This document shows positions 1 to 64,000 of a DNA stretch of 64,000 nt, piece by piece (position 1 is the stretch's first letter; each line of letters begins with the position of its first letter). Location of the stretch: positions 3,472,001 through 3,536,000 of the forward strand of contig NZ_CP080332.1 in NCBI RefSeq assembly GCF_019456655.1, given 5' to 3'. Made by a program: the position numbers and the translations under genes. Under the pieces are notes generated by a model. The model made no database searches. It was not told the DNA's origin and saw nothing but the letters and a program-made list of their open reading frames with translations. The stretch is from Mycolicibacterium diernhoferi (GTDB lineage Bacteria > Actinomycetota > Actinomycetes > Mycobacteriales > Mycobacteriaceae).

Positions 1-931
1 GCGTCTCCAGGGCCTGCTTCCCGGCCTGCTCGGACTTGATGTCCCCGTCGGCCACCGCGATCGGCAGGATGATCGTCAACACGTCGATCTGGGCCTGTCC
101 CGGCGTCGGATCGACCTGCAGGTCCGTGCGTTCGAGCACTTCCTTCGCCACGCTCGGCGTGATCTTCGCCTCGGCTGCCAGCAGTTCGGTCAACTCGTTG
201 GGGTGCGCGATAGCCCATGCGCGGGCCTCCTCATAGGCGTCGACGACGGACTGCACTGCTTCGGGATTGTCGGCGATGAAGCCCTCGCGGGCGTTGAGCG
301 TGCCGTAGCTGTTGAAGTCGGGGTTGCGGAACAGCAGGCGCGAACCCGACTCCTGCACGGTCTGCGCGATGAACGGGTCCAGCCCCGACCAGGCGTCGAC
401 GTCCCCGCGTTCCAGCGCGGTCTTGCCGTCGGCGTGCTGCAGGTTGACGATCTCGACGTCGTTGCGGGACAGCCCGTTCGCCTTCAACGCCTGCAGCAGG
501 AAGTAGTAGGGATCGGTGCCCTTGGTGACCGCGATCTTCTTGCCGCGCAGTTCGGCGACGCTGGTGACCGGGGAACCCTCGCCCACCACCAGCGCGGCCC
601 ATTCCGGCTTGCTGTAGATGTCGACGACCTTGATCGGGGTGCCGTTGGCGCGGGCCACCAGCGCCGCCGCGCCGGCGGTCGAACCGAGATCCAGGGCATT
701 GGACCGTAGCGCCTCGTTGGCCTTGTTGCTGCCCGCCGACAGCACCCAGGTGACGTTGTATCCCTGGTTCTCCAACAGCTTCTGGTCGCGGATGACCAGG
801 CTCAGCGGGTTGTAGTAGGCGTAGTCGAGCCGGATGTCCTTCGCGGTGTCCGCACCGTCGCCGGAACTGCACGCCGCGGCCGTCCAGGCCAGAGCGGCGA
901 TCACCAGGGCTATCAGCCCACGTGCCTTCAT
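1..931 (-). CDS. ABC transporter substrate-binding lipoprotein, SsuA/NrtA type (partial)
   Basis: Binds a small anion, probably an aliphatic sulfonate, outside the membrane for an ABC importer. The ATG at 931 opens a lipoprotein signal (MKARGLIALVIAALAWTAAAC, lipobox ending at Cys21), followed by an SsuA/NMT1-like fold with the typical phrase VAELRGKKIAVTKGTDPYYF. The frame stays open to base 1, so the C terminus is outside the window. Its start codon overlaps the ATPase stop (ATGA at 928-931), so the two are translationally coupled. The permease is not seen and probably lies further left. The family also includes nitrate, taurine and thiamine-precursor binders, so the substrate is inferred. 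Confidence 0.85.
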   Translation of the reverse strand, partial: MKARGLIALVIAALAWTAAACSSGDGADTAKDIRLDYAYYNPLSLVIRDQKLLENQGYNVTWVLSAGSNKANEALRSNALDLGSTAGAAALVARANGTPIKVVDIYSKPEWAALVVGEGSPVTSVAELRGKKIAVTKGTDPYYFLLQALKANGLSRNDVEIVNLQHADGKTALERGDVDAWSGLDPFIAQTVQESGSRLLFRNPDFNSYGTLNAREGFIADNPEAVQSVVDAYEEARAWAIAHPNELTELLAAEAKITPSVAKEVLERTDLQVDPTPGQAQIDVLTIILPIAVADGDIKSEQAGKQALET

Positions 932-1740
932 GCCGAGATTTCCTTCCGAGGTGGATGTGCGGGGTCGCCGGCCTGTCGGCGCGGCATCCCGAGTTCGTCG
1001 AGCAGGGTGATACGCAGTGCCGCCAGCTCCGGGTCGGAGCGGTCGCGCGGCTTGTCCAGCGAAACGTGGTGTGTCGCAGCGATTCCGGCCACCCCCGAAT
1101 CGTCGGCGCGCAGGATCAGCACCCGGTCGGCCAGGATGAGCGCCTCGTCGACGTCGTGGGTGACCAGCAGGGTGGTGATGCCCGCCTTCTGTTGCACCTC
1201 GTCGAGCAGATCCTGCATGCGCAGCCGGGTCAGTGCGTCCAAGGCGGCCAGCGGCTCGTCGAGCAGCAGCACGCCGGGGCTGCGGGCGAGTGCGCGGGCC
1301 AGCCCGGCCCGCTGGGCCATCCCGCCGGAGACCTGCCGCGGGCGGTGATCGGCGAACCCCTGCAGCCCGACGACCTCCAACCAGTGCGCCACCAGTTCGG
1401 CGCCGTGGCTTCGCGAGGTGCCCGCGGGCAGTCCGTAGGCGACATTGGCCGCCAGCGCCCGCCAGGGCAGCAGACGGGGTTCCTGGAAGACGACCGCGCA
1501 CCGAGGATCGATGCCGCGCACCGGTTTTGCATTGATCTCGATCTGCCCGACGCTCGGCTCGTCGAGACCGGCGATCAGTCGGAGCAGGGTGGATTTGCCG
1601 CTGCCGGAGGCGCCGAGAAAGGCGACGACTTCACCGGGGGCGATCTCGATGTCGATTCCATCGAGGACGGTGCGAGCGCCGAAAACCTTTCCGACGCCGC
1701 GCAGGGACACGCCCGCGGGCGTCGGGCTATTCGACGTCAC
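928..1740 (-). CDS. ssuB: ABC transporter ATP-binding protein, SsuB type
   Basis: Cytoplasmic ATPase that powers import by the neighbouring SsuA-like protein. The 270-residue protein shows Walker A (GASGSGKST, about residues 41-49), a Q-loop (FQEPRLLPW), the ABC signature VSGGMAQR, Walker B LLLDEPLAALD and the H-loop VTHD. The Q-loop wording RLLPW is typical of the SsuB/TauB/NrtD group. It starts with GTG at 1740 and its TGA overlaps the ATG of the downstream binding protein. It is the first gene of the operon seen here. Sulfonate rather than taurine or nitrate as substrate is an inference. Confidence 0.85.
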   Translation of the reverse strand: MTSNSPTPAGVSLRGVGKVFGARTVLDGIDIEIAPGEVVAFLGASGSGKSTLLRLIAGLDEPSVGQIEINAKPVRGIDPRCAVVFQEPRLLPWRALAANVAYGLPAGTSRSHGAELVAHWLEVVGLQGFADHRPRQVSGGMAQRAGLARALARSPGVLLLDEPLAALDALTRLRMQDLLDEVQQKAGITTLLVTHDVDEALILADRVLILRADDSGVAGIAATHHVSLDKPRDRSDPELAALRITLLDELGMPRRQAGDPAHPPRKEISA

Positions 1741-1794
1741 CGCTGAAACTTAGAAGCGCAGGCGCTGCCCGGCCAGGGTTGAAAGCAGCATGAT

Positions 1795-2448
1795 TTAAAC
1801 CGGGGTGGACCGACGCTTGCGGCGATCTTCCACCTCGGCGAACTGCACCCGCAGACCGTCGACGAAGGCCCGCAGGGCCAGTTCGAAACTCGCGGAGGCG
1901 ATCTGGGAGGCCTTGCTACGCAACAGGTGCGCCTGCCCCATATGCGGATACTTGCCCCGGTACACCTCGGCATCGTCGGCCAGCCTCCGGGAGAACGAGC
2001 CGAACGTCGAGCCCAGCACCAGCGACCGGACGGCCTCACCGATCAGCGTCGACTCCCGGGGCGGCCAGCCGGCACGCGTCAGGCCGCCGTGCACGGCGTC
2101 GGCGATGCGCAGGCTCTCGTCGCGCTGGCCCGGACCGCTGGCCAGGAACGGCACCAGGTTCGGGTGCGACACCAGCGCGCCGTGGTAGGACCGCGCCCAC
2201 GCGGTCAGCGCGTCGGGCCAGTCCACGTCCGTATCGAACGCCGAGATGTCCACCGCGGTGATGATCTGACTGGCGACGTCGTCGAGGACGTCGTCCTTGG
2301 TCGGATAGTGCTTGTACAGCGAGGCCGCCTGCACGCCGAGTTCGGCGGCGAGCCGGCGCATGGACAGTTCACCGAGGCCACCGCGGTCGATGATCATCAG
2401 CGCCGCGTCGCGGATGCGTTCACGGCTGAGCACGCGTGGTCTGCCCAC
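1795..2448 (-). CDS. TetR family transcriptional regulator
   Basis: Probable repressor of itself and of the divergent acyl-CoA dehydrogenase. Residues 1-50 form a standard TetR helix-turn-helix (RRLAAELGVQAASLYKHYPT). The remaining residues form an all-helical ligand-binding half resembling the TetR_C family of tetracycline-type regulators. The length (217 residues) is normal. It is separated from the dehydrogenase by a perfect 12-base inverted repeat that overlaps both promoters. By analogy with KstR- and FadR-like regulators the inducer may be an acyl-CoA, but the sequence does not show this. Confidence 0.85.
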   Translation of the reverse strand: MGRPRVLSRERIRDAALMIIDRGGLGELSMRRLAAELGVQAASLYKHYPTKDDVLDDVASQIITAVDISAFDTDVDWPDALTAWARSYHGALVSHPNLVPFLASGPGQRDESLRIADAVHGGLTRAGWPPRESTLIGEAVRSLVLGSTFGSFSRRLADDAEVYRGKYPHMGQAHLLRSKASQIASASFELALRAFVDGLRVQFAEVEDRRKRRSTPV

Positions 2449-2471
2449 CTCGGTTCCCTTCCCCGATGTTG

Positions 2472-2529
2472 CCTAAGTGAACGACGTTAGCTTATAGTGC
2501 GTGTCAATAGCTAACACCGTTCACTTAGG
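2472..2529. promoter_or_regulatory. Divergent operator between tetR and acyl-CoA dehydrogenase
   Basis: CCTAAGTGAACG (2472-2483) and CGTTCACTTAGG (2518-2529) are perfect inverted repeats. Just inside, GTTAGC (2486-2491) pairs with GCTAAC (2510-2515). Each arm therefore carries a CTAA...TTAG element, which suggests two TetR dimer sites facing each other. The 3' arm ends right at the ribosome-binding site AGGAGAGG of the dehydrogenase. Binding by the adjacent TetR protein is inferred from position. Confidence 0.8.
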
Positions 2530-2539
2530 AGAGGCACCG

Positions 2540-3697
2540 ATGCAGAGGACCGTCTACACCCAGGAGCACGAGGACTTCCGCGCGATGATCCGCGCGTTCA
2601 TCGAGTCCGAGGTGGTCCCGGTGCACGACGAGTGGTTCGAGGCCGGCATCACGCCCCGCGACTTCTACTACAAGCTGGGCGAACTGGGCCTGTTCGGCAT
2701 CGAGGTTCCGGCCGAGTACGGCGGCTCCGGGATCGATTCCTACAAGTTCCAGGCCGTCATCACCGAGGAATGCTCGCGTGCCGCGGTGTCCTTCGGCGGC
2801 TCCAGCGTGCACATCGGCCTGTGCCTGCCCTACCTGAAGTCACTGGCCACCGACGAACAGAAGCAGCGCTGGTTCCCCGGCATGATCACCGGCGAGATCA
2901 TGTTCGCCATCGCCATGACCGAACCCGGCACCGGGTCTGACCTGGCCGGCATGCGCACCACCGCCAAGCTCTCCGAGGACGGCACGCACTACGTCCTCAA
3001 CGGCTCGAAGACCTTCATCACCGGTGGCGTGCACGCCGACCGGGTCATCGTGTGCGCCCGCACCGCCGCCCCACGCGAGGACGACCGCCGCTTCGGCATC
3101 TCGCTACTGGTGGTCGACACCAAGTCCGAGGGCTACACGGTCGGACGCAAGCTGGACAAGCTGGGTCTGCGCACCTCCGACACCGCCGAACTGAACTTCT
3201 CCGATGTCAAGGTGCCGGTCGAGGACCTGCTCGGCGAGGTGCACATGGGCTTCTCGTACCTGGGCCAGAACCTGCCCCGGGAGCGGCTGGCCATCGCCGT
3301 CGGCGCCTACGCCCAGGCCAAGGCCGCCGTCGCGTTCGCCGCGCAGTACACCAAGGACCGCACCGTGTTCGGCAAGCCGGTCGCCGCGTTCCAGAACACC
3401 AAGTTCGAACTGGCCGACTGCAAGGCCGATGTCGACGCCATGGAGGCCGTCGTCGACCGCGCCATGGACGCCCACGACATCGACGAGCTGACCCCCGCCG
3501 ACGCCGCGTCGGCGAAGCTGTTCTGCACCGACCTGGCGTCCCGCGTGATCGACCGGTGCCTGCAGCTGCACGGCGGCTACGGCTACATCAACGAGTACCC
3601 GATCGCCCGCCTGTACGCCGACAGCCGCGTCCAGCGCATCTACGGCGGCACCAGCGAGGTCATGAAGATGATCATCGCCAAGGACATGGGCCTCTAA
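2540..3697 (+). CDS. Acyl-CoA dehydrogenase (FadE family)
   Basis: FAD flavoenzyme that introduces the alpha-beta double bond into an acyl-CoA. The 385-residue protein covers the whole family: N-terminal helical domain, the AMTEPGTGSD signature near residue 135, a beta-domain ending in TAELNFSDVKVP, and the C-terminal motif RIYGGTSEVMK. The last motif has Gly where medium-chain enzymes have the catalytic Glu (YEGT), as in long-chain/isovaleryl-type members, which carry the base elsewhere. ATG 2540 is chosen because AGGAGAGG lies just upstream and an earlier GTG (2501) would sit inside the operator. It is probably controlled by the divergent TetR. The substrate is unknown. Confidence 0.9.
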   Translation: MQRTVYTQEHEDFRAMIRAFIESEVVPVHDEWFEAGITPRDFYYKLGELGLFGIEVPAEYGGSGIDSYKFQAVITEECSRAAVSFGGSSVHIGLCLPYLKSLATDEQKQRWFPGMITGEIMFAIAMTEPGTGSDLAGMRTTAKLSEDGTHYVLNGSKTFITGGVHADRVIVCARTAAPREDDRRFGISLLVVDTKSEGYTVGRKLDKLGLRTSDTAELNFSDVKVPVEDLLGEVHMGFSYLGQNLPRERLAIAVGAYAQAKAAVAFAAQYTKDRTVFGKPVAAFQNTKFELADCKADVDAMEAVVDRAMDAHDIDELTPADAASAKLFCTDLASRVIDRCLQLHGGYGYINEYPIARLYADSRVQRIYGGTSEVMKMIIAKDMGL

Positions 3698-3726
3698 ACC
3701 CCTGGCCCCCGTCCCCCGCTCAGCGT

Positions 3727-3996
3727 TCAGGCCCTGCCGTTGCGCTCCCGGTGCTTGCACCCGGGCCAACAGCAGGGCCTGCGCTTTCCCTCTTCGAGTT
3801 CCTCCTGGGTTCGCCGGATGCGGCGCTCCCGGGTCTTGTCCTGCTTGGCGTCCTCGACCCAGCAGATGAATTCGTTACGCGCCAGCGGCGTGATGTCCTG
3901 CCACGCCGCCAGCGCGGTGTCGTTGACGAGCAGCGCGGCCCGCAGATCGGTGGGCATCTCGTGCACCACCCCGCCGGGTACGCGCTGACTCGTCAC
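3727..3996 (-). CDS. Small YdeI/OmdA-like protein
   Basis: An 89-residue soluble protein that matches my memory of the C-terminal part of the YdeI/OmpD-associated (OmdA) family, with the phrase LARNEFICWVEDAKQDKTRE followed by a basic tail ending in CCWPGCKHRER. The function of the family is poorly known. It lies between the dehydrogenase and tex, 9 bases downstream of the tex stop on the same strand, and may be cotranscribed with tex. The Cys-rich tail CCWPGC is typical of actinobacterial members. ATG/GTG choice at 3996 is not certain. Confidence 0.65.
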   Translation of the reverse strand: MTSQRVPGGVVHEMPTDLRAALLVNDTALAAWQDITPLARNEFICWVEDAKQDKTRERRIRRTQEELEEGKRRPCCWPGCKHRERNGRA

Positions 3997-4005
3997 GACC
4001 AGAGG

Positions 4006-6390
4006 CTACCTACCGAACCCGGCGTTGCGCAGCGCATCGGCCATCGACCCGCTCGGCGCAGCCTCCCGGCGTCCGGAGTTGTTGCCACGGTTGGCGTTTC
4101 GCTGCTGCTGTCCGCCGCGCTGCTGATTCCCGCCGCCCTGGTTACGGTTCTGGTTACCCGCCGGGCGGCCGGATTTCTTCTCACCGCCGCGCGCGGGTTC
4201 GTCGTTGAGCCGCAGTGACAGCCCGATCCGCTGACGGTCCACATCGACGTCGACGACCTTGACCTTGACCACCTGTCCGGACTTCACCACCTCATGCGGA
4301 TCGGAGACGAACCGGTCCGACATGGCCGACACGTGCACCAGGCCGTCCTGGTGCACGCCCACGTCGACGAACGCCCCGAATGCGGCCACATTGGTGACCA
4401 CGCCCTCGAGCACCATGCCCGGTTTGAGGTCGGCGACCTTCTCCACCCCGGCGGCGAACGTCGCGGTGGAGAAGGCCGGGCGCGGGTCACGGCCCGGCTT
4501 CTCCAGTTCGGCGAGGATATCGGTGACGGTGGGGACACCGAACCGCTCGTCGGCGAAGTCGGCGGGCTTGAGCTGACGCAGCGCGCGCTCGTTGCCGATG
4601 ATCTCGGCCAGCGTGACGCTGGAGCGGTCCAGGATGCGCCGGACCACCGGATAGGCCTCCGGGTGCACGCCCGAGTTGTCCAGTGGATCATCGCCGTCGG
4701 CGATCCGCAGGAACCCGGCGCACTGTTCGAATGCCTTGGGCCCCAACCGCGGAACCTTGAGCAGCGCGCTGCGGTTGCGGAACGGGCCGGTGTTCTCCCG
4801 GTGCGCCACGATGGCCTCGGCCAGCGAATCGGTCACCCCGGACACCCGGGCCAGCAGCGGCACCGAGGCGGTGTTCAGGTCCACACCGACGGCGTTCACG
4901 GCGTCCTCGACGACGGCGTTCAGGCTGCGGTCCAGCTTGCCCGGCGTGACATCGTGCTGGTACTGACCGACGCCGATCGATTTCGGCTCGATCTTCACCA
5001 GTTCGGCCAGCGGGTCCTGCAGGCGGCGCGCGATCGAGACCGCGCCGCGCAGCGTGACGTCCAACTGCGGCAGTTCATGCGAGGCATAGGCCGAGGCCGA
5101 GTAGACCGAGGCACCGGCCTCACTGACCATCGCCTTCACCGGCGCCTTCGCCCCGGCCTTGGCGATATCGGCGATGAGTTCGGCGGCCAGCGCATCGGTC
5201 TCCCGCGACGCGGTGCCGTTGCCGACGGCGATCAGTTCGACACCGTGCCGGGCCACCAGCGCCGCGAGGGTGGCCTTGGCGGTGTCCCACTGCTTCTGCG
5301 GTTGATGCGGGAAGATCGCGCACGTGTCGACCACCTTGCCGGTGCCGTCGACCACGGCCACCTTGACCCCGGTCCGGAAACCGGGATCCAGGCCCAGGGT
5401 GGTGCGGGTGCCCGCGGGTGCGGCCAGCAGCAGATCCTTGAGGTTGCGGGCGAACACCGCGACGGCGTCCTCCTCGGCGCGCTGCCGCAGCCGGATGCGG
5501 GCGTCGACGGCGGCCGAGATCATCAGCTTGGTGCGCCAGGCCAGCCGGACCGTGGTGGCCAGCCAGCCGGTGGCCGCGCCCTCGGCAGTCATGTCGATGC
5601 CCAGGCTCTGCGCGATGCGCGCCTGATAGGCCAGCTCATCGCCGCCGTCGAAGTTCAGCGCGAGGATCTGTTCCTTCTCGCCGCGCATCACCGCGAGCAC
5701 CCGGTGCGACGGCATCTTCTCCAGCGGCTCGGAGAATTCGAAGTAGTCCCGGAACTTCTGTCCCGCTGGGCTTTTGGCCGCTTCTTCGGACCACGGCGCG
5801 GTCCTGAGGGTGCCATCGTTCCAGAAGGTGGTGCGTACCTCGCCGACCAGTTCGGCGTCCTCGGCGGCACGCTCGATGAGGATGTGCCGGGCGCCGTCGA
5901 GTGCGGCGGCGGCGTCGGCGACCTCCTCGGTGAGGAACTCCGCGGCGGCCTCGTCGGGGACCAGCGACGGATCGGCGAGCAGCCGGTCGGCCAGCGGCTC
6001 CAGTCCGGCCTCCCGGGCGATCTGCGCCTTGGTGCGTCGCTTCGGCTTGTAGGGCAGGTAGATGTCTTCGATGCGGGCCTTGGTGTCCGCGGTCAACAGC
6101 GCGGTGCGCAGCTCGTCGGTGAGCTTGCCTTGCTCCTCGATCGAGGCCAGCACCGCCGCCCGGCGCTGATCCATCTCACGCAGGTAGGCCAGCCGCTCCT
6201 CGAGTTGACGCAGTTGCGTGTCGTCCAGGCTGCCGGTCACCTCCTTGCGGTACCGGGCGATGAAGGGCACCGTCGCACCCTCGTCGAGCAGGTGCACAGC
6301 AGCGGCCACCTGGCCTTCCGCAACGCTCAGTTCCTCAGCGAGACGGGCATTTACAGATTTGATGATCCCCACGGGTGCGCTCGAAGTCAC
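4006..6390 (-). CDS. tex: Tex family RNA-binding protein with S1 domain
   Basis: Nucleic-acid-binding protein related to Bordetella Tex and eukaryotic Spt6, thought to act in transcription. The 794-residue protein shows the Tex N-terminal helical region (ATVPFIARYRKEVTGSLDD near residue 40), a YqgF/RNase H-like core (LGLDPGFRTGVKVAVVDGTG), helix-hairpin-helix motifs (NTASVPLLARVSGV), and an S1 domain (GMVLEGVVTNVAAFGAFVDV, about 655-725). The C-terminal tail is low complexity, rich in Asn, Gln, Gly and Arg, probably a flexible RNA-binding extension common in actinobacterial copies. It starts with GTG at 6390. Confidence 0.95.
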   Translation of the reverse strand: MTSSAPVGIIKSVNARLAEELSVAEGQVAAAVHLLDEGATVPFIARYRKEVTGSLDDTQLRQLEERLAYLREMDQRRAAVLASIEEQGKLTDELRTALLTADTKARIEDIYLPYKPKRRTKAQIAREAGLEPLADRLLADPSLVPDEAAAEFLTEEVADAAAALDGARHILIERAAEDAELVGEVRTTFWNDGTLRTAPWSEEAAKSPAGQKFRDYFEFSEPLEKMPSHRVLAVMRGEKEQILALNFDGGDELAYQARIAQSLGIDMTAEGAATGWLATTVRLAWRTKLMISAAVDARIRLRQRAEEDAVAVFARNLKDLLLAAPAGTRTTLGLDPGFRTGVKVAVVDGTGKVVDTCAIFPHQPQKQWDTAKATLAALVARHGVELIAVGNGTASRETDALAAELIADIAKAGAKAPVKAMVSEAGASVYSASAYASHELPQLDVTLRGAVSIARRLQDPLAELVKIEPKSIGVGQYQHDVTPGKLDRSLNAVVEDAVNAVGVDLNTASVPLLARVSGVTDSLAEAIVAHRENTGPFRNRSALLKVPRLGPKAFEQCAGFLRIADGDDPLDNSGVHPEAYPVVRRILDRSSVTLAEIIGNERALRQLKPADFADERFGVPTVTDILAELEKPGRDPRPAFSTATFAAGVEKVADLKPGMVLEGVVTNVAAFGAFVDVGVHQDGLVHVSAMSDRFVSDPHEVVKSGQVVKVKVVDVDVDRQRIGLSLRLNDEPARGGEKKSGRPAGNQNRNQGGGNQQRGGQQQRNANRGNNSGRREAAPSGSMADALRNAGFGR

Positions 6391-6399
6391 CCGCAGACC

Positions 6400-7716
6400 C
6401 TACCGAACGGGCCTGACCCCGGCGCAGGCGCGCGCCGCCAGCACCGCCACCAGGAAACACACCAGCGGAATCCAGCCGTCGGGCCCGGCCAGACCGTTCT
6501 TGGCGACCAGCAGCATCGCCACCCCGGCCACGCACACCAGCGCCCCGGCGACCACCGACCGGGCACCGGCGGCGCCGACCGCATCGTCCCACCACGGCAG
6601 CCTGCGGTGTTCCAGCGGGGATAGCAGCAGGAAGGTCGCCGACATCACCACCGCGAACACCGCGGCCCGCAGCGCGAGCAGGGCCCAGAAGTTCGGGGCG
6701 TGCACGTCCCAGGCGTCCAGACCCACGGCATTCAGGCTGAACGCGGCGACCGCGATGGCCGGGATGTGCCACAGGTAGAGCGTCATCGCTCCCCCGTTGC
6801 CCACCGCGACCAGGTACCAGACCCGCGGACGCTCGGCCAGCCGCTGCACGATCCCGGCGAGGGCGACGAACACGCACGGCATCCAGACGCAGTGCAGCGC
6901 GAGCAGCAGCGTCGGCGGCGCCACATTCGACACCCCGTCGGTGCTGCCGGTGGTGACCAGCGAGACCTCGTAGAACCCGAAGGCCGCGAGCAGTACCTGT
7001 GCGGCCAGCGCCGCCGCCGCGACGAGCAGTGCCATCGGCACCCGCAGCAGCCCGCGGGCGTAGGCCACGCCGATCACCACCGGGATGAGCCAGACGATGA
7101 CGAAGTTCGCCACCCCGGCATCGGCCGAACCGACCGCGAACCGGATCTGGTCGATCCCCGCCGCGGCGGCCAGCAGTAACGCCAGCACGCCGGCGGTCGC
7201 ACCCGCGCCGCGCAGCCGGGTCAGGGCCGGGACGAACGCGATGACCATCAGGTACACCCCGAGGAACCAGAGCAGCGCGACGCACTCGCGGCCGAGCCGG
7301 TCGGCCGATTCCGCGCCGAGGGTCAGCCGGGCGACCAGCAGCGCCACCGTCCAGAAGCCCAGATACCAGAACACCGGCCGGCACAGCCGCTGCGTCCGGC
7401 CGACCAGCCAGCTGCCCCAGGACTTACCGGCCGCCGATCCGTCCGGATGCCAGCCGTAGGCGCCGGCGGCACCGCCGGCGAAGAAGAACAGCGGCATCAC
7501 CTGCACGACCCAGGTGATCGGGGTCAGCTGCGGGAGTTCGCCGAGGATGTTGCCGATCCGCAGCCCGCGGTCGTCGATGGTGGCCAGCAGCAGCGCGCAG
7601 TGCCCGAACATCACCACGACCAGGGCGGACAGCCGGGCCACATCGATGGCCCGGTCGCGGCCCGGGCCTGCGTTCGCGACCGTGGAGGCGGCAGGCAGGA
7701 GGTTGACGAGCGGCAT
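6400..7716 (-). CDS. Membrane acyltransferase (acyltransferase-3 family)
   Basis: Integral membrane protein of about 438 residues with around ten hydrophobic segments. It fits the acyltransferase-3 (OafA/WecH-like) family, which moves acyl groups onto sugars or other exported molecules. The early segment RAIDVARLSALVVVMFGH holds the conserved R...D and the candidate catalytic His. LPWWDDAVG closes a typical cytoplasmic segment near the C terminus. ATG 7716 is preferred over an upstream GTG at 7737. It lies 10 bases from tex on the same strand. The acceptor is unknown; glycolipids or cell-wall polymers would be usual in mycobacteria. Confidence 0.8.
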   Translation of the reverse strand: MPLVNLLPAASTVANAGPGRDRAIDVARLSALVVVMFGHCALLLATIDDRGLRIGNILGELPQLTPITWVVQVMPLFFFAGGAAGAYGWHPDGSAAGKSWGSWLVGRTQRLCRPVFWYLGFWTVALLVARLTLGAESADRLGRECVALLWFLGVYLMVIAFVPALTRLRGAGATAGVLALLLAAAAGIDQIRFAVGSADAGVANFVIVWLIPVVIGVAYARGLLRVPMALLVAAAALAAQVLLAAFGFYEVSLVTTGSTDGVSNVAPPTLLLALHCVWMPCVFVALAGIVQRLAERPRVWYLVAVGNGGAMTLYLWHIPAIAVAAFSLNAVGLDAWDVHAPNFWALLALRAAVFAVVMSATFLLLSPLEHRRLPWWDDAVGAAGARSVVAGALVCVAGVAMLLVAKNGLAGPDGWIPLVCFLVAVLAARACAGVRPVR

Positions 7717-7774
7717 GGCTACAGCGTGCCCGACCAACCGCCCCGACGGGATGAGTAGGACTACCTTTTCGTGG

Positions 7775-8416
7775 TCACGCGGTGCTGTCGGCCAGCGCCT
7801 CGATCCGTTTCAGCGCCTCCTCGGCCGCCGCGGCCACATCGATGCCGCCCGCGGCGCCGCAGCTGGTCATCTCGATGGCCGCGTTGTGCGCCGCGACGAA
7901 CAGGTTGTCGCAGTTCCAGTCGGCGGTCCGCAGCGACCACAGCACCGCATCCGTGGGCGCGGGGCGGGGTGCGGATTCCACATCGAAGGTGTAGGTGCGG
8001 CCGTACATGGTGGTGACGGTGACCGGGGTGTCGCCGCACGCCTCCAGGATGCTGCGCGCGGAGGCCAGCGCGTCCGCGGCGGAGTAGTCCGACTGGTACA
8101 CCGCCACCATCTCCTCGACCACCACCTCGACCCCGCCGACGGTGGTCGGCCAGTGTCCGCCGTCCTCGGCGGCCGGGTCGTAGTCGGTGATGAACGGTGG
8201 ATCCACCTCCCGGGCCACCCCGGCACACCGCTCGGGTTCGACGGTGGCGAACAGGTTGCCGTCCTTGTTGAAGATGTCCGGACTGAGCAGATCCCCCACC
8301 TGCAGCGGGGAGATCGGCCCGATCGGCGGCGCCGGTTGCGCCCGCGGGCTGTCCACGGGCCGGTTGCATCCCACGACGATCAGCGCGAGGGTCGCCGCCG
8401 CCCACCATTTCGCCAC
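7775..8416 (-). CDS. Lipoprotein with PknH-like extracellular sensor domain
   Basis: A 213-residue lipoprotein: short signal with lipobox LIVVGC (Cys17), then a domain like the extracellular PknH/LpqQ/LppH sensor fold. Cysteines at CAGVA, EACGD, WNCDN and TSCGA are arranged as the two disulfides of that fold. Such domains are thought to bind ligands at the outer face of the membrane. No kinase is attached, so this is a free lipoprotein version, common in mycobacteria. It is monocistronic or follows the AgcS gene by 33 bases. Confidence 0.75.
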   Translation of the reverse strand: MAKWWAAATLALIVVGCNRPVDSPRAQPAPPIGPISPLQVGDLLSPDIFNKDGNLFATVEPERCAGVAREVDPPFITDYDPAAEDGGHWPTTVGGVEVVVEEMVAVYQSDYSAADALASARSILEACGDTPVTVTTMYGRTYTFDVESAPRPAPTDAVLWSLRTADWNCDNLFVAAHNAAIEMTSCGAAGGIDVAAAAEEALKRIEALADSTA

Positions 8417-8449
8417 GTCGGCCAGTTTAGGGCTCCGACCGACCGTGAC

Positions 8450-10003
8450 TCAGTCGGTCAGCGTCGGCTCGGGGACACGTTCCTTGCCGGTCAGCGGATC
8501 CCGGGTCTCCCAGAACTTCGCACCGGCGATACCGAGCGCAATGGGGTCGAATATGGGATCGAGGCCTTCCTTTTTCTGCCGCTCATAGTCCCGCAACGCT
8601 TTGTAGGCGGGTTGCTGCAGGATGAGGATGCCGATGATGTTGAGCCAGGCCATTGTTCCCACACCGATATCGCCCAGCGTCCAGGCCTCGGTCGACGTCG
8701 ATACCGCTCCCGAGACGACCGACCCCAAGATCAGTGCCTGCAACACCAGGGTGGCGTCGCCGCCTACGGTTCCCCGGATCACCGGAACGTTGATGGTCGC
8801 GGCCTTGCCGAGCAGGAACCGCAGGTTGGTCTCGGCCATGTAGTAGTAGGCGATGATGGTGGTCAGACAGAAGAACGCCAGCGAAACCGCGATGAACGTC
8901 GATCCGCCACCCTGCCACAAGGTGTCGAACCCGATTTGCGCGAACGAGGGCCCCACCTCCGCATCGGCGGGCAGTGCGCCGCCCTCGGCGAGCACGGCGC
9001 CGGATTCGCTTTCTCCCTCGAACACCCGGTAGGCGCCGGTGGACAGGATCAGGAAGCCGGTCGCCGAGCAGATGAACAGCGTGTCGACGTAGACGGCGAA
9101 CGCCTGCACCAGACCCTGTTTCGCGGGATGGGAGACCTCGGCGGCTGCCGCCGCGTGCGGACCGGTCCCCTGGCCGGCCTCATTGGAGTAGATCCCGCGC
9201 TTGACGCCCCACATCACCGCGGCGCCGACGATGGCGCCGAAGCCTGCGTCCAGACCGAACGCGCTCTCGAAGATCAGCTTGACCACCCCGGGCAGGGCGT
9301 CGGCATTGGCCAGCACGATGATCATCGAGAGCACGATGTAGACCACCGCCATGAACGGCACCACGATCGAGGCGAAGGCCGCAATACGCTTGACGCCGCC
9401 GATGATCACGAACGCCAACAGGATCACCGTGCACACGCCGACGACCCATTTGGACACACCCCACGACTGGTTCATCGCCGAGGCCATCGAATTGGATTGC
9501 ACACTGGGCAGCAGCACACCGCAAGCGATCACCGTGACCGCGGCGAAGATCAGGCCGTAGACCTTGAACAACGGGGCGGCCTTGGTATGCGCCATAGCCC
9601 GACTCAGGTAGTACGCGGGTCCGCCGCGATACTCGCCGGTCAGTGGGTCCCTGGTTTTGTAGATCTGCCCCAGCGTGCACTCGACGAAGGACGTCGACGC
9701 GCCGAGAAACGCCACCGCCCACATCCAGAACAACGCACCGGGCCCGCCGAACGCGATGGCGGTGGCCACACCGGCGATGTTGCCCGTACCGACCCGGCCG
9801 GCCAGGGACATGGTCAGCGCCTGGAACGAGGAGACGCCGGACGGCGATTTCTCGCCCTTGAGCATCAGCCGGATCATCTCCCTGAACTGGCGCACCTGCA
9901 CGAACCGGGACCGGATCGAGAAATACACGCCCGCGGCCAGGCAGAGATAGACCAGCGCGTTGGACCAGATGTAGCTGTTCAGGGTGTTCAGAAATTCCGT
10001 CAC
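8450..10003 (-). CDS. Sodium:alanine symporter, AgcS family
   Basis: Sodium-coupled importer of alanine or glycine. The 517-residue membrane protein has the AGCS signatures GRVGTGNIAGVATAIAFGGP near the N terminus and YSNEAGQGTGPHAAAAAE in the middle, with about ten hydrophobic helices. The start is taken at GTG 10003, which has GGAG eight bases upstream. An in-frame ATG at 10033 lacks a ribosome-binding site and would add ten polar residues. No operon partner is clear. Confidence 0.9.
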   Translation of the reverse strand: MTEFLNTLNSYIWSNALVYLCLAAGVYFSIRSRFVQVRQFREMIRLMLKGEKSPSGVSSFQALTMSLAGRVGTGNIAGVATAIAFGGPGALFWMWAVAFLGASTSFVECTLGQIYKTRDPLTGEYRGGPAYYLSRAMAHTKAAPLFKVYGLIFAAVTVIACGVLLPSVQSNSMASAMNQSWGVSKWVVGVCTVILLAFVIIGGVKRIAAFASIVVPFMAVVYIVLSMIIVLANADALPGVVKLIFESAFGLDAGFGAIVGAAVMWGVKRGIYSNEAGQGTGPHAAAAAEVSHPAKQGLVQAFAVYVDTLFICSATGFLILSTGAYRVFEGESESGAVLAEGGALPADAEVGPSFAQIGFDTLWQGGGSTFIAVSLAFFCLTTIIAYYYMAETNLRFLLGKAATINVPVIRGTVGGDATLVLQALILGSVVSGAVSTSTEAWTLGDIGVGTMAWLNIIGILILQQPAYKALRDYERQKKEGLDPIFDPIALGIAGAKFWETRDPLTGKERVPEPTLTD

Positions 10004-10204
10004 TGCGGCGGCTCCGTCGGTAGATCGACCCATGATGTACGCGTTCGGATCTTCATCGTTGCAAAAGCAAGCGGGCGTTGTGTTAACAATTCGTCAATGC
10101 GGCGTAAGCAGATCCGGGCGCCGCGCGCGGGCGGTCCGCGGCGCTCGTGACAACCCGGCGCAGGTCTGTAAAGTTGCCCGGCACCCCTGAATTCGGAGGA
10201 ACCG

Positions 10205-11491
10205 ATGTCGACACCACGGGAGACCGCCGGGCTCGCGCCGTTGGACATGCACGGTCCACGCCGGGCCTGGGCCGCGGTGGCGGTGCTCGCGCTGGTCGGC
10301 ACCCTCAACTACGTCGACCGCTTCCTGCCCGGGGTGCTCGCCGAACCGATCAAACAGGATTTGGCGTTGTCCGACACCGCAATCGGTGTCATCAACGGAT
10401 TCGGCTTCCTGATCGTGTACGCGGTGCTCGGCATCGTGATCGCCCGCATCACCGACCGCGGCATGTTCGGCACCGTCATCGCGGGCTGTCTGACCTTGTG
10501 GGGCACCATGACCATGCTCGGCGGCGCCGTCGGATCGGGCTTCCAGCTCGCGCTCACCCGGGTGGGTGTGGCGGTCGGCGAGGCCGGCAGCAGCCCGGCC
10601 GCACACGCATACGTGGCCCGCAACTTCGTCCCCGAACGCCGGTCGGCACCGCTGGCCGTCATCACCATGTCCATTCCGCTGGCCAGTGCCGCCAGCCTGC
10701 TCGGCGGCGGCCTGCTGGCCGAGAGCCTCGGCTGGCGAATGGCTTTCGTGGTGATGGGCGGGATCAGCGTGCTGCTCGCCCCGCTGGTGCTGTGGGTGGT
10801 CGGCAGCCGCCAGACCCTGCCCGCCCCGCCGCAGCAGGAACGCGCCACACCGGTCAACTGGTGGGATCTGCTGCGCAAACCCAGCTTCCTGGCCATGGTG
10901 GGCGGCACCGCGCTGATCTCGGCGGCCGGATACTCGTTGACCACCTTCGCCCCGGCGTTCCTGATGCGCACCCGCGGCATGTCGCTCGGCGAGGTCGGTA
11001 TCGAGTACGGCCTGGCCACCGGCCTGACCGGCATCCTGGGTCTGCTGATCGTCGGACGGATCGCCGACCGGCTGGCGGCCCGCGACCCGCGCTGGCTGCT
11101 GTGGATCGTGGTGGTGCTGACCGCGATCCTGCTGCCCGCCTCGGCGCTGGCCTTCGTGGTCGAAAGCCAGGTGCTGTGCGTGTGGCTGCTGGCGTTGGGT
11201 TACGTCATCGGCACCGCCTACCTGGCGCCGTCCATCGCCGCCATCCAGCGCCTGGTGCCGCCCGAACAGCGCGCCACGGCCTCGGCGATCTTCCTGTTCT
11301 TCAACGCCACCCTGGGCTCGATCGGCCCGTTCCTGACCGGCGTGATCAGCGACTCACTGACCGCCGAACTGGGCCCGCAAGCGCTGGGCCGGGCCCTGCT
11401 GATCCTGGTGCCGACGATGCAGCTGGTGGCGCTGGGCTGCTACGCGCTGGCCGCGCGCAACTACCGCCGCGACATCGTCGAAGAGCGCTGA
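10205..11491 (+). CDS. MFS transporter
   Basis: A 428-residue major facilitator with 12 predicted membrane helices. The N-terminal part LVGTLNYVDRFLPGVLAEPI is the Y-x-D-R signature seen in the anion:cation symporter / sphingolipid-transporter-like branch, whose members move organic anions. A central loop around residue 200 separates the two halves. The start ATG follows GGAGGAACCG. It is divergent from the AgcS gene with about 200 bases between. The substrate cannot be told from sequence. Confidence 0.85.
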   Translation: MSTPRETAGLAPLDMHGPRRAWAAVAVLALVGTLNYVDRFLPGVLAEPIKQDLALSDTAIGVINGFGFLIVYAVLGIVIARITDRGMFGTVIAGCLTLWGTMTMLGGAVGSGFQLALTRVGVAVGEAGSSPAAHAYVARNFVPERRSAPLAVITMSIPLASAASLLGGGLLAESLGWRMAFVVMGGISVLLAPLVLWVVGSRQTLPAPPQQERATPVNWWDLLRKPSFLAMVGGTALISAAGYSLTTFAPAFLMRTRGMSLGEVGIEYGLATGLTGILGLLIVGRIADRLAARDPRWLLWIVVVLTAILLPASALAFVVESQVLCVWLLALGYVIGTAYLAPSIAAIQRLVPPEQRATASAIFLFFNATLGSIGPFLTGVISDSLTAELGPQALGRALLILVPTMQLVALGCYALAARNYRRDIVEER

Positions 11492-11517
11492 CCCGGCGAA
11501 ACTCGCGTACCCGTCGC

Positions 11518-11928
11518 TCAGAGGCGCGGCGGAGCAACCAATTCGCGTGTCTCGACGGGAGCTTTCCGCCGGGTCGCGCCCCACAGCCCCACCCCGATCC
11601 CGAACACCGCACCGCCGAGACCGACGAGGCGTTGTGAGCGCGGCATCCGGTGGTGCACGCCGGCACCGCCGAGCAGGTCGGCGGCGTCGGCCCCGCCGGA
11701 GGCCAGAAACCAGCCGCGGGTGTCCTTCCCGCGCAGCCCGGCCGCCAGCAACAGGCCACCGATCAGGGCGTCTCGGTACCCCATCGACCGCAACAGCAGT
11801 TGCGCCGTAGGGTCGGGGGTATCCGGTGCGCCCCACACCCGGTTGGCCCTCACCGGATCGACGAGAAACGAGACGCCGGAAGCCAATCGGATACTGCCCG
11901 CCACCAGGGCCGCACGGTCCATCGACAT
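11518..11928 (-). CDS. Small conserved membrane protein
   Basis: A 136-residue protein with three to four hydrophobic stretches (VSFLVDPVRANRVWG, RDALIGGLLLAAGL, LVGLGGAVFGIGVGLWG). It looks like the small DUF4267-type membrane proteins of actinobacteria, but I do not recognise a function. The start is placed at ATG 11928 because the upstream part of the frame (to 12147) lies over the isocitrate lyase start and reads like noncoding sequence. It is convergent with the MFS gene and divergent from isocitrate lyase. Confidence 0.6.
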   Translation of the reverse strand: MSMDRAALVAGSIRLASGVSFLVDPVRANRVWGAPDTPDPTAQLLLRSMGYRDALIGGLLLAAGLRGKDTRGWFLASGGADAADLLGGAGVHHRMPRSQRLVGLGGAVFGIGVGLWGATRRKAPVETRELVAPPRL

Positions 11929-12043
11929 GGACGGCAGCCTAGGACGCGCCGCACCGCGGCCGCTTGCATTTGAACCAACTGGGTCCGGCGCGCGCCCGGC
12001 ACCACGATAATCAAGGAACCCGAGCTCGAAGAGGAGCAGACAG

Positions 12044-14335
12044 ATGGCCAAGAGGGCAGCGGACGCCGCCACACCCGAGCAGGACTTCGAACGGGATGTG
12101 GCCGCCACCCAGGAGTATTTCGACAGCCCCCGCTTCGAGGGGATCACCCGGCTCTACTCGGCCCGCCAGGTCGCCGAGCAGCGCGGCACCATCCCCGCGG
12201 ACTATCCGGTGGCCCGGGAGGCCGCGGCCGCCTTCTACCCGCGACTGCGCGAGCTGTTCAGCCAGAAGAAGAGCATCACCACCTTCGGCCCGTACTCCCC
12301 CGGCCAGGCCGTGACGATGAAGCGGATGGGGATCGAGGGCATTTATCTGGGCGGGTGGGCCACCTCGGCGAAGGGATCGATCAGCGAGGATCCCGGTCCC
12401 GATCTGGCCAGCTACCCGCTGAGCCAGGTGCCCGACGAGGCGGCCGGTCTGGTGCGCGCGCTGCTGACCGCCGACCGCAACCAGCAGTACCTGCGCCTGA
12501 AGATGACCCCCGAGCAGCGGGCGGCAACGCCGGCGGTGGACTACCGCCCGTTCATCATCGCCGACGCCGACACCGGTCACGGCGGTGATCCGCACGTGCG
12601 CAACCTGATTCGCCGTTTCGTCGAGTCGGGTGTGCCCGGATACCACATCGAGGACCAGCGGCCGGGCACCAAGAAGTGTGGCCACCAGGGTGGCAAGGTG
12701 CTGGTCCCGTCGGACGAGCAGATCAAGCGGCTCAACACCGCGCGCTTCCAGCTCGACATCATGCGGGTGCCCGGCATCATCGTGGCCCGCACCGATGCCG
12801 AGGCCGCCAACCTGATCGACAGCCGCGCCGACGAGCGGGACCAGCCGTTCCTGCTCGGCGCCACGAATCTGAAGATCCCGCCGTACAAGTCGTGCTTCCT
12901 GGCGATGACGCGGCACTTTCACAACCAGGGTGTCGCAGACCTCAACGGACACCTGCTGTACGCGCTGCCCGACGGGGAGTACGCCGCCGCCGAGGCCTGG
13001 CTGGACAGTCAGGGCATCCTCGCCGACATCGCCACCGCGGCCGCGGACTACAAGAAGGACCCCGGGCAGTCCATCGACGCGCTGTTCGACGGGGTGGAGT
13101 CGCGGTTCGTGGAGGCCTGGCAGAACGACGCCGGGTTGGAGACCTACGGCGATGCGGTCGCCGAGCTGCTGGAGTTCCGGGAGCGTGAGGGCGAGAAGGC
13201 CGATATGAGTGCGGCGCAGTGGCGGGAGTTCGCCAAGACCGCCTCGCTGTACGCGGCGCGCGGCAAGGCCAAGGAGCTCGGCGCCGACGTGGCCTGGGAT
13301 CCCGAGCGGGTGAAGACGCCGGAGGGTTACTACCAGATCCGCGGCGGGATCCCGTACGCGATCGCCAAGTCGCTGGCCGCCGCACCGTTCGCGGACATCC
13401 TGTGGATGGAGACCAAGACCGCCGACCTGGCCGACGCCCGCCAGTTCGCGCACGCCATCCACGCCGTGTACCCGGACAAGATGCTGGCCTACAACCTGTC
13501 CCCGTCGTTCAACTGGGACACCACCGGCATGAGTGACGACGAGATGCGGGCCTTCCCGGAGGAGATCGGCAAGCTCGGCTTCGTCTTCAACTTCATGACC
13601 TACGGCGGGCACCAGATCGACGGGGTGGCGGCCGAGGAGTTCGCGACCGCGCTGCTGCAGGATGGCATGCTGTCGCTGGCGCGGCTGCAACGCAAGATGC
13701 GCCTGGTCGAATCCCCTTACCGCACACCGCAAACGCTGGTGGGTGGTCCGCGCAGCGACGCCGCGCTGGCCGCCTCGTCGGGACGCACCGCGACCACCAA
13801 GAGCATGGGCAAGGGGTCCACCCAGCATCAGCACCTGGTGCAGACCGAGGTGCCGCGCAAGCTGCTGGAGGAATGGCTGGCGCTGTGGAGCGAGCACTAT
13901 GAGCTCGGCGAGACGCTGCGGGTTCAGCTGCGGCCGCGCCGCGCCGGCTCCGATGTGCTGGAGCTCGGCATCTACGGTGACGGTGACGAGAAGCTGGCCG
14001 ATGTCGTCGTCGACCCGATCAAGGACCGGCACGGCCGCAACATCCTGACGGTGCGCGACCAGAACACCTACGCCGAGAAGCTTCGCAAGAAGCGCCTGAT
14101 GGACGTCATCCACCTGTGGCTCATCCACCGGTTCAAGCCGGAGATCGTGTACTACGTGACGCCCACCGAGGACAACATCTATCAGACCGAGAAGATGAAG
14201 AAGCACGGCATCTTCAGCAACGTCTACCAGGAGGTCGGCGAGATCATCGTCGCCGATGTGAACCAGGAGCGCATCGACGAGCTGCTGGCCCCCGACCGGA
14301 AGGCGCTCGGCAAGCTGATCCGCAAGGAGGACTAG
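12044..14335 (+). CDS. aceA: Isocitrate lyase, large (ICL2/AceA) form
   Basis: Cleaves isocitrate to glyoxylate and succinate in the glyoxylate shunt, needed for growth on fatty acids, and usually also acts as methylisocitrate lyase. At 763 residues it is the long mycobacterial ICL2 type. The catalytic signature [10 protein letters not shown] lies near residue 208, and the metal/substrate loop DADTGHGG just before it. The C-terminal domain beyond residue 600 ([20 protein letters not shown]) is the extra region of ICL2, which has been reported to bind acetyl-CoA as an activator. It starts after an AGGAGCAGACAG-like ribosome-binding site and ends just before a strong hairpin. Confidence 0.97.
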
Positions 14336-14336
14336 C

Positions 14337-14385
14337 GATTTCGGCGCGCTGAGGTTTGCAAGGCGAACGTCAGCGCGCCGAAATC
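14337..14385. terminator. Bidirectional hairpin terminator
   Basis: GATTTCGGCGCGCTGA (14337-14352) is a perfect inverted repeat of TCAGCGCGCCGAAATC (14370-14385), with a 17-base loop. It sits between the isocitrate lyase stop and the stop of the convergent esterase-like gene, where a shared terminator would be expected. It has no long T-run, as is common in mycobacteria. Confidence 0.8.
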
Positions 14386-14387
14386 AC

Positions 14388-16718
14388 CTAGAGCGTGCCC
14401 AGGTCGAGGAACACCGTCTCACCGTTGGCGTCCTCGACACCGTCATTGTCGGTGACCACATACGCGTGGCCGTTGCCGGCGACGGCGAAGCCCTCGACCT
14501 TCTCCTGCACGAATCCGTTGGTGGCCGCCAGATCCGGCAACAGGTCCCGAACCAGCTTCTTGGGCAACACCTTCGGTGCGGCCGTACCGCTCACACCGCC
14601 CTCGGTCGGAATATCCACCCGGTAGATCGCCTTGACCCGGGCGTCGGGACCGTTGAGCTTGTCACGTTCGAGCACCAGCAGTGCACCGTCGTGGACGGCG
14701 ATCTCGGACAGTCCGACCCAGTCCCCCTCGGCATCGGTGGACTCCAACTGGTAGCCGAACCACTGCCAGGACTCGTCCGCCCGGTCGTAGCGGCCCAGCC
14801 GGACCACCCCCTGCGGGTCGGATTTCAGCTCGCGCTGCAGCGCCACCCAGACCTGATCCCCGTCGACGGCAACACCTTCCAGGCCCTGCCCGCCGAGTTC
14901 GGCGGCGATGTCGGCGGGCAGTTTCACCCGCTCGGTGATCGCGCCGTCGGTGCCCACCTCGACCAGTTCGCTGCCGGCGCCGTCCTCACCCTCGACGGCG
15001 AGCAGGAAGCCGTCCGGACGGGCGGCGATCCCCTCGACGTCCAGGGTGACCGGCTTGCCGTCCTCGGTGACGACGAGTTCGCGCTCGATCAGCGCCGGTG
15101 TCGCCGACAGGTCGACGCCGAGGATGCGGGCCGGGCCGTAGGCGCCATCGGTGGCGGTGAACAGCCGGTCGGGTGCACCGGGATCGGCGGACAGCGCGCC
15201 GAGTGCACCCCAGCCGATCGGAGTGCCGTCGAGGTCACCGGACACGATCGACGGGAACGCCGGCTTGCCGCCGGCCTGCGCGTACGCGTCGCCGTATCCG
15301 TAGACGGTGACCGAGGCGCGCACCCGTTCCTCCGCGTCGTCGGCCTCCGACGAGATGATCAGCAGATCGCGGGCCGGGATGGCCAGCACTCCCTCGGGTC
15401 CCGGTGTGGTCGGCAGGATCTGGCGGAACACCGGGGCCGCCGGGTCACTCACGTCATAGGCGGCGACGAAGTTGCTGCGTTCGGAGGCCACCAAAGCCGT
15501 TGGACGCCCACCGATCTCGATGATGGCCAGACCTTCGGGTTCGGGGCCCTTGGAATCCGCGCGGCTTTCGATGTGCAGACCGGTGCGCACGGCGAGTTGT
15601 TCGAAGGAGTTCCCGGCGTCCCAGACCACCTCGCCGGTCATCGCGTCGAAGACGGTCCAACCGCGGGTACCGCCCTTCCAGTCCCCCTCGTTGGCGGTCG
15701 CCAGGTGATCATCCCCGATCCAGCCGATCGCGTCCGGTTCGCGCGGGAGGGCCGCGATCGATCCGCTCTGGTCCAGCGTGCCGTCCTCGGCGGTGTCGAC
15801 CCCGTCCACGGCCTGGGCGCCCGCAGTGAAAATGCTCGACACCGCACCGGTCTTGCCGTCGATGACGGCGATGCCGTTGTTCTCCTGCAGGGTCAGCGCG
15901 ACCTGTCCGCGCGAGTTGATGCTGACGTATTCGGGCTCCAGGTCCTGCGGGGTGTCCAGACCCGCCGCCCGGGCCTGCTCCACGTCGAGATCGACCTTGC
16001 GCGCGGTCCACGCCGCCGGCGGCCCGGCAAGGGTGAGCAACTGCAGGAAACCCGTCGGCGGCTGCGGCAGGTCGCCCTCCTCGGCGCCGCCCGGGGTGAA
16101 CTCCTCGTCGCGTTGGTTCTCCATGGCGATCGCGGCGAACGAGCCGTCCGGGCTGACCGCGATGGAGTCGGGTTGGCCACCGAGGTCGATGCTGTGCACC
16201 CGGGTGCGGTCGGCGACCCGGACGACGTCGACGCGTCCGGACGGATGGGCGAAGTCCCCGCCGGCGCCGGCTCCGGTGGTGTCCACGACCACAAGCACGT
16301 ACTCGCCCACCGCGGCCACCGAGGTGGGTTGGTCGTCGGCGTGGCCGAGTTCGGCCAGCGAGAGCACACCCAGCCCGGTGGGTTCGGACGGATCCCGGAT
16401 GTCGAGGAAGCCGATGCGCTTGGCCGCCGCGTCGGTGTAGATGACGGTGTTGCCGTCCGGGGTGACCGTCGAGATCTCGGCGACGGTCTCGGCGCCCGGG
16501 TCCTCGCCGGCCGGACGGTTGAGATACACCGGGTAGGTGGCCAGCCGGTGGTAGCGCTGCGCATCCGGCAGGTTCCAGTCGATCGGTGAGGTCGCCCGCT
16601 GGGCCGGGGGCGTGGAGGCGGATGAGGTGTTGTCCTCCGGTGTGCCGGCCGAGCAGGCGGACGCGAGCAAGGCGGTGGCGGCGGCCACGGCGGTGACTCG
16701 GCTTCGGTTGGACGTCAT
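14388..16718 (-). CDS. Secreted esterase-like phytase-family lipoprotein
   Basis: A 776-residue exported protein with a lipobox signal (TALLASACSAG, Cys about 21) and a beta-propeller body. The first half has repeated YVTN/WD-like blades (PDGNTVIYTDAAAKRIGFLD, SPDGSFAAIAMENQRDEEF). The second half resembles the phytase-like esterase domain (DLDVEGIAARPDGFLLAVEGE, EKVEGFAVAGNGHAYVVTDN). Family members are secreted phosphatase or esterase-like enzymes; the substrate here is unknown. ATG 16718 is chosen because it gives a clean signal peptide; the frame extends upstream to 16880 without one. Confidence 0.8.
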   Translation of the reverse strand: MTSNRSRVTAVAAATALLASACSAGTPEDNTSSASTPPAQRATSPIDWNLPDAQRYHRLATYPVYLNRPAGEDPGAETVAEISTVTPDGNTVIYTDAAAKRIGFLDIRDPSEPTGLGVLSLAELGHADDQPTSVAAVGEYVLVVVDTTGAGAGGDFAHPSGRVDVVRVADRTRVHSIDLGGQPDSIAVSPDGSFAAIAMENQRDEEFTPGGAEEGDLPQPPTGFLQLLTLAGPPAAWTARKVDLDVEQARAAGLDTPQDLEPEYVSINSRGQVALTLQENNGIAVIDGKTGAVSSIFTAGAQAVDGVDTAEDGTLDQSGSIAALPREPDAIGWIGDDHLATANEGDWKGGTRGWTVFDAMTGEVVWDAGNSFEQLAVRTGLHIESRADSKGPEPEGLAIIEIGGRPTALVASERSNFVAAYDVSDPAAPVFRQILPTTPGPEGVLAIPARDLLIISSEADDAEERVRASVTVYGYGDAYAQAGGKPAFPSIVSGDLDGTPIGWGALGALSADPGAPDRLFTATDGAYGPARILGVDLSATPALIERELVVTEDGKPVTLDVEGIAARPDGFLLAVEGEDGAGSELVEVGTDGAITERVKLPADIAAELGGQGLEGVAVDGDQVWVALQRELKSDPQGVVRLGRYDRADESWQWFGYQLESTDAEGDWVGLSEIAVHDGALLVLERDKLNGPDARVKAIYRVDIPTEGGVSGTAAPKVLPKKLVRDLLPDLAATNGFVQEKVEGFAVAGNGHAYVVTDNDGVEDANGETVFLDLGTL

Positions 16719-16894
16719 ACGGGCCCCTGTTCGGTCGGTGGTGAAAGTCGAGTGATCTTGACCAAGCCGGATGAACGGTGGGCAACGCAAACGTGGCCGA
16801 GGAGAGTGCGGGAGGAGTCCGGTCGGTGCGCCGCGCAACATGACCTCGCCGAGATTGATGCCCTTCGCACGATCGGCCATTTAAAGTGCTCTGC

Positions 16895-17566
16895 GTGAGC
16901 ACAACAAGGTCAGCCGCAAACCGTGGTCGGTGGCTGGCCGTCATTGTCTCCGTCGCCGTCTCCGGTGCGGCGCTCTACGCCCAGAACGCGGCGCCCCGCC
17001 ACGCCGAGCACCCCGGCGCCGACCCGTCCGCGCAGAGTGCCGAACACGCTTCCGGGGCGCCGCTGCTGCCCACCAACTCCGCGCAGGCTCCGACCGAGGC
17101 CGAGCTGCTGGCGGTGAGCGCCCCGGTGGACACCCGGGTGCTCGATTTCCCGCTGGCAGCCGGGGTCGCACCCGAGGGCGGACTGCAGACCAAGACGATC
17201 TGGGTGGCCCGCGCCATCAGCATGATGTACCCGGAGATCACCACCATCGGCGGGTTCCGGCAGGACGCGCTGAAGTGGCACCCCAACGGTCTGGCCATCG
17301 ACGTGATGATCCCGAACCACAACAGCGACGAGGGCATTGCGCTCGGCAACCAGATCGCGGGCCTGGCGCTGGCTAACGCGCAGCGCTGGGGCGTCATCCA
17401 CGTCATCTGGCGGCAAGGCTTCTACCCCGGCATCGGGGCGCCGAGCTGGACCGCGGACTACGGATCGGAGACGTTGAACCACTTCGACCACGTGCACATC
17501 GCGACCGATGGGGGCGGATACCCCACCGGCCGCGAGTCGTACTACCTGGGTTCGATGAACTCCTGA
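16895..17566 (+). CDS. Secreted protein with M15-peptidase-like zinc residues (paralog 1)
   Basis: Probable exported cell-wall protein of 223 residues. It has an N-terminal membrane anchor or signal (WLAVIVSVAVSGAALYAQNA), a Pro/Ala-rich linker, and a C-terminal domain of about 130 residues with WHPNGLAIDVMIP and HFDHVHIATDGGG. These place His, Asp and His-x-His as in the D-Ala-D-Ala peptidase (M15)-like fold. The domain matches what is annotated as the ARB-07466/VldE-like C-terminal domain. It is closely similar to the gene at 23598-24221. The start is GTG 16895; GTG 16886 is an alternative. It is divergent from the esterase gene. Peptidoglycan as substrate is an inference. Confidence 0.7.
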   Translation: MSTTRSAANRGRWLAVIVSVAVSGAALYAQNAAPRHAEHPGADPSAQSAEHASGAPLLPTNSAQAPTEAELLAVSAPVDTRVLDFPLAAGVAPEGGLQTKTIWVARAISMMYPEITTIGGFRQDALKWHPNGLAIDVMIPNHNSDEGIALGNQIAGLALANAQRWGVIHVIWRQGFYPGIGAPSWTADYGSETLNHFDHVHIATDGGGYPTGRESYYLGSMNS

Positions 17567-17578
17567 GGTTGCAAGCCC

Positions 17579-19522
17579 TCAGACCGCGATCGACGGGACC
17601 GCGCACTGGCCCCCGACCGCCGGGTCGGCACAGTCCGCGGCGTCGTTCAGCCGGGACAGCTCCTCCAGGATCGACGGGAAGTCCGGCGCCGCCGGCGGCC
17701 ACAGCGGGAAGATGCTCGCTCCGGTGACACCGGTGATCCGGGCGACGATCTGGGCGACGAAGTTCGTCGCCACGTAGCCCAGGTCGCCGATGAATTGCAC
17801 CGGGGCGACCAATAGCGCCGCCACGAAGCTCACCACCGGGATGTTCTGCGCGGCAACCGACTTCAACCCGTCGACCGCATCGAGGGTGAAGTTGTACAGG
17901 AAGTACGGGATCGAGGTGAAGATGGTGCGCACCCCGAGGGCGACGTTGGTGGCGACCGACGGGTAGCCGTTCTTGGAGATGAGGTCCTGCAGCGCCTCGC
18001 GCAAGGCCTCATCGTTGTTGATCGGGAAGACGTTGTTGGTCAGCTCGGTCATCGACGTACCGTCGCCCGCCCGCGGGGTGCCGCCGAACAACGTCACCAC
18101 CGTGGGGGTGACGTCGACGATCTCGTACTGCAGATTGATCGCGCCGGAGCTGAAACCCGGGCCGTTGACGATGACGAACGTCTCGGTCTCGTTGGGTGAT
18201 TGGAAGCCGTGCCCGAGGCCCAACTGTGACGTGTGGCCGTGGTCGGTGACCAGGATGATGGTCCACTGCTCGTTGTTGTCCGCCTCCCACTGGCTCACTG
18301 CGGCGAGGATCTCGCCGAGGTTGCGGTCGAAGTTGTTCAGCGCCAGCTTGTACTCCTCGGAGGCGCCGCCGTGGGCGTGACCGTTCTCGTCGACACCGAC
18401 GAAATAGCTGAAGACGAAGTTGGCCACGTTCGGGTTGGAGTTGCCGATGACGATCTCGGTCTGATCGCCGACGGCGTCATCGGTCAACAGCCACTTGGGA
18501 TCGTTGGCCACCTGCGCGATGAACCGGATGTCGTCCGCGCCCAGCTCGCCGCCGGCTGCCGCGATCGCGGCGATGACGTCCCAGTTGGCGATCGCGGTGG
18601 TCTGGATCCCGTCGTCGTGGTCCTCTTCGAGCTGGTTGAACACCGTCGGCCACTTGTCGTAGGTCCACGGTGTGAAGACGTTGTTGATCACGCCGGTCTT
18701 CTCGCCCCAGGCGCCGGTCAGAATGGTCGACCAGGACGGGTTGGAGATGGTGGTGTGCCCGACGATGCTCGACGGCGCCGTCGAGCTGTTCTGAATGAGG
18801 TTGAAGAAGTTGGCGTTGGCCGGGTCGGCGAGCACCCGGCTGAGGTTGACGCCGTCGACGCCGATCACCAACACATTCGGGGTGTCCACCGAACTGATGC
18901 CGATCTGCGGGCCTGCGGTTGCGTTGCGGCGCTGGGTGTTGCGTTCCAGTTCGTCGCGCACCGCGGCCAGGGCGGCCAGGGCTGCGGGGGCCTCCAGCGG
19001 CGGGGTGCCGGGCTCGGGGTTGACCGCCGGCGCCGTCTCCACGGTCACGGTGACCAGCTTGAGGGTCGGCTCGGCAGCGCTCGGGTCGCCGGCGGACAGC
19101 GGGCTGGTCTTGGCGGTGCGGGCAGTGGTCGCGCGCAGCGGGGAGCGACGCTGGGTGCCGGGCCGGGCGGCCGTGTCGTTGACGCTGATCCGCACGGCGG
19201 TCTCCTCGTCGGCGGCCGACGAACCGGCGCCGGTGCGGCCGACGGTCGAGGACCTGCCCGACCTGGAGGACGGCGAGGATTCCGAATCCGAGGAGTCCGA
19301 CGAACTGGACGAACCCGACGTGCCGGTGGCACCCGAGGCCGCACCCGCGCCATCGGACGAACTCGAAGAACTCGACGAACTGCTGCTCGAACTCGACGAG
19401 CTGCTCGACGAGGAGCCCTCCGACGAGTCGGCGAAGGCGGCCGGCGCCGAGGCCAGCGCGACACCCACCCCCAGTGTCACCGCCAGGGCGCCGACACGAC
19501 CGATGTGCTTGGCGTAACCCAT
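17579..19522 (-). CDS. Secreted type I phosphodiesterase / alkaline phosphatase-fold protein with poly-Ser tether
   Basis: Exported phosphoesterase of 647 residues. The signal peptide is MGYAKHIGRVGALAVTLGVG..., cleaved after AFA near residue 32. A serine-rich run of about 20 residues and an acidic Ser/Asp linker follow, then the catalytic domain. Metal and catalytic residues are visible: LVIGVDGVNLSR (metal Asp), NPSWSTILTGAW (Thr/Ser nucleophile region), VDENGHAHGG and LVTDHGHTSQLG. This is the nucleotide pyrophosphatase/phosphodiesterase superfamily. ATG 19522 follows AAGGGAACTCC. The N-terminal region is strikingly like that of the giant protein at 50006-54901. The substrate is unknown. 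Confidence 0.8.
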   Translation of the reverse strand: MGYAKHIGRVGALAVTLGVGVALASAPAAFADSSEGSSSSSSSSSSSSSSSSSSSSDGAGAASGATGTSGSSSSSDSSDSESSPSSRSGRSSTVGRTGAGSSAADEETAVRISVNDTAARPGTQRRSPLRATTARTAKTSPLSAGDPSAAEPTLKLVTVTVETAPAVNPEPGTPPLEAPAALAALAAVRDELERNTQRRNATAGPQIGISSVDTPNVLVIGVDGVNLSRVLADPANANFFNLIQNSSTAPSSIVGHTTISNPSWSTILTGAWGEKTGVINNVFTPWTYDKWPTVFNQLEEDHDDGIQTTAIANWDVIAAIAAAGGELGADDIRFIAQVANDPKWLLTDDAVGDQTEIVIGNSNPNVANFVFSYFVGVDENGHAHGGASEEYKLALNNFDRNLGEILAAVSQWEADNNEQWTIILVTDHGHTSQLGLGHGFQSPNETETFVIVNGPGFSSGAINLQYEIVDVTPTVVTLFGGTPRAGDGTSMTELTNNVFPINNDEALREALQDLISKNGYPSVATNVALGVRTIFTSIPYFLYNFTLDAVDGLKSVAAQNIPVVSFVAALLVAPVQFIGDLGYVATNFVAQIVARITGVTGASIFPLWPPAAPDFPSILEELSRLNDAADCADPAVGGQCAVPSIAV

Positions 19523-19672
19523 GGAGTTCCCTTTCGACGTCCGCGCACCGGGTCGGCGCGGTTGCGATCCATTCGGATTCGGGGCGGCCGGAGGCATTGC
19601 TATCGTCACCTCATCGCCGCCTCACGTTGCTCGCCGAATCTGTACGGCAAATTACCGCTCGGACCCCGTCCG

Positions 19673-20641
19673 GTGGACACGAATGCGCGACTTGGCCCGC
19701 CCCCGTTCCGGATGCTCGTGGCGGCCTTCGCATTGCTCGCCGGGCTCACCGGCTGTTCGCCACCACCGGAGCCCGCCGATACAGCCCCGACTGCGCCGAC
19801 CACAACGGCACCCGAAATTCTCACGGCCGCAACCACACCACCGCCACCGCAGGGTCCGGTACCGGCACAACCCGTGCTCGCCGCCGACCCCGTGCAATTG
19901 GCCGACGATCTGGTCGCCGACGAACAGACGCTACGGAATCCGTCGTCACCGCCGCAGGCTGTCGAGGCGGCCGCCCGCCGCCAGCAGGCCGCCTACCGGG
20001 CGATCGGGCGTCATCCGGAATGGGATGCGCTCACCCGTCCCCGCGTCCCCCCGGCGCTGCTCGAGATCTACGACCTGAACGTCGACGCCCGCCGGCACCT
20101 CGATGCGGTGCTCATCGGCGATGCCAAGGACACCCTGCCGGCCTGGCGGGTCGAGGCGCCCCGCCCGGCCGGGGAACTGCTCGGGTACTACCGCGAGGCC
20201 GAGGCGGCCTCCGGGGTCGGCTGGAACTATCTGGCCGCGGTCAACCTGATCGAGACCCGCCTGGGCAGCATCGCGGGCACCAGCACCGCGGGTGCGCAGG
20301 GGCCGATGCAGTTCCTGCCGTCCACGTTCGCCGCCTACGGCGACGGCGGTGACATCCACGCCCCGCGCGACAGCATCTTGGCCGCCGGACGGTACCTGGC
20401 CGCCAACGGATTTGGCACCGATCCCGATCACGCGCTGTTCCGGTACAACAATTCCGACCACTATGTGCAGGCGGTCAAGAACTACGCGGCGATCCTGGCC
20501 GCCGATCCTGGCGCGTTCGGCGGCTTCTACGAGTGGGAGGTGTACTACCGCACCACGGCCGGGGACGTGCTGCTGCCGATCGGGTACGCGGAGACCACCC
20601 CGATCCCGGTCGCCGAATACCTGGCCGCCCACCCGCAGTAA
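19673..20641 (+). CDS. Lytic transglycosylase-like lipoprotein (SLT domain)
   Basis: Exported murein-cleaving enzyme candidate. The lipoprotein signal ends AFALLAGLTGC. A Pro/Thr-rich stretch and a helical segment follow, then an SLT-type domain from about residue 180: AASGVGWNYLAAVNLIETRLG (catalytic Glu in IETR) and GAQGPMQFLPSTFAAYG. The GPMQFLP motif is diagnostic. GTG 19673 is preferred because it gives the signal a basic n-region; ATG 19712 would start directly in the hydrophobic part. It is divergent from the phosphodiesterase and followed by the toxin-antitoxin operon. Confidence 0.82.
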   Translation: MDTNARLGPPPFRMLVAAFALLAGLTGCSPPPEPADTAPTAPTTTAPEILTAATTPPPPQGPVPAQPVLAADPVQLADDLVADEQTLRNPSSPPQAVEAAARRQQAAYRAIGRHPEWDALTRPRVPPALLEIYDLNVDARRHLDAVLIGDAKDTLPAWRVEAPRPAGELLGYYREAEAASGVGWNYLAAVNLIETRLGSIAGTSTAGAQGPMQFLPSTFAAYGDGGDIHAPRDSILAAGRYLAANGFGTDPDHALFRYNNSDHYVQAVKNYAAILAADPGAFGGFYEWEVYYRTTAGDVLLPIGYAETTPIPVAEYLAAHPQ

Positions 20642-20647
20642 GCACAC

Positions 20648-20682
20648 GTAGCAGATTGCTACACTCGGTAGCAGATTGCTAC
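20648..20682. promoter_or_regulatory. Tandem palindromic operator of the toxin-antitoxin pair
   Basis: GTAGCAGATTGCTAC occurs twice (20648-20662 and 20668-20682), five bases apart. Each copy is a palindrome (GTAGCA-gat-TGCTAC). The second copy runs straight into the ribosome-binding site AGGAGG of the antitoxin gene. Placement and symmetry fit autoregulation by the antitoxin. Confidence 0.85.
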
Positions 20683-20694
20683 AGGAGGATTACC

Positions 20695-21084
20695 ATGGCC
20701 AACGCCGCCGACCGGGTGACCCGGGTCGCCGCAGATTTGATGGACAGCGCCGCAGCCGAGGGCGCCCGGCAGAGCCGATCGGCCAAACAGCAGCTCGACC
20801 ACTGGGCGCGGGTCGGGCGAGCGGTGTCCGGCCGGCACAGCGCGGCGCGACTCAAGGTCGAGGCGGCGCTGGCCGGTGGACTGGAACTCAGCGAACTGAC
20901 CGATGAGGAAGGTGTCGTCTTCGACGCCGAGATCTCGGCGGCCATCGAGGAGAGCCTGGCCGATACCGATTACGGCGCGCTGCTGACGGCGCGCGGCATC
21001 ACCACGGTGGCGCTCGATGAGTCCGGGCAGATAGTGCAGCACCGACCCGACGGCAGTTCCTCGGTGCTGCACGCCGGTAGGTGA
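20695..21084 (+). CDS. ParD-like antitoxin
   Basis: Probable antitoxin of the zeta-like kinase that follows. The 129-residue protein has an N-terminal helical region (RVTRVAADLMDSAAAEGARQ, SAKQQLDHWARVGRAVSG) that fits the ParD_like family, a ribbon-helix-helix-related group, and an acidic C-terminal half that could wrap the toxin. ATG 20695 has a perfect AGGAGG. The stop overlaps the toxin start (GTGA at 21081-21084), so the two are coupled. Two tandem palindromes immediately upstream are the likely operator. Neutralisation of the partner is inferred from family and position. Confidence 0.8.
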   Translation: MANAADRVTRVAADLMDSAAAEGARQSRSAKQQLDHWARVGRAVSGRHSAARLKVEAALAGGLELSELTDEEGVVFDAEISAAIEESLADTDYGALLTARGITTVALDESGQIVQHRPDGSSSVLHAGR

Positions 21085-21662
21085 AAAGGCTCGATCTGGT
21101 CGTCGGATGCAACGGCGCGGGTAAGTCCACGTTCATCGAATTGACCCTGGCCCCATTGCTCCCCGGCAGCCCGGTGGTCAATGCCGACGAGATCGCCAGA
21201 CACCGCTGGCCCGGCGCAGCCCTCGAACACGCCTACGAGGCGGCGCGCATCGCCGCCGACACCCGCGCCAAACTCGTCGCACTGGGTGAGTCGTTCATCG
21301 CCGAGACGGTGTTCTCGCACCCCTCCAAACTCGACCTGATCGACGCCGCACACGCCGCCGGGTACACGGTGGCGCTGCACGTGGTGTTGATCCCCGAGGA
21401 GCTGGCCGTGGAGCGGGTGCGTCACCGCGTGCAGGCCGGTGGCCACGATGTGCCCGAGGACAAGATCCGGCAACGCTACCAACGACTTTGGCACCTGGTT
21501 GCCGTGGCGGCCACCCGCGCCGACACCACCGTGTTCTATGACAACAGCTCCCGCCGTGGGCCGCGCATCGTGGCACGGCTGAACGCCGGCTTCCCGATGG
21601 GATCGCCCGTCTGGCCGGACTGGACGCCGGACGCGCTCACCGGCATCCGGCCTGCGCAGTAG
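21081..21662 (+). CDS. Zeta-toxin-like P-loop kinase
   Basis: Probable toxin. Zeta toxins phosphorylate UDP-N-acetylglucosamine and block cell-wall synthesis. The 193-residue protein begins KRLDLVVGCNGAGKST (Walker A, residues 9-17) and has the zeta signature NADEIARHRWPG (catalytic Asp region), SFIAETVFSHPSK and a Walker B-like YTVALHVVLIP. Arg residues in VERVRHRVQAGGHDVPEDKI match the lid. The length is that of the small standalone chromosomal type rather than plasmid zeta. It starts with GTG inside the antitoxin stop. The actual substrate may differ. Confidence 0.85.
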   Translation: MKRLDLVVGCNGAGKSTFIELTLAPLLPGSPVVNADEIARHRWPGAALEHAYEAARIAADTRAKLVALGESFIAETVFSHPSKLDLIDAAHAAGYTVALHVVLIPEELAVERVRHRVQAGGHDVPEDKIRQRYQRLWHLVAVAATRADTTVFYDNSSRRGPRIVARLNAGFPMGSPVWPDWTPDALTGIRPAQ

Positions 21663-21691
21663 CGCGCCGGCACCCGGGCCTTCGTCGGCGT

Positions 21692-21847
21692 CTAGGCTGC
21701 GGCCACCGGTCCGGAAGGGGCCGGGCCCTGCGGGGTCAAAAGCAGCAGCGGCGCACAGACGGCGCACGGCTGAGGGCCGAGGACGGGGTACCCGCATCCC
21801 GGGCATGTCCCTACGGTGCGTTCGCTCGATCCCCCCGCGCTGAACAT
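21692..21847 (-). CDS. Small zinc-ribbon protein, 51 residues
   Basis: A short gene easily missed by length cut-offs. The ATG at 21847 has AAAGGA seven bases upstream and the frame runs to TAG at 21692. The product starts MFSAGGSSERTVGTCPGCGY and continues into CAVCAP, giving a CxxC...CxxC zinc ribbon, then a short Pro/Ala tail. Function unknown; such ribbons bind nucleic acid or protein. It is convergent with the toxin gene, ending 30 bases after it, and divergent from the metallophosphoesterase. Confidence 0.65.
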   Translation of the reverse strand: MFSAGGSSERTVGTCPGCGYPVLGPQPCAVCAPLLLLTPQGPAPSGPVAAA

Positions 21848-22028
21848 CTTGATTCCTTTCGCCGACGCACCTGTTTACCCACTCCGACGGCGAATCATGC
21901 CAAGGTTTGCCAGCAAAAACCCAAGCCTCATCACCGCCGGTGAGCAGACTCACATGGTCCCGGCGCCGACCGGAGGTTGGTTAGGGTCGGAGGATGAGCC
22001 TGAACCCGGCGCGGACCTGATTGCTCGT

Positions 22029-23204
22029 ATGTTCATCCTCATCCTCGGTTCTGTCCTCGCGCTCGCGCACGTCTATGTGTGGAAGCGGCTGGTCAAGGAC
22101 ACCACGCGGCCGGGACGTGGCCGCACGATCCTGACCGTGGCGATGTCAGGGGCGGCGGCACTGTTGGCGACAACGCTGTTCGGGCCCCGGTTCACCGATG
22201 TCGCCGAGTCGGGGTGGCTCGCGTGGCCCGGTTATCTCTGGTTCGCGGTGCTCGGGTACCTGCTGCTCGCGTTGCTGATTCTGGAGCCGGTACGCCTGGC
22301 CCTGCGCGGCTGGGTGAGGCGCGGGACGCCGGATGCCCCGGTTGTTCCGGATCCGCCGGCCGCTCAGCTCGATCGGCGGGTGTTCCTGGCCCGCACCACG
22401 GCGGCCGCGGCGGGTGTCGCGTCGGTGGGGCTGGTCGGTTATGGCGCCGCGACCGCACTCGGGCCCCCGCAGGTGCTGCAGGTTCCGGTCCGGCTGGGCC
22501 GACTGGATCCGGCGTTCAACGGATTTCGGATCGCAGTGGTCTCCGATATTCACCTCGGCCCGCTGCTCGGGCGGCGACACACCGAGCGGATCGTGCGGAT
22601 GATCAACGAGACCGATGCCGATCTGGTGGCCATCGTCGGCGACCTGGTGGACGGCTCCGTCGAGAAGCTGGGTCACGCCGCGGAACCGCTGCAGGACTTG
22701 GTGTCTCGCGAGGGTGCGTTCTTCGTCACCGGCAACCACGAATACTTCATCGAGGACACCGCGCCCTGGCTGCGCGAGCTGGAGCGGTTCGGGGTGTCCC
22801 CGCTGCGCAACGAGAACACCGCGATCCGGCGCGGTGGCGCGGCCTTCGATCTGGCCGGAGTCAACGACGTGGCCGGCCAACGGCGTGGTGACCCACCGGA
22901 TTTCGACCGCGCGCTGGCCGGGGTCGATCCGTCGCGCGCGACGGTCCTGCTGGCCCACCAACCGGTCCTGATCGACGAAGCGGCCGATCGCGGCGTGGAT
23001 CTGCAGCTGTCCGGACATACCCATGGCGGACAGACCTGGCCGTTCCAGTACATCGTGGACGCGGTGCAGCCGTCGCTGGCCGGGTTGTCGGCGCATCGGG
23101 ACACCCAGCTGTACGTCAGCCGCGGGGCCGGGTTCTGGGGTCCGCCGGTTCGGGTCGGTGCGCCGCCGGACATCTCGGTGCTGACGCTGAACGCCGGTCG
23201 GTGA
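22029..23204 (+). CDS. Membrane-anchored metallophosphoesterase (YkuE/YaeI type)
   Basis: A 391-residue phosphoesterase. The N terminus has about three to four membrane helices up to residue 130. The calcineurin-like domain follows with every metal motif visible: VVSDIHLGPL, IVGDLVDG, TGNHEYF, LLAHQP and SGHTHGGQ. Relatives hydrolyse phospholipid or UDP-sugar pyrophosphates at the membrane; the substrate here is unknown. The start is taken at ATG 22029, where the first membrane helix begins. The open frame extends to 21816, but that part reads like noncoding sequence and overlaps the zinc-ribbon start. Confidence 0.85.
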   Translation: MFILILGSVLALAHVYVWKRLVKDTTRPGRGRTILTVAMSGAAALLATTLFGPRFTDVAESGWLAWPGYLWFAVLGYLLLALLILEPVRLALRGWVRRGTPDAPVVPDPPAAQLDRRVFLARTTAAAAGVASVGLVGYGAATALGPPQVLQVPVRLGRLDPAFNGFRIAVVSDIHLGPLLGRRHTERIVRMINETDADLVAIVGDLVDGSVEKLGHAAEPLQDLVSREGAFFVTGNHEYFIEDTAPWLRELERFGVSPLRNENTAIRRGGAAFDLAGVNDVAGQRRGDPPDFDRALAGVDPSRATVLLAHQPVLIDEAADRGVDLQLSGHTHGGQTWPFQYIVDAVQPSLAGLSAHRDTQLYVSRGAGFWGPPVRVGAPPDISVLTLNAGR

Positions 23205-23597
23205 GCCGGACGCACAGATCGTCCGCCGAGCGGTCCGCACCGCTGCGCCCGACGTGGCCGGTCTTGTTGCCGGCGCAGGCACGGTGCGGGCAGTGGGCGG
23301 CGAACCGTCGGATGGGGAAATCAAACCTCCCGAAGCCAACCGGTCAAGCGTATCGGGCGAGGTGTTGCCCACATTCAGGATTAACTATGATGTGCTTCAC
23401 TTCGCCGGTAGATGCGCCCCGAAGGCGGTTCGACCGGTAGCCATCGTTGCGAAATCCGCTGGTTTGACTGAATCCGCCGTTTCGCCCGCGCAGACCCTAA
23501 AGCCCTGCGACCGGCCGATATGAGTGGTGTGCATCTCGTCCGGAGGCACAACCGCGATTTGCACTAGCCCACGGACCCGTGGATATGGTGCGATTCC
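23205..23597. other. 393-base leader/intergenic region
   Basis: No gene is visible. A possible promoter is TTGCCC (23365-23370) with TATGAT (23386-23391), which would leave a leader of about 200 bases before the M15-like paralog. I looked for the c-di-AMP (ydaO) riboswitch often found ahead of actinobacterial cell-wall genes but could not match its conserved blocks. Confidence 0.4.
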
Positions 23598-24221
23598 GTG
23601 AGTAGGCAGAAGTTAACCAAGGCCAAGCGCCGCGGGTCGGCGATTTTGGCTGCGGTCGCCGTCCCCGCCGCCACGTTCCTCGTCACCGGCGCCAGCGCGG
23701 GTGCCAGCCCGGCCGTCGCCGCTGCGCCGGTTCCGGCTCCGCCGCCGTGCTGCATGGAGGTCGTGGCGCCACCGCCGCCGGTGGCGAGCGCTCCCCCGGC
23801 CCTGCAGGTCGTCAGCCCCGAGTTGCCCGCCGGGGTGGCACCGGAGAAGGGGCTGCAGAAGCGGACCATCCTGGCGGCGCGCGCCGTCAGCACCGAGTTC
23901 CCCGAGATTCTCACCATCGGCGGAGTGCGGTCGGACTCCATGCGCTGGCATCCCGACGGACTCGCGATCGACGTGATGATCGACAACTATCGTTCCGAGG
24001 AGGCGATTGCCCTCGGCGACCGCGTCGTCGCATACGTCCTGGAGAATGCCGCGCGGTTCGACATCAACCACGTGCTCTGGCGCCAGACCTCCTACGGCCC
24101 GGGCCGCGCGCCGCGCCCGATGAGCAACCGCGGCGGGGACACCGCAAACCATTTCGACCACGTGCACATCGCCACCAATGGCGGCGGATACCCCAAGGGC
24201 AGCGAGGCCTACCTGCGCTGA
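23598..24221 (+). CDS. Secreted protein with M15-peptidase-like zinc residues (paralog 2)
   Basis: Exported 207-residue protein: basic n-region and signal (ILAAVAVPAATFLVTGASAG), a Pro/Val-rich linker, then the same C-terminal domain as the gene at 16895-17566. It has MRWHPDGLAIDVMI and HFDHVHIATNGGGYP, the His/Asp and His-x-His positions of an M15-like zinc site, and the shared core LPAGVAPEKGLQKRTILAARA. It starts with GTG 23598 after a long leader, which hints at regulation at RNA level. It probably acts on or binds peptidoglycan; this is inferred. Confidence 0.72.
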   Translation: MSRQKLTKAKRRGSAILAAVAVPAATFLVTGASAGASPAVAAAPVPAPPPCCMEVVAPPPPVASAPPALQVVSPELPAGVAPEKGLQKRTILAARAVSTEFPEILTIGGVRSDSMRWHPDGLAIDVMIDNYRSEEAIALGDRVVAYVLENAARFDINHVLWRQTSYGPGRAPRPMSNRGGDTANHFDHVHIATNGGGYPKGSEAYLR

Positions 24222-24243
24222 GCGCCGGCTGCGCGACCGGCAG

Positions 24244-25131
24244 TCAGGAATTCAGCCGGGCGTGCCGGTGCACCACGGGGTCGTCCAGCCGGAGTGACCG
24301 CAGATCGTCGGGGACCTTCGGCGCGGCCAGTTTCGGTGTATCCGACGCCGGGCCAAGGGCCTCGGCGTCCTCGGATCCGGGCGTCGACCGTTCCAGGAAG
24401 CGGAGCAGCTCGACCGGGAACGGCAGCACCAGGGTGGAGTTCTTCTCCGCCGCGACCTCGACCACGGTCTCCAGCAGCCGCAACTGCAGGGCGGCCGGGT
24501 GCACGGCCATGACCTCGGCCGCCTGGGCCAGTTTCTCGGACGCCTGCAGCTCGCCGTCAGCGGTGATGACCCGGGCCCGTCGTTCTCGCTCGGCCTCGGC
24601 CTGACGCGCGATGGACCGCTTCATCGAGTCCGGCAGCACCACGTCCTTGATCTCGACCCGGTCGATCTGGATGCCCCAGCCCAGCGCGGGGCTGTCGATC
24701 ATCAACTCCAGGCCCTGGTTCAGGTGCTCGCGGTTGGAGAGCAGGTCATCGAGATTGCTCTTGCCAATGATCGACCGCAGCGAGGTCTGCGCGACCTGGC
24801 CGATGGCGGACCGGTAGTCCTGCACGTCGACCGCGGCCCGGACCGGGTCGGAGACATTGAAATAGATGACGGCGTCCACCCGGACGGTGACGTTGTCGCA
24901 GGTGATGCCGTCCTGGGCCGGCACGGGCAGCGTGATGATCTGCATGTTCACCTTCTGCAGACGATCGGCGACCGGGAGCAGCATGGTGAGCCCCGGCCCG
25001 CGCACCTGGGGCTGCACCCGTCCGAATCGGTAGACGACGCCGCGTTCGAACTGTTTGATGACGCGTACGTTCTGTCCTACCAAGAGGGCAAGCAGGCCGG
25101 CCGCCACGGCCAGCACCGACATGGTGATCAT
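24244..25131 (-). CDS. SPFH/band-7 protein, slipin type
   Basis: Membrane-anchored scaffolding protein of 295 residues. One N-terminal membrane helix (SVLAVAAGLLALLVGQNVRV) is followed by a full SPFH domain, with the slipin signatures ERGVVYRFGRVQPQVRGPGL and QDGITCDNVTVRVDAVIYF. A charged coiled-coil (ARQAEAERERRARVITADGE) follows. Slipins form oligomers that organise membrane domains and often sit next to an NfeD protease partner, which is absent here. ATG 25131 has GGAG upstream; longer starts to 25263 add a low-quality extension. Confidence 0.88.
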   Translation of the reverse strand: MITMSVLAVAAGLLALLVGQNVRVIKQFERGVVYRFGRVQPQVRGPGLTMLLPVADRLQKVNMQIITLPVPAQDGITCDNVTVRVDAVIYFNVSDPVRAAVDVQDYRSAIGQVAQTSLRSIIGKSNLDDLLSNREHLNQGLELMIDSPALGWGIQIDRVEIKDVVLPDSMKRSIARQAEAERERRARVITADGELQASEKLAQAAEVMAVHPAALQLRLLETVVEVAAEKNSTLVLPFPVELLRFLERSTPGSEDAEALGPASDTPKLAAPKVPDDLRSLRLDDPVVHRHARLNS

Positions 25132-25305
25132 GATGTCTCCACTTCCGCTCGACGTCGCCGCGAGGATCAACGCGAACTGTCCTAGGTCGACTCGTCGCTC
25201 GTCGCGGGGTGGCGGGCCGTTACGCGGCTCTATGGAGCCGGTTCCATGCCTCAATTCTGGCACCGATGCCTCGGCGGCTCAACAAGATTCGGCCTCGATA
25301 ACGCG

Positions 25306-25908
25306 TCAGTCGAGTCCGCGGGCGATGAGCGCCTCGTTGAAATCGTCGGCGGCCTTGAGTGCACCGACGATCACGGGTACGAACACGATCCGTGGGCTGA
25401 CGCGCAGCCCGCGCGCCCGACGTGCCTCGTCCACCTGCCGGAAGATCTCCAGCAGCAGTGGGATCGACCTGATCGTCAGGGCCAGCGCGATGGCCACCTG
25501 GCGGACCGGGAAACCGAACCGCGCCAACGGTGTCATCGCCCGGGTCGCCGCGTCGAGCATGTCGGTGGTCCGCGTCGTCAACGTGACCATCGCCGCCAGG
25601 GACACCGCGAGCAGCAGCACCCCGCACACCACCAGCGCTCGACGCCAGTCGGTCAGCACGATCTGCAGGGCGAAGATGAACCCGACCACCCACAGCACCT
25701 GACGCAGTTGCCGGATCAGCGCCCACACGTTCAGCCGGGCCGAGAGCGCACCCAGCAGCACGATGCCGGCGGCGACGCCGAGCCGGGCGGGTGCATCCAC
25801 CCACACCGTCATCGCGATGATCAGCAGACCGAGCCCGAGCAGCTTCGCTCCGGCCGGCAGCCGGTGCAGCCACGACGCGCCCGGGCGGTAGTCCCCGAGC
25901 ACGGTCAC
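25306..25908 (-). CDS. bioN: Biotin ECF transporter transmembrane component BioN
   Basis: EcfT-type T component of an energy-coupling-factor importer: a 200-residue membrane protein with about five helices. The cytoplasmic coupling motif is visible as DEARRARGLR near residue 160 (the Ala-Arg-Gly signature that docks on the ATPase). The N terminus PGASWLHRLPAGAKLLGLG is typical of EcfT. It is the last gene of a three-gene operon, overlapping bioM by four bases (ATGA, 25905-25908). Biotin is inferred from the BioY gene at the head of the operon. Confidence 0.88.
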   Translation of the reverse strand: MTVLGDYRPGASWLHRLPAGAKLLGLGLLIIAMTVWVDAPARLGVAAGIVLLGALSARLNVWALIRQLRQVLWVVGFIFALQIVLTDWRRALVVCGVLLLAVSLAAMVTLTTRTTDMLDAATRAMTPLARFGFPVRQVAIALALTIRSIPLLLEIFRQVDEARRARGLRVSPRIVFVPVIVGALKAADDFNEALIARGLD

Positions 25909-26600
25909 GTCATCAACCGGCGGTATGCGGCCAGAGCGACGGACGGCAGGTCATCGGCGACCACCCGGCCGTCCTCGAGCACGATCACCCGGTCGACATC
26001 GTCGATCAACTCCAGATCATGGGTGACAACCACCAGCTGGGTGTCCAACGCGGCGAAAGCCGTCCGCAGCATCCGGGCATTGCGCAGATCGAGCAGCGTC
26101 GTCGGTTCGTCGGCCACCACCACCGCCGGCTCGGTGACCAGCACCGTCGCCAGCGCCAGCAGCTGCTTCTGCCCACCGGAGAGCAGATGCGCGGGTTGAT
26201 CGGCGTACTCGGCCAGGCCGAACCGCTCCAACACCTGAGCCACCTTCGCGGCGCGGGCCGCACGGTCCAGCTTCTGCCGGGACAGCGAGAGCTCGACATC
26301 CTCGCCGACGGTCGGCATCAGGATCTGACGGTCCGGATCGGTGAATACGAAACCGACCCGCCGGCGCACCTGCTTGGCCGAGCGCTCGGTGTCCAGGCCG
26401 TGCACGCGTACCGACCCCGTATCGGGGAGCACCAATCCGTTGAACAGCCTTACCAGCGTGGATTTTCCGCTGCCGTTGGCGCCGACGATGCCGACGCGGC
26501 GCTCGGTGATCGTCAACGAGATGTCACGCAGTACGGGTCGGTCTCCGAAGGCGTGCGAGACCCCGTCGACGACGATGGCCGCCGGTGGGTCGTCAGTCAT
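25905..26600 (-). CDS. bioM: Biotin ECF transporter ATPase BioM
   Basis: ATPase of the ECF importer, 231 residues. Walker A VGANGSGKSTL (near 38-48), Q-loop FTDPDRQI, ABC signature LLSGGQKQL, Walker B VVVADEPTTLLD and H-loop VTHD are all present. A single ATPase is normal for the BioMNY type. It overlaps bioY by eight bases upstream and bioN by four downstream, so the three genes form one tightly coupled operon. Confidence 0.9.
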   Translation of the reverse strand: MTDDPPAAIVVDGVSHAFGDRPVLRDISLTITERRVGIVGANGSGKSTLVRLFNGLVLPDTGSVRVHGLDTERSAKQVRRRVGFVFTDPDRQILMPTVGEDVELSLSRQKLDRAARAAKVAQVLERFGLAEYADQPAHLLSGGQKQLLALATVLVTEPAVVVADEPTTLLDLRNARMLRTAFAALDTQLVVVTHDLELIDDVDRVIVLEDGRVVADDLPSVALAAYRRLMT

Positions 26601-27201
26601 GGGTTCGGGCAGTCCGCCACGGCGTGATGAGGCCCGGTCGGGCCCGGTGTACCTGGGCGGCGACGAAACCGCACAGTACCGCCTTGGCGATATCGCCGGG
26701 GATGTAGATGCCGTTGGTGGACAACGCGGCCCACCAGGACAGGTCGGTGCGCAGCATCAGGCCGGCGGTGCCGAACAAGTAGATGACGACCATCCCGCCG
26801 ACGATGTTGATGCCGATCCCCCACACCACCCGGTAGCGCGGCATCATCAGCGCGGTCAGCAGTCCGATCACGATGACGGCAGGAAACCAGCCGACGAAGA
26901 AACCGGCGGTCGGTGAGGCCAGCGCCACCAGCCCGGTGCGGCCACCGGCCAGGATCGGCAATCCGGCGATGGCCAGGGTCGCGAACAGAGCTATCGCCAA
27001 CGCACCTTTGCGCGGCCCGAGGATCGACCCGGCCAGCATCACCCCGAGGGTTTGCAGTGTGATCGGCACCCCGCTGGGTCCGATGGTCAGGGTGCCGGGC
27101 AGCCCGAGCGCGGCCAGCAGGCCGGCGAACACCGCCGCCTGGGTCAGGTCGCGGGACTCGATGCGACCGAACCGGCGGGACTTGGAGGTCTGAGCACTCA
27201 C
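26593..27201 (-). CDS. bioY: Biotin transporter substrate-binding protein BioY
   Basis: S component that binds biotin in the membrane, 202 residues with six hydrophobic helices. BioY signatures are visible: GTLTIGPSGVPITLQTLGVML, LAGSILGPRKGALAI and the C-terminal GIYIPGDIAKAVLCGFVA, with the helix-capping PGD. It starts with GTG at 27201 and heads the bioYMN operon. Mycobacteria can make biotin, so this is an uptake route for external biotin. Confidence 0.92.
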   Translation of the reverse strand: MSAQTSKSRRFGRIESRDLTQAAVFAGLLAALGLPGTLTIGPSGVPITLQTLGVMLAGSILGPRKGALAIALFATLAIAGLPILAGGRTGLVALASPTAGFFVGWFPAVIVIGLLTALMMPRYRVVWGIGINIVGGMVVIYLFGTAGLMLRTDLSWWAALSTNGIYIPGDIAKAVLCGFVAAQVHRARPGLITPWRTARTHD

Positions 27202-27261
27202 CCGGGAATTATGGTCGACGCCGCGACGTGACGCGGACCTCCCCCGTCTGAGCCGCCCGGA

Positions 27262-28242
27262 TCAGGCCGCCTTTCTCGTGGCGCGGACCAGCGCGCAGGC
27301 CCGCTCGAAGCTCTGCCATTCCGCCGAACTCGGCCGCTCACCGCTGTCTCGCACTGCTTCCGGGCCGACCTCTGGACGTGGCAGCCCCTCGGCCGCGATC
27401 AGAGCGGCGAGGCTTTGGATTCGGCCGGCTGGACTGTCCTCACAGCTCTGGAGAACCCGCTTCTTCAACCAGGATCGGGCTTCATCGATACCCGAGAGGA
27501 GGTCGAGAGCCGGCGCAGTGACGTGGGAGCCACAGCGACGAAGCTGCTCCTCGTAGCGGTCCTCCCAGAATTCGATCCGCCATCCCGGCCACAGGCGCGG
27601 AAGCCACCGCAAGAGACCCGGAACCGGGCTGGTCACCCATATTCCCAGGGTCTTCTCCGGCACATCGACGTGGACGCCGCTCTCGGGCACGATCCCCAGC
27701 CGCAGCGAACGCTGTCCGTCGGTGGGCAACATGTCGAGCAGTCGCGGACCGTGCCAGGCGGCGCTGCTGCCCCACCACAATGGCCACGCCCGAAGCTGTC
27801 CACCTTGGGCGACCGTGACGAGATGATGGAGCCGATCCGGGTCCGTGGCGAGTTTCAATTCCGGTTCAGAAGCACTGTCGCGCAACAGCAGTGGAGCACC
27901 GACATAGGCGGCGATCTCGGCCGTCGCACCGTACGCCCAGGCGATCGAGTAATCCGGCCAGACGGCCTTGAGCACCTCGAACATGGCCCGTCGTTCGTTC
28001 ATCGTCGTCATGATCTCCTCGCCGAAGAACAGCAGTCGACGCTCGACGAGGTCGAGCAGCAGACCGCCGTCGGACCAGAGCTCGCAGGTCCAGAAGTCGC
28101 TGGTGTTCCGCGCCAGGATGTAGCGCGTGGCCATCGCCGGCCCCGCCAGCACGGCGTCGAGCATCCGGCATCCCGCCCAGTGCGAGTACCGCAACTGCCA
28201 GCCGTCGTGATTCACCAACACGATGTTGGCCCGATTTCCCAT
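27262..28242 (-). CDS. Hypothetical protein, 326 residues
   Basis: I do not recognise this protein. It starts MGNRANIVLVNHDGWQLRYS from ATG 28242 behind a G-rich ribosome-binding site. It is soluble and rich in Trp, with a first half that reads like a nucleotide-hydrolase or immunity-like fold (FWTCELWSDGGLLLDLVERR) and a helical, charged C terminus. No signal or membrane helix is present. It lies alone downstream of a frameshifted remnant and 60 bases upstream of bioY on the same strand. The length and good codon use argue that it is a functional gene. Confidence 0.7.
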   Translation of the reverse strand: MGNRANIVLVNHDGWQLRYSHWAGCRMLDAVLAGPAMATRYILARNTSDFWTCELWSDGGLLLDLVERRLLFFGEEIMTTMNERRAMFEVLKAVWPDYSIAWAYGATAEIAAYVGAPLLLRDSASEPELKLATDPDRLHHLVTVAQGGQLRAWPLWWGSSAAWHGPRLLDMLPTDGQRSLRLGIVPESGVHVDVPEKTLGIWVTSPVPGLLRWLPRLWPGWRIEFWEDRYEEQLRRCGSHVTAPALDLLSGIDEARSWLKKRVLQSCEDSPAGRIQSLAALIAAEGLPRPEVGPEAVRDSGERPSSAEWQSFERACALVRATRKAA

Positions 28243-28349
28243 GGTGCCCCCTACCGGATAGGCGCCGCCGAAGTGGCGGTGCTCTGTTGTCCGGCAGTAT
28301 TCGCCTGCCCTCCGACATCGCCGAAGCCTCGCCACACTCGGCTCGGCCG

Positions 28350-28620
28350 CTAGCCGGGGATGAAGTGCTCCAGGACATCGGAGTTCACCGTCCCGTTGGT
28401 CGTCTCCGGACGGTCCTTGAACCCGTCGAAGTAGGCCCGTAGGAACTCGTTCTTGATGTCACCTCGCGGGTGGAAGTGAAGGATCTCGGTCCCAGACCAA
28501 GCGCGTGCCCCCGAAGAGGTAGACCCTCTCGGTCCCGCCTACCAGCCAGCAGGCGTCCGGCGGTGAGGTCAGCGGGACACCGAGATGGGGGCGAACACTG
28601 AGGACACCGGCTACTACGGG
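28350..28620 (-). pseudogene. Frameshifted gene remnant
   Basis: Two adjoining frames read like one protein broken by a shift near 28480-28490. The upstream part gives VPLTSPPDACWLVGGTERVY and LFGGTRLVW. The downstream part gives TEILHFHPRGDIKNEF, LRAYFDGFKDRPETTNGTV and ends SDVLEHFIPG at the TAG 28350-28352. No start codon with a ribosome-binding site is clear. I cannot name the family. It may be the decayed end of a gene or an assembly error. It lies directly upstream of the isochorismatase, on the other strand. Confidence 0.5.
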
Positions 28621-28676
28621 TGACAACATCGATGGCACAGATGCCAGGATCGCCCAGCACGAATCGAGGAACTCCG

Positions 28677-29333
28677 ATGGACTGGAACCGAAGTCACACC
28701 GCCGTGGTGTTCATCGATCCGCAGAACGATGTCCTGAGCCCTACCGGCATCAACTGGGCGGCGACCGGAGACAGCGTCACCGAGAACGGCACCGTCGAGC
28801 ACATGCTCGCCATTTTCGAAGCTGCACAGGCCAATTCCTTCGGGATGTTCATCTCCCCGCACTACTTCTATCCCACTGATCACCGCTGGCTCTTCAACGG
28901 GGCGCTGGAGGCCGATGAATTGCGCACCGGCACCTTCGACCGACCGGGCGCACTGAACCTCGACGGACTCACCGGATCGGGTGCCGACTGGCTCGAAGAG
29001 TTCAAGCCGTATATCGACCACCCCGACACGGTCGTCGTGAGCCCACACAAGGTATTCGGGTCGCAGACCAACGACTTGGTTCTGCAATTGCGTAAACGCC
29101 GGATCAACAAGGTCCTGCTGGGTGGGATGCTCGCGAACATGTGCGTCGAATCGCACCTGCGCGACCTTCTCGAACAGGGTTTCGAGGTCTACGTCGTCCG
29201 CGATGCCATCGCCGGTCCCCGGCACCCCGAGTGGGGCGACGGTTACGCCGCCGCGCTCATCAACTACGCCTACCTCGCCCACGGGGTGATCTCGACCGCA
29301 GATGTCGTAGCCGCGATGAACTCGACGACCTAG
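28677..29333 (+). CDS. Isochorismatase-family cysteine hydrolase
   Basis: Soluble hydrolase of 218 residues from the isochorismatase/nicotinamidase superfamily. The catalytic triad is visible: Asp in AVVFIDPQNDVL, Lys in VVVSPHKVFGSQ, and Cys in LLGGMLANMCVESHLRDLLE, preceded by the cis-peptide-like GGM. Members hydrolyse amides or vinyl ethers; the substrate is unknown. ATG 28677 follows CGAGGA. An upstream in-frame GTG at 28620 would lack a good site. It precedes the metal regulator by 80 bases and is probably separate from it. Confidence 0.88.
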   Translation: MDWNRSHTAVVFIDPQNDVLSPTGINWAATGDSVTENGTVEHMLAIFEAAQANSFGMFISPHYFYPTDHRWLFNGALEADELRTGTFDRPGALNLDGLTGSGADWLEEFKPYIDHPDTVVVSPHKVFGSQTNDLVLQLRKRRINKVLLGGMLANMCVESHLRDLLEQGFEVYVVRDAIAGPRHPEWGDGYAAALINYAYLAHGVISTADVVAAMNSTT

Positions 29334-29385
29334 CCACCGCGGGCACGGGGTCGGTCAGCACCTTCTGCATACAGCCTTTTCTGAA

Positions 29386-29401
29386 TACATGTTTGGATGT
29401 A
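29386..29401. promoter_or_regulatory. Candidate operator of the CmtR-like regulator
   Basis: TACAT (29386-29390) and ATGTA (29397-29401) form an inverted repeat with a six-base gap, just upstream of the regulator's ATG (29413). ArsR/SmtB proteins of the CmtR group bind short AT-rich repeats in this position. Confidence 0.6.
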
Positions 29402-29412
29402 CCCTTATCCGG

Positions 29413-29751
29413 ATGCGGACAGTTGCCCACACCGACGCGCTGGCCCGCTTCGGTCACGCCCTGTCAGATGCCACGAGGACCCGCATCCTGGTCAGCCTCA
29501 ACACCGCTGCGAGCTATCCCGCCGACCTTGCCGACACGATCGGCGTTTCCCGGCAGGTGCTTTCCAACCACCTTGCGTGCCTGCGCGGCTGTGGCCTGGT
29601 CGTGGCGGTGCCGGAAGGTCGCCGCACGCGGTACGAGTTGGCCGACGCCCGCATCGGTCACGCCCTGGATGACCTGATGGGCTTGGTCCTCGCCGTCGAC
29701 CCCGACTGCCAGTGCGTCGGACCCGACGGCAGGGTCTGTGGGTGCGACTGA
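29413..29751 (+). CDS. ArsR/SmtB metal-sensing repressor, CmtR-like
   Basis: A 112-residue winged-helix repressor. The HTH reads DTIGVSRQVLSNHLACLRGCG, and the Cys residues in the recognition helix (HLACLRGC) plus the C-terminal run DCQCVGPDGRVCGCD match the metal-thiolate design of CmtR (Cd/Pb sensor). Its TGA overlaps the ATG of the exporter gene (29749-29751), so it should sense and control the metal that the exporter removes. The specific metal is inferred. Confidence 0.85.
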   Translation: MRTVAHTDALARFGHALSDATRTRILVSLNTAASYPADLADTIGVSRQVLSNHLACLRGCGLVVAVPEGRRTRYELADARIGHALDDLMGLVLAVDPDCQCVGPDGRVCGCD

Positions 29752-30437
29752 TGGCGTCCACTGCACAGAACCCGTCATTGACCGATGCGCGGCGGGCGTT
29801 ACTGGCCCGCCGCATCCGGTTGTTCGTCGCCGCCACCATTTCCTACAACGCCATCGAGGCCGTCGTGGCGATCGGTGAAGGTGCCCGGGTGTCCTCCACC
29901 GCGCTCGTCGGGTTCGGTCTCGATTCAGTGATCGAGGTGTCCTCGGCGGCGGCGGTTGCGTGGCAGTTCGCCGGGCGGGACCCCGAAGCGCGCGAGAAGA
30001 TCGCGCTGCGCATCATCGCGTTCTCGTTCTTCGGGCTGGCCACTTACGTCACCGTGGACGCGGTTCGCGCCTTGGTCGGAGCCGGGGAAGCCGAACACTC
30101 GACCCTTGGCATCCTCCTGGCGGCGCTCAGCCTGGCTGTCATGCCGGTGCTGTCCTACGCGCAGCGCCGGGCCGGGCGCGAACTCGGATCGCTTTCCGCC
30201 GTAGCCGATTCCAAGCAGACGCTGCTGTGCACCTACCTCTCGGCGGTACTGCTCGTCGGGCTGGCCCTCAACAGCCTGTTCGGTTGGTCGTGGGCTGACC
30301 CCATCGCAGGCCTCGTCATCGCGGCCATCGCGGTCCGCGAGGGAATCAACGCCTGGAGGGGTGAGACCTGCTGCCCGGCACCGACAGCCGTCGCGTCAGA
30401 GCCGGCCCGGGCCGGCTGCGGCTGCGGCGACGACTAG
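29751..30437 (+). CDS. CDF-like metal cation exporter
   Basis: A 228-residue membrane protein resembling a cation diffusion facilitator without the usual cytoplasmic domain. It shows six hydrophobic segments. The metal site on helix 2 is visible as VGFGLDSVIEVSSAAAV (Asp/Glu), and a second in LSAVADSKQTLLCTYLS on helix 5. The C terminus is short and Cys-rich (CCPAP, GCGCGDD), a likely metal relay. Cotranscribed with the CmtR-like sensor; start ATG overlaps its stop. Cadmium, lead or zinc are plausible substrates. Confidence 0.82.
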   Translation: MASTAQNPSLTDARRALLARRIRLFVAATISYNAIEAVVAIGEGARVSSTALVGFGLDSVIEVSSAAAVAWQFAGRDPEAREKIALRIIAFSFFGLATYVTVDAVRALVGAGEAEHSTLGILLAALSLAVMPVLSYAQRRAGRELGSLSAVADSKQTLLCTYLSAVLLVGLALNSLFGWSWADPIAGLVIAAIAVREGINAWRGETCCPAPTAVASEPARAGCGCGDD

Positions 30438-30590
30438 GCCGCCGGCCAGGTGGTGCGAGTCATCAGCGCACGCGCGTGCGAGATCGGCTTCGACAGACAG
30501 TGTCGGACACCATGTCCAGCGGAAACGACTTCGGAGCCGAACCCTCTCGACCTACATGGGCGGCGACCGCTTGCGCGTGGGCATCCGACC

Positions 30591-30609
30591 TATGCCGACG
30601 ATCGGCATA
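30591..30609. promoter_or_regulatory. 19-base perfect palindrome upstream of the SDR gene
   Basis: TATGCCGA-CGA-TCGGCATA is a perfect inverted repeat located 90 bases before the SDR start codon (30699). It has the size of a TetR operator and a TetR gene lies at the end of the same gene group (32164), so it is a reasonable operator candidate. Confidence 0.6.
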
Positions 30610-30698
30610 CCGAATTCACCCCGGCGCGTCCGGCTCTCATGTAACGCTGAGCGAGATGCGGTGCCAAGACGCACCAGGACGACAACAGGACGGACACC

Positions 30699-31472
30699 GT
30701 GGACCAAGGACCAGGACGGCTTCCCGGAAAATCCGCGGTGATCACCGGGGCCGCGTTCGGCATAGGTCGGGCGACCGCTGTGTCATTCGCGCGCGAGGGC
30801 GCGCGGATGGTCGTGACCGACATCCAGGGCGAGGCTCTGCTGGCATTCGCCGATGAACTGCGTGAGACCGGGGCGGAGGTCGAGACGGTCATCGGCGACG
30901 TCTCGGTCGAGGACGATGCGCGCCGGATGATCGCGGCGGCAACCGCGCGCTTCGGCCGCCTCGATGTCCTGGTCGCCAACGCCGGCATCATCCCACTCGG
31001 CGATGTGCAGGAGATGACGACCGCCGACTGGGACGGCGTGATGGCCATCGACGGGCGTGGCATGTTCCTCACATGCAAGTTCGGGATCGAGGCGATGCTG
31101 CCGACCGGTGGCGGCGCCATCGTCTGTTTGACCTCGATCTCCGGGGTGGCCGGGCAGAAGCGGCAGGCGGCTTACGGGCCCGCCAAGTTCGTCGCCACCG
31201 GGTTGGCCAAGCACCTCGCTGTCGAGTGGGCCGACCGGGGCATCAGAGTCAACGCCGTTGCCCCCGGAACGATCAGCACCGAGCGGGTCAACCAGATGCG
31301 CGAGGAACCCGGTGGCCCGGAATACCTGGCCACGGTCGAGGCCATGCACCCGATGGGCCGCATCGGTGAGCCGGCCGAAGTCGCCAGTGCCATCCTCTTC
31401 CTCGCCTCCGACGACGCCTCCTTCATCACCGGTGCCGTCCTGCCCGTCGACGGCGGTTACCTGGCGCAGTAG
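30699..31472 (+). CDS. Short-chain dehydrogenase/reductase
   Basis: NAD(P)-dependent oxidoreductase of 257 residues in the classical SDR family. The cofactor motif TGAAFGIG lies at 16-23, the structural NAG motif in VANAGIIP, the catalytic Ser in LTSISGVAG, and Tyr-x-x-x-Lys in AAYGPAKF. The acidic residue at the end of beta-2 (VTDIQ) favours NAD over NADP. It ends with GAVLPVDGGYLAQ as usual. It starts with GTG 30699 and is first in a group with an unknown protein and a TetR gene. The substrate is unknown. Confidence 0.92.
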   Translation: MDQGPGRLPGKSAVITGAAFGIGRATAVSFAREGARMVVTDIQGEALLAFADELRETGAEVETVIGDVSVEDDARRMIAAATARFGRLDVLVANAGIIPLGDVQEMTTADWDGVMAIDGRGMFLTCKFGIEAMLPTGGGAIVCLTSISGVAGQKRQAAYGPAKFVATGLAKHLAVEWADRGIRVNAVAPGTISTERVNQMREEPGGPEYLATVEAMHPMGRIGEPAEVASAILFLASDDASFITGAVLPVDGGYLAQ

Positions 31473-31572
31473 CGGCGCGCCACCCGGTTGACTTCCCGAC
31501 CATAAATAGACATGGTGTTAGCCCGCACATGCGTCCCGGTTCGCCTACCCGGCAGGCGATTTCGCCGATCTC

Positions 31573-32127
31573 GTGCTACCGGCCGGATTCCACCGCGGCG
31601 TGGCCGACTGGAAGGCCTACTTCTCCTTGGTGCAGTCGGCCCGCGCCGGCGACGACGTCGAACCGCTACGCATGGCGCTGTGGAAGGCGCACAAGACCTG
31701 CTTGGACCTCGTCGTCACGCACCTGTATCACATTGACGCCGAGCCGTACTCGGACACCGAGCTGCGGTTCCTACGGGGCTGGTGCCGGATGGTCGACTAC
31801 CTGTGGGTAGCGGCCTGGCCCACCGATTTCGACTTCATGTGCGAGCAAGGCCTGGACGTGCTCCCGGAGCGACTCTTGGTCGGGCCCGCAGACTTCTCGA
31901 CGGGATCGGACCTGCCCCCGGAGATGAGAAGGACACTGCGGGGCATCATCGAACTTGGCGAAAGCCCCTCCTGGCGTTACCAATTCAACCTCACACTGTG
32001 GAAGCGGGTGATGCGGACACGGTCGGCCCGCGAGGACGTCGTGAACCTGCTCGCCGCGGTGTTCGACCCGCAGCGCACCAGCCGCCTCAAGGTCGTCGAA
32101 CTCCTCGTCCATCTGCTGCGGCCTTGA
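31573..32127 (+). CDS. Hypothetical protein, 184 residues
   Basis: Not recognised. A soluble, mainly helical protein rich in Trp, Tyr and Leu (GVADWKAYFSLVQSAR, WCRMVDYLWVAAWPTDFDFM). A start at GTG 31573 is assumed. The frame is open for 50 bases more upstream, back to TAG 31519-31521, with no better start there. It lies between the SDR and a TetR gene on the same strand, 37 bases before the latter, so it may be part of that operon. No motif suggests a reaction. Confidence 0.55.
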   Translation: MLPAGFHRGVADWKAYFSLVQSARAGDDVEPLRMALWKAHKTCLDLVVTHLYHIDAEPYSDTELRFLRGWCRMVDYLWVAAWPTDFDFMCEQGLDVLPERLLVGPADFSTGSDLPPEMRRTLRGIIELGESPSWRYQFNLTLWKRVMRTRSAREDVVNLLAAVFDPQRTSRLKVVELLVHLLRP

Positions 32128-32163
32128 TCGGCGCCACGGCCGGGGAGTGAGGGGAATACGAGC

Positions 32164-32796
32164 ATGGGGTCGACCCGAAGGCCTCCTGGCCGGCCACTTG
32201 GTTCCCACATCGACGCCCGGCAGCGCCGCGAGGACCTGCTCGACGCGGCCGAACGGAGCCTGCGGTCGCGCGGGCCCGAACTGTCGCTGGTCGACGTGGC
32301 CCGGGAATCCGGCCTGACCCGATCGGCGCTGTACGCGGCGTTTCCGGACAAGGACGCGCTGGTGACGGCGCTGGCACAGCGTCAGGCCCAGCGCATCGTC
32401 GCGGAGGTGTCCGGCATCGCGGCCTCCGCGGCCGGTCCCCGAGAACAGACGCGTGCCGCGGTCGACTGTTTCTGCGCCTGGGTGGAGGCCGAGCCGGCGA
32501 TATCGGCCACCCTGAGCGCCAGTCTGAGTTCGGCGGCGGCGTTCGACGAACTCGCCGGCCGGCTCGAAGGAATCCTCGCCGCGGCCTTCGATCAGCTCGA
32601 CGGCGACCGCAGAGCCGCCGGCCCCTGGGCACGCGCTCTCCTCGGGGCGGTGTCCGCGTCGGTGTTCTGGTGGCAGCGCGACCGGACGGTCGAGCGCGAC
32701 GAACTCGTCGAGCACCTCACCACACTGATCTGGTCGGGATTCGTGGGCGCCGGTGGTGAGCGCCTGCGGACGCTCGGGGCACCGGCCCCGGACTGA
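32164..32796 (+). CDS. TetR family transcriptional regulator
   Basis: A 210-residue TetR-type repressor. After a basic N-terminal arm (RRPPGRPLGSHIDARQRRED) comes the helix-turn-helix LVDVARESGLTRSALYAAFP, then a helical effector domain ending near residue 205. Its likely targets are the two genes upstream (SDR and unknown protein), with a perfect palindrome at 30591-30609 as the candidate site. The ligand is unknown. Confidence 0.85.
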   Translation: MGSTRRPPGRPLGSHIDARQRREDLLDAAERSLRSRGPELSLVDVARESGLTRSALYAAFPDKDALVTALAQRQAQRIVAEVSGIAASAAGPREQTRAAVDCFCAWVEAEPAISATLSASLSSAAAFDELAGRLEGILAAAFDQLDGDRRAAGPWARALLGAVSASVFWWQRDRTVERDELVEHLTTLIWSGFVGAGGERLRTLGAPAPD

Positions 32797-32797
32797 G

Positions 32798-33055
32798 CTA
32801 TTCCGCGTCGCGGAAGAAAGGCTCCACCGTGCCGCTGAGCTTGACGACCATCGGGTTTCCGCGGCGGTCCCTGGCGGTGGGGACCTCCACCCGCACCCAG
32901 CCCTCGGCGACGTTGTATTCGTGCACGTTGGTCTTCTCGGAGCCGTTGAAGCGGATACCCACGCCGCGCAGGAGCGCCTCTTCGTTGTATCCGGCGCTAC
33001 GCGGATCGATGGAGAGGTGGTTCGGGGGAACGTCGGTGTTCTGATCCTGGGACAT
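32798..33055 (-). CDS. DUF3297 family protein
   Basis: A complete 85-residue member of the DUF3297 family: DVPPNHLSIDPRSAGYNEEA, then GVGIRFNGSEKTNVHEYNVA, and VRVEVPTARDRRGNPMVVKL. The family is widespread, single-domain and of unknown function. It is probably cytoplasmic. It is convergent with the TetR gene, with only one base between the two stops, and on the same strand as the arsenic repressor behind it. Confidence 0.85.
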   Translation of the reverse strand: MSQDQNTDVPPNHLSIDPRSAGYNEEALLRGVGIRFNGSEKTNVHEYNVAEGWVRVEVPTARDRRGNPMVVKLSGTVEPFFRDAE

Positions 33056-33165
33056 GATCGCTTCCGTTGAAGGCTGTGCATTGCTCGGCTTTGTTCAGAA
33101 TTTACGCGACCGCGTGGTCGCGGGTTCCGCGTAGGTCATGGCGCCCGCGCTTGAACTGGCTGCGG

Positions 33166-33522
33166 CTAAGTGCAGCAGCTTGGGTCGAGCACGCGGCACA
33201 GGGCAGTGAGCGCGTCCCGACGCGCGGTGTGCTGCACGCTCATCCCCCGGCGCTCGGATGCGACGAATCCCGCGGTGCGGAGCTGGCCGAGGTGATGGCT
33301 GACCGTGGACTCCGACAGTCCCACAGCCGCGGCCAACGATCCCGTGGTGCACGTTTCGTCGGCGGTGAACAGCAAGGACATCAGCTTGACCCGGACCGGG
33401 TCGGCCAGCGCTTTCAGCCGCATCGCCACGTCCAGCGCCGCCGCATCGTCGGCGGGTCCGGCGGCGACCGGCGCGCAGCAGACCGGCTGCGACATGTCGA
33501 TGGTGGGCAGCGTCTTGGGCAC
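33166..33522 (-). CDS. arsR: ArsR-type arsenic repressor
   Basis: A 118-residue ArsR/SmtB winged-helix repressor. The HTH is AAAVGLSESTVSHHLGQLRT. Candidate As(III)-binding Cys residues are the N-terminal CCAP, the TC in DETCTTG and the C-terminal CRVLDPSCCT, the pattern of actinobacterial ArsR. GTG 33522 is preferred because GGGGC lies just upstream; the open frame reaches 33588, but that part overlaps the operator. It is divergent from the arsI-acr3-arsC operon across a TTGAC/GTCAA palindrome. Confidence 0.88.
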   Translation of the reverse strand: MPKTLPTIDMSQPVCCAPVAAGPADDAAALDVAMRLKALADPVRVKLMSLLFTADETCTTGSLAAAVGLSESTVSHHLGQLRTAGFVASERRGMSVQHTARRDALTALCRVLDPSCCT

Positions 33523-33543
33523 GCCCCAATGATGCCCACCTTC

Positions 33544-33557
33544 TTGACATAAGTCAA
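33544..33557. promoter_or_regulatory. ars operator
   Basis: TTGAC-ATAA-GTCAA is a perfect inverted repeat between arsR and arsI. It resembles known ArsR operators, and TTGACA also has the sequence of a -35 box, so repressor and RNA polymerase would compete here. Confidence 0.75.
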
Positions 33558-33620
33558 AAAGGTGGAGTAGACCGGAACCCATCACCAATTCGGCTTATGT
33601 CTCACACCTCGGAGGTGCCC

Positions 33621-34073
33621 ATGTCTCGCGTACAGCTGGCGCTCAACGTCGATGATCTCGACTCGTCGATAGCGTTCTACACCACCTTGTTCGGTACCCC
33701 ACCCGCGAAGGTCAAGCCCGGCTACGCCAACTTCGCGGTCGCCGATCCGCCGCTGAAGCTGGTGCTCATCGAGAACCCCGGTAAGGGCGGGTCCGTCAAC
33801 CACCTCGGTGTCGAGGTGGATTCCACCGAGACCGTGCACTCCGAGATCGCGCGCCTGGCCGGTGCGGGCCTGTTCACCGAGGAGGAGATGAACACCACCT
33901 GCTGCTTCGCCACTCAGGACAAGGTGTGGGTGACCGCGCCGGACCGGGAGAAGTGGGAGGTGTACACCAAGCTGGCCGACGCCGACAGCTTCGGTGCGTC
34001 TGCCCCCACCCAGGACCAGGGCGACGCCGCCGAAGCCACGGCGTGCGACTGCGGCCCCAGGGCCGCCGGGTGA
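33621..34073 (+). CDS. arsI: ArsI/CadI-like VOC-family metalloenzyme
   Basis: A 150-residue vicinal-oxygen-chelate protein. ArsI cleaves the carbon-arsenic bond of trivalent organoarsenicals; the mycobacterial homolog CadI is metal-induced. The VOC fold is visible (VQLALNVDDLDSSIAFYTTL, VNHLGVEVDST with the metal His, WEVYTKL with the metal Glu). The vicinal cysteine pair that binds arsenicals is in MNTTCCFATQDK. The C terminus adds an acidic stretch ending CDCGP. ATG 33621 is chosen as the conserved start. Its stop overlaps the acr3 start (GTGA). Which activity it has cannot be decided from sequence. Confidence 0.85.
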   Translation: MSRVQLALNVDDLDSSIAFYTTLFGTPPAKVKPGYANFAVADPPLKLVLIENPGKGGSVNHLGVEVDSTETVHSEIARLAGAGLFTEEEMNTTCCFATQDKVWVTAPDREKWEVYTKLADADSFGASAPTQDQGDAAEATACDCGPRAAG

Positions 34074-35149
34074 CCGAATCCACCACCGCCGGCCACCCTG
34101 CCGTCGTCGGCAGGCTGTCCACCCTCGACCGTTTCCTGCCGCTCTGGATCGGTGCCGCGATGGCCGCCGGGCTGCTGCTGGGCCGCGCCGTCCCCGGCCT
34201 CGACCGGGCACTCGGCGCGGTCCAATTGGACGGAATCAGCCTGCCCATCGCCATCGGTCTGCTGGTGATGATGTACCCGGTGCTGGCGAAGGTCCGTTAC
34301 GACCGGCTCGGAACCGTGACCGGCGACCGGCGGCTCATGGCTGCGTCGCTGCTGCTCAACTGGGTGATCGGCCCGGCGCTGATGTTCGCCCTGGCGTGGG
34401 CGCTCCTGCCCGACCTGCCCGAGTACCGCACGGGGCTGATCATCGTCGGTCTGGCGCGGTGCATCGCCATGGTGATCATCTGGAATGACCTCGCGTGCGG
34501 AGACCGGGAAGCGGCCGCCGTGCTCGTCGCGCTCAACTCGGTGTTTCAGGTCGTCATGTTCGCCGTGCTCGGATGGTTCTATCTTTCCGTACTTCCGGGC
34601 TGGCTCGGCCTGGATCAAACGTCGATCAGTGTGTCGCCGTGGCAGATTGCGAAGTCGGTCCTCATCTTCCTGGGCGTGCCGTTACTCCTTGGCTACCTGT
34701 CCCGTCGGATCGGCGAGCGCGCCAAGGGGCGCGACTGGTACGAGGGCAGTTTCCTGCCCAGGATCGGGCCGTGGGCGCTCTACGGGTTGCTGTTCACCAT
34801 CGTCATCCTGTTCGCCCTTCAAGGTGCTCAGATCACCTCTCGCCCCCTCGACGTGGTGCGAATCGCGCTGCCGCTGCTGGTCTATTTCGCCGTGATGTGG
34901 GGCGGCGGGTACGCGCTCGGCGCGGCGCTCGGCCTCGGGTATCAACGCACGACCACGTTGGCGTTCACGGCTGCCGGGAACAACTTCGAGCTGGCCATCG
35001 CCGTCGCCATCGCGACTTTCGGTGCGGTGTCGGGCCAGGCGTTGGCGGGTGTGGTCGGCCCGCTGATCGAGGTGCCGGTGCTGGTCGGTCTGGTCTACGT
35101 CTCGCTCGCGCTACGTCGCCGTTTCGCCTCGGAAAGGGCCGGCGCATGA
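34070..35149 (+). CDS. acr3: Acr3-type arsenite efflux transporter
   Basis: Arsenite exporter of the BASS/ACR3 family, 359 residues with about ten membrane helices. Family signatures are clear: [20 protein letters not shown] on helix 2, [18 protein letters not shown] on helix 4 (the essential Cys), and [20 protein letters not shown] with [14 protein letters not shown] near the end. It starts with GTG 34070, overlapping arsI, and its stop overlaps the arsC start (ATGA, 35146-35149). All three genes are translationally coupled. Confidence 0.95.
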
Positions 35150-35565
35150 ACACCTCCACGCCGAGTGTGTTGTTCGTCTGCGTGAAGAACGCGGGCAAGT
35201 CCCAGATGGCCGCCGGCCTGATGCGGGACCGCGCGGGTGACACGGTGGATGTCCATTCGGCGGGCACCCGACCGGGCACTTCGCTTAACGCATTGGCCGC
35301 TGAGTCGCTCGCCGAGGTCGGCATTGACGTGTCCAGCGAACGCCCGAAACCCATCGACCCCGACCTACTGCGCCGGGTGGACCGAGTCATCGTGCTGGGC
35401 CGAGAGGCGCACGTCGATGCACCCGAGGGCGTCACCGTCGAGACATGGGTGACCGACGAACCATCCGAACGCGGTATCGACGGTATCGAGCGAATGCGGC
35501 TCGTCCGCGACGACATCGCACGCCGCGTGGACAAACTGCTCTCCGATTTGATGTCGCGCTCCTGA
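35146..35565 (+). CDS. arsC: Arsenate reductase, LMW-phosphatase type
   Basis: Reduces arsenate to arsenite for export by Acr3. The 139-residue protein has the low-molecular-weight phosphatase P-loop in modified form, [12 protein letters not shown] (residues 11-22), and the DP-like loop [10 protein letters not shown]. It lacks the extra cysteine pair of thioredoxin-linked ArsC, so it is likely the mycothiol/mycoredoxin-coupled type known from actinobacteria. It is the last gene of the arsI-acr3-arsC operon. Confidence 0.9.
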
Positions 35566-35654
35566 GACAACCTGCGCCGCATCGCAGACCGCGCGCCAGT
35601 ACGTCGTCGTGATTGTGCCTCGCCGTTGCTGGAAGACGAATGGGCAGTGACGTG

Positions 35655-36083
35655 TCAACCGGTCACGCCGAGTTGAGCGAGCCTGTCTCTGTGCTCCTCG
35701 AACCACTCCTTCTCCTGGCCCGGCTCCGGCATGAAGAAGCCTGCCTCCAGCGCCATTGCCGGATCGACCTCGGACAGCGAGACGAGGAGGTCGACCTCGG
35801 ATTGGCCGGTGATGCGGACCCACATGTCCTTCAACTCACGCAGCATTCCCTGGCGCACTTCCAGCGGGCGCCCGTGCCGGATCCGGCCCAGAAGGAACGA
35901 ACGGCTCGCCGGCTTGCGGGCGACGAAGCAGTCACCGTCGCCGTACTCACGGAACACCACGTTGACGAACGCCTCCGGTGCTCCGGTGAACCGACGGTGG
36001 ATACTGGTGATCTCATTCGCGATCTCAACCTTCGTAGAACCGTTCAACTTCCCGCTTGGCGTCTCAACCTCGTAGAGCGGCAT
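35655..36083 (-). CDS. Tautomerase-superfamily protein
   Basis: A 142-residue member of the tautomerase (4-oxalocrotonate tautomerase / malonate semialdehyde decarboxylase) superfamily. Translation from ATG 36083 leaves Pro2 as the N-terminal catalytic residue after Met removal (MPLYEVETPSGKLNG). The family phrase NVVFREYGDGDCFVARKPAS follows. The long form, about twice a 4-OT monomer, fits the two-domain types. It is the last gene of a five-gene operon that also encodes hydrolases and a flavin reductase, so a step in degradation of a ring or unsaturated acid is plausible. Confidence 0.8.
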   Translation of the reverse strand: MPLYEVETPSGKLNGSTKVEIANEITSIHRRFTGAPEAFVNVVFREYGDGDCFVARKPASRSFLLGRIRHGRPLEVRQGMLRELKDMWVRITGQSEVDLLVSLSEVDPAMALEAGFFMPEPGQEKEWFEEHRDRLAQLGVTG

Positions 36084-36094
36084 GATGTTTCCTT

Positions 36095-36126
36095 TCAATG
36101 TCTTTACGTGTCAATGTCTTTACGTG
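36095..36126. repeat. Perfect 16-base tandem repeat
   Basis: TCAATGTCTTTACGTG occurs twice head to tail (36095-36110, 36111-36126), 12 bases upstream of the tautomerase start and inside the gap between it and the hydrolase gene. It could alter spacing ahead of the gene, or be a recent slippage duplication. Confidence 0.85.
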
Positions 36127-36155
36127 CCGGGCATAACCCATATCCAGCAGTCGAC

Positions 36156-36950
36156 TCAGGACGTTGCCCCGATGACTGCGTCGGTGAAATCGAGGATCAT
36201 GGCCGCGACCAACCCGGGGTACTCGACGTGCAGCCAATGGCCGCCCCTGTCGATGACCTTCACCTCGGGATAGCAGAAGCGCGCACTGATCGCGTCGACG
36301 AGTTGCTCGGTGACGAATCCGTCGGCGCTGCCCGCGATGATGAGGGCCGGCCCGCGGAATGCGCTCGTGGCCGACGTCTCGGGCACCCCGGTGTTCCACA
36401 AACTGACGTAGTGCGCGGTGGCGCCGGCCGAGACGACGGCGCCGACGGCGGTGAGCCGGTCGAGTTGCTCCTCGGTCAGATCCGGTGACATCTCCGCCCG
36501 CAGGCGGCGCTGGGTGACGCGGTCGCCGCCGAGCGCGGCGAACGGAGCGACCACCTCGTCGGGCAGCCGAGTGCCGCTCAGCGGCACGGGGGTGAGCAGC
36601 ACCAGCCCGCGAACGCGGTCCGGCTGCTGCGCGGCGAGCAGTTCGGCAACCTGCGCGCCGAAGCTCTGTCCGACCAAGATCACCGGCCCGTCGATCTCGG
36701 CCAGGACATCGGCCGCCTCGGCGGCAAGGGCGGGCAGCGTCGGCCCGCCGACTGCGGCAATCGATCCGCTGCGGCTACCGAATCCGGGCAGGTCGTACCG
36801 AACCGCGCCCACCTCACCCGACATGGCGTCGACCACGTCGTCCCACACCGACGCATCGTCGAGGAAACCGTGAATCATGAGCACCGTGGCTGCACCGGCC
36901 CTGCTCGCCGGCGTGCAGGTGACACGGAACCCGCTGCGCGGCTGCGTCAT
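36156..36950 (-). CDS. Alpha/beta hydrolase
   Basis: A 264-residue alpha/beta hydrolase. The oxyanion-hole motif is MIHGFLDDASVW, the nucleophile elbow GQSFGAQ (Ser), the acid in IAGSADGFV, and the catalytic His in RGGHWLHVEYP. Size and motifs match meta-cleavage-product hydrolases and esterases (about 270 residues). Its ATG overlaps the stop of the flavin reductase gene (36947-36950), so the two are coupled. The substrate is unknown. Confidence 0.88.
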   Translation of the reverse strand: MTQPRSGFRVTCTPASRAGAATVLMIHGFLDDASVWDDVVDAMSGEVGAVRYDLPGFGSRSGSIAAVGGPTLPALAAEAADVLAEIDGPVILVGQSFGAQVAELLAAQQPDRVRGLVLLTPVPLSGTRLPDEVVAPFAALGGDRVTQRRLRAEMSPDLTEEQLDRLTAVGAVVSAGATAHYVSLWNTGVPETSATSAFRGPALIIAGSADGFVTEQLVDAISARFCYPEVKVIDRGGHWLHVEYPGLVAAMILDFTDAVIGATS

Positions 36951-37666
36951 GTCGTGATCACCTTCGTGGCGCCCGACGGTGACCACTCGCCGGTGTCGAT
37001 CGGTGAGTAACCGGTGTCATGCCCGTCCAGTCGGACGGCGCGCTGGGAGCCGACCCGTTCCAGCACCTCGTCGGGCAGCGGTGTGGTGAAGATGTTGTCG
37101 ACCAGGGTGTACTCGCCGGCGAGCCGGCCGAACGCGCCGAGGGCGGCGACGTCGATCCGGCCATTGGGCAGGTACAGGTCGTCGCGCACATGGATCCGCA
37201 CCACCCGCCCCCACACCACGTGGTCGTCCAGCGGCATCGCGATAATGCGGTCGACGACGCATTCGAATGAGATCGGCGCGCCGGCGATTCGCGGCGCGGA
37301 CACCACCTCCGAACCGGCCCTGTCCAGCCCGAGCTCGTCGAACTCGTCGACGTCGCTGTCGAACTCGTAGGCCGAATCGTGGACCGCGTCGGCCTGGCCT
37401 ATGCTCGCGAGATTCACAACGAACTCGCCCGTGTCGCGGATGTTGACGAAGGTGTCCTTGAGAGTCACTCCGTCCGAACGCGTCTGCAGGCTGATCGATA
37501 ACACCGGCGGAAATCTGCCGACGACGGTGAAGAACGAGATCGGGGCGATGTTCCCGACGCCGGAGGTCGAGGCGGTGCTGACCCACGCGATGGCGCGGGG
37601 CAAGACGCTGCCGATGAGGAGTTTGTAACTCGACGTCGGATTCAGATCCGTGGGATCGATGATCAC
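36947..37666 (-). CDS. Flavin reductase-like FMN-binding protein
   Basis: A 239-residue flavin-binding protein of the flavin reductase family. The FMN-binding barrel shows SSYKLLIGSVLPRAIAWVST, NIAPISFFTVVGRFPPVLSI and TGEFVVNLAS. Members either supply reduced flavin to monooxygenases or carry out flavin-linked reductions themselves; no monooxygenase lies in this operon. It is third in the operon, after the MBL-fold gene, and its stop overlaps the next start. Confidence 0.88.
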   Translation of the reverse strand: MIIDPTDLNPTSSYKLLIGSVLPRAIAWVSTASTSGVGNIAPISFFTVVGRFPPVLSISLQTRSDGVTLKDTFVNIRDTGEFVVNLASIGQADAVHDSAYEFDSDVDEFDELGLDRAGSEVVSAPRIAGAPISFECVVDRIIAMPLDDHVVWGRVVRIHVRDDLYLPNGRIDVAALGAFGRLAGEYTLVDNIFTTPLPDEVLERVGSQRAVRLDGHDTGYSPIDTGEWSPSGATKVITT

Positions 37667-37698
37667 GGTGATGTCCTTTCGTGTGCGGTGCTCGGTCG

Positions 37699-38997
37699 CT
37701 ACCGAGCCGGCGCCCAGGCGGTTTCAAGTGATCCGCTGGCGGTAGCTGCCTGCTGGATGCCGATGATCCGCCATCCGTGTGATCCGCGCTGGAGCTCGAA
37801 ATGGATTACCACCCTTTCGATCTCGGTCTCATCGGCGCGTCGCCGTGACCAGATGACGTCGATCGCGGCCCCGTTGACGTTGTAGACGGAGACCCTGCGA
37901 TCAGCCACCACCGTGTGCGTATAGCCCTCGGTCCGCAGTCGTTCGTGCAGTTCGTGCAGCATCGCCACGACGGAGGCCTGGTCGGCCATCCACCGGCCGC
38001 CATGTTCGGTGCTCATGCTCAGCGGTGCCGACCAGTAATCGAGGATGAACTCGGGTTCGCGCACGGTCGTCCCGGCGCACACGTCGACCCAGGTGGGCAG
38101 GTAGTCGTCGAAGAACCACCGTGTCACCTCGTCCACGACCGGGGCGTCGCCGGCTGGTTCTGCCAGCAGCGCCACCGCGGTGTACCAGACCGGCCCGACG
38201 TTGAGCCGGTCCGGGTACAAGGCGATCATCTGGTCGAAATAGACCTGCGGGGTGGGACTTTCGGCGATGAGTCGACGGGAGTCCAGTAAGTAGTCGCGGG
38301 TCTGTTCGAGGATGGCGGGATCGTCGGGCAGCTCCTTGTTCTTGTGACCGGCCACTACGGCCCGAGGTTCCAACGCCGCCACCTTGTCCAGCGCGGCCAG
38401 CCACGAGTCGACTCCCCCGTCAGCGCTTTCGAGCAGGTACTGATGCACACCGTTGTAGGCGACGTCGCCGGCCACCACCAGGCCGATGGACGGGACGTGT
38501 AGCACTGTGGTGTCGTCGGTGTCGGTGTGGCCGACCTCCACGGCAAGCAGTCGGTGACCCTCCAGTTCGATTCCGCAGTCGGGAATCGGTCGATACACCA
38601 CCGGGCTGGGCGGGATGAGACCGGGAAAGTCGACGTCCCACTGCTGGGCGCGGCCAACAGTGCCCTGCTGGTGCATCATCGCGATCGTGCCCTCGGTTGC
38701 GTAACCGACCGCGTCCGGGAACCGTTGCAGCAGAAGGTCCGTACCGAACCAGTGGTCACCGTGGCCGTGGGTTGCGTAGACGGCCGTCAGATGTTTGCCG
38801 GAGCGTTCGATCCAGTCGCCGACGCGAGCCACCTGCTCGTAGGTGAATGGTGGGTCCACCAGGACCGCGTCGCGCTCGCCGTAGATCAGCGTGGAGGCGA
38901 CCGGTGAGGAGATGATGGGGCTGCCGTCGGGCAGCGTCTGCTCGCGGTGGCGTCGCACGCCGTCGTTGACCAGTACCTCGTAGTGCAGCTCAGACAT
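37699..38997 (-). CDS. MBL-fold metallohydrolase fused to an NTF2/SnoaL-like domain
   Basis: A 432-residue fusion. Residues 1 to about 290 form a metallo-beta-lactamase fold with the zinc motif THGHGDHWFG, the later His in LLAVEVGHTDTDDTTV, and VVAGDVAYNG. Residues about 305-432 read as an NTF2/SnoaL-like cone (FILDYWSAPLSMS, RRVSVYNVNGAAIDVIW, GWRIIGIQQ). The MBL part suits a lactone or thioester hydrolase; the SnoaL part often handles isomerisation or hydrolysis of small cyclic substrates. It is second in the operon after an alpha/beta hydrolase. The joint reaction is not known to me. Confidence 0.85.
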   Translation of the reverse strand: MSELHYEVLVNDGVRRHREQTLPDGSPIISSPVASTLIYGERDAVLVDPPFTYEQVARVGDWIERSGKHLTAVYATHGHGDHWFGTDLLLQRFPDAVGYATEGTIAMMHQQGTVGRAQQWDVDFPGLIPPSPVVYRPIPDCGIELEGHRLLAVEVGHTDTDDTTVLHVPSIGLVVAGDVAYNGVHQYLLESADGGVDSWLAALDKVAALEPRAVVAGHKNKELPDDPAILEQTRDYLLDSRRLIAESPTPQVYFDQMIALYPDRLNVGPVWYTAVALLAEPAGDAPVVDEVTRWFFDDYLPTWVDVCAGTTVREPEFILDYWSAPLSMSTEHGGRWMADQASVVAMLHELHERLRTEGYTHTVVADRRVSVYNVNGAAIDVIWSRRRADETEIERVVIHFELQRGSHGWRIIGIQQAATASGSLETAWAPAR

Positions 38998-39025
38998 GTC
39001 GTCTTCCTTTCAGGGTTCAGAGGGT

Positions 39026-39925
39026 TCAGGGGTGTGAGAGGTGTTCGGTGAACCAGGCCAGCGCGGCGCCGCTCGCTTCGGCGAAGCGCGTCAGGTACGG
39101 GTCGAAGTGACCGCCATCGATGGTGACCAGCTTTTTGGGCTGCAGAGCGGCTTCATAGGCGGCGAGGGCGAGATCGGCGACGGTGATGGTGTCCTGGAGG
39201 CCGACCACCAGCAGCAGGGGCGTCGGCGAGACCCGCGCGATCCAGGCACCCGGTTCATACATGCGCGCCGCCCGGGTCGAGCGCAGCGTCACGATGTTGT
39301 CCCAGACCCCGTCGTCGACGGGCTGCGTGTAGAACGAGACCGCTTCCGGCGCATGGTATGCGGCGGGCACCGACGGGTCCGGGCTGACGACGGCGCGGGT
39401 CGCCGGTGGCGCGCCCTGGAACTGGCGACGATCGTCATCGGCGAAGGCAGCCTCCAATGCGGCCACCTGGTCAGGAGCGATTCGCCGCAAGCTCTGCTGA
39501 TACCCACTGATGGTGGGCACCTGGGCGACGACCGCACGCAGCCGCCGGTCGGTGGCGCCCAGCACGATCGCGTGGCCGCCGGCATAACTGGTGCCCCACA
39601 GACCGATTCGATCGGGATCCACCACTGGCTGGTTCTCCAAGAAAGAGATCGCCCGGCGCCAGTCGGCGATCTGAACCCACGGGTCGACGTCGGAACGTGG
39701 CGATCCGCCGCTGGCGCCGAAGCCGCGGTGGTCGTGCAGCAGCACCACGAAGCCGCCGGCTGCGAACGCGGTGGCGAATCGCTCCAGGCCGTGTTCCTTC
39801 ACCCCGGCGAAGCCGTGGGCCATCGTGATGCCAGGATGGGGTCCTGGACCGTCGGGCACGAACAACCAGCCGCGCAGAGCAACCCCGTTTTCACCGGCGA
39901 ATTCGACGTTCTGCTTCTCAACCAT
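39026..39925 (-). CDS. Alpha/beta hydrolase, dienelactone/X-Pro-peptidase-like
   Basis: A 299-residue hydrolase. The N-terminal strands (NVEFAGENGVALRGWLFVPD) precede the fold, with MAHGFAGVKEHGLERFA, the nucleophile elbow GTSYAGGH (Ser), an acid in VVGLQDTI, and the His in DGGHFDPYLTRF. It resembles the BAAT/dienelactone-hydrolase group (UPF0255/FrsA-like). ATG 39925 has GGAAGG upstream; the frame runs to 40339, but that region lies over the divergent regulator. It heads the five-gene operon. Confidence 0.85.
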   Translation of the reverse strand: MVEKQNVEFAGENGVALRGWLFVPDGPGPHPGITMAHGFAGVKEHGLERFATAFAAGGFVVLLHDHRGFGASGGSPRSDVDPWVQIADWRRAISFLENQPVVDPDRIGLWGTSYAGGHAIVLGATDRRLRAVVAQVPTISGYQQSLRRIAPDQVAALEAAFADDDRRQFQGAPPATRAVVSPDPSVPAAYHAPEAVSFYTQPVDDGVWDNIVTLRSTRAARMYEPGAWIARVSPTPLLLVVGLQDTITVADLALAAYEAALQPKKLVTIDGGHFDPYLTRFAEASGAALAWFTEHLSHP

Positions 39926-40042
39926 CACCGCGCCTTCCGTAGGTCTGTCAATCGGCACAACCTCGACTCTGTCCGAACGGCATCCGCTCAGGTAGTACCG
40001 CTTCAACCCTGGGGTCGGGAGGGACAGCCTTACGCTCATGGC

Positions 40043-40873
40043 ATGGCGGCTAGCGGCAACACCCTTGGTGACTACCTCCGGGCCCGGCGCGGACAGGTCA
40101 AACCCGAAGATGTCGGCCTGGCAGCGGGTGGGCGCCGGCGTGTCCAGGGTCTGCGGCGTGAGGAGTTGGCCACGCTGGCGGGTATCAGCGCGGATTACTA
40201 CCTGCGGCTCGAACAGGGTCGTGACAAGAACCCGTCGGCTCAGATCCTCGACGCGCTCGCGCGGGCATTGCGCCTCGATGCCAAGGCGGCGGAGTATCTG
40301 CACCAATTGGCGCGGCCGAGCAGCGGACACCGAGAACATGCCGATATCGAGGTCGCTGCCGACGACAGCGCGGAACTCATCGAACAGTTCGCGATGCCGG
40401 CGATCGTGGCCGGCAGATGTCTCGACGTGCTGGCCGCGAATCCGCTCGCCCGCGCACTGTCGCCAGGTTTTGCTCCTGGCCAGAACTTCCTGCGCTGGCG
40501 GCTGTTGGACCCGGCGGCACGCGAACTTTACATCGACTGGGATGAGATGACCGATATCGCCGTGAGCGGCTTACGCGAGGTGGCGGCGAGCGATCCAGAA
40601 GATCCGCGGCTGGGGTCACTGATTGCCGAACTGTCCGCCACGAGTGGCCGATTCCGCGAACTGTGGGGTCGGGCCGACGTGGGATATCGGTCGAGCCTCA
40701 TCCATCTGCGCCATCCGATCGTCGGCGAGCTGTATCTGCGCAGCCACCGGCTCAGCATCACCCACTCCGGAGGCCAGCACCTGCTGATCTATCGAGTAGA
40801 GCCCGGTAGCGCATCGGCCGCGGCGCTGGAGGCGCTCGCCCGGGGCGAGGGGCGTGCCCATTCCCACCAGTGA
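40043..40873 (+). CDS. XRE-type regulator with MmyB-like ligand domain
   Basis: A 276-residue regulator, common in actinobacteria. An N-terminal helix-turn-helix (RREELATLAGISADYYLRLE) is followed by an MmyB-like PAS-type ligand-binding domain from about residue 100 (VAGRCLDVLAANPLARALSP, LRWRLLDPAARELYIDW, IHLRHPIVGELYLRSHRL). Such proteins bind a lipid-like ligand. It is divergent from the five-gene catabolic operon, with 117 bases between the starts, and is the best candidate for its regulator. Start ATG 40043. Confidence 0.88.
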   Translation: MAASGNTLGDYLRARRGQVKPEDVGLAAGGRRRVQGLRREELATLAGISADYYLRLEQGRDKNPSAQILDALARALRLDAKAAEYLHQLARPSSGHREHADIEVAADDSAELIEQFAMPAIVAGRCLDVLAANPLARALSPGFAPGQNFLRWRLLDPAARELYIDWDEMTDIAVSGLREVAASDPEDPRLGSLIAELSATSGRFRELWGRADVGYRSSLIHLRHPIVGELYLRSHRLSITHSGGQHLLIYRVEPGSASAAALEALARGEGRAHSHQ

Positions 40874-41021
40874 AGTCGTCGAAGTTACCGCTGTCCCATG
40901 AGTCAATGGCTTTGCGCCTTACCTCGAAGTGCCGCGCCGTCGGCGTCACCGGCCCCGAGGACGGCAGCTGAAATGCGAAAAGCCTTGGTAAGTAGCCAGA
41001 CTCCGCAATGAGGCAGTGTGG

Positions 41022-41561
41022 TCGAGTTGGCCCGTGATCGTGCGGGCCACGCGGATCGGTGTCGATAAGACGATCAGCGGGGCCGACCCGACCGACTGCA
41101 ACGGTCACCTCCTGCCAGGCGGATTCATCAGCCCCGACCTGCTACGTCAGTCCGCGGAAGCGCGGCAGTTCGTACGCGAATTGGTCGATAGAGACAAGCC
41201 GATTGCCACGCTGTGCCACGGCCCGTGGGTTCTGGCGTCCTCGGGTGCCACCTGGCTCAACCGCGACGTCGTCAAGGACGGAAACCTTGTCACCAGCCGC
41301 GGGCCCCAGGACATGACATTGTTCATCCCAGCCATCATCGACCACTTCGCGGACACCGCGCCGGAGGCACCGGCCGCGGCAACGGGCCGGGTCTCCGATC
41401 CGCAACTGAACTCACCTGTCGGTTGGGCCGTCGCTGCGCTGCGCTGGTCGCCGAAGCCATCCATACCCGGCGCCCTTGCGGGTCTGATGGCAGGTGCGTG
41501 CAGATACGTCAGCACCACGCGGGACGCTTGTGGTGTGGCGTCGGTGTCGCTGTCCAGTTGA
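41022..41561 (+). pseudogene. DJ-1/PfpI-family remnant
   Basis: The frame contains the C-terminal half of a DJ-1/PfpI protein: HLLPGGFISPDLLRQ, then IATLCHGPWVL with the conserved nucleophile Cys, and GNLVTSRGPQDMTLFIPAII. The N-terminal half that should hold the first strand is absent. About 20 residues that normally sit between the CHGPW helix and the W-x-x-R-x-V strand are missing (LASSGATWLNRDVV), so there is an internal deletion too. The last 50 residues do not match the family. It is a broken gene next to the island boundary. Confidence 0.75.
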
Positions 41562-41704
41562 CCTGAGCCGTCCAAGATGACGAACAGTTCACGGCGAGAC
41601 GGCGACGGCCGGTCAGCCAGCGGGCCCCGGCCCGAGGACCGCCAACCGGATACGGCCGCCCACCACAGTCTCGGCGCTGGCGTTGGCCAGCTCCAAAGAC
41701 ACAA

Positions 41705-41738
41705 AAAACCCGCTCCGACACTGGTCAGAGCGGGTTTT
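41705..41738 (-). terminator. Rho-independent terminator of the tRNA locus
   Basis: On the minus strand AAAACCCGCTC (complement of 41728-41738) and GAGCGGGTTTT (complement of 41705-41715) form a perfect 11-base stem, followed by a T-run (the A-run at 41703-41708 on the + strand). It lies directly after the CCA end of the tRNA-Pro fragment and is probably the original terminator of the intact tRNA gene. Confidence 0.85.
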
Positions 41739-41741
41739 ACT

Positions 41742-41788
41742 TGGTCGGGCTGACAGGATTTGAACCTGCGACCACTTGACCCCCAGTG
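41742..41788 (-). other. tRNA-Pro 3' half: attachment site of the island
   Basis: On the minus strand this reads from the anticodon loop (ACTGGGGG) through the stem half TCAAG, variable loop, T-arm GCAGGTTCAAATCCTGT and acceptor strand to an encoded CCA. The 5' half of the tRNA (acceptor, D-arm, 5' anticodon stem) is missing: the sequence diverges exactly after the anticodon loop. GGG as anticodon is read from the partial loop. This is what is left at one junction when an element integrates into a tRNA gene and rebuilds the whole tRNA at its other end. Confidence 0.8.
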
Positions 41789-42079
41789 TCGTTTTCGGCG
41801 TCCGTGGACATCCGCCGGTGTCCGGTATTCGCACTTCAAAGCCTGTATCGGGTCATTGGCGGATACGCGCGAACACCCACGGATTGAGGCCCGTTGCTAT
41901 CCGCGTTGCTATCCACCTACATTCCGGCTGGAGGAGAAGTCGTGGTTCTGGGCTGGACCCAGTTCAGGGACCCTAAAATCTCCTGAACTGCCAAAACATG
42001 TACCTGTACGTAACGCTAGACACCTCTAATATTCGGCACGTTGTGGGCAAAATGTGGGCACGGATCGCGGAGCGGGCTG
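41789..42079. other. Island left margin without a recognisable gene
   Basis: About 290 bases between the attachment site and the first island gene. There is a short direct repeat GTTGCTATCC (41893 and 41904 region), which could be arm-type integrase sites, and a repeated GTGGGCA near 42041-42060. No integrase gene or convincing remnant was found here. Confidence 0.4.
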
Positions 42080-42580
42080 CTACTTTCCCGATCCCGGAAG
42101 GCCGCCTTGTAGCGCGATTCTGACGCCCGAACCTTTGATCCTTGTGGAGTCGCGACCGCCCACCGGCGAACGACCTGCCCCGTCGCACGGCTTTCCGTGT
42201 GCGCGGTGGGATGACAGTCGCCCATCACTTCGGCGAAGTTGGTGAAACGTGTAGCAGACAGCGCACTGCCCGTGAGGCGGTCCCGTATGTGGCAACTTTC
42301 CACTGCCACTGCACGGCGACTTGTCCGAACTATGCCTGCTGATCAAGCCATCTTTATCTTCCCTAACCTTCACAAAGCACATCGGACAGATCCCGAATGA
42401 AGGCGGCGGCGGGCCCGGCGGCTTACCGCCGCCGCCACATCGCATACCGGTCATCCTCGTATGGTTGGCCAGCATGCCCTCGGTCGTCAGCGGTACCACC
42501 GCTAAACACTTGAGGCACTTACCAACGGGCTTGCGCTGGCCTTCAGACTTGGGCTTGCGCTTTCTTGCCAGAACAACCAT
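42080..42580 (-). CDS. Triple C2HC zinc-finger protein
   Basis: A 166-residue protein with three copies of a short zinc module: C22-x2-C25...H40...C48, C65-x2-C68...H83...C90, and C106-x2-C109...H125...C132. Each copy follows the plan CxxC-(about 14)-H-(6-7)-C-x-G-x-G-x-x-P, with G-x-L three residues before the His. The third reads CAVCYTFHQLRRSDGRLSSH. The tail is basic. ATG 42580 has GAGAGGAG directly upstream. Similar single modules occur in actinobacterial phage proteins as far as I recall; function unknown. Nucleic-acid binding is the simplest guess. Confidence 0.75.
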   Translation of the reverse strand: MVVLARKRKPKSEGQRKPVGKCLKCLAVVPLTTEGMLANHTRMTGMRCGGGGKPPGPPPPSFGICPMCFVKVREDKDGLISRHSSDKSPCSGSGKLPHTGPPHGQCAVCYTFHQLRRSDGRLSSHRAHGKPCDGAGRSPVGGRDSTRIKGSGVRIALQGGLPGSGK

Positions 42581-42815
42581 CTCCTCTCGATCACTCGCAT
42601 ACCCTGACCGCCGCCGAGTACGCCGTCGGGGGACGAGATCGGTGGCGTCACGCTCGGCGCTGGGCTGAGCACCGGTTCACCAGTAGATCCCAAACTGCTG
42701 TGCGACCTTGTCGCCCGACGTACTACATGATCGCGCTGCGCCCTGGAACTCTGCAGCCGGATCGCCGATAAGCTGCCAGGCGCTCCAGCCGAAGAGCTAG
42801 GGCGGAGGGACCTCA

Positions 42816-43811
42816 ATGGGAATCAAGACACTTGACCGTAAGCGACTATGGGGCCGTTCCGGCAACCGATGCGCGCTGTGCAACAACCTACTTCTACAAG
42901 AATCCGCTATTGGCGGTGCCGTAACCCTCGGCGAAGAAGCACATATAGTCGCGCGCGAGGTCGATGGGCCTCGGGGCGATAGCCCCCTTACCACCGAGCA
43001 GCGTGACGAGTACTCAAACCTGATCCTTCTCTGCCCGACTGACCACGCACGAGTCGATTCGCTTCCCACAGGGCCTCTAGATTTCCCAGTCGACCGACTA
43101 TTGGGTCTGAAGGGTGACCACGAGCAGCGCGTTCAGGACGCCTTGGGATACGACGCCCCAGCGCAGCTGAATGAAGAGAAGTGGGCGCGGCTGATTGACG
43201 ATTTCGCCGAGCGTATCGACTGGGACCGCTGGCCATATCTGACTGCGAACCTGATGGATCCAGCCGGACCCACGCTGCGGAACACTGACCGGAAACGCCT
43301 GGCAGACCTTCGCGACTGGCTCATCACCCGAGTCTGGCCCGAGGGCCATGACCGTCTGCGACAACTCCTAGATGGAATAAGGCAGGTCATCAACGACCTG
43401 TTGCTGATCTTGGAGCGGGATTACGAGGATGGGCCCATCGCGGGAGAGTCCGTACGACTGCGCAGAAATTATAAGGACCTCAGGACCTGGGACCCGCCCG
43501 AATACCAGCGCCTACTGGATGACTACATGTACAAAATGGGACTGATCAATGATCTGGTTCTTGAGCTAACACGATTCAGCAACGCAATCTGCGACGTGGT
43601 TCGCCAAGACATCGATGGCAACTTCCGCTTCGATGAAGGAGCCCTGATAGTTCTCAACGGGCCCACCATGAGGTTAGAAATGGAGATCCTCCGCCCGGAA
43701 TTCCGACCTAAAGACTTCCCCGACGGCGGACACCCCTATCCCGGTCTCGAAGAATTCGAACAGGAACGCTTCAACAGAGATGTGTCGCTGGGCGAGCGCC
43801 GCAGTAACTAA
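42816..43811 (+). CDS. HNH nuclease-like protein with helical C-terminal domain
   Basis: A 331-residue protein. The N-terminal 90 residues form an HNH-type zinc fold: NRCALCNNLLL, EEAHIVAREVDGPRG, and SNLILLCPTDHARVD (Cys pair, His, Asn and His of the HNH core). The other 240 residues are mostly helical and charged (DRWPYLTANLMD, GIRQVINDLLLILERDYED) and I do not recognise them. ATG 42816 follows GGAGGGACC. The layout, an HNH head on an unknown body, is common for effector nucleases in defence islands; here it could also be a mobile-element nuclease. Confidence 0.8.
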   Translation: MGIKTLDRKRLWGRSGNRCALCNNLLLQESAIGGAVTLGEEAHIVAREVDGPRGDSPLTTEQRDEYSNLILLCPTDHARVDSLPTGPLDFPVDRLLGLKGDHEQRVQDALGYDAPAQLNEEKWARLIDDFAERIDWDRWPYLTANLMDPAGPTLRNTDRKRLADLRDWLITRVWPEGHDRLRQLLDGIRQVINDLLLILERDYEDGPIAGESVRLRRNYKDLRTWDPPEYQRLLDDYMYKMGLINDLVLELTRFSNAICDVVRQDIDGNFRFDEGALIVLNGPTMRLEMEILRPEFRPKDFPDGGHPYPGLEEFEQERFNRDVSLGERRSN

Positions 43812-43854
43812 CGCGACTTGCATGGTCCTCAACGCCCCTGAGGCAGCAGATAGC

Positions 43855-44440
43855 CTAGCGCGCCGTCGGGTCTAGATACCGATACAACGTCGCACGGCTC
43901 ACGCCGAGGTACTTCGCGATGTCCTTGGCCGTGTGACCGTCAGCCTTCATCCGTGCAGCGGTGGCGATGTGCTCGGCATCGTCGACCTTGCGGGGCCGCC
44001 CGAACTTCGTTCCGTTGTTCCGCGACGCCGCCCGCTTCAGGGCGGTCCGCTCCCCGATCAGCTCCCGCTCGTACTCGGCGAGGGAGCCCAGAACGCCAAT
44101 CATCATCCGGCCCGCCGGGGTGGATGAGTCGATGCCGTCGGAGACCGAGACCCAGGGTGACGCCTCGTGCGGTCAGTTCACGGACGGTCTGCAGGATGTG
44201 GAGCATGTTGCGACCCAGGCGGTCTAGCTTCCACACCACCACGGTGTCGCCCTCCCGAACGTAGGCCATCAGATCGGCCAGACCGTGCCGGTCGTCGCGA
44301 GCGCCGGACATCACGTCGGAGAACACCTTGGTGACTCCGGCGACCTGCAGTGCGTCGTTCTGCTGATCGAGAGTCTGGGCGACGGTCGAGACGCGGGTGT
44401 AGCCGATACGGGTTCCGGCGGTCGCAGTGGAGGTGGTCAC
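43855..44440 (-). pseudogene. Serine recombinase (resolvase/invertase) with frameshift
   Basis: The N-terminal part (from ATG 44440) has the resolvase motif IGYTRVSTVAQTLDQQ with catalytic Ser, and WKLDRLGRNMLHI. After ELTARGVTL the frame goes wrong; one base less in the G-run at about 44151-44156 restores VSVSDGIDSSTP and then MMIGVLGSLAEYERELIGER and the C-terminal helix-turn-helix AKYLGVSRATLYRYL. It is thus a full-length Tn3/Hin-type resolvase broken by a single inserted base. It may be inactive, or the extra base may be a sequencing error. Confidence 0.85.
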
Positions 44441-44499
44441 TTTCCAAGTGACTCATAACTTCCCTAGTAACTACTATTGACACATTCGATTTCAAGACA

Positions 44500-44585
44500 A
44501 ACTCTCGAGACATGCCGACCTGGCGGAACCGTCCCGAGAGCAGGGCGGCGGGTGGCGTCTCAAATGTGATCGGTCTCGAGACGTG
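44500..44585. promoter_or_regulatory. Possible recombination sites upstream of the broken resolvase
   Basis: The palindromic word TCTCGAGA is present near 44503 (CTCTCGAGACATG) and again near 44573 (GTCTCGAGACGTG), about 70 bases apart and just upstream of the resolvase gene. This is the position and spacing of resolvase subsites, but the match to a known res site was not tested. Confidence 0.35.
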
Positions 44586-44688
44586 TTCCGTGTGCATCCT
44601 GGTGATGCCAGGCAGCCCGTAGGTGAAACCAATCCGCGATGCCGTCGTTCAACGGGCAGCGACCCTTGTGATGGACGAAGGGAGACCG

Positions 44689-45003
44689 CTAACGTCTCGA
44701 TCCAGGGAGTCCGCCGGAAACCACAGACGACAGCTGTTGGCCGAAAGGCTGACGAACACGCAAGCCGTCATCAGCGCGGTCCCGCTCCTCGACTACTGCA
44801 GCAGACTCCTGACGGCGTAGCTTCGACGCTCTGCGTTCCAAATCGACCCGGTACTTTGCGGCGATGACCGCCTGCCCGTCGCGGTAAAGGGTCCAGTTGC
44901 CGGGCTTACCTGTGATTGTGAAATCGCGCCATTGATACGCCTGCCCGTCAGGATGGTCGATCTGTTGCCACACGGACTGGTTTCGCATCTTCCGAGCTGC
45001 CAA
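44689..45003 (-). CDS. Hypothetical small protein
   Basis: About 104 residues from TTG 45003 (GGGGGAGAGG upstream); an in-frame ATG lies at 44988 and the frame itself is open to 45057. The core reads SVWQQIDHPDGQAYQWRDFT and TLYRDGQAVIAAKYRVDLER, a small beta-rich fold with a charged helical tail. I do not know the family. It lies alone on the minus strand between the broken resolvase and the EcsC gene. Confidence 0.45.
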   Translation of the reverse strand: MAARKMRNQSVWQQIDHPDGQAYQWRDFTITGKPGNWTLYRDGQAVIAAKYRVDLERRASKLRRQESAAVVEERDRADDGLRVRQPFGQQLSSVVSGGLPGSRR

Positions 45004-45075
45004 GATCGCCTCTCCCCCAGGTCGCGGTTGTTCTGAAACGATCTGCAGACATCTCAAAAGTCCGTCGGACTTACT

Positions 45076-46149
45076 CTATGTGACCTCGTCGTCTCCGACT
45101 GGCGCGTCGTCGCCGATGATCACTCCCTCTGATTCAAGAATGCTGATCACATCGATCGCGTCTTCAGAGGCGTCGGCGACGCCGGACTCGTCAACCTCGG
45201 CATCGATTACGACAGGCCCAATGTCACCGCCCTTGTCGAAGAGAAACCGCTCGCGATAAGCCCAGTACGCGGCGCTGGCGACGTCGTCGACCATTTTCCA
45301 GTTCAACGCCGCTCCAATCCCAACACCCGCGATTGGCACGAACTGCCCGAGCTTCTTCTTAGTCAGTTTCTGGCCGAACTGCGTGGCGAATCGCTGCGCA
45401 ACCTTGACGAACGTCTGCTGGTTCAACTGCCGCCAAGCCACGTTGGTCGCCAGACTGCGGGTCAGAATCGCGAGCTGCTGGTAAGCCACCGCTTTCGCCG
45501 ACGGAGTTACAGCGAGACCTAGACCGATGATCTGCATCATGAAGACCTCTTCGGCAGGGTCGCGCGGGTCATACCCGTAGTACAAAGCGTCGTGCGCAAT
45601 CACTCGACTGCACGCAGTCAGGAGTGCAGCGGCGTCAACGCCCATCGCGGCTGCGATGGTGCCAAGCCCTGGCGCAGCCGCCGCCCCCGCTCCCGCTACC
45701 GCACCGAACGCCGCCAACGCTTGCCCACCGCTAACCGCAAGCCCGGCTGCTGCGCCCTCCGTCGCGGCGGAAACCGAGTAGGCGTAATGCAACCGGGTGA
45801 ACGAAGCAACCTTGTCAATTGCTCGAAGATCGAGTTTGTGAATGTCGTCGAGGTGCTCGACGGTGTGACCCTTTTTGGCATAGGCCCGGATGACGCGCGA
45901 CTCGGACGTGGTCAACTGCCCGGTGCGGGTCATGAACTTTCCTGCACCCTCGGCGGTCGCCTTCAGAGCAGCGGCTCCGGTGTCCTTCACCTTGGCGGCA
46001 CCCGGAGCCTTGAGCGCCCTGCCATACAACTTGCGACCCGTGTTCTTCACCGACTCCGGCACGAGGTGCCGAGCGGACCGACGAAGTTCGTGCTCTTTGT
46101 GCTCACGCACCTTTTCCAGCTGCACCTGCTCGTAATCGGACAGACCCAT
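45076..46149 (-). CDS. EcsC family protein
   Basis: A 357-residue protein of the EcsC family: RRSARHLVPESVKNTGRKLY, a long Ala/Gly-rich hydrophobic segment (AAAGLAVSGGQALAAFGAVA) and YYGYDPRDPAEEVFMMQIIG, with LTKKKLGQFVPIAGVGIGAA near the end. The C terminus is strongly acidic. EcsC proteins are membrane-associated and their biochemical role is unclear; they are frequent on mobile elements. ATG 46149 is chosen (GGGGAGGG upstream). It follows the kinase gene on the same strand with a 77-base gap. Confidence 0.82.
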   Translation of the reverse strand: MGLSDYEQVQLEKVREHKEHELRRSARHLVPESVKNTGRKLYGRALKAPGAAKVKDTGAAALKATAEGAGKFMTRTGQLTTSESRVIRAYAKKGHTVEHLDDIHKLDLRAIDKVASFTRLHYAYSVSAATEGAAAGLAVSGGQALAAFGAVAGAGAAAAPGLGTIAAAMGVDAAALLTACSRVIAHDALYYGYDPRDPAEEVFMMQIIGLGLAVTPSAKAVAYQQLAILTRSLATNVAWRQLNQQTFVKVAQRFATQFGQKLTKKKLGQFVPIAGVGIGAALNWKMVDDVASAAYWAYRERFLFDKGGDIGPVVIDAEVDESGVADASEDAIDVISILESEGVIIGDDAPVGDDEVT

Positions 46150-46226
46150 AGATTTCCCTCCCCTTGGGCGCAGAACTAAACTTCGCGAAATAGTCGCGTC
46201 AGAATGCACTTTTTTCTAACAGGTCC

Positions 46227-47711
46227 TCACGGTCCCGACGAGATCGCCGGTTCTGCGTAAACGTCGCCGCCTGTATAGATCACTAGCCCATTTCGGCTGA
46301 TGTCGTATCGGGTGTCATCGTTGGTTACCGAGAAACCGGTCGGGGTAGCGACGACTCCAGGCAGATCGATTCGGGCGTTATCCTTCAAACGAAGACCTTT
46401 ATAGGTGTAGATACCAGTGCCCTCGTCGCAAATCACAACTACGGACTGGGCCGTTTGCAACGTCAACGCCGGAACGTACGGACACGACAATCCTGCGTAC
46501 GACCAAGCGGCAGACGTCGGTCCAGCAGTGGCGGTTGGGGTACGCGTGCTCACCGTAAAACTCGTTGGCATCGAAGTCGTTCCAGTGACCGCCCTACTGA
46601 CAGCCGGAGTGGTAGTTTCCGCGCCGGTGTGCTCCCAAGGACGCGAAACCAACGCGACAGCTGCGCCGCCAACAAGGGCGACGGCAACCAGGGTGCCGAC
46701 GACAATCGGCCATGCCTGACGTACTCCTGCATCCTGAAGCTGGACCGGCGGTGGCGCTGGCGGCGATAGCTTCTTCGTCACGGGCGGTGTTTTGCGACCT
46801 TCAGCCAGGTTTGGCACCCGATGCGGGCGAGCTGTGACCGGTGCCAGCGTGGTCGCCTGCTGCGATGCCGTGGATATGCTTGCGCCGCGCACGGCCAGTG
46901 CGAAGGCAGCGCAGGTGGCGTGACGGTCTTCGGGGCTCTTCTCGAGTGCTTGGCGGACTGGTGCGTCAAGCACTGCGAGGTCGGGGCGTTCATCGCCGAG
47001 CGAAGGTGGGGTTGTGCTCAGGTGCCGACCAATTACAACGGCTGGGTTGGAGTTGGGGAAGAGCTGCGATCCAGTCAGCAAGTGATACGTCGTCGCCGCC
47101 AGCGCGTATTGATCTGCCTTGCCGTTCATCGGCTCGCCCATGAGCTGTTCGGGTGCCGCGTAGGCCACGGTGCCGACGGTCATGTTCGTCGTGGTGATGC
47201 TGCTGGTGTCGTTTAATGGTCGAGCTATCCCGAAGTCGGCAAGAAAGATCTTGGGGTCGTCGGTATCAAGGTCGGCGACGATGATGTTAGCTGGCTTAAC
47301 GTCTCGGTGCAGCAGCCCCTTCTTATGGGCGTAGTCCAGCGCGCTCGCCACAGCCGCAACGACGGTCAGGACATGACCCACGGGCAGGCCCTGCGGGTAC
47401 CTCCCGTCCAGAAGCTGGCCGAGGTCGGTGCCCTCGATGTAGTCCATCGCGATCCACAGCAGGCCGTCGTGCTCGCCGCGGTCGTGGATGCCAACGATGT
47501 GAGGGTGCCGCAGCCCCGATGCTAGGTCTGCTTCACGTGTGAACCGCTCACGGAACGACTCATCCTGGGAGAACTCCGGGCGCAGGACCTTCAGTGCCTC
47601 TTGACGGGGCAGCCTGGGGTGCTGCACCGAATAGACCTCGCCCATGCCCCCAGACCCGAGCAGCCGCAGGACGCGGTATCCGGCGAAGGTATCGCCGATC
47701 GTCAATGGCAT
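46227..47711 (-). CDS. Receptor-type serine/threonine protein kinase (PknB-like)
   Basis: A 494-residue Hanks-type kinase. Glycine loop GSGGMGEVY (19-27), Lys41, HRDVKPANI (from 135), DFGIARP (159-165) and the APEQ motif (about 186) are intact, so it should be active. A Pro-rich juxtamembrane linker leads to one membrane helix (about 334-356) and an external domain of about 135 residues that reads as beta-strands ([20 protein letters not shown]) with two Cys. The external domain is not PASTA. An accessory kinase next to EcsC on an integrated element is unusual; roles in phage exclusion or signalling are conceivable. Start ATG 47711. Confidence 0.9.
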
Positions 47712-47770
47712 GGGCGGATGCTAGCCGCAGGTTAAGACACTTCGCACCAAAGGCCCGGTATTCGTCGCTG

Positions 47771-47968
47771 CTATCCGCTTAACTGCGGGATCCCAAGCAC
47801 TACGGCCAGGAAGCCCGTGATGGCCGCGATGCCCCAGAGCATTAGCGCCAGGATTCGCCTCTCCGACTTAGCATTCTGCTGTCGCTCAAGCTTCTCCATG
47901 GCCCCGCCGCTGAGGATATCCAGCCACCCGATGTTTTCTTCCGGTTGCGCCTTCTTCGATGCTGGCAA
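47771..47968 (-). CDS. Small single-pass membrane protein
   Basis: A 65-residue protein with a charged N-terminal half (MEKLERQQNAKSERR) and one membrane helix (ILALMLWGIAAITGFLAVVL). It starts at TTG 47968; an internal ATG (M24) behind a G-rich stretch is possible. It lies 60 bases upstream of the kinase gene on the same strand and could be a partner of it. Confidence 0.55.
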   Translation of the reverse strand: MPASKKAQPEENIGWLDILSGGAMEKLERQQNAKSERRILALMLWGIAAITGFLAVVLGIPQLSG

Positions 47969-48007
47969 GCTCGTAGGGTCTGCTGCACGATCAGGTGACA
48001 GTTTCGG

Positions 48008-48125
48008 TCACGCGGCCTGACTGGCCGGTGAGGTCACAATTGCTTCGAATTCGATCGGGGTCAACCGCCCGAACCCGGCCTGGCGGCGGCTATGGCGGGT
48101 GCTGCCGATCCACCTGCACGATCGT
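48008..48125 (-). mobile_element. IS3-family transposase remnant (C-terminal end)
   Basis: On the minus strand the frame ending at TGA 48008-48010 reads GSTRHSRRQAGFGRLTPIEF followed by EAIVTSPASQAA. The stretch R-R-x-H-S...G...L-T-P-I-E-F is the typical C-terminal end of an IS3-type integrase-core transposase. Nothing of the catalytic DDE domain is left. It marks an earlier insertion into the island. Confidence 0.65.
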
Positions 48126-48231
48126 CACGCTTCATAGCGATTGCAAGTTTCGGACCGGCCTGTCAGCGTGCGGTGGATGCACCCCTGCCGATCGTCGGCT
48201 TGAACCCCGAGCGGGTGATTGCGGGACATGC

Positions 48232-48636
48232 TCAGAAGCAGATTTCGCACTTCGAAGGCGACGTCCCCATATTCTTGATCGTCCAGTCCTCAAGTTCGTT
48301 GCGCCGTCTTGCGCACACCTTGACATAGTCGCCAACGAACACATCGCCCCGTGCGGGTTCACCGTTGATCGTGTGACACGTGGCCTGGTGCAGTATCAAG
48401 TAGTTCGTGTTGTAGGACTTCTCCATATTGAGGACGTAGCCACCCCGGTGGATTCTCACCCAGTCCCGATAGCCTTCATCGTCCCCGTCTCGGAACTCTG
48501 TCACGCCTTCGGGCTGTCGACGTGGGAGCAGTCGGGCGCATTCAGGGCACTCGCCGGTCGGGGTGAAATCGACCTCGTGCGCCGAGCAGCGCCGCACCCG
48601 GCGCGACTGCCGTTCGTTTCCGCCTTCGGCGATCAT
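48232..48636 (-). CDS. Hypothetical Cys-rich protein coupled to the resolvase
   Basis: A 134-residue protein with an N-terminal zinc-ribbon-like region (RCSAHEVDFTPTGECPECAR) and a core HRGGYVLNMEKSYNTNYLIL followed by HQATCHTINGEPARGDVFVG, ending SPSKCEICF. I do not recognise a function. Its ATG overlaps the stop of the resolvase gene (ATGA, 48633-48636), so both are made from one message; this suggests an accessory role for the recombinase or cotransfer with it. Confidence 0.65.
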   Translation of the reverse strand: MIAEGGNERQSRRVRRCSAHEVDFTPTGECPECARLLPRRQPEGVTEFRDGDDEGYRDWVRIHRGGYVLNMEKSYNTNYLILHQATCHTINGEPARGDVFVGDYVKVCARRRNELEDWTIKNMGTSPSKCEICF

Positions 48637-49418
48637 CGGTCAGCTACCTTTCGGTCGAGTTTAGTGAAGGCGACGGAACCCTTGCTGCTGGGGTACACGC
48701 CAGGTTCTTCGTGCGCGGAGGCCAGGTCTCGCATCCGCAGGGCCACCGATGTCGGTACTCGCTGCAGCTGCTCGGCCAACGCGATGATCGCGGGGTGTGC
48801 GGAACCGAGCACGCAGCCGTGCCGACGGTAGAGGTCATCGACTGCGATCACGTGCTCTTCTGTCCACGGGTTTGTGTTGTAAATAGTGGCCCGGCTGACG
48901 CCATACTCTGCGGCCAGTGCGGTTGCGGACTCCCCGGCGACGAGTCGGGACTTCACCTCGGCGATCTGCTCAGCAGTAAGGGAGGGCTTGCGCCCCTTGT
49001 AGACTCCCTTGGTCCTGGCGATGGCGATGCCCTCACGCTGGCGCTCAAGCAGCAGGCTGCGCTCAAACTCGGCCACCGCACCCATCACGCTAAGCATGAG
49101 CACCGCACAGGGGTCACTGGTGTCCCCGAACGTCAGCCCCTCCTTGACGAACCGGACGCGCACACCTTTGGCGGTGAATTCATCGACGGTCCGGCGGAGG
49201 TCGACCAGCGATCGGGCGAGGCGGTCCATGCTGTGCACGACGACTTCGTCGCCCTTGCGGACGTGTTTCATCATCGCCTGAAACTGGGGCCGGTTAGTGT
49301 CCTTGCCGCTGGCATGGTCGGTAAATACCTCGTCCAGCTCTATGCCGTCGAGCTGGCGGTCGGTGTTCTGGTCCATGGTGCTGACCCGTTGGTAGCCGAC
49401 CGTCTGACCCGTACCCAT
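48633..49418 (-). CDS. Serine recombinase (resolvase/invertase) with extended C terminus
   Basis: A 261-residue small serine recombinase. The catalytic domain is complete: VGYQRVSTMDQNTDRQLDG with the nucleophile Ser, VVVHSMDRLARSLVDL, and GAVAEFERSLLLERQREGIA. The usual DNA-binding helix-turn-helix follows (AAEYGVSRATIYNTNPW). About 75 further residues beyond it (DDLYRRHGCVLGSAHPAI...) are not part of the standard family. Inverted repeats lie immediately upstream, as expected for its own recombination site. It could resolve or mobilise part of the island. Confidence 0.88.
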   Translation of the reverse strand: MGTGQTVGYQRVSTMDQNTDRQLDGIELDEVFTDHASGKDTNRPQFQAMMKHVRKGDEVVVHSMDRLARSLVDLRRTVDEFTAKGVRVRFVKEGLTFGDTSDPCAVLMLSVMGAVAEFERSLLLERQREGIAIARTKGVYKGRKPSLTAEQIAEVKSRLVAGESATALAAEYGVSRATIYNTNPWTEEHVIAVDDLYRRHGCVLGSAHPAIIALAEQLQRVPTSVALRMRDLASAHEEPGVYPSSKGSVAFTKLDRKVADR

Positions 49419-49429
49419 CCGCCCCCCAA

Positions 49430-49496
49430 ATGTTGATTTAACATCTAAATCTATTTTAGACGCTGTCTATCAATACAGCAAGAACCTTAGATAGAC
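49430..49496. repeat. Cluster of palindromes upstream of the resolvase (candidate res site)
   Basis: Three inverted repeats follow each other in an AT-rich stretch: ATGTT-gattt-AACAT (49430-49444), TCTAAA-tctat-TTTAGA (49444-49460) and GTCTATC...GATAGAC (49465-49471 / 49490-49496). Position, directly before the recombinase start, and AT-richness fit a res/crossover site with subsites. Not verified. Confidence 0.55.
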
Positions 49497-49499
49497 GGA

Positions 49500-50005
49500 G
49501 TATATTCCCAAACAGGCTGGCTCCCATGACTAGAGCCCAGATGGACAACGCTGCTCTGCCACTGGGAGCTGGCCCGCGCGGCGACCAACCTGCCAGCGGG
49601 CAGCTTGGCGGGACTCAACGCGCTCCGACGGACCTGACTGCCGCACATGCTGTCTCGTAATCCCGTCTACCCCTTGGTTGCGGCACAACCGGGTTTATGA
49701 GACAGGTTTCCGGACAGTCGGCTGCGCAGTTGGCGCAGGAGTTGCCCGTTCCGACTCAAGAGCGGAGACAGCCGCACCAACCCATCGTTTTTAAGACTCG
49801 GGGAACAAACGGAGCCCGAGCTAAAATCCGCGAATACCTCTCGGAACGGTCGTGGGCGATGCCTACCGCGACGATCAGCGGCTGGATATGTACGAGACGC
49901 TCGACGTCCTACTCCGTGGCGGTTTTCACCGTGCTAGGCGTCTACTGCTACTGGAACCCGACATCCCAACCGATGCAACTGCAAGGAAACGGACCCCTAC
50001 TCGGG
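49500..50005. other. Intergenic region without a supported gene
   Basis: About 500 bases between the resolvase region and the end of the giant surface protein. Short open frames exist but lack start sites and protein-like composition. I see no recognisable element. Confidence 0.4.
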
Positions 50006-53000
50006 TTAGGTGGCTGACCCGATGCTCACGACCTGGACAGCGCCAAAGTTGCCATCTACGAGGATGTAGACGTTCCCATTCGAGCTGGCCGCCAATCCTA
50101 CAAAGTTTGGGATGACATTGGCTGCGTTAACGACCGGCGCTTTCACGAGCAAGGTTTTCGTGGCGGTGTTGATCACGTTTAGGTTTTCGGTGAGGTCGAT
50201 TTCGTATAGGAGACTGCCATCAGGACTGAACGCCAAAGCTTTAGCGCCGTATGACGCGCTGGAAATGATGGTGGCGGTTGTGGTGTGTGTGGCAGTGTCG
50301 ATCGCAGTCACCCAGTTGGTGGCAATGTAGGCCGTTTTGCCGTCGGCGCTCACCACTACGTTCCCCAGATAGGTTACATCGCGGACCGCGAACGAACTGG
50401 TGACGGTGTTGGTCGCAGTATTGATCACCGACATGTAATTGGAGGACCAACTGGTGACGTACGCGCGGCTTCCGTTGGGGCTGAAAGCAACCCCGGCTGA
50501 AGCGTAGGTCATCGGGATGGTTGCCACGACGGTGTTGTAGGCGGCGCTTGTCGGATTGGTGTCGATGACCGAGATGCTGCCGCCGTCATCGCCGTTCGTG
50601 AAATACCCGCGGTTGCCGTCGGGGCTGATGGCGATGCTCCCGTTGCCGTTGATGCTATTGGCGACGGGGACGGCGGCAACGGTTCCCGTCGTGGTGTCGA
50701 CAACAGATACGTTCCATTTAGGCGCCTTGTTCGACGCGATGTAGAGGCGGCTGCCGTCGGGGGTGATCGCGAGTGCGCCCGAGTTGTCGACGGTATAGGT
50801 GGCGACGACGGTGTTGTAGGCGGCGCTGGTGGAGTCGGTGTTGATCACCGATACGGCGTGGCTGTAGGGGAAGCTCACGTAGAGGAGCTTCCCGTCCGGG
50901 CTGGCCACCACTCCGGATGGGTGAGCGCCAACCGGGATGGTCGTGACGGTGATCTTTCCCGGCGATACCGGGACGGTGACGGTTTCGGGTGTCGAGCCGG
51001 TGGCGTTGGTGGCAACCACAGTGAATACATCGCTGACCGAGTACGCGGGTCTCGATGTCAACCGGGCCGCGGCTGTCGGAGTGTAGGTGAATGTTCCGGC
51101 AGGGCTAACGGTCACCGATCCCCGAGTCGGGTTGCTAGTCACGGTGTAGGTCAAGGGTTCACCCGCAGGGTCGGTAAATCCCAGAGTGCCGGTCACCACA
51201 CCAGTGGCGGCGTTGGGTGTGCCTACGGTGGCTCCGCCCCTTGTGGGGGCGGTACCGGCGGGGGCGATGGCGACGGTCACGGTCTTGGTGGCCGTTCCGC
51301 CGAATCCGTCTGTGACGGTGACGGTGAACGTCTCCTGTTTGGCCGAAGCCGGTGCATTGGTCTTGGCTGCGGCGGCGCGGACCGCTGCTGTCGGGGTGTA
51401 GGTGAATTCCCCACCCGGCCCGAAGGTGATGGTGCCCTTCTTCGGCGTGGCTTTGAAGGTCAGGGCATCGCCGTCGGCATCGGTGGCTGCGAGTGTGCCG
51501 GTGACGGTTCCGGTGTTGAGATTCGGGTTGTTCACGGTGGGCGTGGCGGCCAGTGCGGGTGTCGTGTTCGCGGGGGCGATAGCGACCGTCACCAGCCTGG
51601 TGGTGGTGCCGCCGTGGCCGTCGGTGACGGTGACGGCGAAGCTGTCCTGCTTATCGGCAGAGGTGGCACCAACTTTCGCGGCAGCATGACGGGCGGCTGC
51701 GGTGGGCGTGTAAGTGAAGACACCCGTCGCGGTGTCGAGGGTCAACGAGCCCTTGGCCGCGGTGGGCATTCCGATGAGGCTGATGTAATCCTTGTCTGTA
51801 TCGGCGGCTTTCACGACGGCGGTAACAATCCCGGTGGACGCATTCGGCTTGCTCACTGTGGCGGTCAGATTCGGCGCGGTGTTCTTCGGCGCAACGCTCA
51901 CGGTGACCATGTGGGTCGCGGTGCCGCCATGACCGTCAGACACTGTCACGGTCACTATGTCCTTTGTGTCGGCATCGGTTGCCGTTACTGACGCTGCCGT
52001 ATGACGCGCTGCGGCAGTCGGGGTGTAGGTGAACGCCCCGGTCTTGGCGTTGATGCTGACTTTGCCCTTGGCGGTGTTGGCCGCGCTGTAGGTGAGTTTG
52101 TCCTTGTCTGCGTCGGCGGCGGTGACCTTGCCGGTCACGGCACCGGTCTTGGCGCTCGGTGTCCCCGCCGATCCGGTAAGCGCCACCGGGAGCACATTGG
52201 CCGGGGCAATGCCGACCGTGACCGCCTTGGACACCTTGCCGCCGTAGGCATCAGTGACGGTCACGGTGAACGTCTCCGAGGTCACCGACGCCTTGGCGCC
52301 AGGCACCGCTGCCGCATGACGAGCCGCTGCGGTTGGCGTGTAGGCGAAGGTTCCGTCAGCAGCGAACTGGATGCTGCCCTTTTTCGGGGTGGCCTTGAAC
52401 GACAGGGCGTCACCGTCGAGATCGTGAGCTCCCAAATTGCCTGTGACCGTTCCGGTCCCGGTGTCGGGCACGCCGACCGATGGCGTGGACGTCACCGTCG
52501 GTGTGCTGTTGGTCGGGGCGATGCTGACGGTGACGGTCTTTGTGGCGACTCCTCCATGTCCGTCTGTGACGGTCATCGTGAAGGTATCGGTCTTGGCCCC
52601 CGTACCGGCGCCGGTGGCAGCGGCGGCGTGGCGGGCCATGGCCGTGGGAGTGTAGATGAAAGCGCCGGTGGCAGCGTTAAGGGTAACCGCGCCTTTGCTT
52701 GTCGAGGCGGGGGCGCTGAAGGTCAGCGCATCCTTGTCAGCGTCACTGGCTTTCACCGTGCCGGTGACAACGCCGGTGGCAGCACTTGGTTTGCCCACCT
52801 TCACGGTGACGGCTGGTGCGGTGTTCTTCGGGGCGATGGGTACGTCGACGGTCTTGGTCAGCACCCCGCCGTGGCCGTCGGACACCGTGACCGTCACGGT
52901 GTCGGACTTTTCGGCAGCGGAGGCACCGTCCATAGCTGCGCTGTGACGCGCGGCAGCGGTGGGGGTATAGGTGAATGTCCCTTTGGAAGTGATCTTGACG

Positions 53001-54901
53001 GTGCCTTTGGTGGCCATCGCGGTGTACTTCAGGGTGTCTTTGTCGGCGTCGGTGACGCCGGTAATTGTTCCGGTGACCACCCCAGAGGTGGAGTTGGCAT
53101 TGATGCCCGTAACCGAACCGCCTGTGGGTGCTCGGTTGCCGGGGCTTGGCACCGCGATCACGGACACGGTGCCTGGGCCGGTGGCGTTGATTCCGGTGGC
53201 GTTCATTCCGGTGACGTAGATACGGGTGCCGTCAGGACTGACCGCAAGGGACTGCGGCTTAGACCCGACGGTGATTGGTACTCCAATCATGGCGTTGGTG
53301 GCGGTGTCGATCACCGACACGGTGCCTGCGCCGGTGGTGCGGTTGACAGAGGTGAAGTAAACGCGGGTGTTGTCAGGACTGACCGCCACATCCACCAGGT
53401 AAGCAGCCGACGCGCCGACTAATGGCGCGGAGTAGATGACGGTGTTGCGGTGGGTCACGGTATCGATCACCGACACGGAGTAGTAATTGGTCGCGTAAAC
53501 GCGGGTTCCGTCGGGACTAACCGCTAAACCACTTGGAATACCACCGATGGTGATAGGTGAGCCGATGACCTTATTGGTGCCGGTGTCGATCACCGTTACG
53601 GTGCCGCCGCCACCCTGGGTGTTGAGGTAAACCCGTTTGCCATCGGGACTGACCGCCACATCCTCCGGCCAAGATTCGACATATGTCCCTGAACCGATGA
53701 TCTTGTTCGTGGCGGTGTCCATTACCGACAAAGTGCTGTAGTTCCGGGAGGTGACATAGACACGTTTGCCGTCCGGACTGACTGCGACGTCATGCTGCTG
53801 AGACGCGATGTCGGTCCTTGCACCTGCGATGACCGCGTTGGTCGCGGTGTTGATCACCGCTACAGTCCCCCCGGCGCTATTGGCGACGTAAACACGTTTG
53901 CCGTCGGGACTAACTGCCAGCCCGATCGGGTGAGACCCAACCACCACATTGGTGGGGTAAGACCCGACAGGTATCGGTTCGCCGACTGTGGTGTTGGTGA
54001 TGGCGTTGATCACCGATACGGTGCCGTCATAGTTGGCGACGTAGACACGTTTTCCGTCCGGACTGACCACTACACCCCGCGGCATACTCCCGACAGTGAT
54101 CGTGGCGATCAACGTCGGGTCGGTGGTGCCTGCATCCGCACCCGGGGCGGCTCCCGCGCCAACCGAACCCAAGGCGGTCGCGGCCAAGGCTTGCCCAGTG
54201 AAATCGCGCGCAGCAGGCGCGCCCGCTCCCGCATCGGTATCCCCGACCTGACGCCGCGCTGCAGCCAACAACACCCACTCCGCAGGCGACTGCACCGGCA
54301 CATCGGTCCCCGGCGCTACCGACGGCGCAGCCAAAGCAGCCACCACCTCGCCCTTCGCGACTCCCGTGGACGCAGACACCTCAGGAACCGGATCGGGCGC
54401 AACAACCTGAGTAGAGACCGAGCTAACCGGGGCGACGACGCTCTCCGTCGCGGTGCTGGCTGACGGTTCGGGGTTCGGCGTGGAGTCCTCGGTGCGCTCT
54501 TGGTCGGTGCTGGGCGTCGGCCTGGGGGAAGGTGATTCGGTCGTCGTGGACGTGGCAGCGGCCTTACGCCCGGGCTTGCGCTTGGGTGCCCGCTCTATCG
54601 TGGTCAAGTAAGAGCCCGGCGTCTTTACCGTGGACTCTTTCGGTTCCGGCTCCATTGCTGGCCCCGACGGAGTCGTCGCCGACTCTGGGTCGTTGGCCGC
54701 CGCGTCTGGTGTCGACGTACCTTCGGAGGCCGCGTCGGTCGACCCCACTGCCGAACTTGGCGAAGATGACGACGAAGAAGTCGAGGACGAAGCGTCGGCA
54801 TCGCCGGACTCAGCCCACGCTGGCACTGCAGCGACCGCCGATCCGATCCCCAGCGCTACCGCCAACGCCCCGACACGACCGACGTACCTGCCTGAACCCA
54901 C
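50006..54901 (-). CDS. Giant secreted protein: beta-propeller, seven Ig-like repeats, beta-propeller
   Basis: A 1631-residue exported protein. The signal region GRVGALAVALGIGSAVAAVP ends near residue 31, followed by a Ser/Thr/Pro-rich linker to about 255. A first YVTN-type propeller (about 260-585) repeats the phrase VSPDGKRVYVAN / VSVINTATN. Seven cadherin/VCBS-like repeats of about 95 residues follow (about 590-1275), each with FTYTPTAAARHAAA and VTVTDGHGG. A second propeller closes the protein to 1631 with SPDGSRLYIAS-like blades. GTG 54901 has AAGGGAG upstream and gives the right signal length. No LPxTG or membrane helix is seen. Adhesion or matrix binding is inferred from the fold. Confidence 0.88.
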   Translation of the reverse strand: MGSGRYVGRVGALAVALGIGSAVAAVPAWAESGDADASSSTSSSSSSPSSAVGSTDAASEGTSTPDAAANDPESATTPSGPAMEPEPKESTVKTPGSYLTTIERAPKRKPGRKAAATSTTTESPSPRPTPSTDQERTEDSTPNPEPSASTATESVVAPVSSVSTQVVAPDPVPEVSASTGVAKGEVVAALAAPSVAPGTDVPVQSPAEWVLLAAARRQVGDTDAGAGAPAARDFTGQALAATALGSVGAGAAPGADAGTTDPTLIATITVGSMPRGVVVSPDGKRVYVANYDGTVSVINAITNTTVGEPIPVGSYPTNVVVGSHPIGLAVSPDGKRVYVANSAGGTVAVINTATNAVIAGARTDIASQQHDVAVSPDGKRVYVTSRNYSTLSVMDTATNKIIGSGTYVESWPEDVAVSPDGKRVYLNTQGGGGTVTVIDTGTNKVIGSPITIGGIPSGLAVSPDGTRVYATNYYSVSVIDTVTHRNTVIYSAPLVGASAAYLVDVAVSPDNTRVYFTSVNRTTGAGTVSVIDTATNAMIGVPITVGSKPQSLAVSPDGTRIYVTGMNATGINATGPGTVSVIAVPSPGNRAPTGGSVTGINANSTSGVVTGTITGVTDADKDTLKYTAMATKGTVKITSKGTFTYTPTAAARHSAAMDGASAAEKSDTVTVTVSDGHGGVLTKTVDVPIAPKNTAPAVTVKVGKPSAATGVVTGTVKASDADKDALTFSAPASTSKGAVTLNAATGAFIYTPTAMARHAAAATGAGTGAKTDTFTMTVTDGHGGVATKTVTVSIAPTNSTPTVTSTPSVGVPDTGTGTVTGNLGAHDLDGDALSFKATPKKGSIQFAADGTFAYTPTAAARHAAAVPGAKASVTSETFTVTVTDAYGGKVSKAVTVGIAPANVLPVALTGSAGTPSAKTGAVTGKVTAADADKDKLTYSAANTAKGKVSINAKTGAFTYTPTAAARHTAASVTATDADTKDIVTVTVSDGHGGTATHMVTVSVAPKNTAPNLTATVSKPNASTGIVTAVVKAADTDKDYISLIGMPTAAKGSLTLDTATGVFTYTPTAAARHAAAKVGATSADKQDSFAVTVTDGHGGTTTRLVTVAIAPANTTPALAATPTVNNPNLNTGTVTGTLAATDADGDALTFKATPKKGTITFGPGGEFTYTPTAAVRAAAAKTNAPASAKQETFTVTVTDGFGGTATKTVTVAIAPAGTAPTRGGATVGTPNAATGVVTGTLGFTDPAGEPLTYTVTSNPTRGSVTVSPAGTFTYTPTAAARLTSRPAYSVSDVFTVVATNATGSTPETVTVPVSPGKITVTTIPVGAHPSGVVASPDGKLLYVSFPYSHAVSVINTDSTSAAYNTVVATYTVDNSGALAITPDGSRLYIASNKAPKWNVSVVDTTTGTVAAVPVANSINGNGSIAISPDGNRGYFTNGDDGGSISVIDTNPTSAAYNTVVATIPMTYASAGVAFSPNGSRAYVTSWSSNYMSVINTATNTVTSSFAVRDVTYLGNVVVSADGKTAYIATNWVTAIDTATHTTTATIISSASYGAKALAFSPDGSLLYEIDLTENLNVINTATKTLLVKAPVVNAANVIPNFVGLAASSNGNVYILVDGNFGAVQVVSIGSAT
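50950..53150 (-). repeat. Seven tandem Ig-like domain repeats in DNA
   Basis: The Ig-like part of the giant gene consists of seven units of about 290 bases. Units share the codons for TPTAAARHAAA and TVTDGHGG but differ elsewhere, so they diverged after duplication rather than being a recent expansion. The last (seventh) unit is the most divergent, lacking the GHGG turn. Confidence 0.75.
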
Positions 54902-55438
54902 TACCGCTCCCTTGCTGTGTCCACTGACCACACAACTCGTGCGCTGTGGAATCGCTGTGCGAGTTATAGCAAACAATTAACGCTCGCGTCGGGGCATCAG
55001 GAGTGTTACCCGGAGAGTTCACCCGAACGGTGCACACGCCACTGCACCACGAGCCGCTTCAACTTCGACTTCTTCGACAATCAATCAAGACGCTCGAACT
55101 CACGCCTAAGCAGCGTTAGGTGTGAGACCAGACTGCGAGACCCTCGTATGTCATCGTTTTTGACACCCTCAATGCACCTCATCACGCTCGTCTCGCATGA
55201 GTGCATTGGATCTGGGCGCGAAGCCAGAGCCCGTTTCGTCCACCGACGGGAAAGAATCTCCGGCTACCGCAGCGGAACTCCCCCAACGTTCTCGAGTGTG
55301 GGGCTCTGGCCGAATGGACGCCGTTGCCAGCCGGTCGACCAAGCGGAGTTGTTAGTTAACCGTCGCACCAACCGATCGCAAGACCGCCGTAAACCTTCGG
55401 TCATAGCGTTGTTTCTTGGCGCCCTTAGCATCGTGTCG
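54902..55438. other. Intergenic region with two hairpins
   Basis: No gene is supported in these 537 bases. CTCACGCCTAA (55099-55109) pairs with TTAGGTGTGAG (55116-55126) with one mismatch and a six-base loop. CAATGCAC + CTCAT (55170-55182) pairs with ATGAG/GTGCATTG (55197-55208) with a one-base bulge. They could be terminator, regulatory or recombination structures between the giant gene (leftward) and the helix-turn-helix array (rightward). Confidence 0.5.
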
Positions 55439-55582
55439 ATGGCTTCGAGCACGCTGCCTCCGTGGCTCACGACTGCGCAAGTCGCCGAATACACCGGTGT
55501 GCACAGCACTGAGGTGTACCACCGGCTACTACAGAAGCTGGATATCCGCCGCATCGGTGTCAGAGGTGGCGCGGCACCGTGA
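55439..55582 (+). CDS. Short excisionase-type helix-turn-helix protein (1 of 4)
   Basis: A 47-residue protein from ATG 55439 (GTG 55433 possible): PPWLTTAQVAEYTGVHSTEV and YHRLLQKLDIRRIGVRGGAA. This is a minimal winged helix-turn-helix of the excisionase/MerR-like HTH_17 group. Such proteins control integrase direction or act as small repressors. It is the first of four consecutive genes of this type. Confidence 0.6.
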   Translation: MASSTLPPWLTTAQVAEYTGVHSTEVYHRLLQKLDIRRIGVRGGAAP

Positions 55583-55621
55583 GGTCGGCTGATCCGCGTC
55601 GAACGGGGATCATTCCTCAAG

Positions 55622-55837
55622 ATGTGCGGCGAAGCGGCAGTTCCGGACAATCCACTCCCCCGCTGGACGACCATCGACCAGGCTGCGTGCCACTACCAAG
55701 TCAGCGCACACCTCATCCGCATGCTGATCGCCCACGAACAGCTCGACGCACGCCGAATCGGGTCGGGCAGAGCGATCCGAATCGATAGGGGCTCACTGCA
55801 AGAGCTGGGACGAATCCACGTTTGGCGACCCTCGTGA
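55622..55837 (+). CDS. Excisionase-type helix-turn-helix protein (2 of 4)
   Basis: A 71-residue protein: PRWTTIDQAACHYQVSAHLI then RMLIAHEQLDARRIGSGRAI and RIDRGSLQELGR. It has the helix-turn-helix plus wing (RIGSGRAIRI) of HTH_17/excisionase proteins. The stop overlaps the next start (GTGA, 55834-55837), so it is coupled to the following gene. A DNA-binding role is clear; the target is unknown. Confidence 0.75.
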   Translation: MCGEAAVPDNPLPRWTTIDQAACHYQVSAHLIRMLIAHEQLDARRIGSGRAIRIDRGSLQELGRIHVWRPS

Positions 55838-56046
55838 CTCGGCGGTATCTCACCCTCGTCGAGGCAGCTGAGTATCTTCAAATCAGCTCCCGGACAGTGC
55901 GCCGACTCATTGCCGACGGCGAGCTGACCGGCTACCGGATGGGCCGCTCTCAGCGGACCATCCGTGTCGATCTCAATGAGATCGACGGGCAACTAATGCG
56001 TCCTATGAACTCCCCATCGAGAACACCTCGACGGCGCGGCTCGTGA
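55834..56046 (+). CDS. Excisionase-type helix-turn-helix protein (3 of 4)
   Basis: A 70-residue protein from GTG 55834, which overlaps the previous stop: RRYLTLVEAAEYLQISSRTV and RRLIADGELTGYRMGRSQRT. This is the best match in the window to the excisionase family consensus (V-x-E-A-A-x-x-L-x-I-S...G-x-L-x-A...R). Its stop overlaps the next start (GTGA, 56043-56046). Confidence 0.85.
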   Translation: MTRRYLTLVEAAEYLQISSRTVRRLIADGELTGYRMGRSQRTIRVDLNEIDGQLMRPMNSPSRTPRRRGS

Positions 56047-56750
56047 GCGGCAAGCCCGGATCCATCCAAGGCCTGGCCAAGTGCAGTGGGTGCGGGCACT
56101 TCGCGAGCGTGCACCACGGCAGTGGCGGTGGTCGGCCAGACGGATCTACTTGCGCGGCGCCAGACTGCGACTGCACCAGGTTCATTGAGCCGAATGACGC
56201 CAGAGTGCCACTAGGTGTCGACCGACTAACCGCTGCTGAAGTCGCTCAACTCACCGGACTGTCCGTGCACACTCTCAACTACTGGCGGCAGAGCGGACAG
56301 GGACCCAAGTCCATCAAGGCCGGGACCCGCACGCTCTACCCACGCCCGGAAGTCGAGCGCTGGCTCGCCGAGATTGACGGCCACACCGTGCCCTCCCTCA
56401 CGACCGCATCAGGGTGGTTCGCGAAGGCAGTCGAGGCGGCGAAGCAGATCGCACCGGAACACACTGCACCGTGGAAGCGTGCCTGTACGTATGCCCTGCT
56501 GGCCATCGCCGAAGCTCTTCTGGCCCAACAGTCCTCGCGGCGAGACCGCACACGGCCACCTGCCAGCGGTGACGTTGCAGCCGAAATGCTCACCACCAAC
56601 GATGTCGCCACGATGACTCGGCTTTCGGCGGGCACGCTTCGGTCGTGGCGGCACACCGGCTCCGGAGGCCCGCCATCGGTCAAATTGGGCGGTCGCGTGC
56701 TTTACCGCCGCTCCGACGTCGAGGCCTGGCTGCGAGAGGCCTCGCCTTGA
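56043..56750 (+). CDS. Zinc ribbon plus two helix-turn-helix domains (4 of 4)
   Basis: A 235-residue protein. It starts with a Cys/His cluster (CSGCGHFASVHHGSGGG, then CAAPDCDCTRF) like a zinc ribbon. A first HTH_17 domain follows (TAAEVAQLTGLSVHTLNYWR, wing with TLYPRPEVERWL), then a helical linker, and a second HTH_17 domain (TTNDVATMTRLSAGTLRSWR, wing VLYRRSDVEAWLREA). Two domains in one chain could bind two adjacent sites. GTG 56043 overlaps the previous stop. Confidence 0.8.
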   Translation: MSGKPGSIQGLAKCSGCGHFASVHHGSGGGRPDGSTCAAPDCDCTRFIEPNDARVPLGVDRLTAAEVAQLTGLSVHTLNYWRQSGQGPKSIKAGTRTLYPRPEVERWLAEIDGHTVPSLTTASGWFAKAVEAAKQIAPEHTAPWKRACTYALLAIAEALLAQQSSRRDRTRPPASGDVAAEMLTTNDVATMTRLSAGTLRSWRHTGSGGPPSVKLGGRVLYRRSDVEAWLREASP

Positions 56751-56846
56751 TGTCGGCCGAGATAAGTCGTGCCATGCGAATGCTGTGCGGACAGCCCAAC
56801 GTTTGACGCTACATGGAAACAGCGCAACTCCGCGGAGGTCACCTTG

Positions 56847-57809
56847 ATGGATGAGTACATCCGCAAAATCGTTGCAGAGGCACCGCCCCTGTCCATCGAG
56901 CAGGCCCGCACGATCGCGACGCTGCTCGACGTCGAGAATCAACGCGCCAAAGCACGGGCCGAGCGCCAGCCGTACAACGGTGATGCACCGGAGGGGCTTT
57001 CCCGTCGTTCAAGCCTGTCTGGCACGCCAGAGCAATCCAACGGCCAGGTGCTGCAGGCGTACCGCAAGCTCTGGGATACAGGACTGGCACGAACACCGCT
57101 GTGGCCCCTTTGGCACCCAAACCCCGAGGACATTTTTCGATGGCGCATCAAGTTCGACTGCGGCTGCGTTGAAGATCGGATGACCACGACAGACGACCCT
57201 CAGTCACTCCGTGATGGGTCCGATAACGACTGGCGCACTAGTGAACGTCTGCCGCCTGGCCAGTACGTGTGCGGCCGCACAGATCATCCGCACCATAAAT
57301 TTCCGGTCCGCAATGTGGCGTCCTGGGACGGTCGCCGGGGCGAACGCGATTTTGCCGCCGACCCGATCGAGCCGCCTGAGTGGTGGGGCGACGCTGGTGC
57401 CGAGAAGTGGATGGCCTACCGCAAGGAGCCCCGCACGCTCGCGAACTGGGCAGCGACGCTGACGTGCGGTCACCGGTTCACGACGCTGATGAATCTCGAT
57501 TGGACTCCAGAACAAGGACTGCACGAGACGCCGCCAGAACGGTTGTCCGAGATGCGCGCCGAGTGGGCTGATGCCTACGCTCCCGACCCGATTCCAGATG
57601 AGTACGCCAGGCAACTGGATGCGGGATGGCCGCAGCTCTACCACTATCTCGACTGTGATGCGTGCAAGAACGTTCGCGCCCCTGTCTCCTACCAGCCACT
57701 GGGATGGCTGGTCCCACCGCCGAAGCCTCGCAAGCCAAGACAACAGAAGACCCCGAACAGCGTTTGCGAGCGCAGCTCGCAAAGACCGAACGCCAAGCGA
57801 AGCGGTTAA
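56847..57809 (+). CDS. Conserved-looking hypothetical protein, possibly frameshifted at its end
   Basis: A 320-residue protein from ATG 56847 (CGGAGG upstream). It has Cys/His-rich segments (KFDCGCVEDRMTT, GQYVCGRTDHPHHKFP, LTCGHRFTTLM, YLDCDACKNVRAP), suggestive of zinc sites, and many Trp. No family name comes to mind. After PPKPRKPRQQKTP in frame 0 the last 16 residues read poorly. One base more in the CCCC run at 57751-57754 would instead give PEQRLRAQLAKTERQAKRLR, a coiled coil ending at TGA 57842-57844. It follows the helix-turn-helix genes. Confidence 0.65.
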   Translation: MDEYIRKIVAEAPPLSIEQARTIATLLDVENQRAKARAERQPYNGDAPEGLSRRSSLSGTPEQSNGQVLQAYRKLWDTGLARTPLWPLWHPNPEDIFRWRIKFDCGCVEDRMTTTDDPQSLRDGSDNDWRTSERLPPGQYVCGRTDHPHHKFPVRNVASWDGRRGERDFAADPIEPPEWWGDAGAEKWMAYRKEPRTLANWAATLTCGHRFTTLMNLDWTPEQGLHETPPERLSEMRAEWADAYAPDPIPDEYARQLDAGWPQLYHYLDCDACKNVRAPVSYQPLGWLVPPPKPRKPRQQKTPNSVCERSSQRPNAKRSG

Positions 57810-57844
57810 GAAAAGAATTGAGGCTGCTTGGCGAAGAATCTTGA
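57751..57844 (+). other. Alternative -1 frame coding a coiled-coil tail
   Basis: In the -1 frame relative to the gene ending at 57809, this stretch codes for a charged amphipathic helix (EQRLRAQLAKTERQAKRLRK then ELRLLGEES). The shift would occur at a run of four C. Either one C was lost (mutation or sequencing error), or the frame is reached by ribosomal slippage. Confidence 0.5.
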
Positions 57845-58033
57845 GCCAGCCCGACTGCCGCCGGAAGTGCTCGACCCTTCACCTACTCAATGCGAACGTC
57901 GCGATCTACGCGACTGAGGTGGGTCTCACGTTGCCGACGACGTGCGTGCTTGGGTCCGGTTCGGAACGGCGCTACCTCCGCACGTCAAACGTCGTGCATG
58001 CAGTGCTCCGTCGCAGCACGGCACACGGAACAG

Positions 58034-58495
58034 CTAACGGTTCCGGCGATTTAACACTGGTGCGGCATCGAGGATCGCGGAGAACTCCCGGGCAGAAAGT
58101 CGATCGATCTCGAACTCGGCAGCCTTCTCTCGCACGGCGTCGTCGTCGGAGACAACTACCCAGGTGGGACCGAATAGCTTGTCGTCATTCTGACTTCGAG
58201 CCTCCAGCGCGCATGCCACGATGAGCGGATCGGCGCCACCGCGGTTCGCATAGAGATCGACGAGCTTGGTGTCAGCTACCGGCACCGTCTTCATAACAAC
58301 AAGTAGTTGTCGGAGGACTGCATCAGTTGTCTCGTACCTGCAGTCTCTAAGTTCATCGATGTCCGGGAACCCTCTGGCCTCATAGAGCACCTCATCGGGA
58401 ATGTGGCAGAAAGAGCGGAAAAACTCGCTCGCCCGTTGATCCCGCGACAGGGTAGACAACACGTTGTTGTCCACCAGGTACTGGTAGTCGGTCAA
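58034..58495 (-). CDS. PIN-like nuclease (DUF4411-like)
   Basis: A 153-residue protein with PIN-domain acidic residues in order: QYLVDNNVLSTL (Asp), EVLYEARG (Glu), GGADPLIVACALEA (Asp) and WVVVSDDDAVRE (Asp). PIN domains are usually RNases in toxin-antitoxin modules. Its ATG overlaps the stop of the upstream gene (58492-58495), an ImmA/IrrE-like protein. The combination resembles the DUF4411 + ImmA pairs seen in many bacteria. Base composition is lower in GC than the core. Assignment as toxin is inferred. Confidence 0.75.
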   Translation of the reverse strand: MTDYQYLVDNNVLSTLSRDQRASEFFRSFCHIPDEVLYEARGFPDIDELRDCRYETTDAVLRQLLVVMKTVPVADTKLVDLYANRGGADPLIVACALEARSQNDDKLFGPTWVVVSDDDAVREKAAEFEIDRLSAREFSAILDAAPVLNRRNR

Positions 58496-59658
58496 TGCAG
58501 TGCCGCTCGAAATTCATCGATCTGTGACGGCTTGATGTGGTTCAGGCACACGGACCGACAAAAATCTCTCGGTGATAGCTTTCCCGACTCGAGTGCCGCG
58601 AGCATCCGAACCGAGAACTCACGGCCGTTGTACTTCCGAATGGCGTTGACGAGGAGCGGCGACCGCAAGGTGGGCTTGGCCTGACGCGCATATTCCTGCG
58701 CTAGTGTATCAAGGTAAATCTTGGCGATGTCACCACCAAAGATGTTGAGTCGCATGGCTCTAACGGTCATTGCGCTCGCGGTTACTTTAAACTGGTCGGA
58801 CAGGGCCTTCACATCGTCCAGCGATGCGATGCGCTGCCCCCGGAGATGTTCAGCGGGTATCAGGATCTCACCGACGATGTCATGTTCCCGGACGATGTCT
58901 TGACCAACACTACTTCCGTCGTATGTGACTGGAGCAAAGATTCTGCGCGCGACGAGAACCGCGAGGAGCGTCAGGGTGAAGATCCGGCGCCCGCCAGGCT
59001 CCTGATTGTCACCCGGATCTCCGCCCCTGAGGAAGACGTAGGGAACCTTATTGTCCTTGACAGTCATGCCGCTGAACTTGACTTGCAGCCTCTGCGGCAT
59101 GACAGGGCTGGAGCTTTGGGAGACGAGGATCTGGTTCGCCTCCAGACGAGTGATGAGGTAGGCCAGCGCCGCGTCTCTGTTCGCAGCGGACCGCATAGCC
59201 TCATGCGTGACCCCGAGTGCACGCATCAATTTGTCGGCGTCCGCCTCGACAGACTTGCCGGGCTTTCCCAGCAAGCCGATGATTCGGTTCTTGGTCAACG
59301 ACGCATCATGCACCTTGACCAACTCCTGCTTACGCAGGAGGTCCTTCACGATGAGCTCGACATCGCGCAGGTCAACTTTGTCGCGAGAGTTTATCGAGAA
59401 CGTGGGCTTGGTCAGGCCCGCCAACAGCTTGTCGGCCTTCGCCGAGATCTGTGCTTGCACCACTGGAAGTGGCGCAAAGAACAGCGCGTGCGGAATCTCC
59501 CCACGTCGAGCTAGGAATACAAGATCACTGAACGCGATCGCACCTTCAGCGAGCGCCCTTTCATAAGCGACGTAATGGCTGGATACCGAATTTTCCAACA
59601 ACGCCGTGAACACAGAGCGGTCTATCGGTATCCGGGTGCCACTTATAAGCAAGTCCAC
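58492..59658 (-). CDS. ImmA/IrrE-like protein lacking the HExxH zinc motif
   Basis: A 388-residue protein. Residues 1-190 are helical (SSHYVAYERALAEGAIAFSD). Residues 190-310 follow the ImmA/IrrE metallopeptidase pattern: PYVFLRGGDPGDNQEPGGRR, IFTLTLLAVLVARRIF, then EILIPAEHLR and DQFKVTASAMTVRAMRLNIF. Canonical members read IFTLAHELAH at this point; here no His or Glu is present, so the zinc site is lost and it should be inactive as a protease. The first gene of a coupled pair with the PIN-like nuclease. Start at GTG 59658 or 59664, both behind GGGAGG. Confidence 0.65.
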   Translation of the reverse strand: MDLLISGTRIPIDRSVFTALLENSVSSHYVAYERALAEGAIAFSDLVFLARRGEIPHALFFAPLPVVQAQISAKADKLLAGLTKPTFSINSRDKVDLRDVELIVKDLLRKQELVKVHDASLTKNRIIGLLGKPGKSVEADADKLMRALGVTHEAMRSAANRDAALAYLITRLEANQILVSQSSSPVMPQRLQVKFSGMTVKDNKVPYVFLRGGDPGDNQEPGGRRIFTLTLLAVLVARRIFAPVTYDGSSVGQDIVREHDIVGEILIPAEHLRGQRIASLDDVKALSDQFKVTASAMTVRAMRLNIFGGDIAKIYLDTLAQEYARQAKPTLRSPLLVNAIRKYNGREFSVRMLAALESGKLSPRDFCRSVCLNHIKPSQIDEFRAALH

Positions 59659-60094
59659 ACTCACAATCCTCCCGGCCCGCGGGCACGACCCACATGTCGC
59701 GATGTTTCCATAAAACAGTGCTCCGCGGGTGTTGTGCTGTCGACCACGGCGCGCTGCCAATCGGCAAGCCTGGTGACCCGCACATACGTCCCAACCGGCT
59801 CTCCAGTACACCTACCCGTTCAGGCGCCCCAGGGACGCAGCTTCACTGTAAAGAAGTAAGCACGGAGACTGATGGTCGATCCGCCCCGGAATGAGACGAG
59901 CAAAAGATTTGCATAAACCCCTCTCGCGTCGATGCTGCACCACGACGAAGGTGCTTTCAGCCTCGTGGCTGATAGCACCTTCGTCGCTTCTGAGCTAGCT
60001 CCGAGGATGAGAAGCTGTGTTCACCGGTCTTCCGACGACGTGGCCGCCATGTTGAAATTGCCCCGCTACCTCCGTGCCCTGCATGCGAACCCGT
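59659..60094. other. Intergenic region containing a long hairpin
   Basis: No gene is supported in these 436 bases between the PIN/ImmA-like pair and the HNH nuclease gene. The main feature is the long stem-loop at 59943-59986, entered separately. Confidence 0.5.
59943..59986. terminator. Long stem-loop downstream of the ATPase-HNH genes
   Basis: CGACGAAGGTGCT (59943-59955) is a perfect inverted repeat of AGCACCTTCGTCG (59974-59986). Inside it TCAGCC pairs with GGCTGA around a TCGT loop, with one T-T mismatch between the two stems. It lies about 110 bases after the HNH stop. A terminator for that operon is likely; no T-run follows. Confidence 0.7.
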
Positions 60095-60934
60095 CTACCA
60101 GTCTGGGCCTACACATATCTGAGCCTGATACCAATCGTCCAACGCCAGAGCCTCATACATAACTCCTCGTCGATCATTTATGTCGGCGCTAAACTGAATA
60201 TCCGCGGTCTCTGCAAGAAACTTCGTTAACTGGCTAACGTCGGTATACAGCGTTGGCAGTCGCTCATTCAGGCTGGTCAGCTCAACAGTCGAAACGACAG
60301 AATAGAGCTCCCCCAGCTTCAAGTCATCGAACTGACGACGAAGGCGGTCTGCATATTGCGAGTCCAAATCACCGGGTGGATCTGCGACAAAGGCGACTGA
60401 TGGTGGAGACGTGTGAGTGATGGTGGCGTACAGCCAACGTCCAAGATCAGGCATGAAGTAGGGATGCAGCATTTCATGCCCGGGGTCGTCACTCCATTTG
60501 GCACCCATTCCATGATTACAGCGACTGCAGCACGGAATTAGATTCCACGGCTCGATGGCGAGCGATGGGACAAAGTCTTTCGGCATAAAATGGTCCAGCG
60601 CTGAGGCTTCGCCGTACTGGCAATACGTACACAGGCCATGCTGCGCGCCTGCAATCAACTTGTCGTAGATTCGCCTACCCGCCACTGTACGAACAAGGCG
60701 GTTTCGGTAGAGCTTTTTCATGTCTTCGTCAGAAAGATTTGGCACCGGATAGTGCCCAGGCCCAGTTAGGTGCAACGTCGAACTGGCGGCATGCTTTCGA
60801 TACGTCTCGCAGTTCGCCTCCAGTGCGGAGATTGCGGCGCGTACGTTGGTCCTGATCCGCTCATCGTCGTGACGGTCCACGCACGCTTTCGCGGTTTCCG
60901 CAGTCGTAACAGTCGGTTGATCAGCGGCCCGCAT
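60095..60934 (-). CDS. HNH endonuclease, Septu PtuB-like
   Basis: A 279-residue HNH nuclease. The zinc/HNH core lies at residues 102-145: CTYCQYGEASALDHFMPKD (Cys pair and the catalytic Asp-His), then PWNLIPCCSRCNHGMG with the second Cys pair and Asn. N-terminal and C-terminal flanks are helical. The gene overlaps the end of an ATPase gene by 14 bases. An overlapping AAA ATPase + HNH pair is the plan of the Septu (PtuA/PtuB) anti-phage system. ATG 60934 is chosen; an earlier in-frame start at 60955 would lie deeper in the ATPase gene. Confidence 0.82.
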   Translation of the reverse strand: MRAADQPTVTTAETAKACVDRHDDERIRTNVRAAISALEANCETYRKHAASSTLHLTGPGHYPVPNLSDEDMKKLYRNRLVRTVAGRRIYDKLIAGAQHGLCTYCQYGEASALDHFMPKDFVPSLAIEPWNLIPCCSRCNHGMGAKWSDDPGHEMLHPYFMPDLGRWLYATITHTSPPSVAFVADPPGDLDSQYADRLRRQFDDLKLGELYSVVSTVELTSLNERLPTLYTDVSQLTKFLAETADIQFSADINDRRGVMYEALALDDWYQAQICVGPDW

Positions 60935-62528
60935 CACGCTGCTTCGCGGTTGCAATAATCATGGCACGCAGGATGGCCCGCCCCTCCGCTCCTAACTGAC
61001 CCTCGAACATGTTCAGGGCCTGGTCGTAATCCCCCGTATCGAGTGCCGCCTGTTTGAGCATCTCGTGGAAGCCTGTTGAAATCACCTCTAATCCGAAAAC
61101 CTCGTCGGTCAGAGTCCCCACGTTCTCCCCGAATGTTTCGATCCGAGGTTGGCTTGCTGACAATACGTCGCCTGATCGATGAAGCTTCCACACGCAGGAG
61201 CTAGGCACCTCCTGCAGCACCACGGGCGAATGCGTAGCGACAATCGCTATGCCATTGCGATTAGTCAAGAGATCGCTCAGCGCACGGAGGAACGAGGACA
61301 GCAATGGTGGATGCAAGTGCGCTTCAGGTTCGTCAAGAAGAACAAGGCTCTTCTCCACAACAGTTTCTACCAATTTTGTAACTGTTAATAGAACGATCTT
61401 ATGCCCTGAACTTAGCTTTCTGAATATCTTTGGCAGGCGTTCGAGGACATCTTCCACATCACCTTCTTCAATCAGGTTTCTTATGCCTGTCGCTTCGAAA
61501 ATCAAGTCAGTTTCGAGCAATCCAAGGGCCCTGACAAGGCGTGCGCGTCGAGCATCGAACTGCAGGCAGCTCTTGACGGACATGGTCATCTCCCGGGAGA
61601 GCTGTCCGTGGTCCTTCGTTCTCAGCACGGGTGAGTCTTCAGTTGCCTTCGCGCCCACTTTTTTTAGACCAACATAGTGGTAAGTCAACCCCTTGGTGCG
61701 ATCTCGCGGAACACTGATCGGTTCAAACGAGTCAAAGGCACTAAACGACACGGAAACGACGTTGGATAGTTGTTGCCATTGTTGGGCAACACTGTCATCC
61801 GCGAAAGGATCATGCGAGTTATTGACAATCGACCTTGCGATCCCGTTGAGTGTTGTGCTCTTGCCAACGCCGTTACGCCCAATAAGTACATGAATGTTAC
61901 TGGGTGGGCGACTATGGGGCGTCACAGAAAACGTAAGCGTACATGGATCCTGAGACTGCTTTCCAAGTGAAAATTCAAACTGGTAAGGCGTCAAACGCGC
62001 CTCGCCGCGAGCAAGCCGATGAAACTGTTCTTGAACCGATCTCAATGGGACTTCACGGAGCAGGGAGATCGCTGTTACTGGTTCTTCCTGGGCTCGTATT
62101 CTTAATTCTTCGTCAAGGGCAATGTCCCTCATCGCGACAAGGTATTCCTGCCGGAACTGGGCTCCTATTGCGGTCAGATTTTCGTAGTAGGTTGTGTCCT
62201 GCCCAAGAGAAAAGAATTTCCCCCCGAGGCGCTGAAACGTTTGCGGAAGATTAGGTCGTCGATATCCCGTTCGTCGCTCGTCACGATCGCCAGGCTCAAG
62301 TCCCACCTCACCGATCTTGACTGATCCAATCGGAAATTCATTGCCATCGGCATCAATGAACCGGACGTAGTATGTGGTTTCAAATTTGAACCAGTCATCC
62401 CATTCCGTCGGCGACAGCACGATGACGTTGCGATCGCTCTTATCGGCGTACAAGCGCCTGACGCGAAATCGCAAAGTACGCTCCTTCTCAATGGCTAAAC
62501 TGCTTTCCGACTGCCGCGAACGGCCCAA
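60921..62528 (-). CDS. AAA/ABC-type ATPase, Septu PtuA-like
   Basis: A 535-residue RecF/SMC-type ATPase: Walker A GRNGVGKST (217-225), signature LSSGHK (372-377), Walker B LVLLDEPEAHLHP (395-407), H-loop ATHSP (431-435). It carries an unusual N-terminal domain of about 200 residues (RRLYADKSDRNVIVLSPTEW, VRFIDADGNEFPIGSVKIGE), which ordinary short PtuA proteins would not have. Such ATPases sense phage infection and license the HNH partner. It starts with TTG 62528 behind GGAAG. The pair plus an upstream DUF6602 gene on the same strand suggests a defence operon. Confidence 0.82.
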   Translation of the reverse strand: MGRSRQSESSLAIEKERTLRFRVRRLYADKSDRNVIVLSPTEWDDWFKFETTYYVRFIDADGNEFPIGSVKIGEVGLEPGDRDERRTGYRRPNLPQTFQRLGGKFFSLGQDTTYYENLTAIGAQFRQEYLVAMRDIALDEELRIRAQEEPVTAISLLREVPLRSVQEQFHRLARGEARLTPYQFEFSLGKQSQDPCTLTFSVTPHSRPPSNIHVLIGRNGVGKSTTLNGIARSIVNNSHDPFADDSVAQQWQQLSNVVSVSFSAFDSFEPISVPRDRTKGLTYHYVGLKKVGAKATEDSPVLRTKDHGQLSREMTMSVKSCLQFDARRARLVRALGLLETDLIFEATGIRNLIEEGDVEDVLERLPKIFRKLSSGHKIVLLTVTKLVETVVEKSLVLLDEPEAHLHPPLLSSFLRALSDLLTNRNGIAIVATHSPVVLQEVPSSCVWKLHRSGDVLSASQPRIETFGENVGTLTDEVFGLEVISTGFHEMLKQAALDTGDYDQALNMFEGQLGAEGRAILRAMIIATAKQRDAGR

Positions 62529-62605
62529 AGCTAGCTTCCGTCACTAATCTAGCTGGTCGGCGAGCTCCAGTTAGGGGCCCCCAACGACGTGGGTTCCTCG
62601 CGCAA

Positions 62606-62746
62606 CTAACGACTGATCAGTTCAGCCAGCTCGGCCGCAAACTTCTCGGTCGATGAATATCGGATTCGACACGCAGAACGCCGCCCGTACCGGCACAGGT
62701 CCCAACCCAGGACTAGTTCGGCATGCCGACCCGTACTGAGGTCTGA
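62606..62746 (-). other. 41-codon in-frame continuation after the DUF6602 stop
   Basis: Directly after the TGA at 62747-62749, in the same frame, the sequence reads GRHAELVLGWDLCRYGRRSA, then STEKFAAELAELISR to TAG 62606-62608. It has no start codon of its own. It may be the former C terminus of the DUF6602 protein behind a nonsense mutation, a readthrough product, or chance. Confidence 0.35.
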
Positions 62747-63655
62747 TCAGGCGTTGAGTTCAAATCTGGCTGAATCCTCGAAGATTTGCAACATAAGCTC
62801 GTGCGAGATAAGGCCGTCCATCGGACGTCCGAGTCCTGCACCGGAAGTAGTGCCAGCCGTCCGGGTCCTGTGAAGCCCATGAGCTATTGGGTCAAGTTCA
62901 GGGTCGCGCGCGGCCAGCTTCGCCCAGAGCGCCGTGACTAGCGAAGCCACAGGCACTGCGTGCGTTGCCTCGGGGCTACCGCTCGTTCCCATCCAGAGGT
63001 CGACGTAAGATTCCGCGGAAGCGGTTCGCGAAGCGGTCCCCTCACGAGTCCAGCAATCGACGTCTGCGATGCACACGATGTCGAGCATTTCCCGTGGGTG
63101 AACGCCAGAATCCTCGGCAGACGTCTGTAACAGGTCAAGCGTCTTCTCACCGGCCGAGCGTCTCAATTGGTGCGTATTAGCTAGGACCCCATACACCAAA
63201 GGTGAACGCAGTTCTCCAATCACCTTCCCGTGGCGTATTCCAATACCGCGACGAACCCTCCTCGCCTCTTCGATAGCCGCTCGAAGGTCAGACACTTTCA
63301 ACTGGCCCTTCACACTAAAAGCAGCCACAACCCCCGATACCAGGACTTCACTACGTTCACGTAACTGTTTCGGATAGGCCGGATGGAACACCACCAAGTC
63401 GACTTCGGACGAGTAGATCGAACCGTCTACAGGTTCCTCTAGTACGAGATACTTGCGTGTTCCGATCTCGTAGTGCGGAGGCAGCCACCCTTGTAAAAAC
63501 CGACGCCACAAGGATTCATAAATGTGGCCGCGAAGCTGTCTGTGCCTGGACTGCTCATTTTTGGTTGAGCCAGTGAGGGCTGACCGGACATTTCGGTACT
63601 CACGCTCGATATCGTCGCTGACGGCACTCAGCCAACTATGGTGAGGGTGCTGCAT
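62747..63655 (-). CDS. DUF6602 nuclease-like protein
   Basis: A protein of about 302 residues that fits the DUF6602 family: VSDDIEREYRNVRSALTGST, RGHIYESLWRRFLQGWLPPH, YEIGTRKYLV, then SEVDLVVFHPAY and AAFSVKGQLKVSDLRAAIEE. The spacing of Glu/Asp (EVD) and x-V-K is that of a PD-(D/E)xK nuclease core, though the usual E-x-K is S-V-K here. DUF6602 is found in defence contexts as far as I recall. It lies upstream of the ATPase/HNH pair on the same strand, with a gap of about 220 bases. ATG 63655 is assumed; the frame opens at 63721. Confidence 0.65.
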   Translation of the reverse strand: MQHPHHSWLSAVSDDIEREYRNVRSALTGSTKNEQSRHRQLRGHIYESLWRRFLQGWLPPHYEIGTRKYLVLEEPVDGSIYSSEVDLVVFHPAYPKQLRERSEVLVSGVVAAFSVKGQLKVSDLRAAIEEARRVRRGIGIRHGKVIGELRSPLVYGVLANTHQLRRSAGEKTLDLLQTSAEDSGVHPREMLDIVCIADVDCWTREGTASRTASAESYVDLWMGTSGSPEATHAVPVASLVTALWAKLAARDPELDPIAHGLHRTRTAGTTSGAGLGRPMDGLISHELMLQIFEDSARFELNA

Positions 63656-63772
63656 GACCAATTGTCCCAGTTTGGTCAACCGCTTGGCCCCCGAATGATG
63701 TGAACATTTTTCGGGACCCAATCTAGTTCACTCTGCAGGTCCCACCATGCCCCACTCAATACACCTTCCAGT

Positions 63773-64000
63773 CTAAACGGCAGAATCGAATGCGCCCGCG
63801 TTTGCTTCGTCGGTCGCCTGATACAGGGCTGCGCTCCGTCGAAAGCTGATCGCGATCTCGTCGAGTCTTCCAGCACGGGCAGCATCGGTACGCTCCCATG
63901 TCTCGCGTAGCTGTTCGAATGCGCCGAACGCGGTCCCGACCCATCCTGACTGGGCCTCCACGAGGGCTTCGGCGTTCCTGGCGAGCTGATCCCGAGCCGA
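63773..64000 (-). CDS. Type VII secretion substrate-like protein, WXG100/EspC type (partial)
   Basis: The C-terminal 75 residues of a protein that continues beyond the right edge. It shows a W-x-G turn (EAQSGWVGTAFGAFEQLRET) between two helices, and the end ISFRRSAALYQATDEANA, as in ESX-type WXG100 or EspC-like substrates of mycobacteria. Such proteins are small helical hairpins exported by type VII systems. Stop TAG at 63773-63775. It could be a core gene, which would mean the island ends nearby, or part of the island. Confidence 0.7.
   Translation of the reverse strand, partial: SARDQLARNAEALVEAQSGWVGTAFGAFEQLRETWERTDAARAGRLDEIAISFRRSAALYQATDEANAGAFDSAV

What the first reader, a model, noticed from the sequence alone, without database searches (positions are those of the whole stretch)
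60095..63655. Septu-like ATPase/HNH pair with an added N-terminal domain and a DUF6602 nuclease-like gene
The overlapping ATPase and HNH genes fit Septu. Two features are not standard: about 200 residues ahead of the ATPase P-loop that I do not recognise, and an upstream same-strand DUF6602 protein with PD-(D/E)xK-like residues. Together they may form a three-gene Septu variant with two nucleases.
Basis: partly seen in the sequence, partly recalled or inferred. Interest (0 to 1): 0.7.

Follow-up and report, generated by a model that had tools for sequence, protein, structure and literature searches.

The report
Septu-like defence pair, lambda Ea59 kin
Two overlapping genes form a widespread two-part, Septu-like anti-phage candidate that phage lambda also carries (ea59-ea31), while the third gene beside them is most likely a passenger with a changed active site, so this is a new member of a known kind.

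Summary
The three genes are real. The ATPase (60921-62474) and HNH gene (60095-60934) overlap by 14 nt and match PADLOC's candidate pair PDC-M01A/B over nearly their full length (633 and 385 bits). Phage lambda Ea59-Ea31 match the same families (E 3.9e-201 and 5.8e-113). The "added" N-terminal region, about 175 aa, has no usable Pfam or PDB match, but it is normal for the family: 128 of 131 other ATPase loci have it, lambda included. Of 126 such loci with at least 600 bp downstream, 126 carry the HNH gene there. DUF6602 lies in the flanks of 1 of 131 (Caballeronia; other side, 26% identical); the window's two nearest relatives in the tree lack it. DUF6602 is NucC-like (E 1.5e-28), but the window copy has Ser for the catalytic Glu. 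The three-gene, two-nuclease variant is therefore not supported, though not excluded. The genes sit in a 33.3-kb integrative element in tRNA-Pro; two relatives show the empty site. New member of a known kind; the lambda link makes it testable.

The parts
60921..62474 (-). Septu-like AAA/ABC ATPase, PDC-M01A family, lambda Ea59 homolog (517 aa from the likely TTG start)
   Evidence: PADLOC PDLC04235 633 bits over 28-529 (P0002 numbering) and PtuA model PDLC00282 582 bits; AAGGAG then TTG start; Walker A, SSGH signature, DEPEAHLHPP and THSP motifs conserved in A2
61950..62474 (-). N-terminal domain of the ATPase (175 aa), found in most of the family, no known fold
   Evidence: A4: 39 rows including lambda Ea59, invariant W25 D27 G50 G91 Y97 D117 L138 R140; present in 128 of 131 other ATPase loci; no usable Pfam or PDB match
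60095..60934 (-). HNH endonuclease, PDC-M01B family, lambda Ea31 homolog (279 aa)
   Evidence: PADLOC PDLC04262 385 bits; C102 C105 D114 H115 N131 C136 C139 H157 invariant in 25 rows
62747..63655 (-). DUF6602, NucC-like PD-(D/E)xK-type protein with Ser in place of the motif Glu; probably a passenger
   Evidence: PF20247 E 1.8e-17; family profile against PDB NucC E 1.5e-28; SxK motif
62475..62746 (.). 272-bp gap between DUF6602 and the ATPase start
58492..59811 (-). P0004, distant relative of an HTH + ImmA/IrrE-type protein, downstream neighbour; not part of the pair
   Evidence: BLAST E 2.9e-9 to an ORF in L178, which carries Peptidase_M78/IrrE and weak HTH matches; P0004 itself has no Pfam hit
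58034..58495 (-). P0005, small PIN-like protein behind P0004, a possible toxin-antitoxin pair
   Evidence: PF13638 E 0.042, below cut-off; 4-nt overlap with P0004
41744..41787 (.). Left 44-bp direct repeat of the integrative element; the right copy lies outside the window at 75016-75059 = 3' end of tRNA-Pro(ggg)
   Evidence: exact 44-bp repeat; tRNA at L003 17016-17090; empty site in two relatives

Best explanation
The locus is a two-gene, Septu-like defence candidate of the PDC-M01 / lambda Ea59-Ea31 type, carried as cargo on a tRNA-integrated mobile element. The DUF6602 gene upstream is most likely a separate passenger. Likely mechanism (inferred from PtuAB): the ABC-type ATPase assembles with and holds the HNH protein in check; the N-terminal domain shared by most of the family is the best candidate for the part that senses infection or sets specificity; on infection the HNH nuclease cuts a nucleic acid (DNA or a tRNA) and the infected cell stops growing before phage is released. 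Shown here: homology, gene order, intact ATPase and HNH motifs, the conserved N-terminal domain and the mobile setting. Inferred: complex formation, trigger, substrate and protection.
For: PADLOC full-length matches for both proteins. HNH gene directly behind the ATPase in 126 of 126 non-window loci with room. ATPase and HNH motifs intact. Lambda Ea59-Ea31 match the same PADLOC families with the same gene order in a lambda-sized record. The ATPase profile reaches retron PtuA structures (9kjx, E 7.5e-11, C-terminal part only). Found on viral contigs, plasmids and genome contigs of many phyla. In published Septu Ec-B88, Walker A/B and H-N-H substitutions abolish defence (PMC13096335, passages). 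DUF6602 in the flanks of 1 of 131 other ATPase loci.
Against: In the searches I ran (listings and some passages) I saw no test of defence by a member of this subfamily; Bacillus Septu systems tested in the literature were not compared. NCBIfam PtuA and PtuB models score far below their cut-offs (52.5 of 500; 21.5 of 150 bits). The HNH profile reaches PtuB structures only at E 0.16, weaker than its matches to other HNH proteins (3.4e-5). The architecture differs from canonical PtuA. No structure prediction could be run. DUF6602 is linked once more, in L110, so a functional link in a minority is not excluded.
Confidence: 0.78

Rival explanations
1. A true three-gene Septu variant in which the NucC-like DUF6602 protein acts with the ATPase/HNH pair as a second nuclease, or, having lost the catalytic Glu, as a DNA-binding regulator.
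For: Same strand, directly upstream. A second lineage (Caballeronia, L110) has a DUF6602 gene directly downstream of the HNH gene on the same strand. Chance adjacency from the DUF6602 density in the order is about 7e-5 per 10 kb, taking 5.5 Mb per genome.
Against: 1 of 131 other loci; absent beside the two nearest relatives in the tree, L031 and L086; 272-bp gap here; opposite side and 26% identity in L110; two separate origins on the tree; DUF6602 occurs without the pair in 11 of the 12 genomes of the order that hold it.
Confidence: 0.08
2. The pair is a phage accessory module for something other than immunity, for example DNA processing by temperate phages, as its presence next to int in lambda might suggest.
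For: Next to the integrase gene in a lambda-sized record, on 49 viral-contig loci and, here, on an integrative element; lambda ea59 and ea31 are scored non-essential in a CRISPRi screen (PMC10695390, table passage).
Against: Also on plasmids (58 records) and on genome contigs; apart from the HNH gene no neighbour gene family recurs in more than 6 of 131 loci; related to PtuAB, whose members defend (PMC13096335, PMC11555353, passages).
Confidence: 0.14

Closest known systems
Phage lambda Ea59-Ea31
   Same: Same two genes in the same order, same ATPase and HNH families; 37% identity over 98% of the ATPase and 24% for the HNH protein; the N-terminal domain is shared.
   Different: No DUF6602 found in the flanks of the lambda-sized record (L035). 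No role in immunity seen in print (searches; listings).
PADLOC candidate system PDC-M01 (PDC-M01A, PDC-M01B)
   Same: Both proteins match nearly full length: 633 and 385 bits.
   Different: No difference found. PDC-M01 is a computed candidate; the two papers found that name it report it as a PADLOC prediction, and in one of them 41 duplicate calls carried both the names Septu and PDC-M01 (PMC11811056 and PMC11758030, passages).
Septu (PtuAB)
   Same: ABC-type ATPase followed by an HNH nuclease; one PADLOC PtuA model matches full length, 582 bits; profile match to solved PtuA in the C-terminal ATPase part.
   Different: Walker A Lys at residue 205 here versus K43 in Septu Ec-B88 (PMC13096335, passage): the N-terminal domain is extra; NCBIfam PtuA/PtuB cut-offs not reached.
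Retron Ec78 / type I-A (Septu type II)
   Same: Homologs of the PtuA/PtuB effectors.
   Different: No reverse transcriptase among the 15 ORFs scanned, and the gene before the ATPase is DUF6602.
NucC (CBASS / type III CRISPR effector nuclease)
   Same: The DUF6602 family profile matches NucC structures at E 1.5e-28; D and K of the motif kept.
   Different: Motif Glu is Ser in the window copy; no SMODS nucleotidyltransferase found in the genome.

Membership tests
PADLOC PDC-M01 | ATPase matches PDC-M01A over most of its length | tested here: met
   PDLC04235, E 1.1e-190, profile 12-507 of 510
PADLOC PDC-M01 | Second protein matches PDC-M01B | tested here: met
   PDLC04262, E 5.8e-116, profile 2-256 of 259
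PADLOC PDC-M01 | The two genes adjacent on one strand (rule assumed; PADLOC's own rule file was not seen) | tested here: met
   14-nt overlap; HNH next in 126 of 126 relatives with room
Septu (PtuAB) | ABC ATPase motifs (Walker A, Walker B) intact | tested here: met
   their need for defence in a Septu system: PMC13096335 passage
Septu (PtuAB) | HNH nuclease motif intact in the second protein | tested here: met
   C102 C105 D114 H115 N131 C136 C139 H157
Septu (PtuAB) | NCBIfam PtuA and PtuB equivalog cut-offs | tested here: not met
   52.5 of 500 bits and 21.5 of 150 bits; those models describe the retron Ec78 proteins
Septu (PtuAB) | Canonical PtuA layout with the P-loop near the N-terminus | tested here: not met
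   Walker A Lys at residue 205 from the likely start, against K43 in Septu Ec-B88; only that one Septu protein was compared for this
Septu (PtuAB) | PtuA-PtuB oligomer and anti-phage activity | not testable with these tools
   needs protein and phage work
Retron type I-A | Reverse transcriptase gene before ptuA | tested here: not met
   the preceding gene is DUF6602; no RT among the 15 ORFs scanned; msr-msd RNA not searched
NucC | Sequence homology to NucC | tested here: met
   family profile A3 against PDB 7zgv E 1.5e-28; single protein against 6uxf E 0.0039
NucC | D ... E-x-K active site | tested here: not met
   D108 and K138 present, E replaced by S136
NucC | A cyclase that makes cyclic trinucleotide, nearby or in the genome | tested here: inconclusive
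   none among the 15 ORFs scanned; SMODS family 0 of 1 in the own genome; other cyclase families and Cas10 not searched
NucC | Activation by cA3, DNA cleavage | not testable with these tools
   needs biochemistry
Three-gene Septu/DUF6602 system | DUF6602 recurrently next to the pair | tested here: not met
   1 of 131 other loci; whole-genome Pfam search: 4 of 48 ATPase genomes hold DUF6602, 1 adjacent

The most novel reading that the evidence does not exclude
Ea59/Ea31-type systems are a separate Septu-related clade defined by a sensor domain of a new fold. In a few lineages, this one included, they have captured a NucC-like DUF6602 protein; in the actinobacterial SxK branch it has lost its own catalysis and now serves as a DNA- or second-messenger-binding regulator of the HNH nuclease.
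Probability: 0.06. Interest if true: 0.7.

Novelty: new member of a known kind. Interest (0 to 1): 0.33.

Why it matters
The finding itself is ordinary: a further PDC-M01/Septu-like pair. Its use is the link to lambda: ea59 and ea31, long-known accessory genes of the best-studied phage, belong to the same candidate defence family. No paper in the searched library holds both ea59 and septu, so a computed candidate becomes testable at once in standard laboratory strains. The N-terminal domain shared by most of the family, without a usable Pfam or PDB match, is a defined target for structure work. The report also closes a probable false lead: DUF6602 is not a recurrent part of the system in the loci examined.

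Tried and rejected
Three-gene system: rejected as the main reading on co-occurrence. Order-level overlap of the two families is no more than chance (8 and 12 of 298, overlap 1; P of at least one 0.28).

DUF6602 as CBASS-like effector: no SMODS cyclase in the genome; only that one cyclase family was searched.

A different conserved third gene: neighbour clustering over 131 loci (3 kb up, 4 kb down) gave no family in more than 6 loci besides the HNH gene. The top group, in 6 loci, looks integrase-like by eye; no family scan was run on it. A large gene upstream on the same strand recurs in 5 loci; of the four scanned, L033 has a weak HATPase match below cut-off, L099 a weak DUF6826 match below cut-off, L075 and L084 none. 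DUF3732 recurs in 3.

N-terminal domain identity: profile search of PDB (best hit a protein A chain at E 0.0071, judged spurious) and Pfam scan of 39 members (six single-member hits at E 0.031-0.091) gave nothing usable. Its fold is untested.

Promoter scan of 60000-64000 found no sigma-70-like site (0 found, shuffles mean 2.1); uninformative in a high-GC actinobacterium.

Limits of the counts: one search used the 182 loci held. Of these 155 had an ATPase ORF at E 1e-30 or better; 22 duplicates with the same C-terminal segment and 2 copies of the window were dropped, leaving 131. Flanks held per locus vary, from about 1.4 kb or less to 8 kb; 94 of the 131 have at least 2.5 kb upstream and 3.5 kb downstream. 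Loci of the class search (L195-L205) were not added. My DUF6602 profile, itself partly built from them, found 11 of the 12 Pfam hits of the order (missed L029, a broken copy). In one search, 50 loci were given and 48 genomes searched, of the 80 genome loci. A2 was chosen from long ATPase ORFs; in the count the N-terminal domain is missing from 3 of 131: L008 and L016 (short ORFs) and L180 (divergent).
Full report
OBSERVATION. Comparison with relatives and the ribosome-binding site refine the starts. The ATPase begins at the TTG at 62474 behind AAGGAG; most relatives begin at the same place. The HNH gene begins at 60934 and DUF6602 at 63655. ATPase and HNH overlap by 14 nt; DUF6602 ends 272 bp before the ATPase. 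The genes are less GC-rich (0.52-0.57) than the stretch of the window left of the element (0.678).

THE PAIR. The ATPase matches PADLOC PDC-M01A at 633 bits and a PtuA model at 582 bits, both over nearly the full protein, and the HNH protein matches PDC-M01B at 385 bits. The NCBIfam PtuA and PtuB models score far below cut-off. A profile of 65 rows (window and 64 homologs) reaches retron PtuA structures at E 7.5e-11, in the C-terminal ATPase part. The HNH profile matches other HNH proteins best (E 3.4e-5) and retron PtuB at E 0.16. Walker A, SSGH signature, Walker B and THSP motifs are conserved, and the HNH alignment of 25 rows has eleven invariant columns, among them C-x-x-C, DH, N and C-x-x-C. 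Across 131 non-window, non-duplicate ATPase loci, 126 have at least 600 bp downstream and all 126 carry the HNH gene there; the other five end within 135 bp at the end of the stretch held.

LAMBDA. tblastn against annotated phages returned lambda ea59 at 37% identity over 98% of the query (NC_001416 and others). A lambda-sized record filed as a plasmid shows integrase, ATPase and HNH genes in a row. PADLOC scores its ATPase against PDC-M01A at E 3.9e-201 and its HNH protein against PDC-M01B at 5.8e-113. A library search for ea59 together with septu found no paper; ea31 with HNH found two, both on Cas9 by title and abstract (listing). In a CRISPRi screen both lambda genes are scored non-essential (PMC10695390, table passage).

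N-TERMINAL DOMAIN. The 175 residues before the ATPase core carry eight invariant columns in 39 diverse rows, lambda included. A profile of them matches the ATPase ORF of 128 of 131 other loci; the three without are two short ORFs (L008, L016) and one divergent protein (L180); no ORF other than the ATPase carries it in the loci examined. Pfam gave only six single-member hits at E 0.03-0.09 and PDB no convincing chain. It is therefore a domain unknown to these libraries but not an addition made in this genome. Canonical Septu Ec-B88 has its Walker A Lys at 43 (PMC13096335, passage); here it is at 205. Sensing or specificity is an inference.

DUF6602. A 14-row family profile finds NucC structures at E 1.5e-28 to 8.6e-24, so DUF6602 is NucC-like with a PD-(D/E)xK-type core. 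Of 21 informative, non-duplicate rows, 5 have Ser at the motif Glu (window, L027, L028, L034 and L184, the last also with Arg for Lys), 1 has Gln and 15 have Glu. The window's copy is thus in a branch that has lost the residue; whether it still cuts DNA is not known.

LINKAGE. My DUF6602 profile found a member in the flanks of 1 of 131 other ATPase loci: L110, Caballeronia, directly behind the HNH gene; 94 of the 131 have at least 2.5 kb upstream and 3.5 kb downstream. The two DUF6602 proteins are 26% identical over 98 residues. Pfam's own model over the whole genomes of 48 ATPase loci found DUF6602 in 4; only the L110 one is adjacent. The other three do not lie on the ATPase contig: G299 and G321 by position beyond its length, G323 by a different contig length. 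In the order, 8 of 298 genomes hold the ATPase (E 1e-10 or better) and 12 of 298 DUF6602; only the own genome holds both. In the class it is 10 and 4 of 394 with the ATPase profile and with P0001, again only the own genome. The tree of 68 ATPases puts the window next to an Arthrobacter plasmid and Nocardia L086, neither with DUF6602 in its flanks, and L110 elsewhere; starred branches force two separate origins (the bootstrap had not settled, root at midpoint). DUF6602 elsewhere sits alone or with varied neighbours on plasmids, for example beside an Abi gene. Against this, adjacency by pure chance is unlikely (about 7e-5 per 10 kb if genomes average 5.5 Mb), so L110 deserves mention; clustering of accessory genes in islands is the likelier cause.

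SETTING. GC falls from about 0.65-0.70 to 0.60 near 41-43 kb. An exact 44-bp repeat at 41744-41787 and 75016-75059 is the 3' end of tRNA-Pro(ggg), next to a tyrosine integrase. Two relatives (G729, G726) have the flanks joined without the element: a 33.3-kb integrative element. The third relative, G713, has an integrase-like stretch of its own (66%) beside the same tRNA.

MECHANISM. By analogy with PtuAB: in Septu Ec-B88 both the ATPase and HNH motifs are needed and the growth of infected cells is impaired; in retron-Eco7 PtuAB depletes tRNA-Tyr; [quoted passage not shown] Which substrate is cut here is unknown. I put 0.78 on a two-gene defence-type module with DUF6602 as passenger.

NOVELTY. 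New member of a known kind. PADLOC already lists the pair as a candidate, and in one study 41 duplicate calls bore both the names Septu and PDC-M01 (PMC11811056, passages). In the passages seen, the first PADLOC paper describes an RT-linked Septu variant and an Hma operon often near Septu, none with DUF6602 (PMC8565338); no paper in the library holds the word DUF6602.

Noticed in passing
window 41744-64000 and on to 75059 (right end outside the window): 33.3-kb integrative element in tRNA-Pro(ggg) with 44-bp direct repeats, an integrase and a resolvase (Pfam) and a second resolvase-like ORF by eye (48633-49418); empty site in two relatives.
   Followed up: partly
L033, L075, L084, L099, L113: A large gene upstream of the ATPase on the same strand recurs in 5 of 131 loci from different phyla (L113 only an 81-aa piece, L084 cut by the contig end); L033 has a weak HATPase match below cut-off. 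A possible real three-gene variant.
   Followed up: partly
L063, L100, L125: DUF3732 protein (Rad50-like by recall) upstream of the pair on the same strand in 3 of 131 loci.
   Followed up: no
window 58034-59811: P0004/P0005: ImmA/IrrE-like protein with a small PIN-like partner, possibly a toxin-antitoxin pair; a P0004 relative also sits near the ATPase in viral contig L178.
   Followed up: partly
L027, L028, L034, L184 and window 62747-63655: DUF6602 branch with Ser for the catalytic Glu; in the Mycobacterium copy L184 the Lys is Arg as well.
   Followed up: partly
window 50006-54976: 1656-aa repetitive ORF with beta-propeller-like and tandem VCBS-like repeats inside the element; naming by eye.
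   Followed up: no
plasmid collection hits H23-H26, H30: Records filed as plasmids of Stenotrophomonas, Paenibacillus, Salmonella and E. coli have about lambda length (48.4-48.5 kb) and a match like lambda ea59; only H25 was looked at. Probably lambda or sequencing-control DNA.
   Followed up: partly
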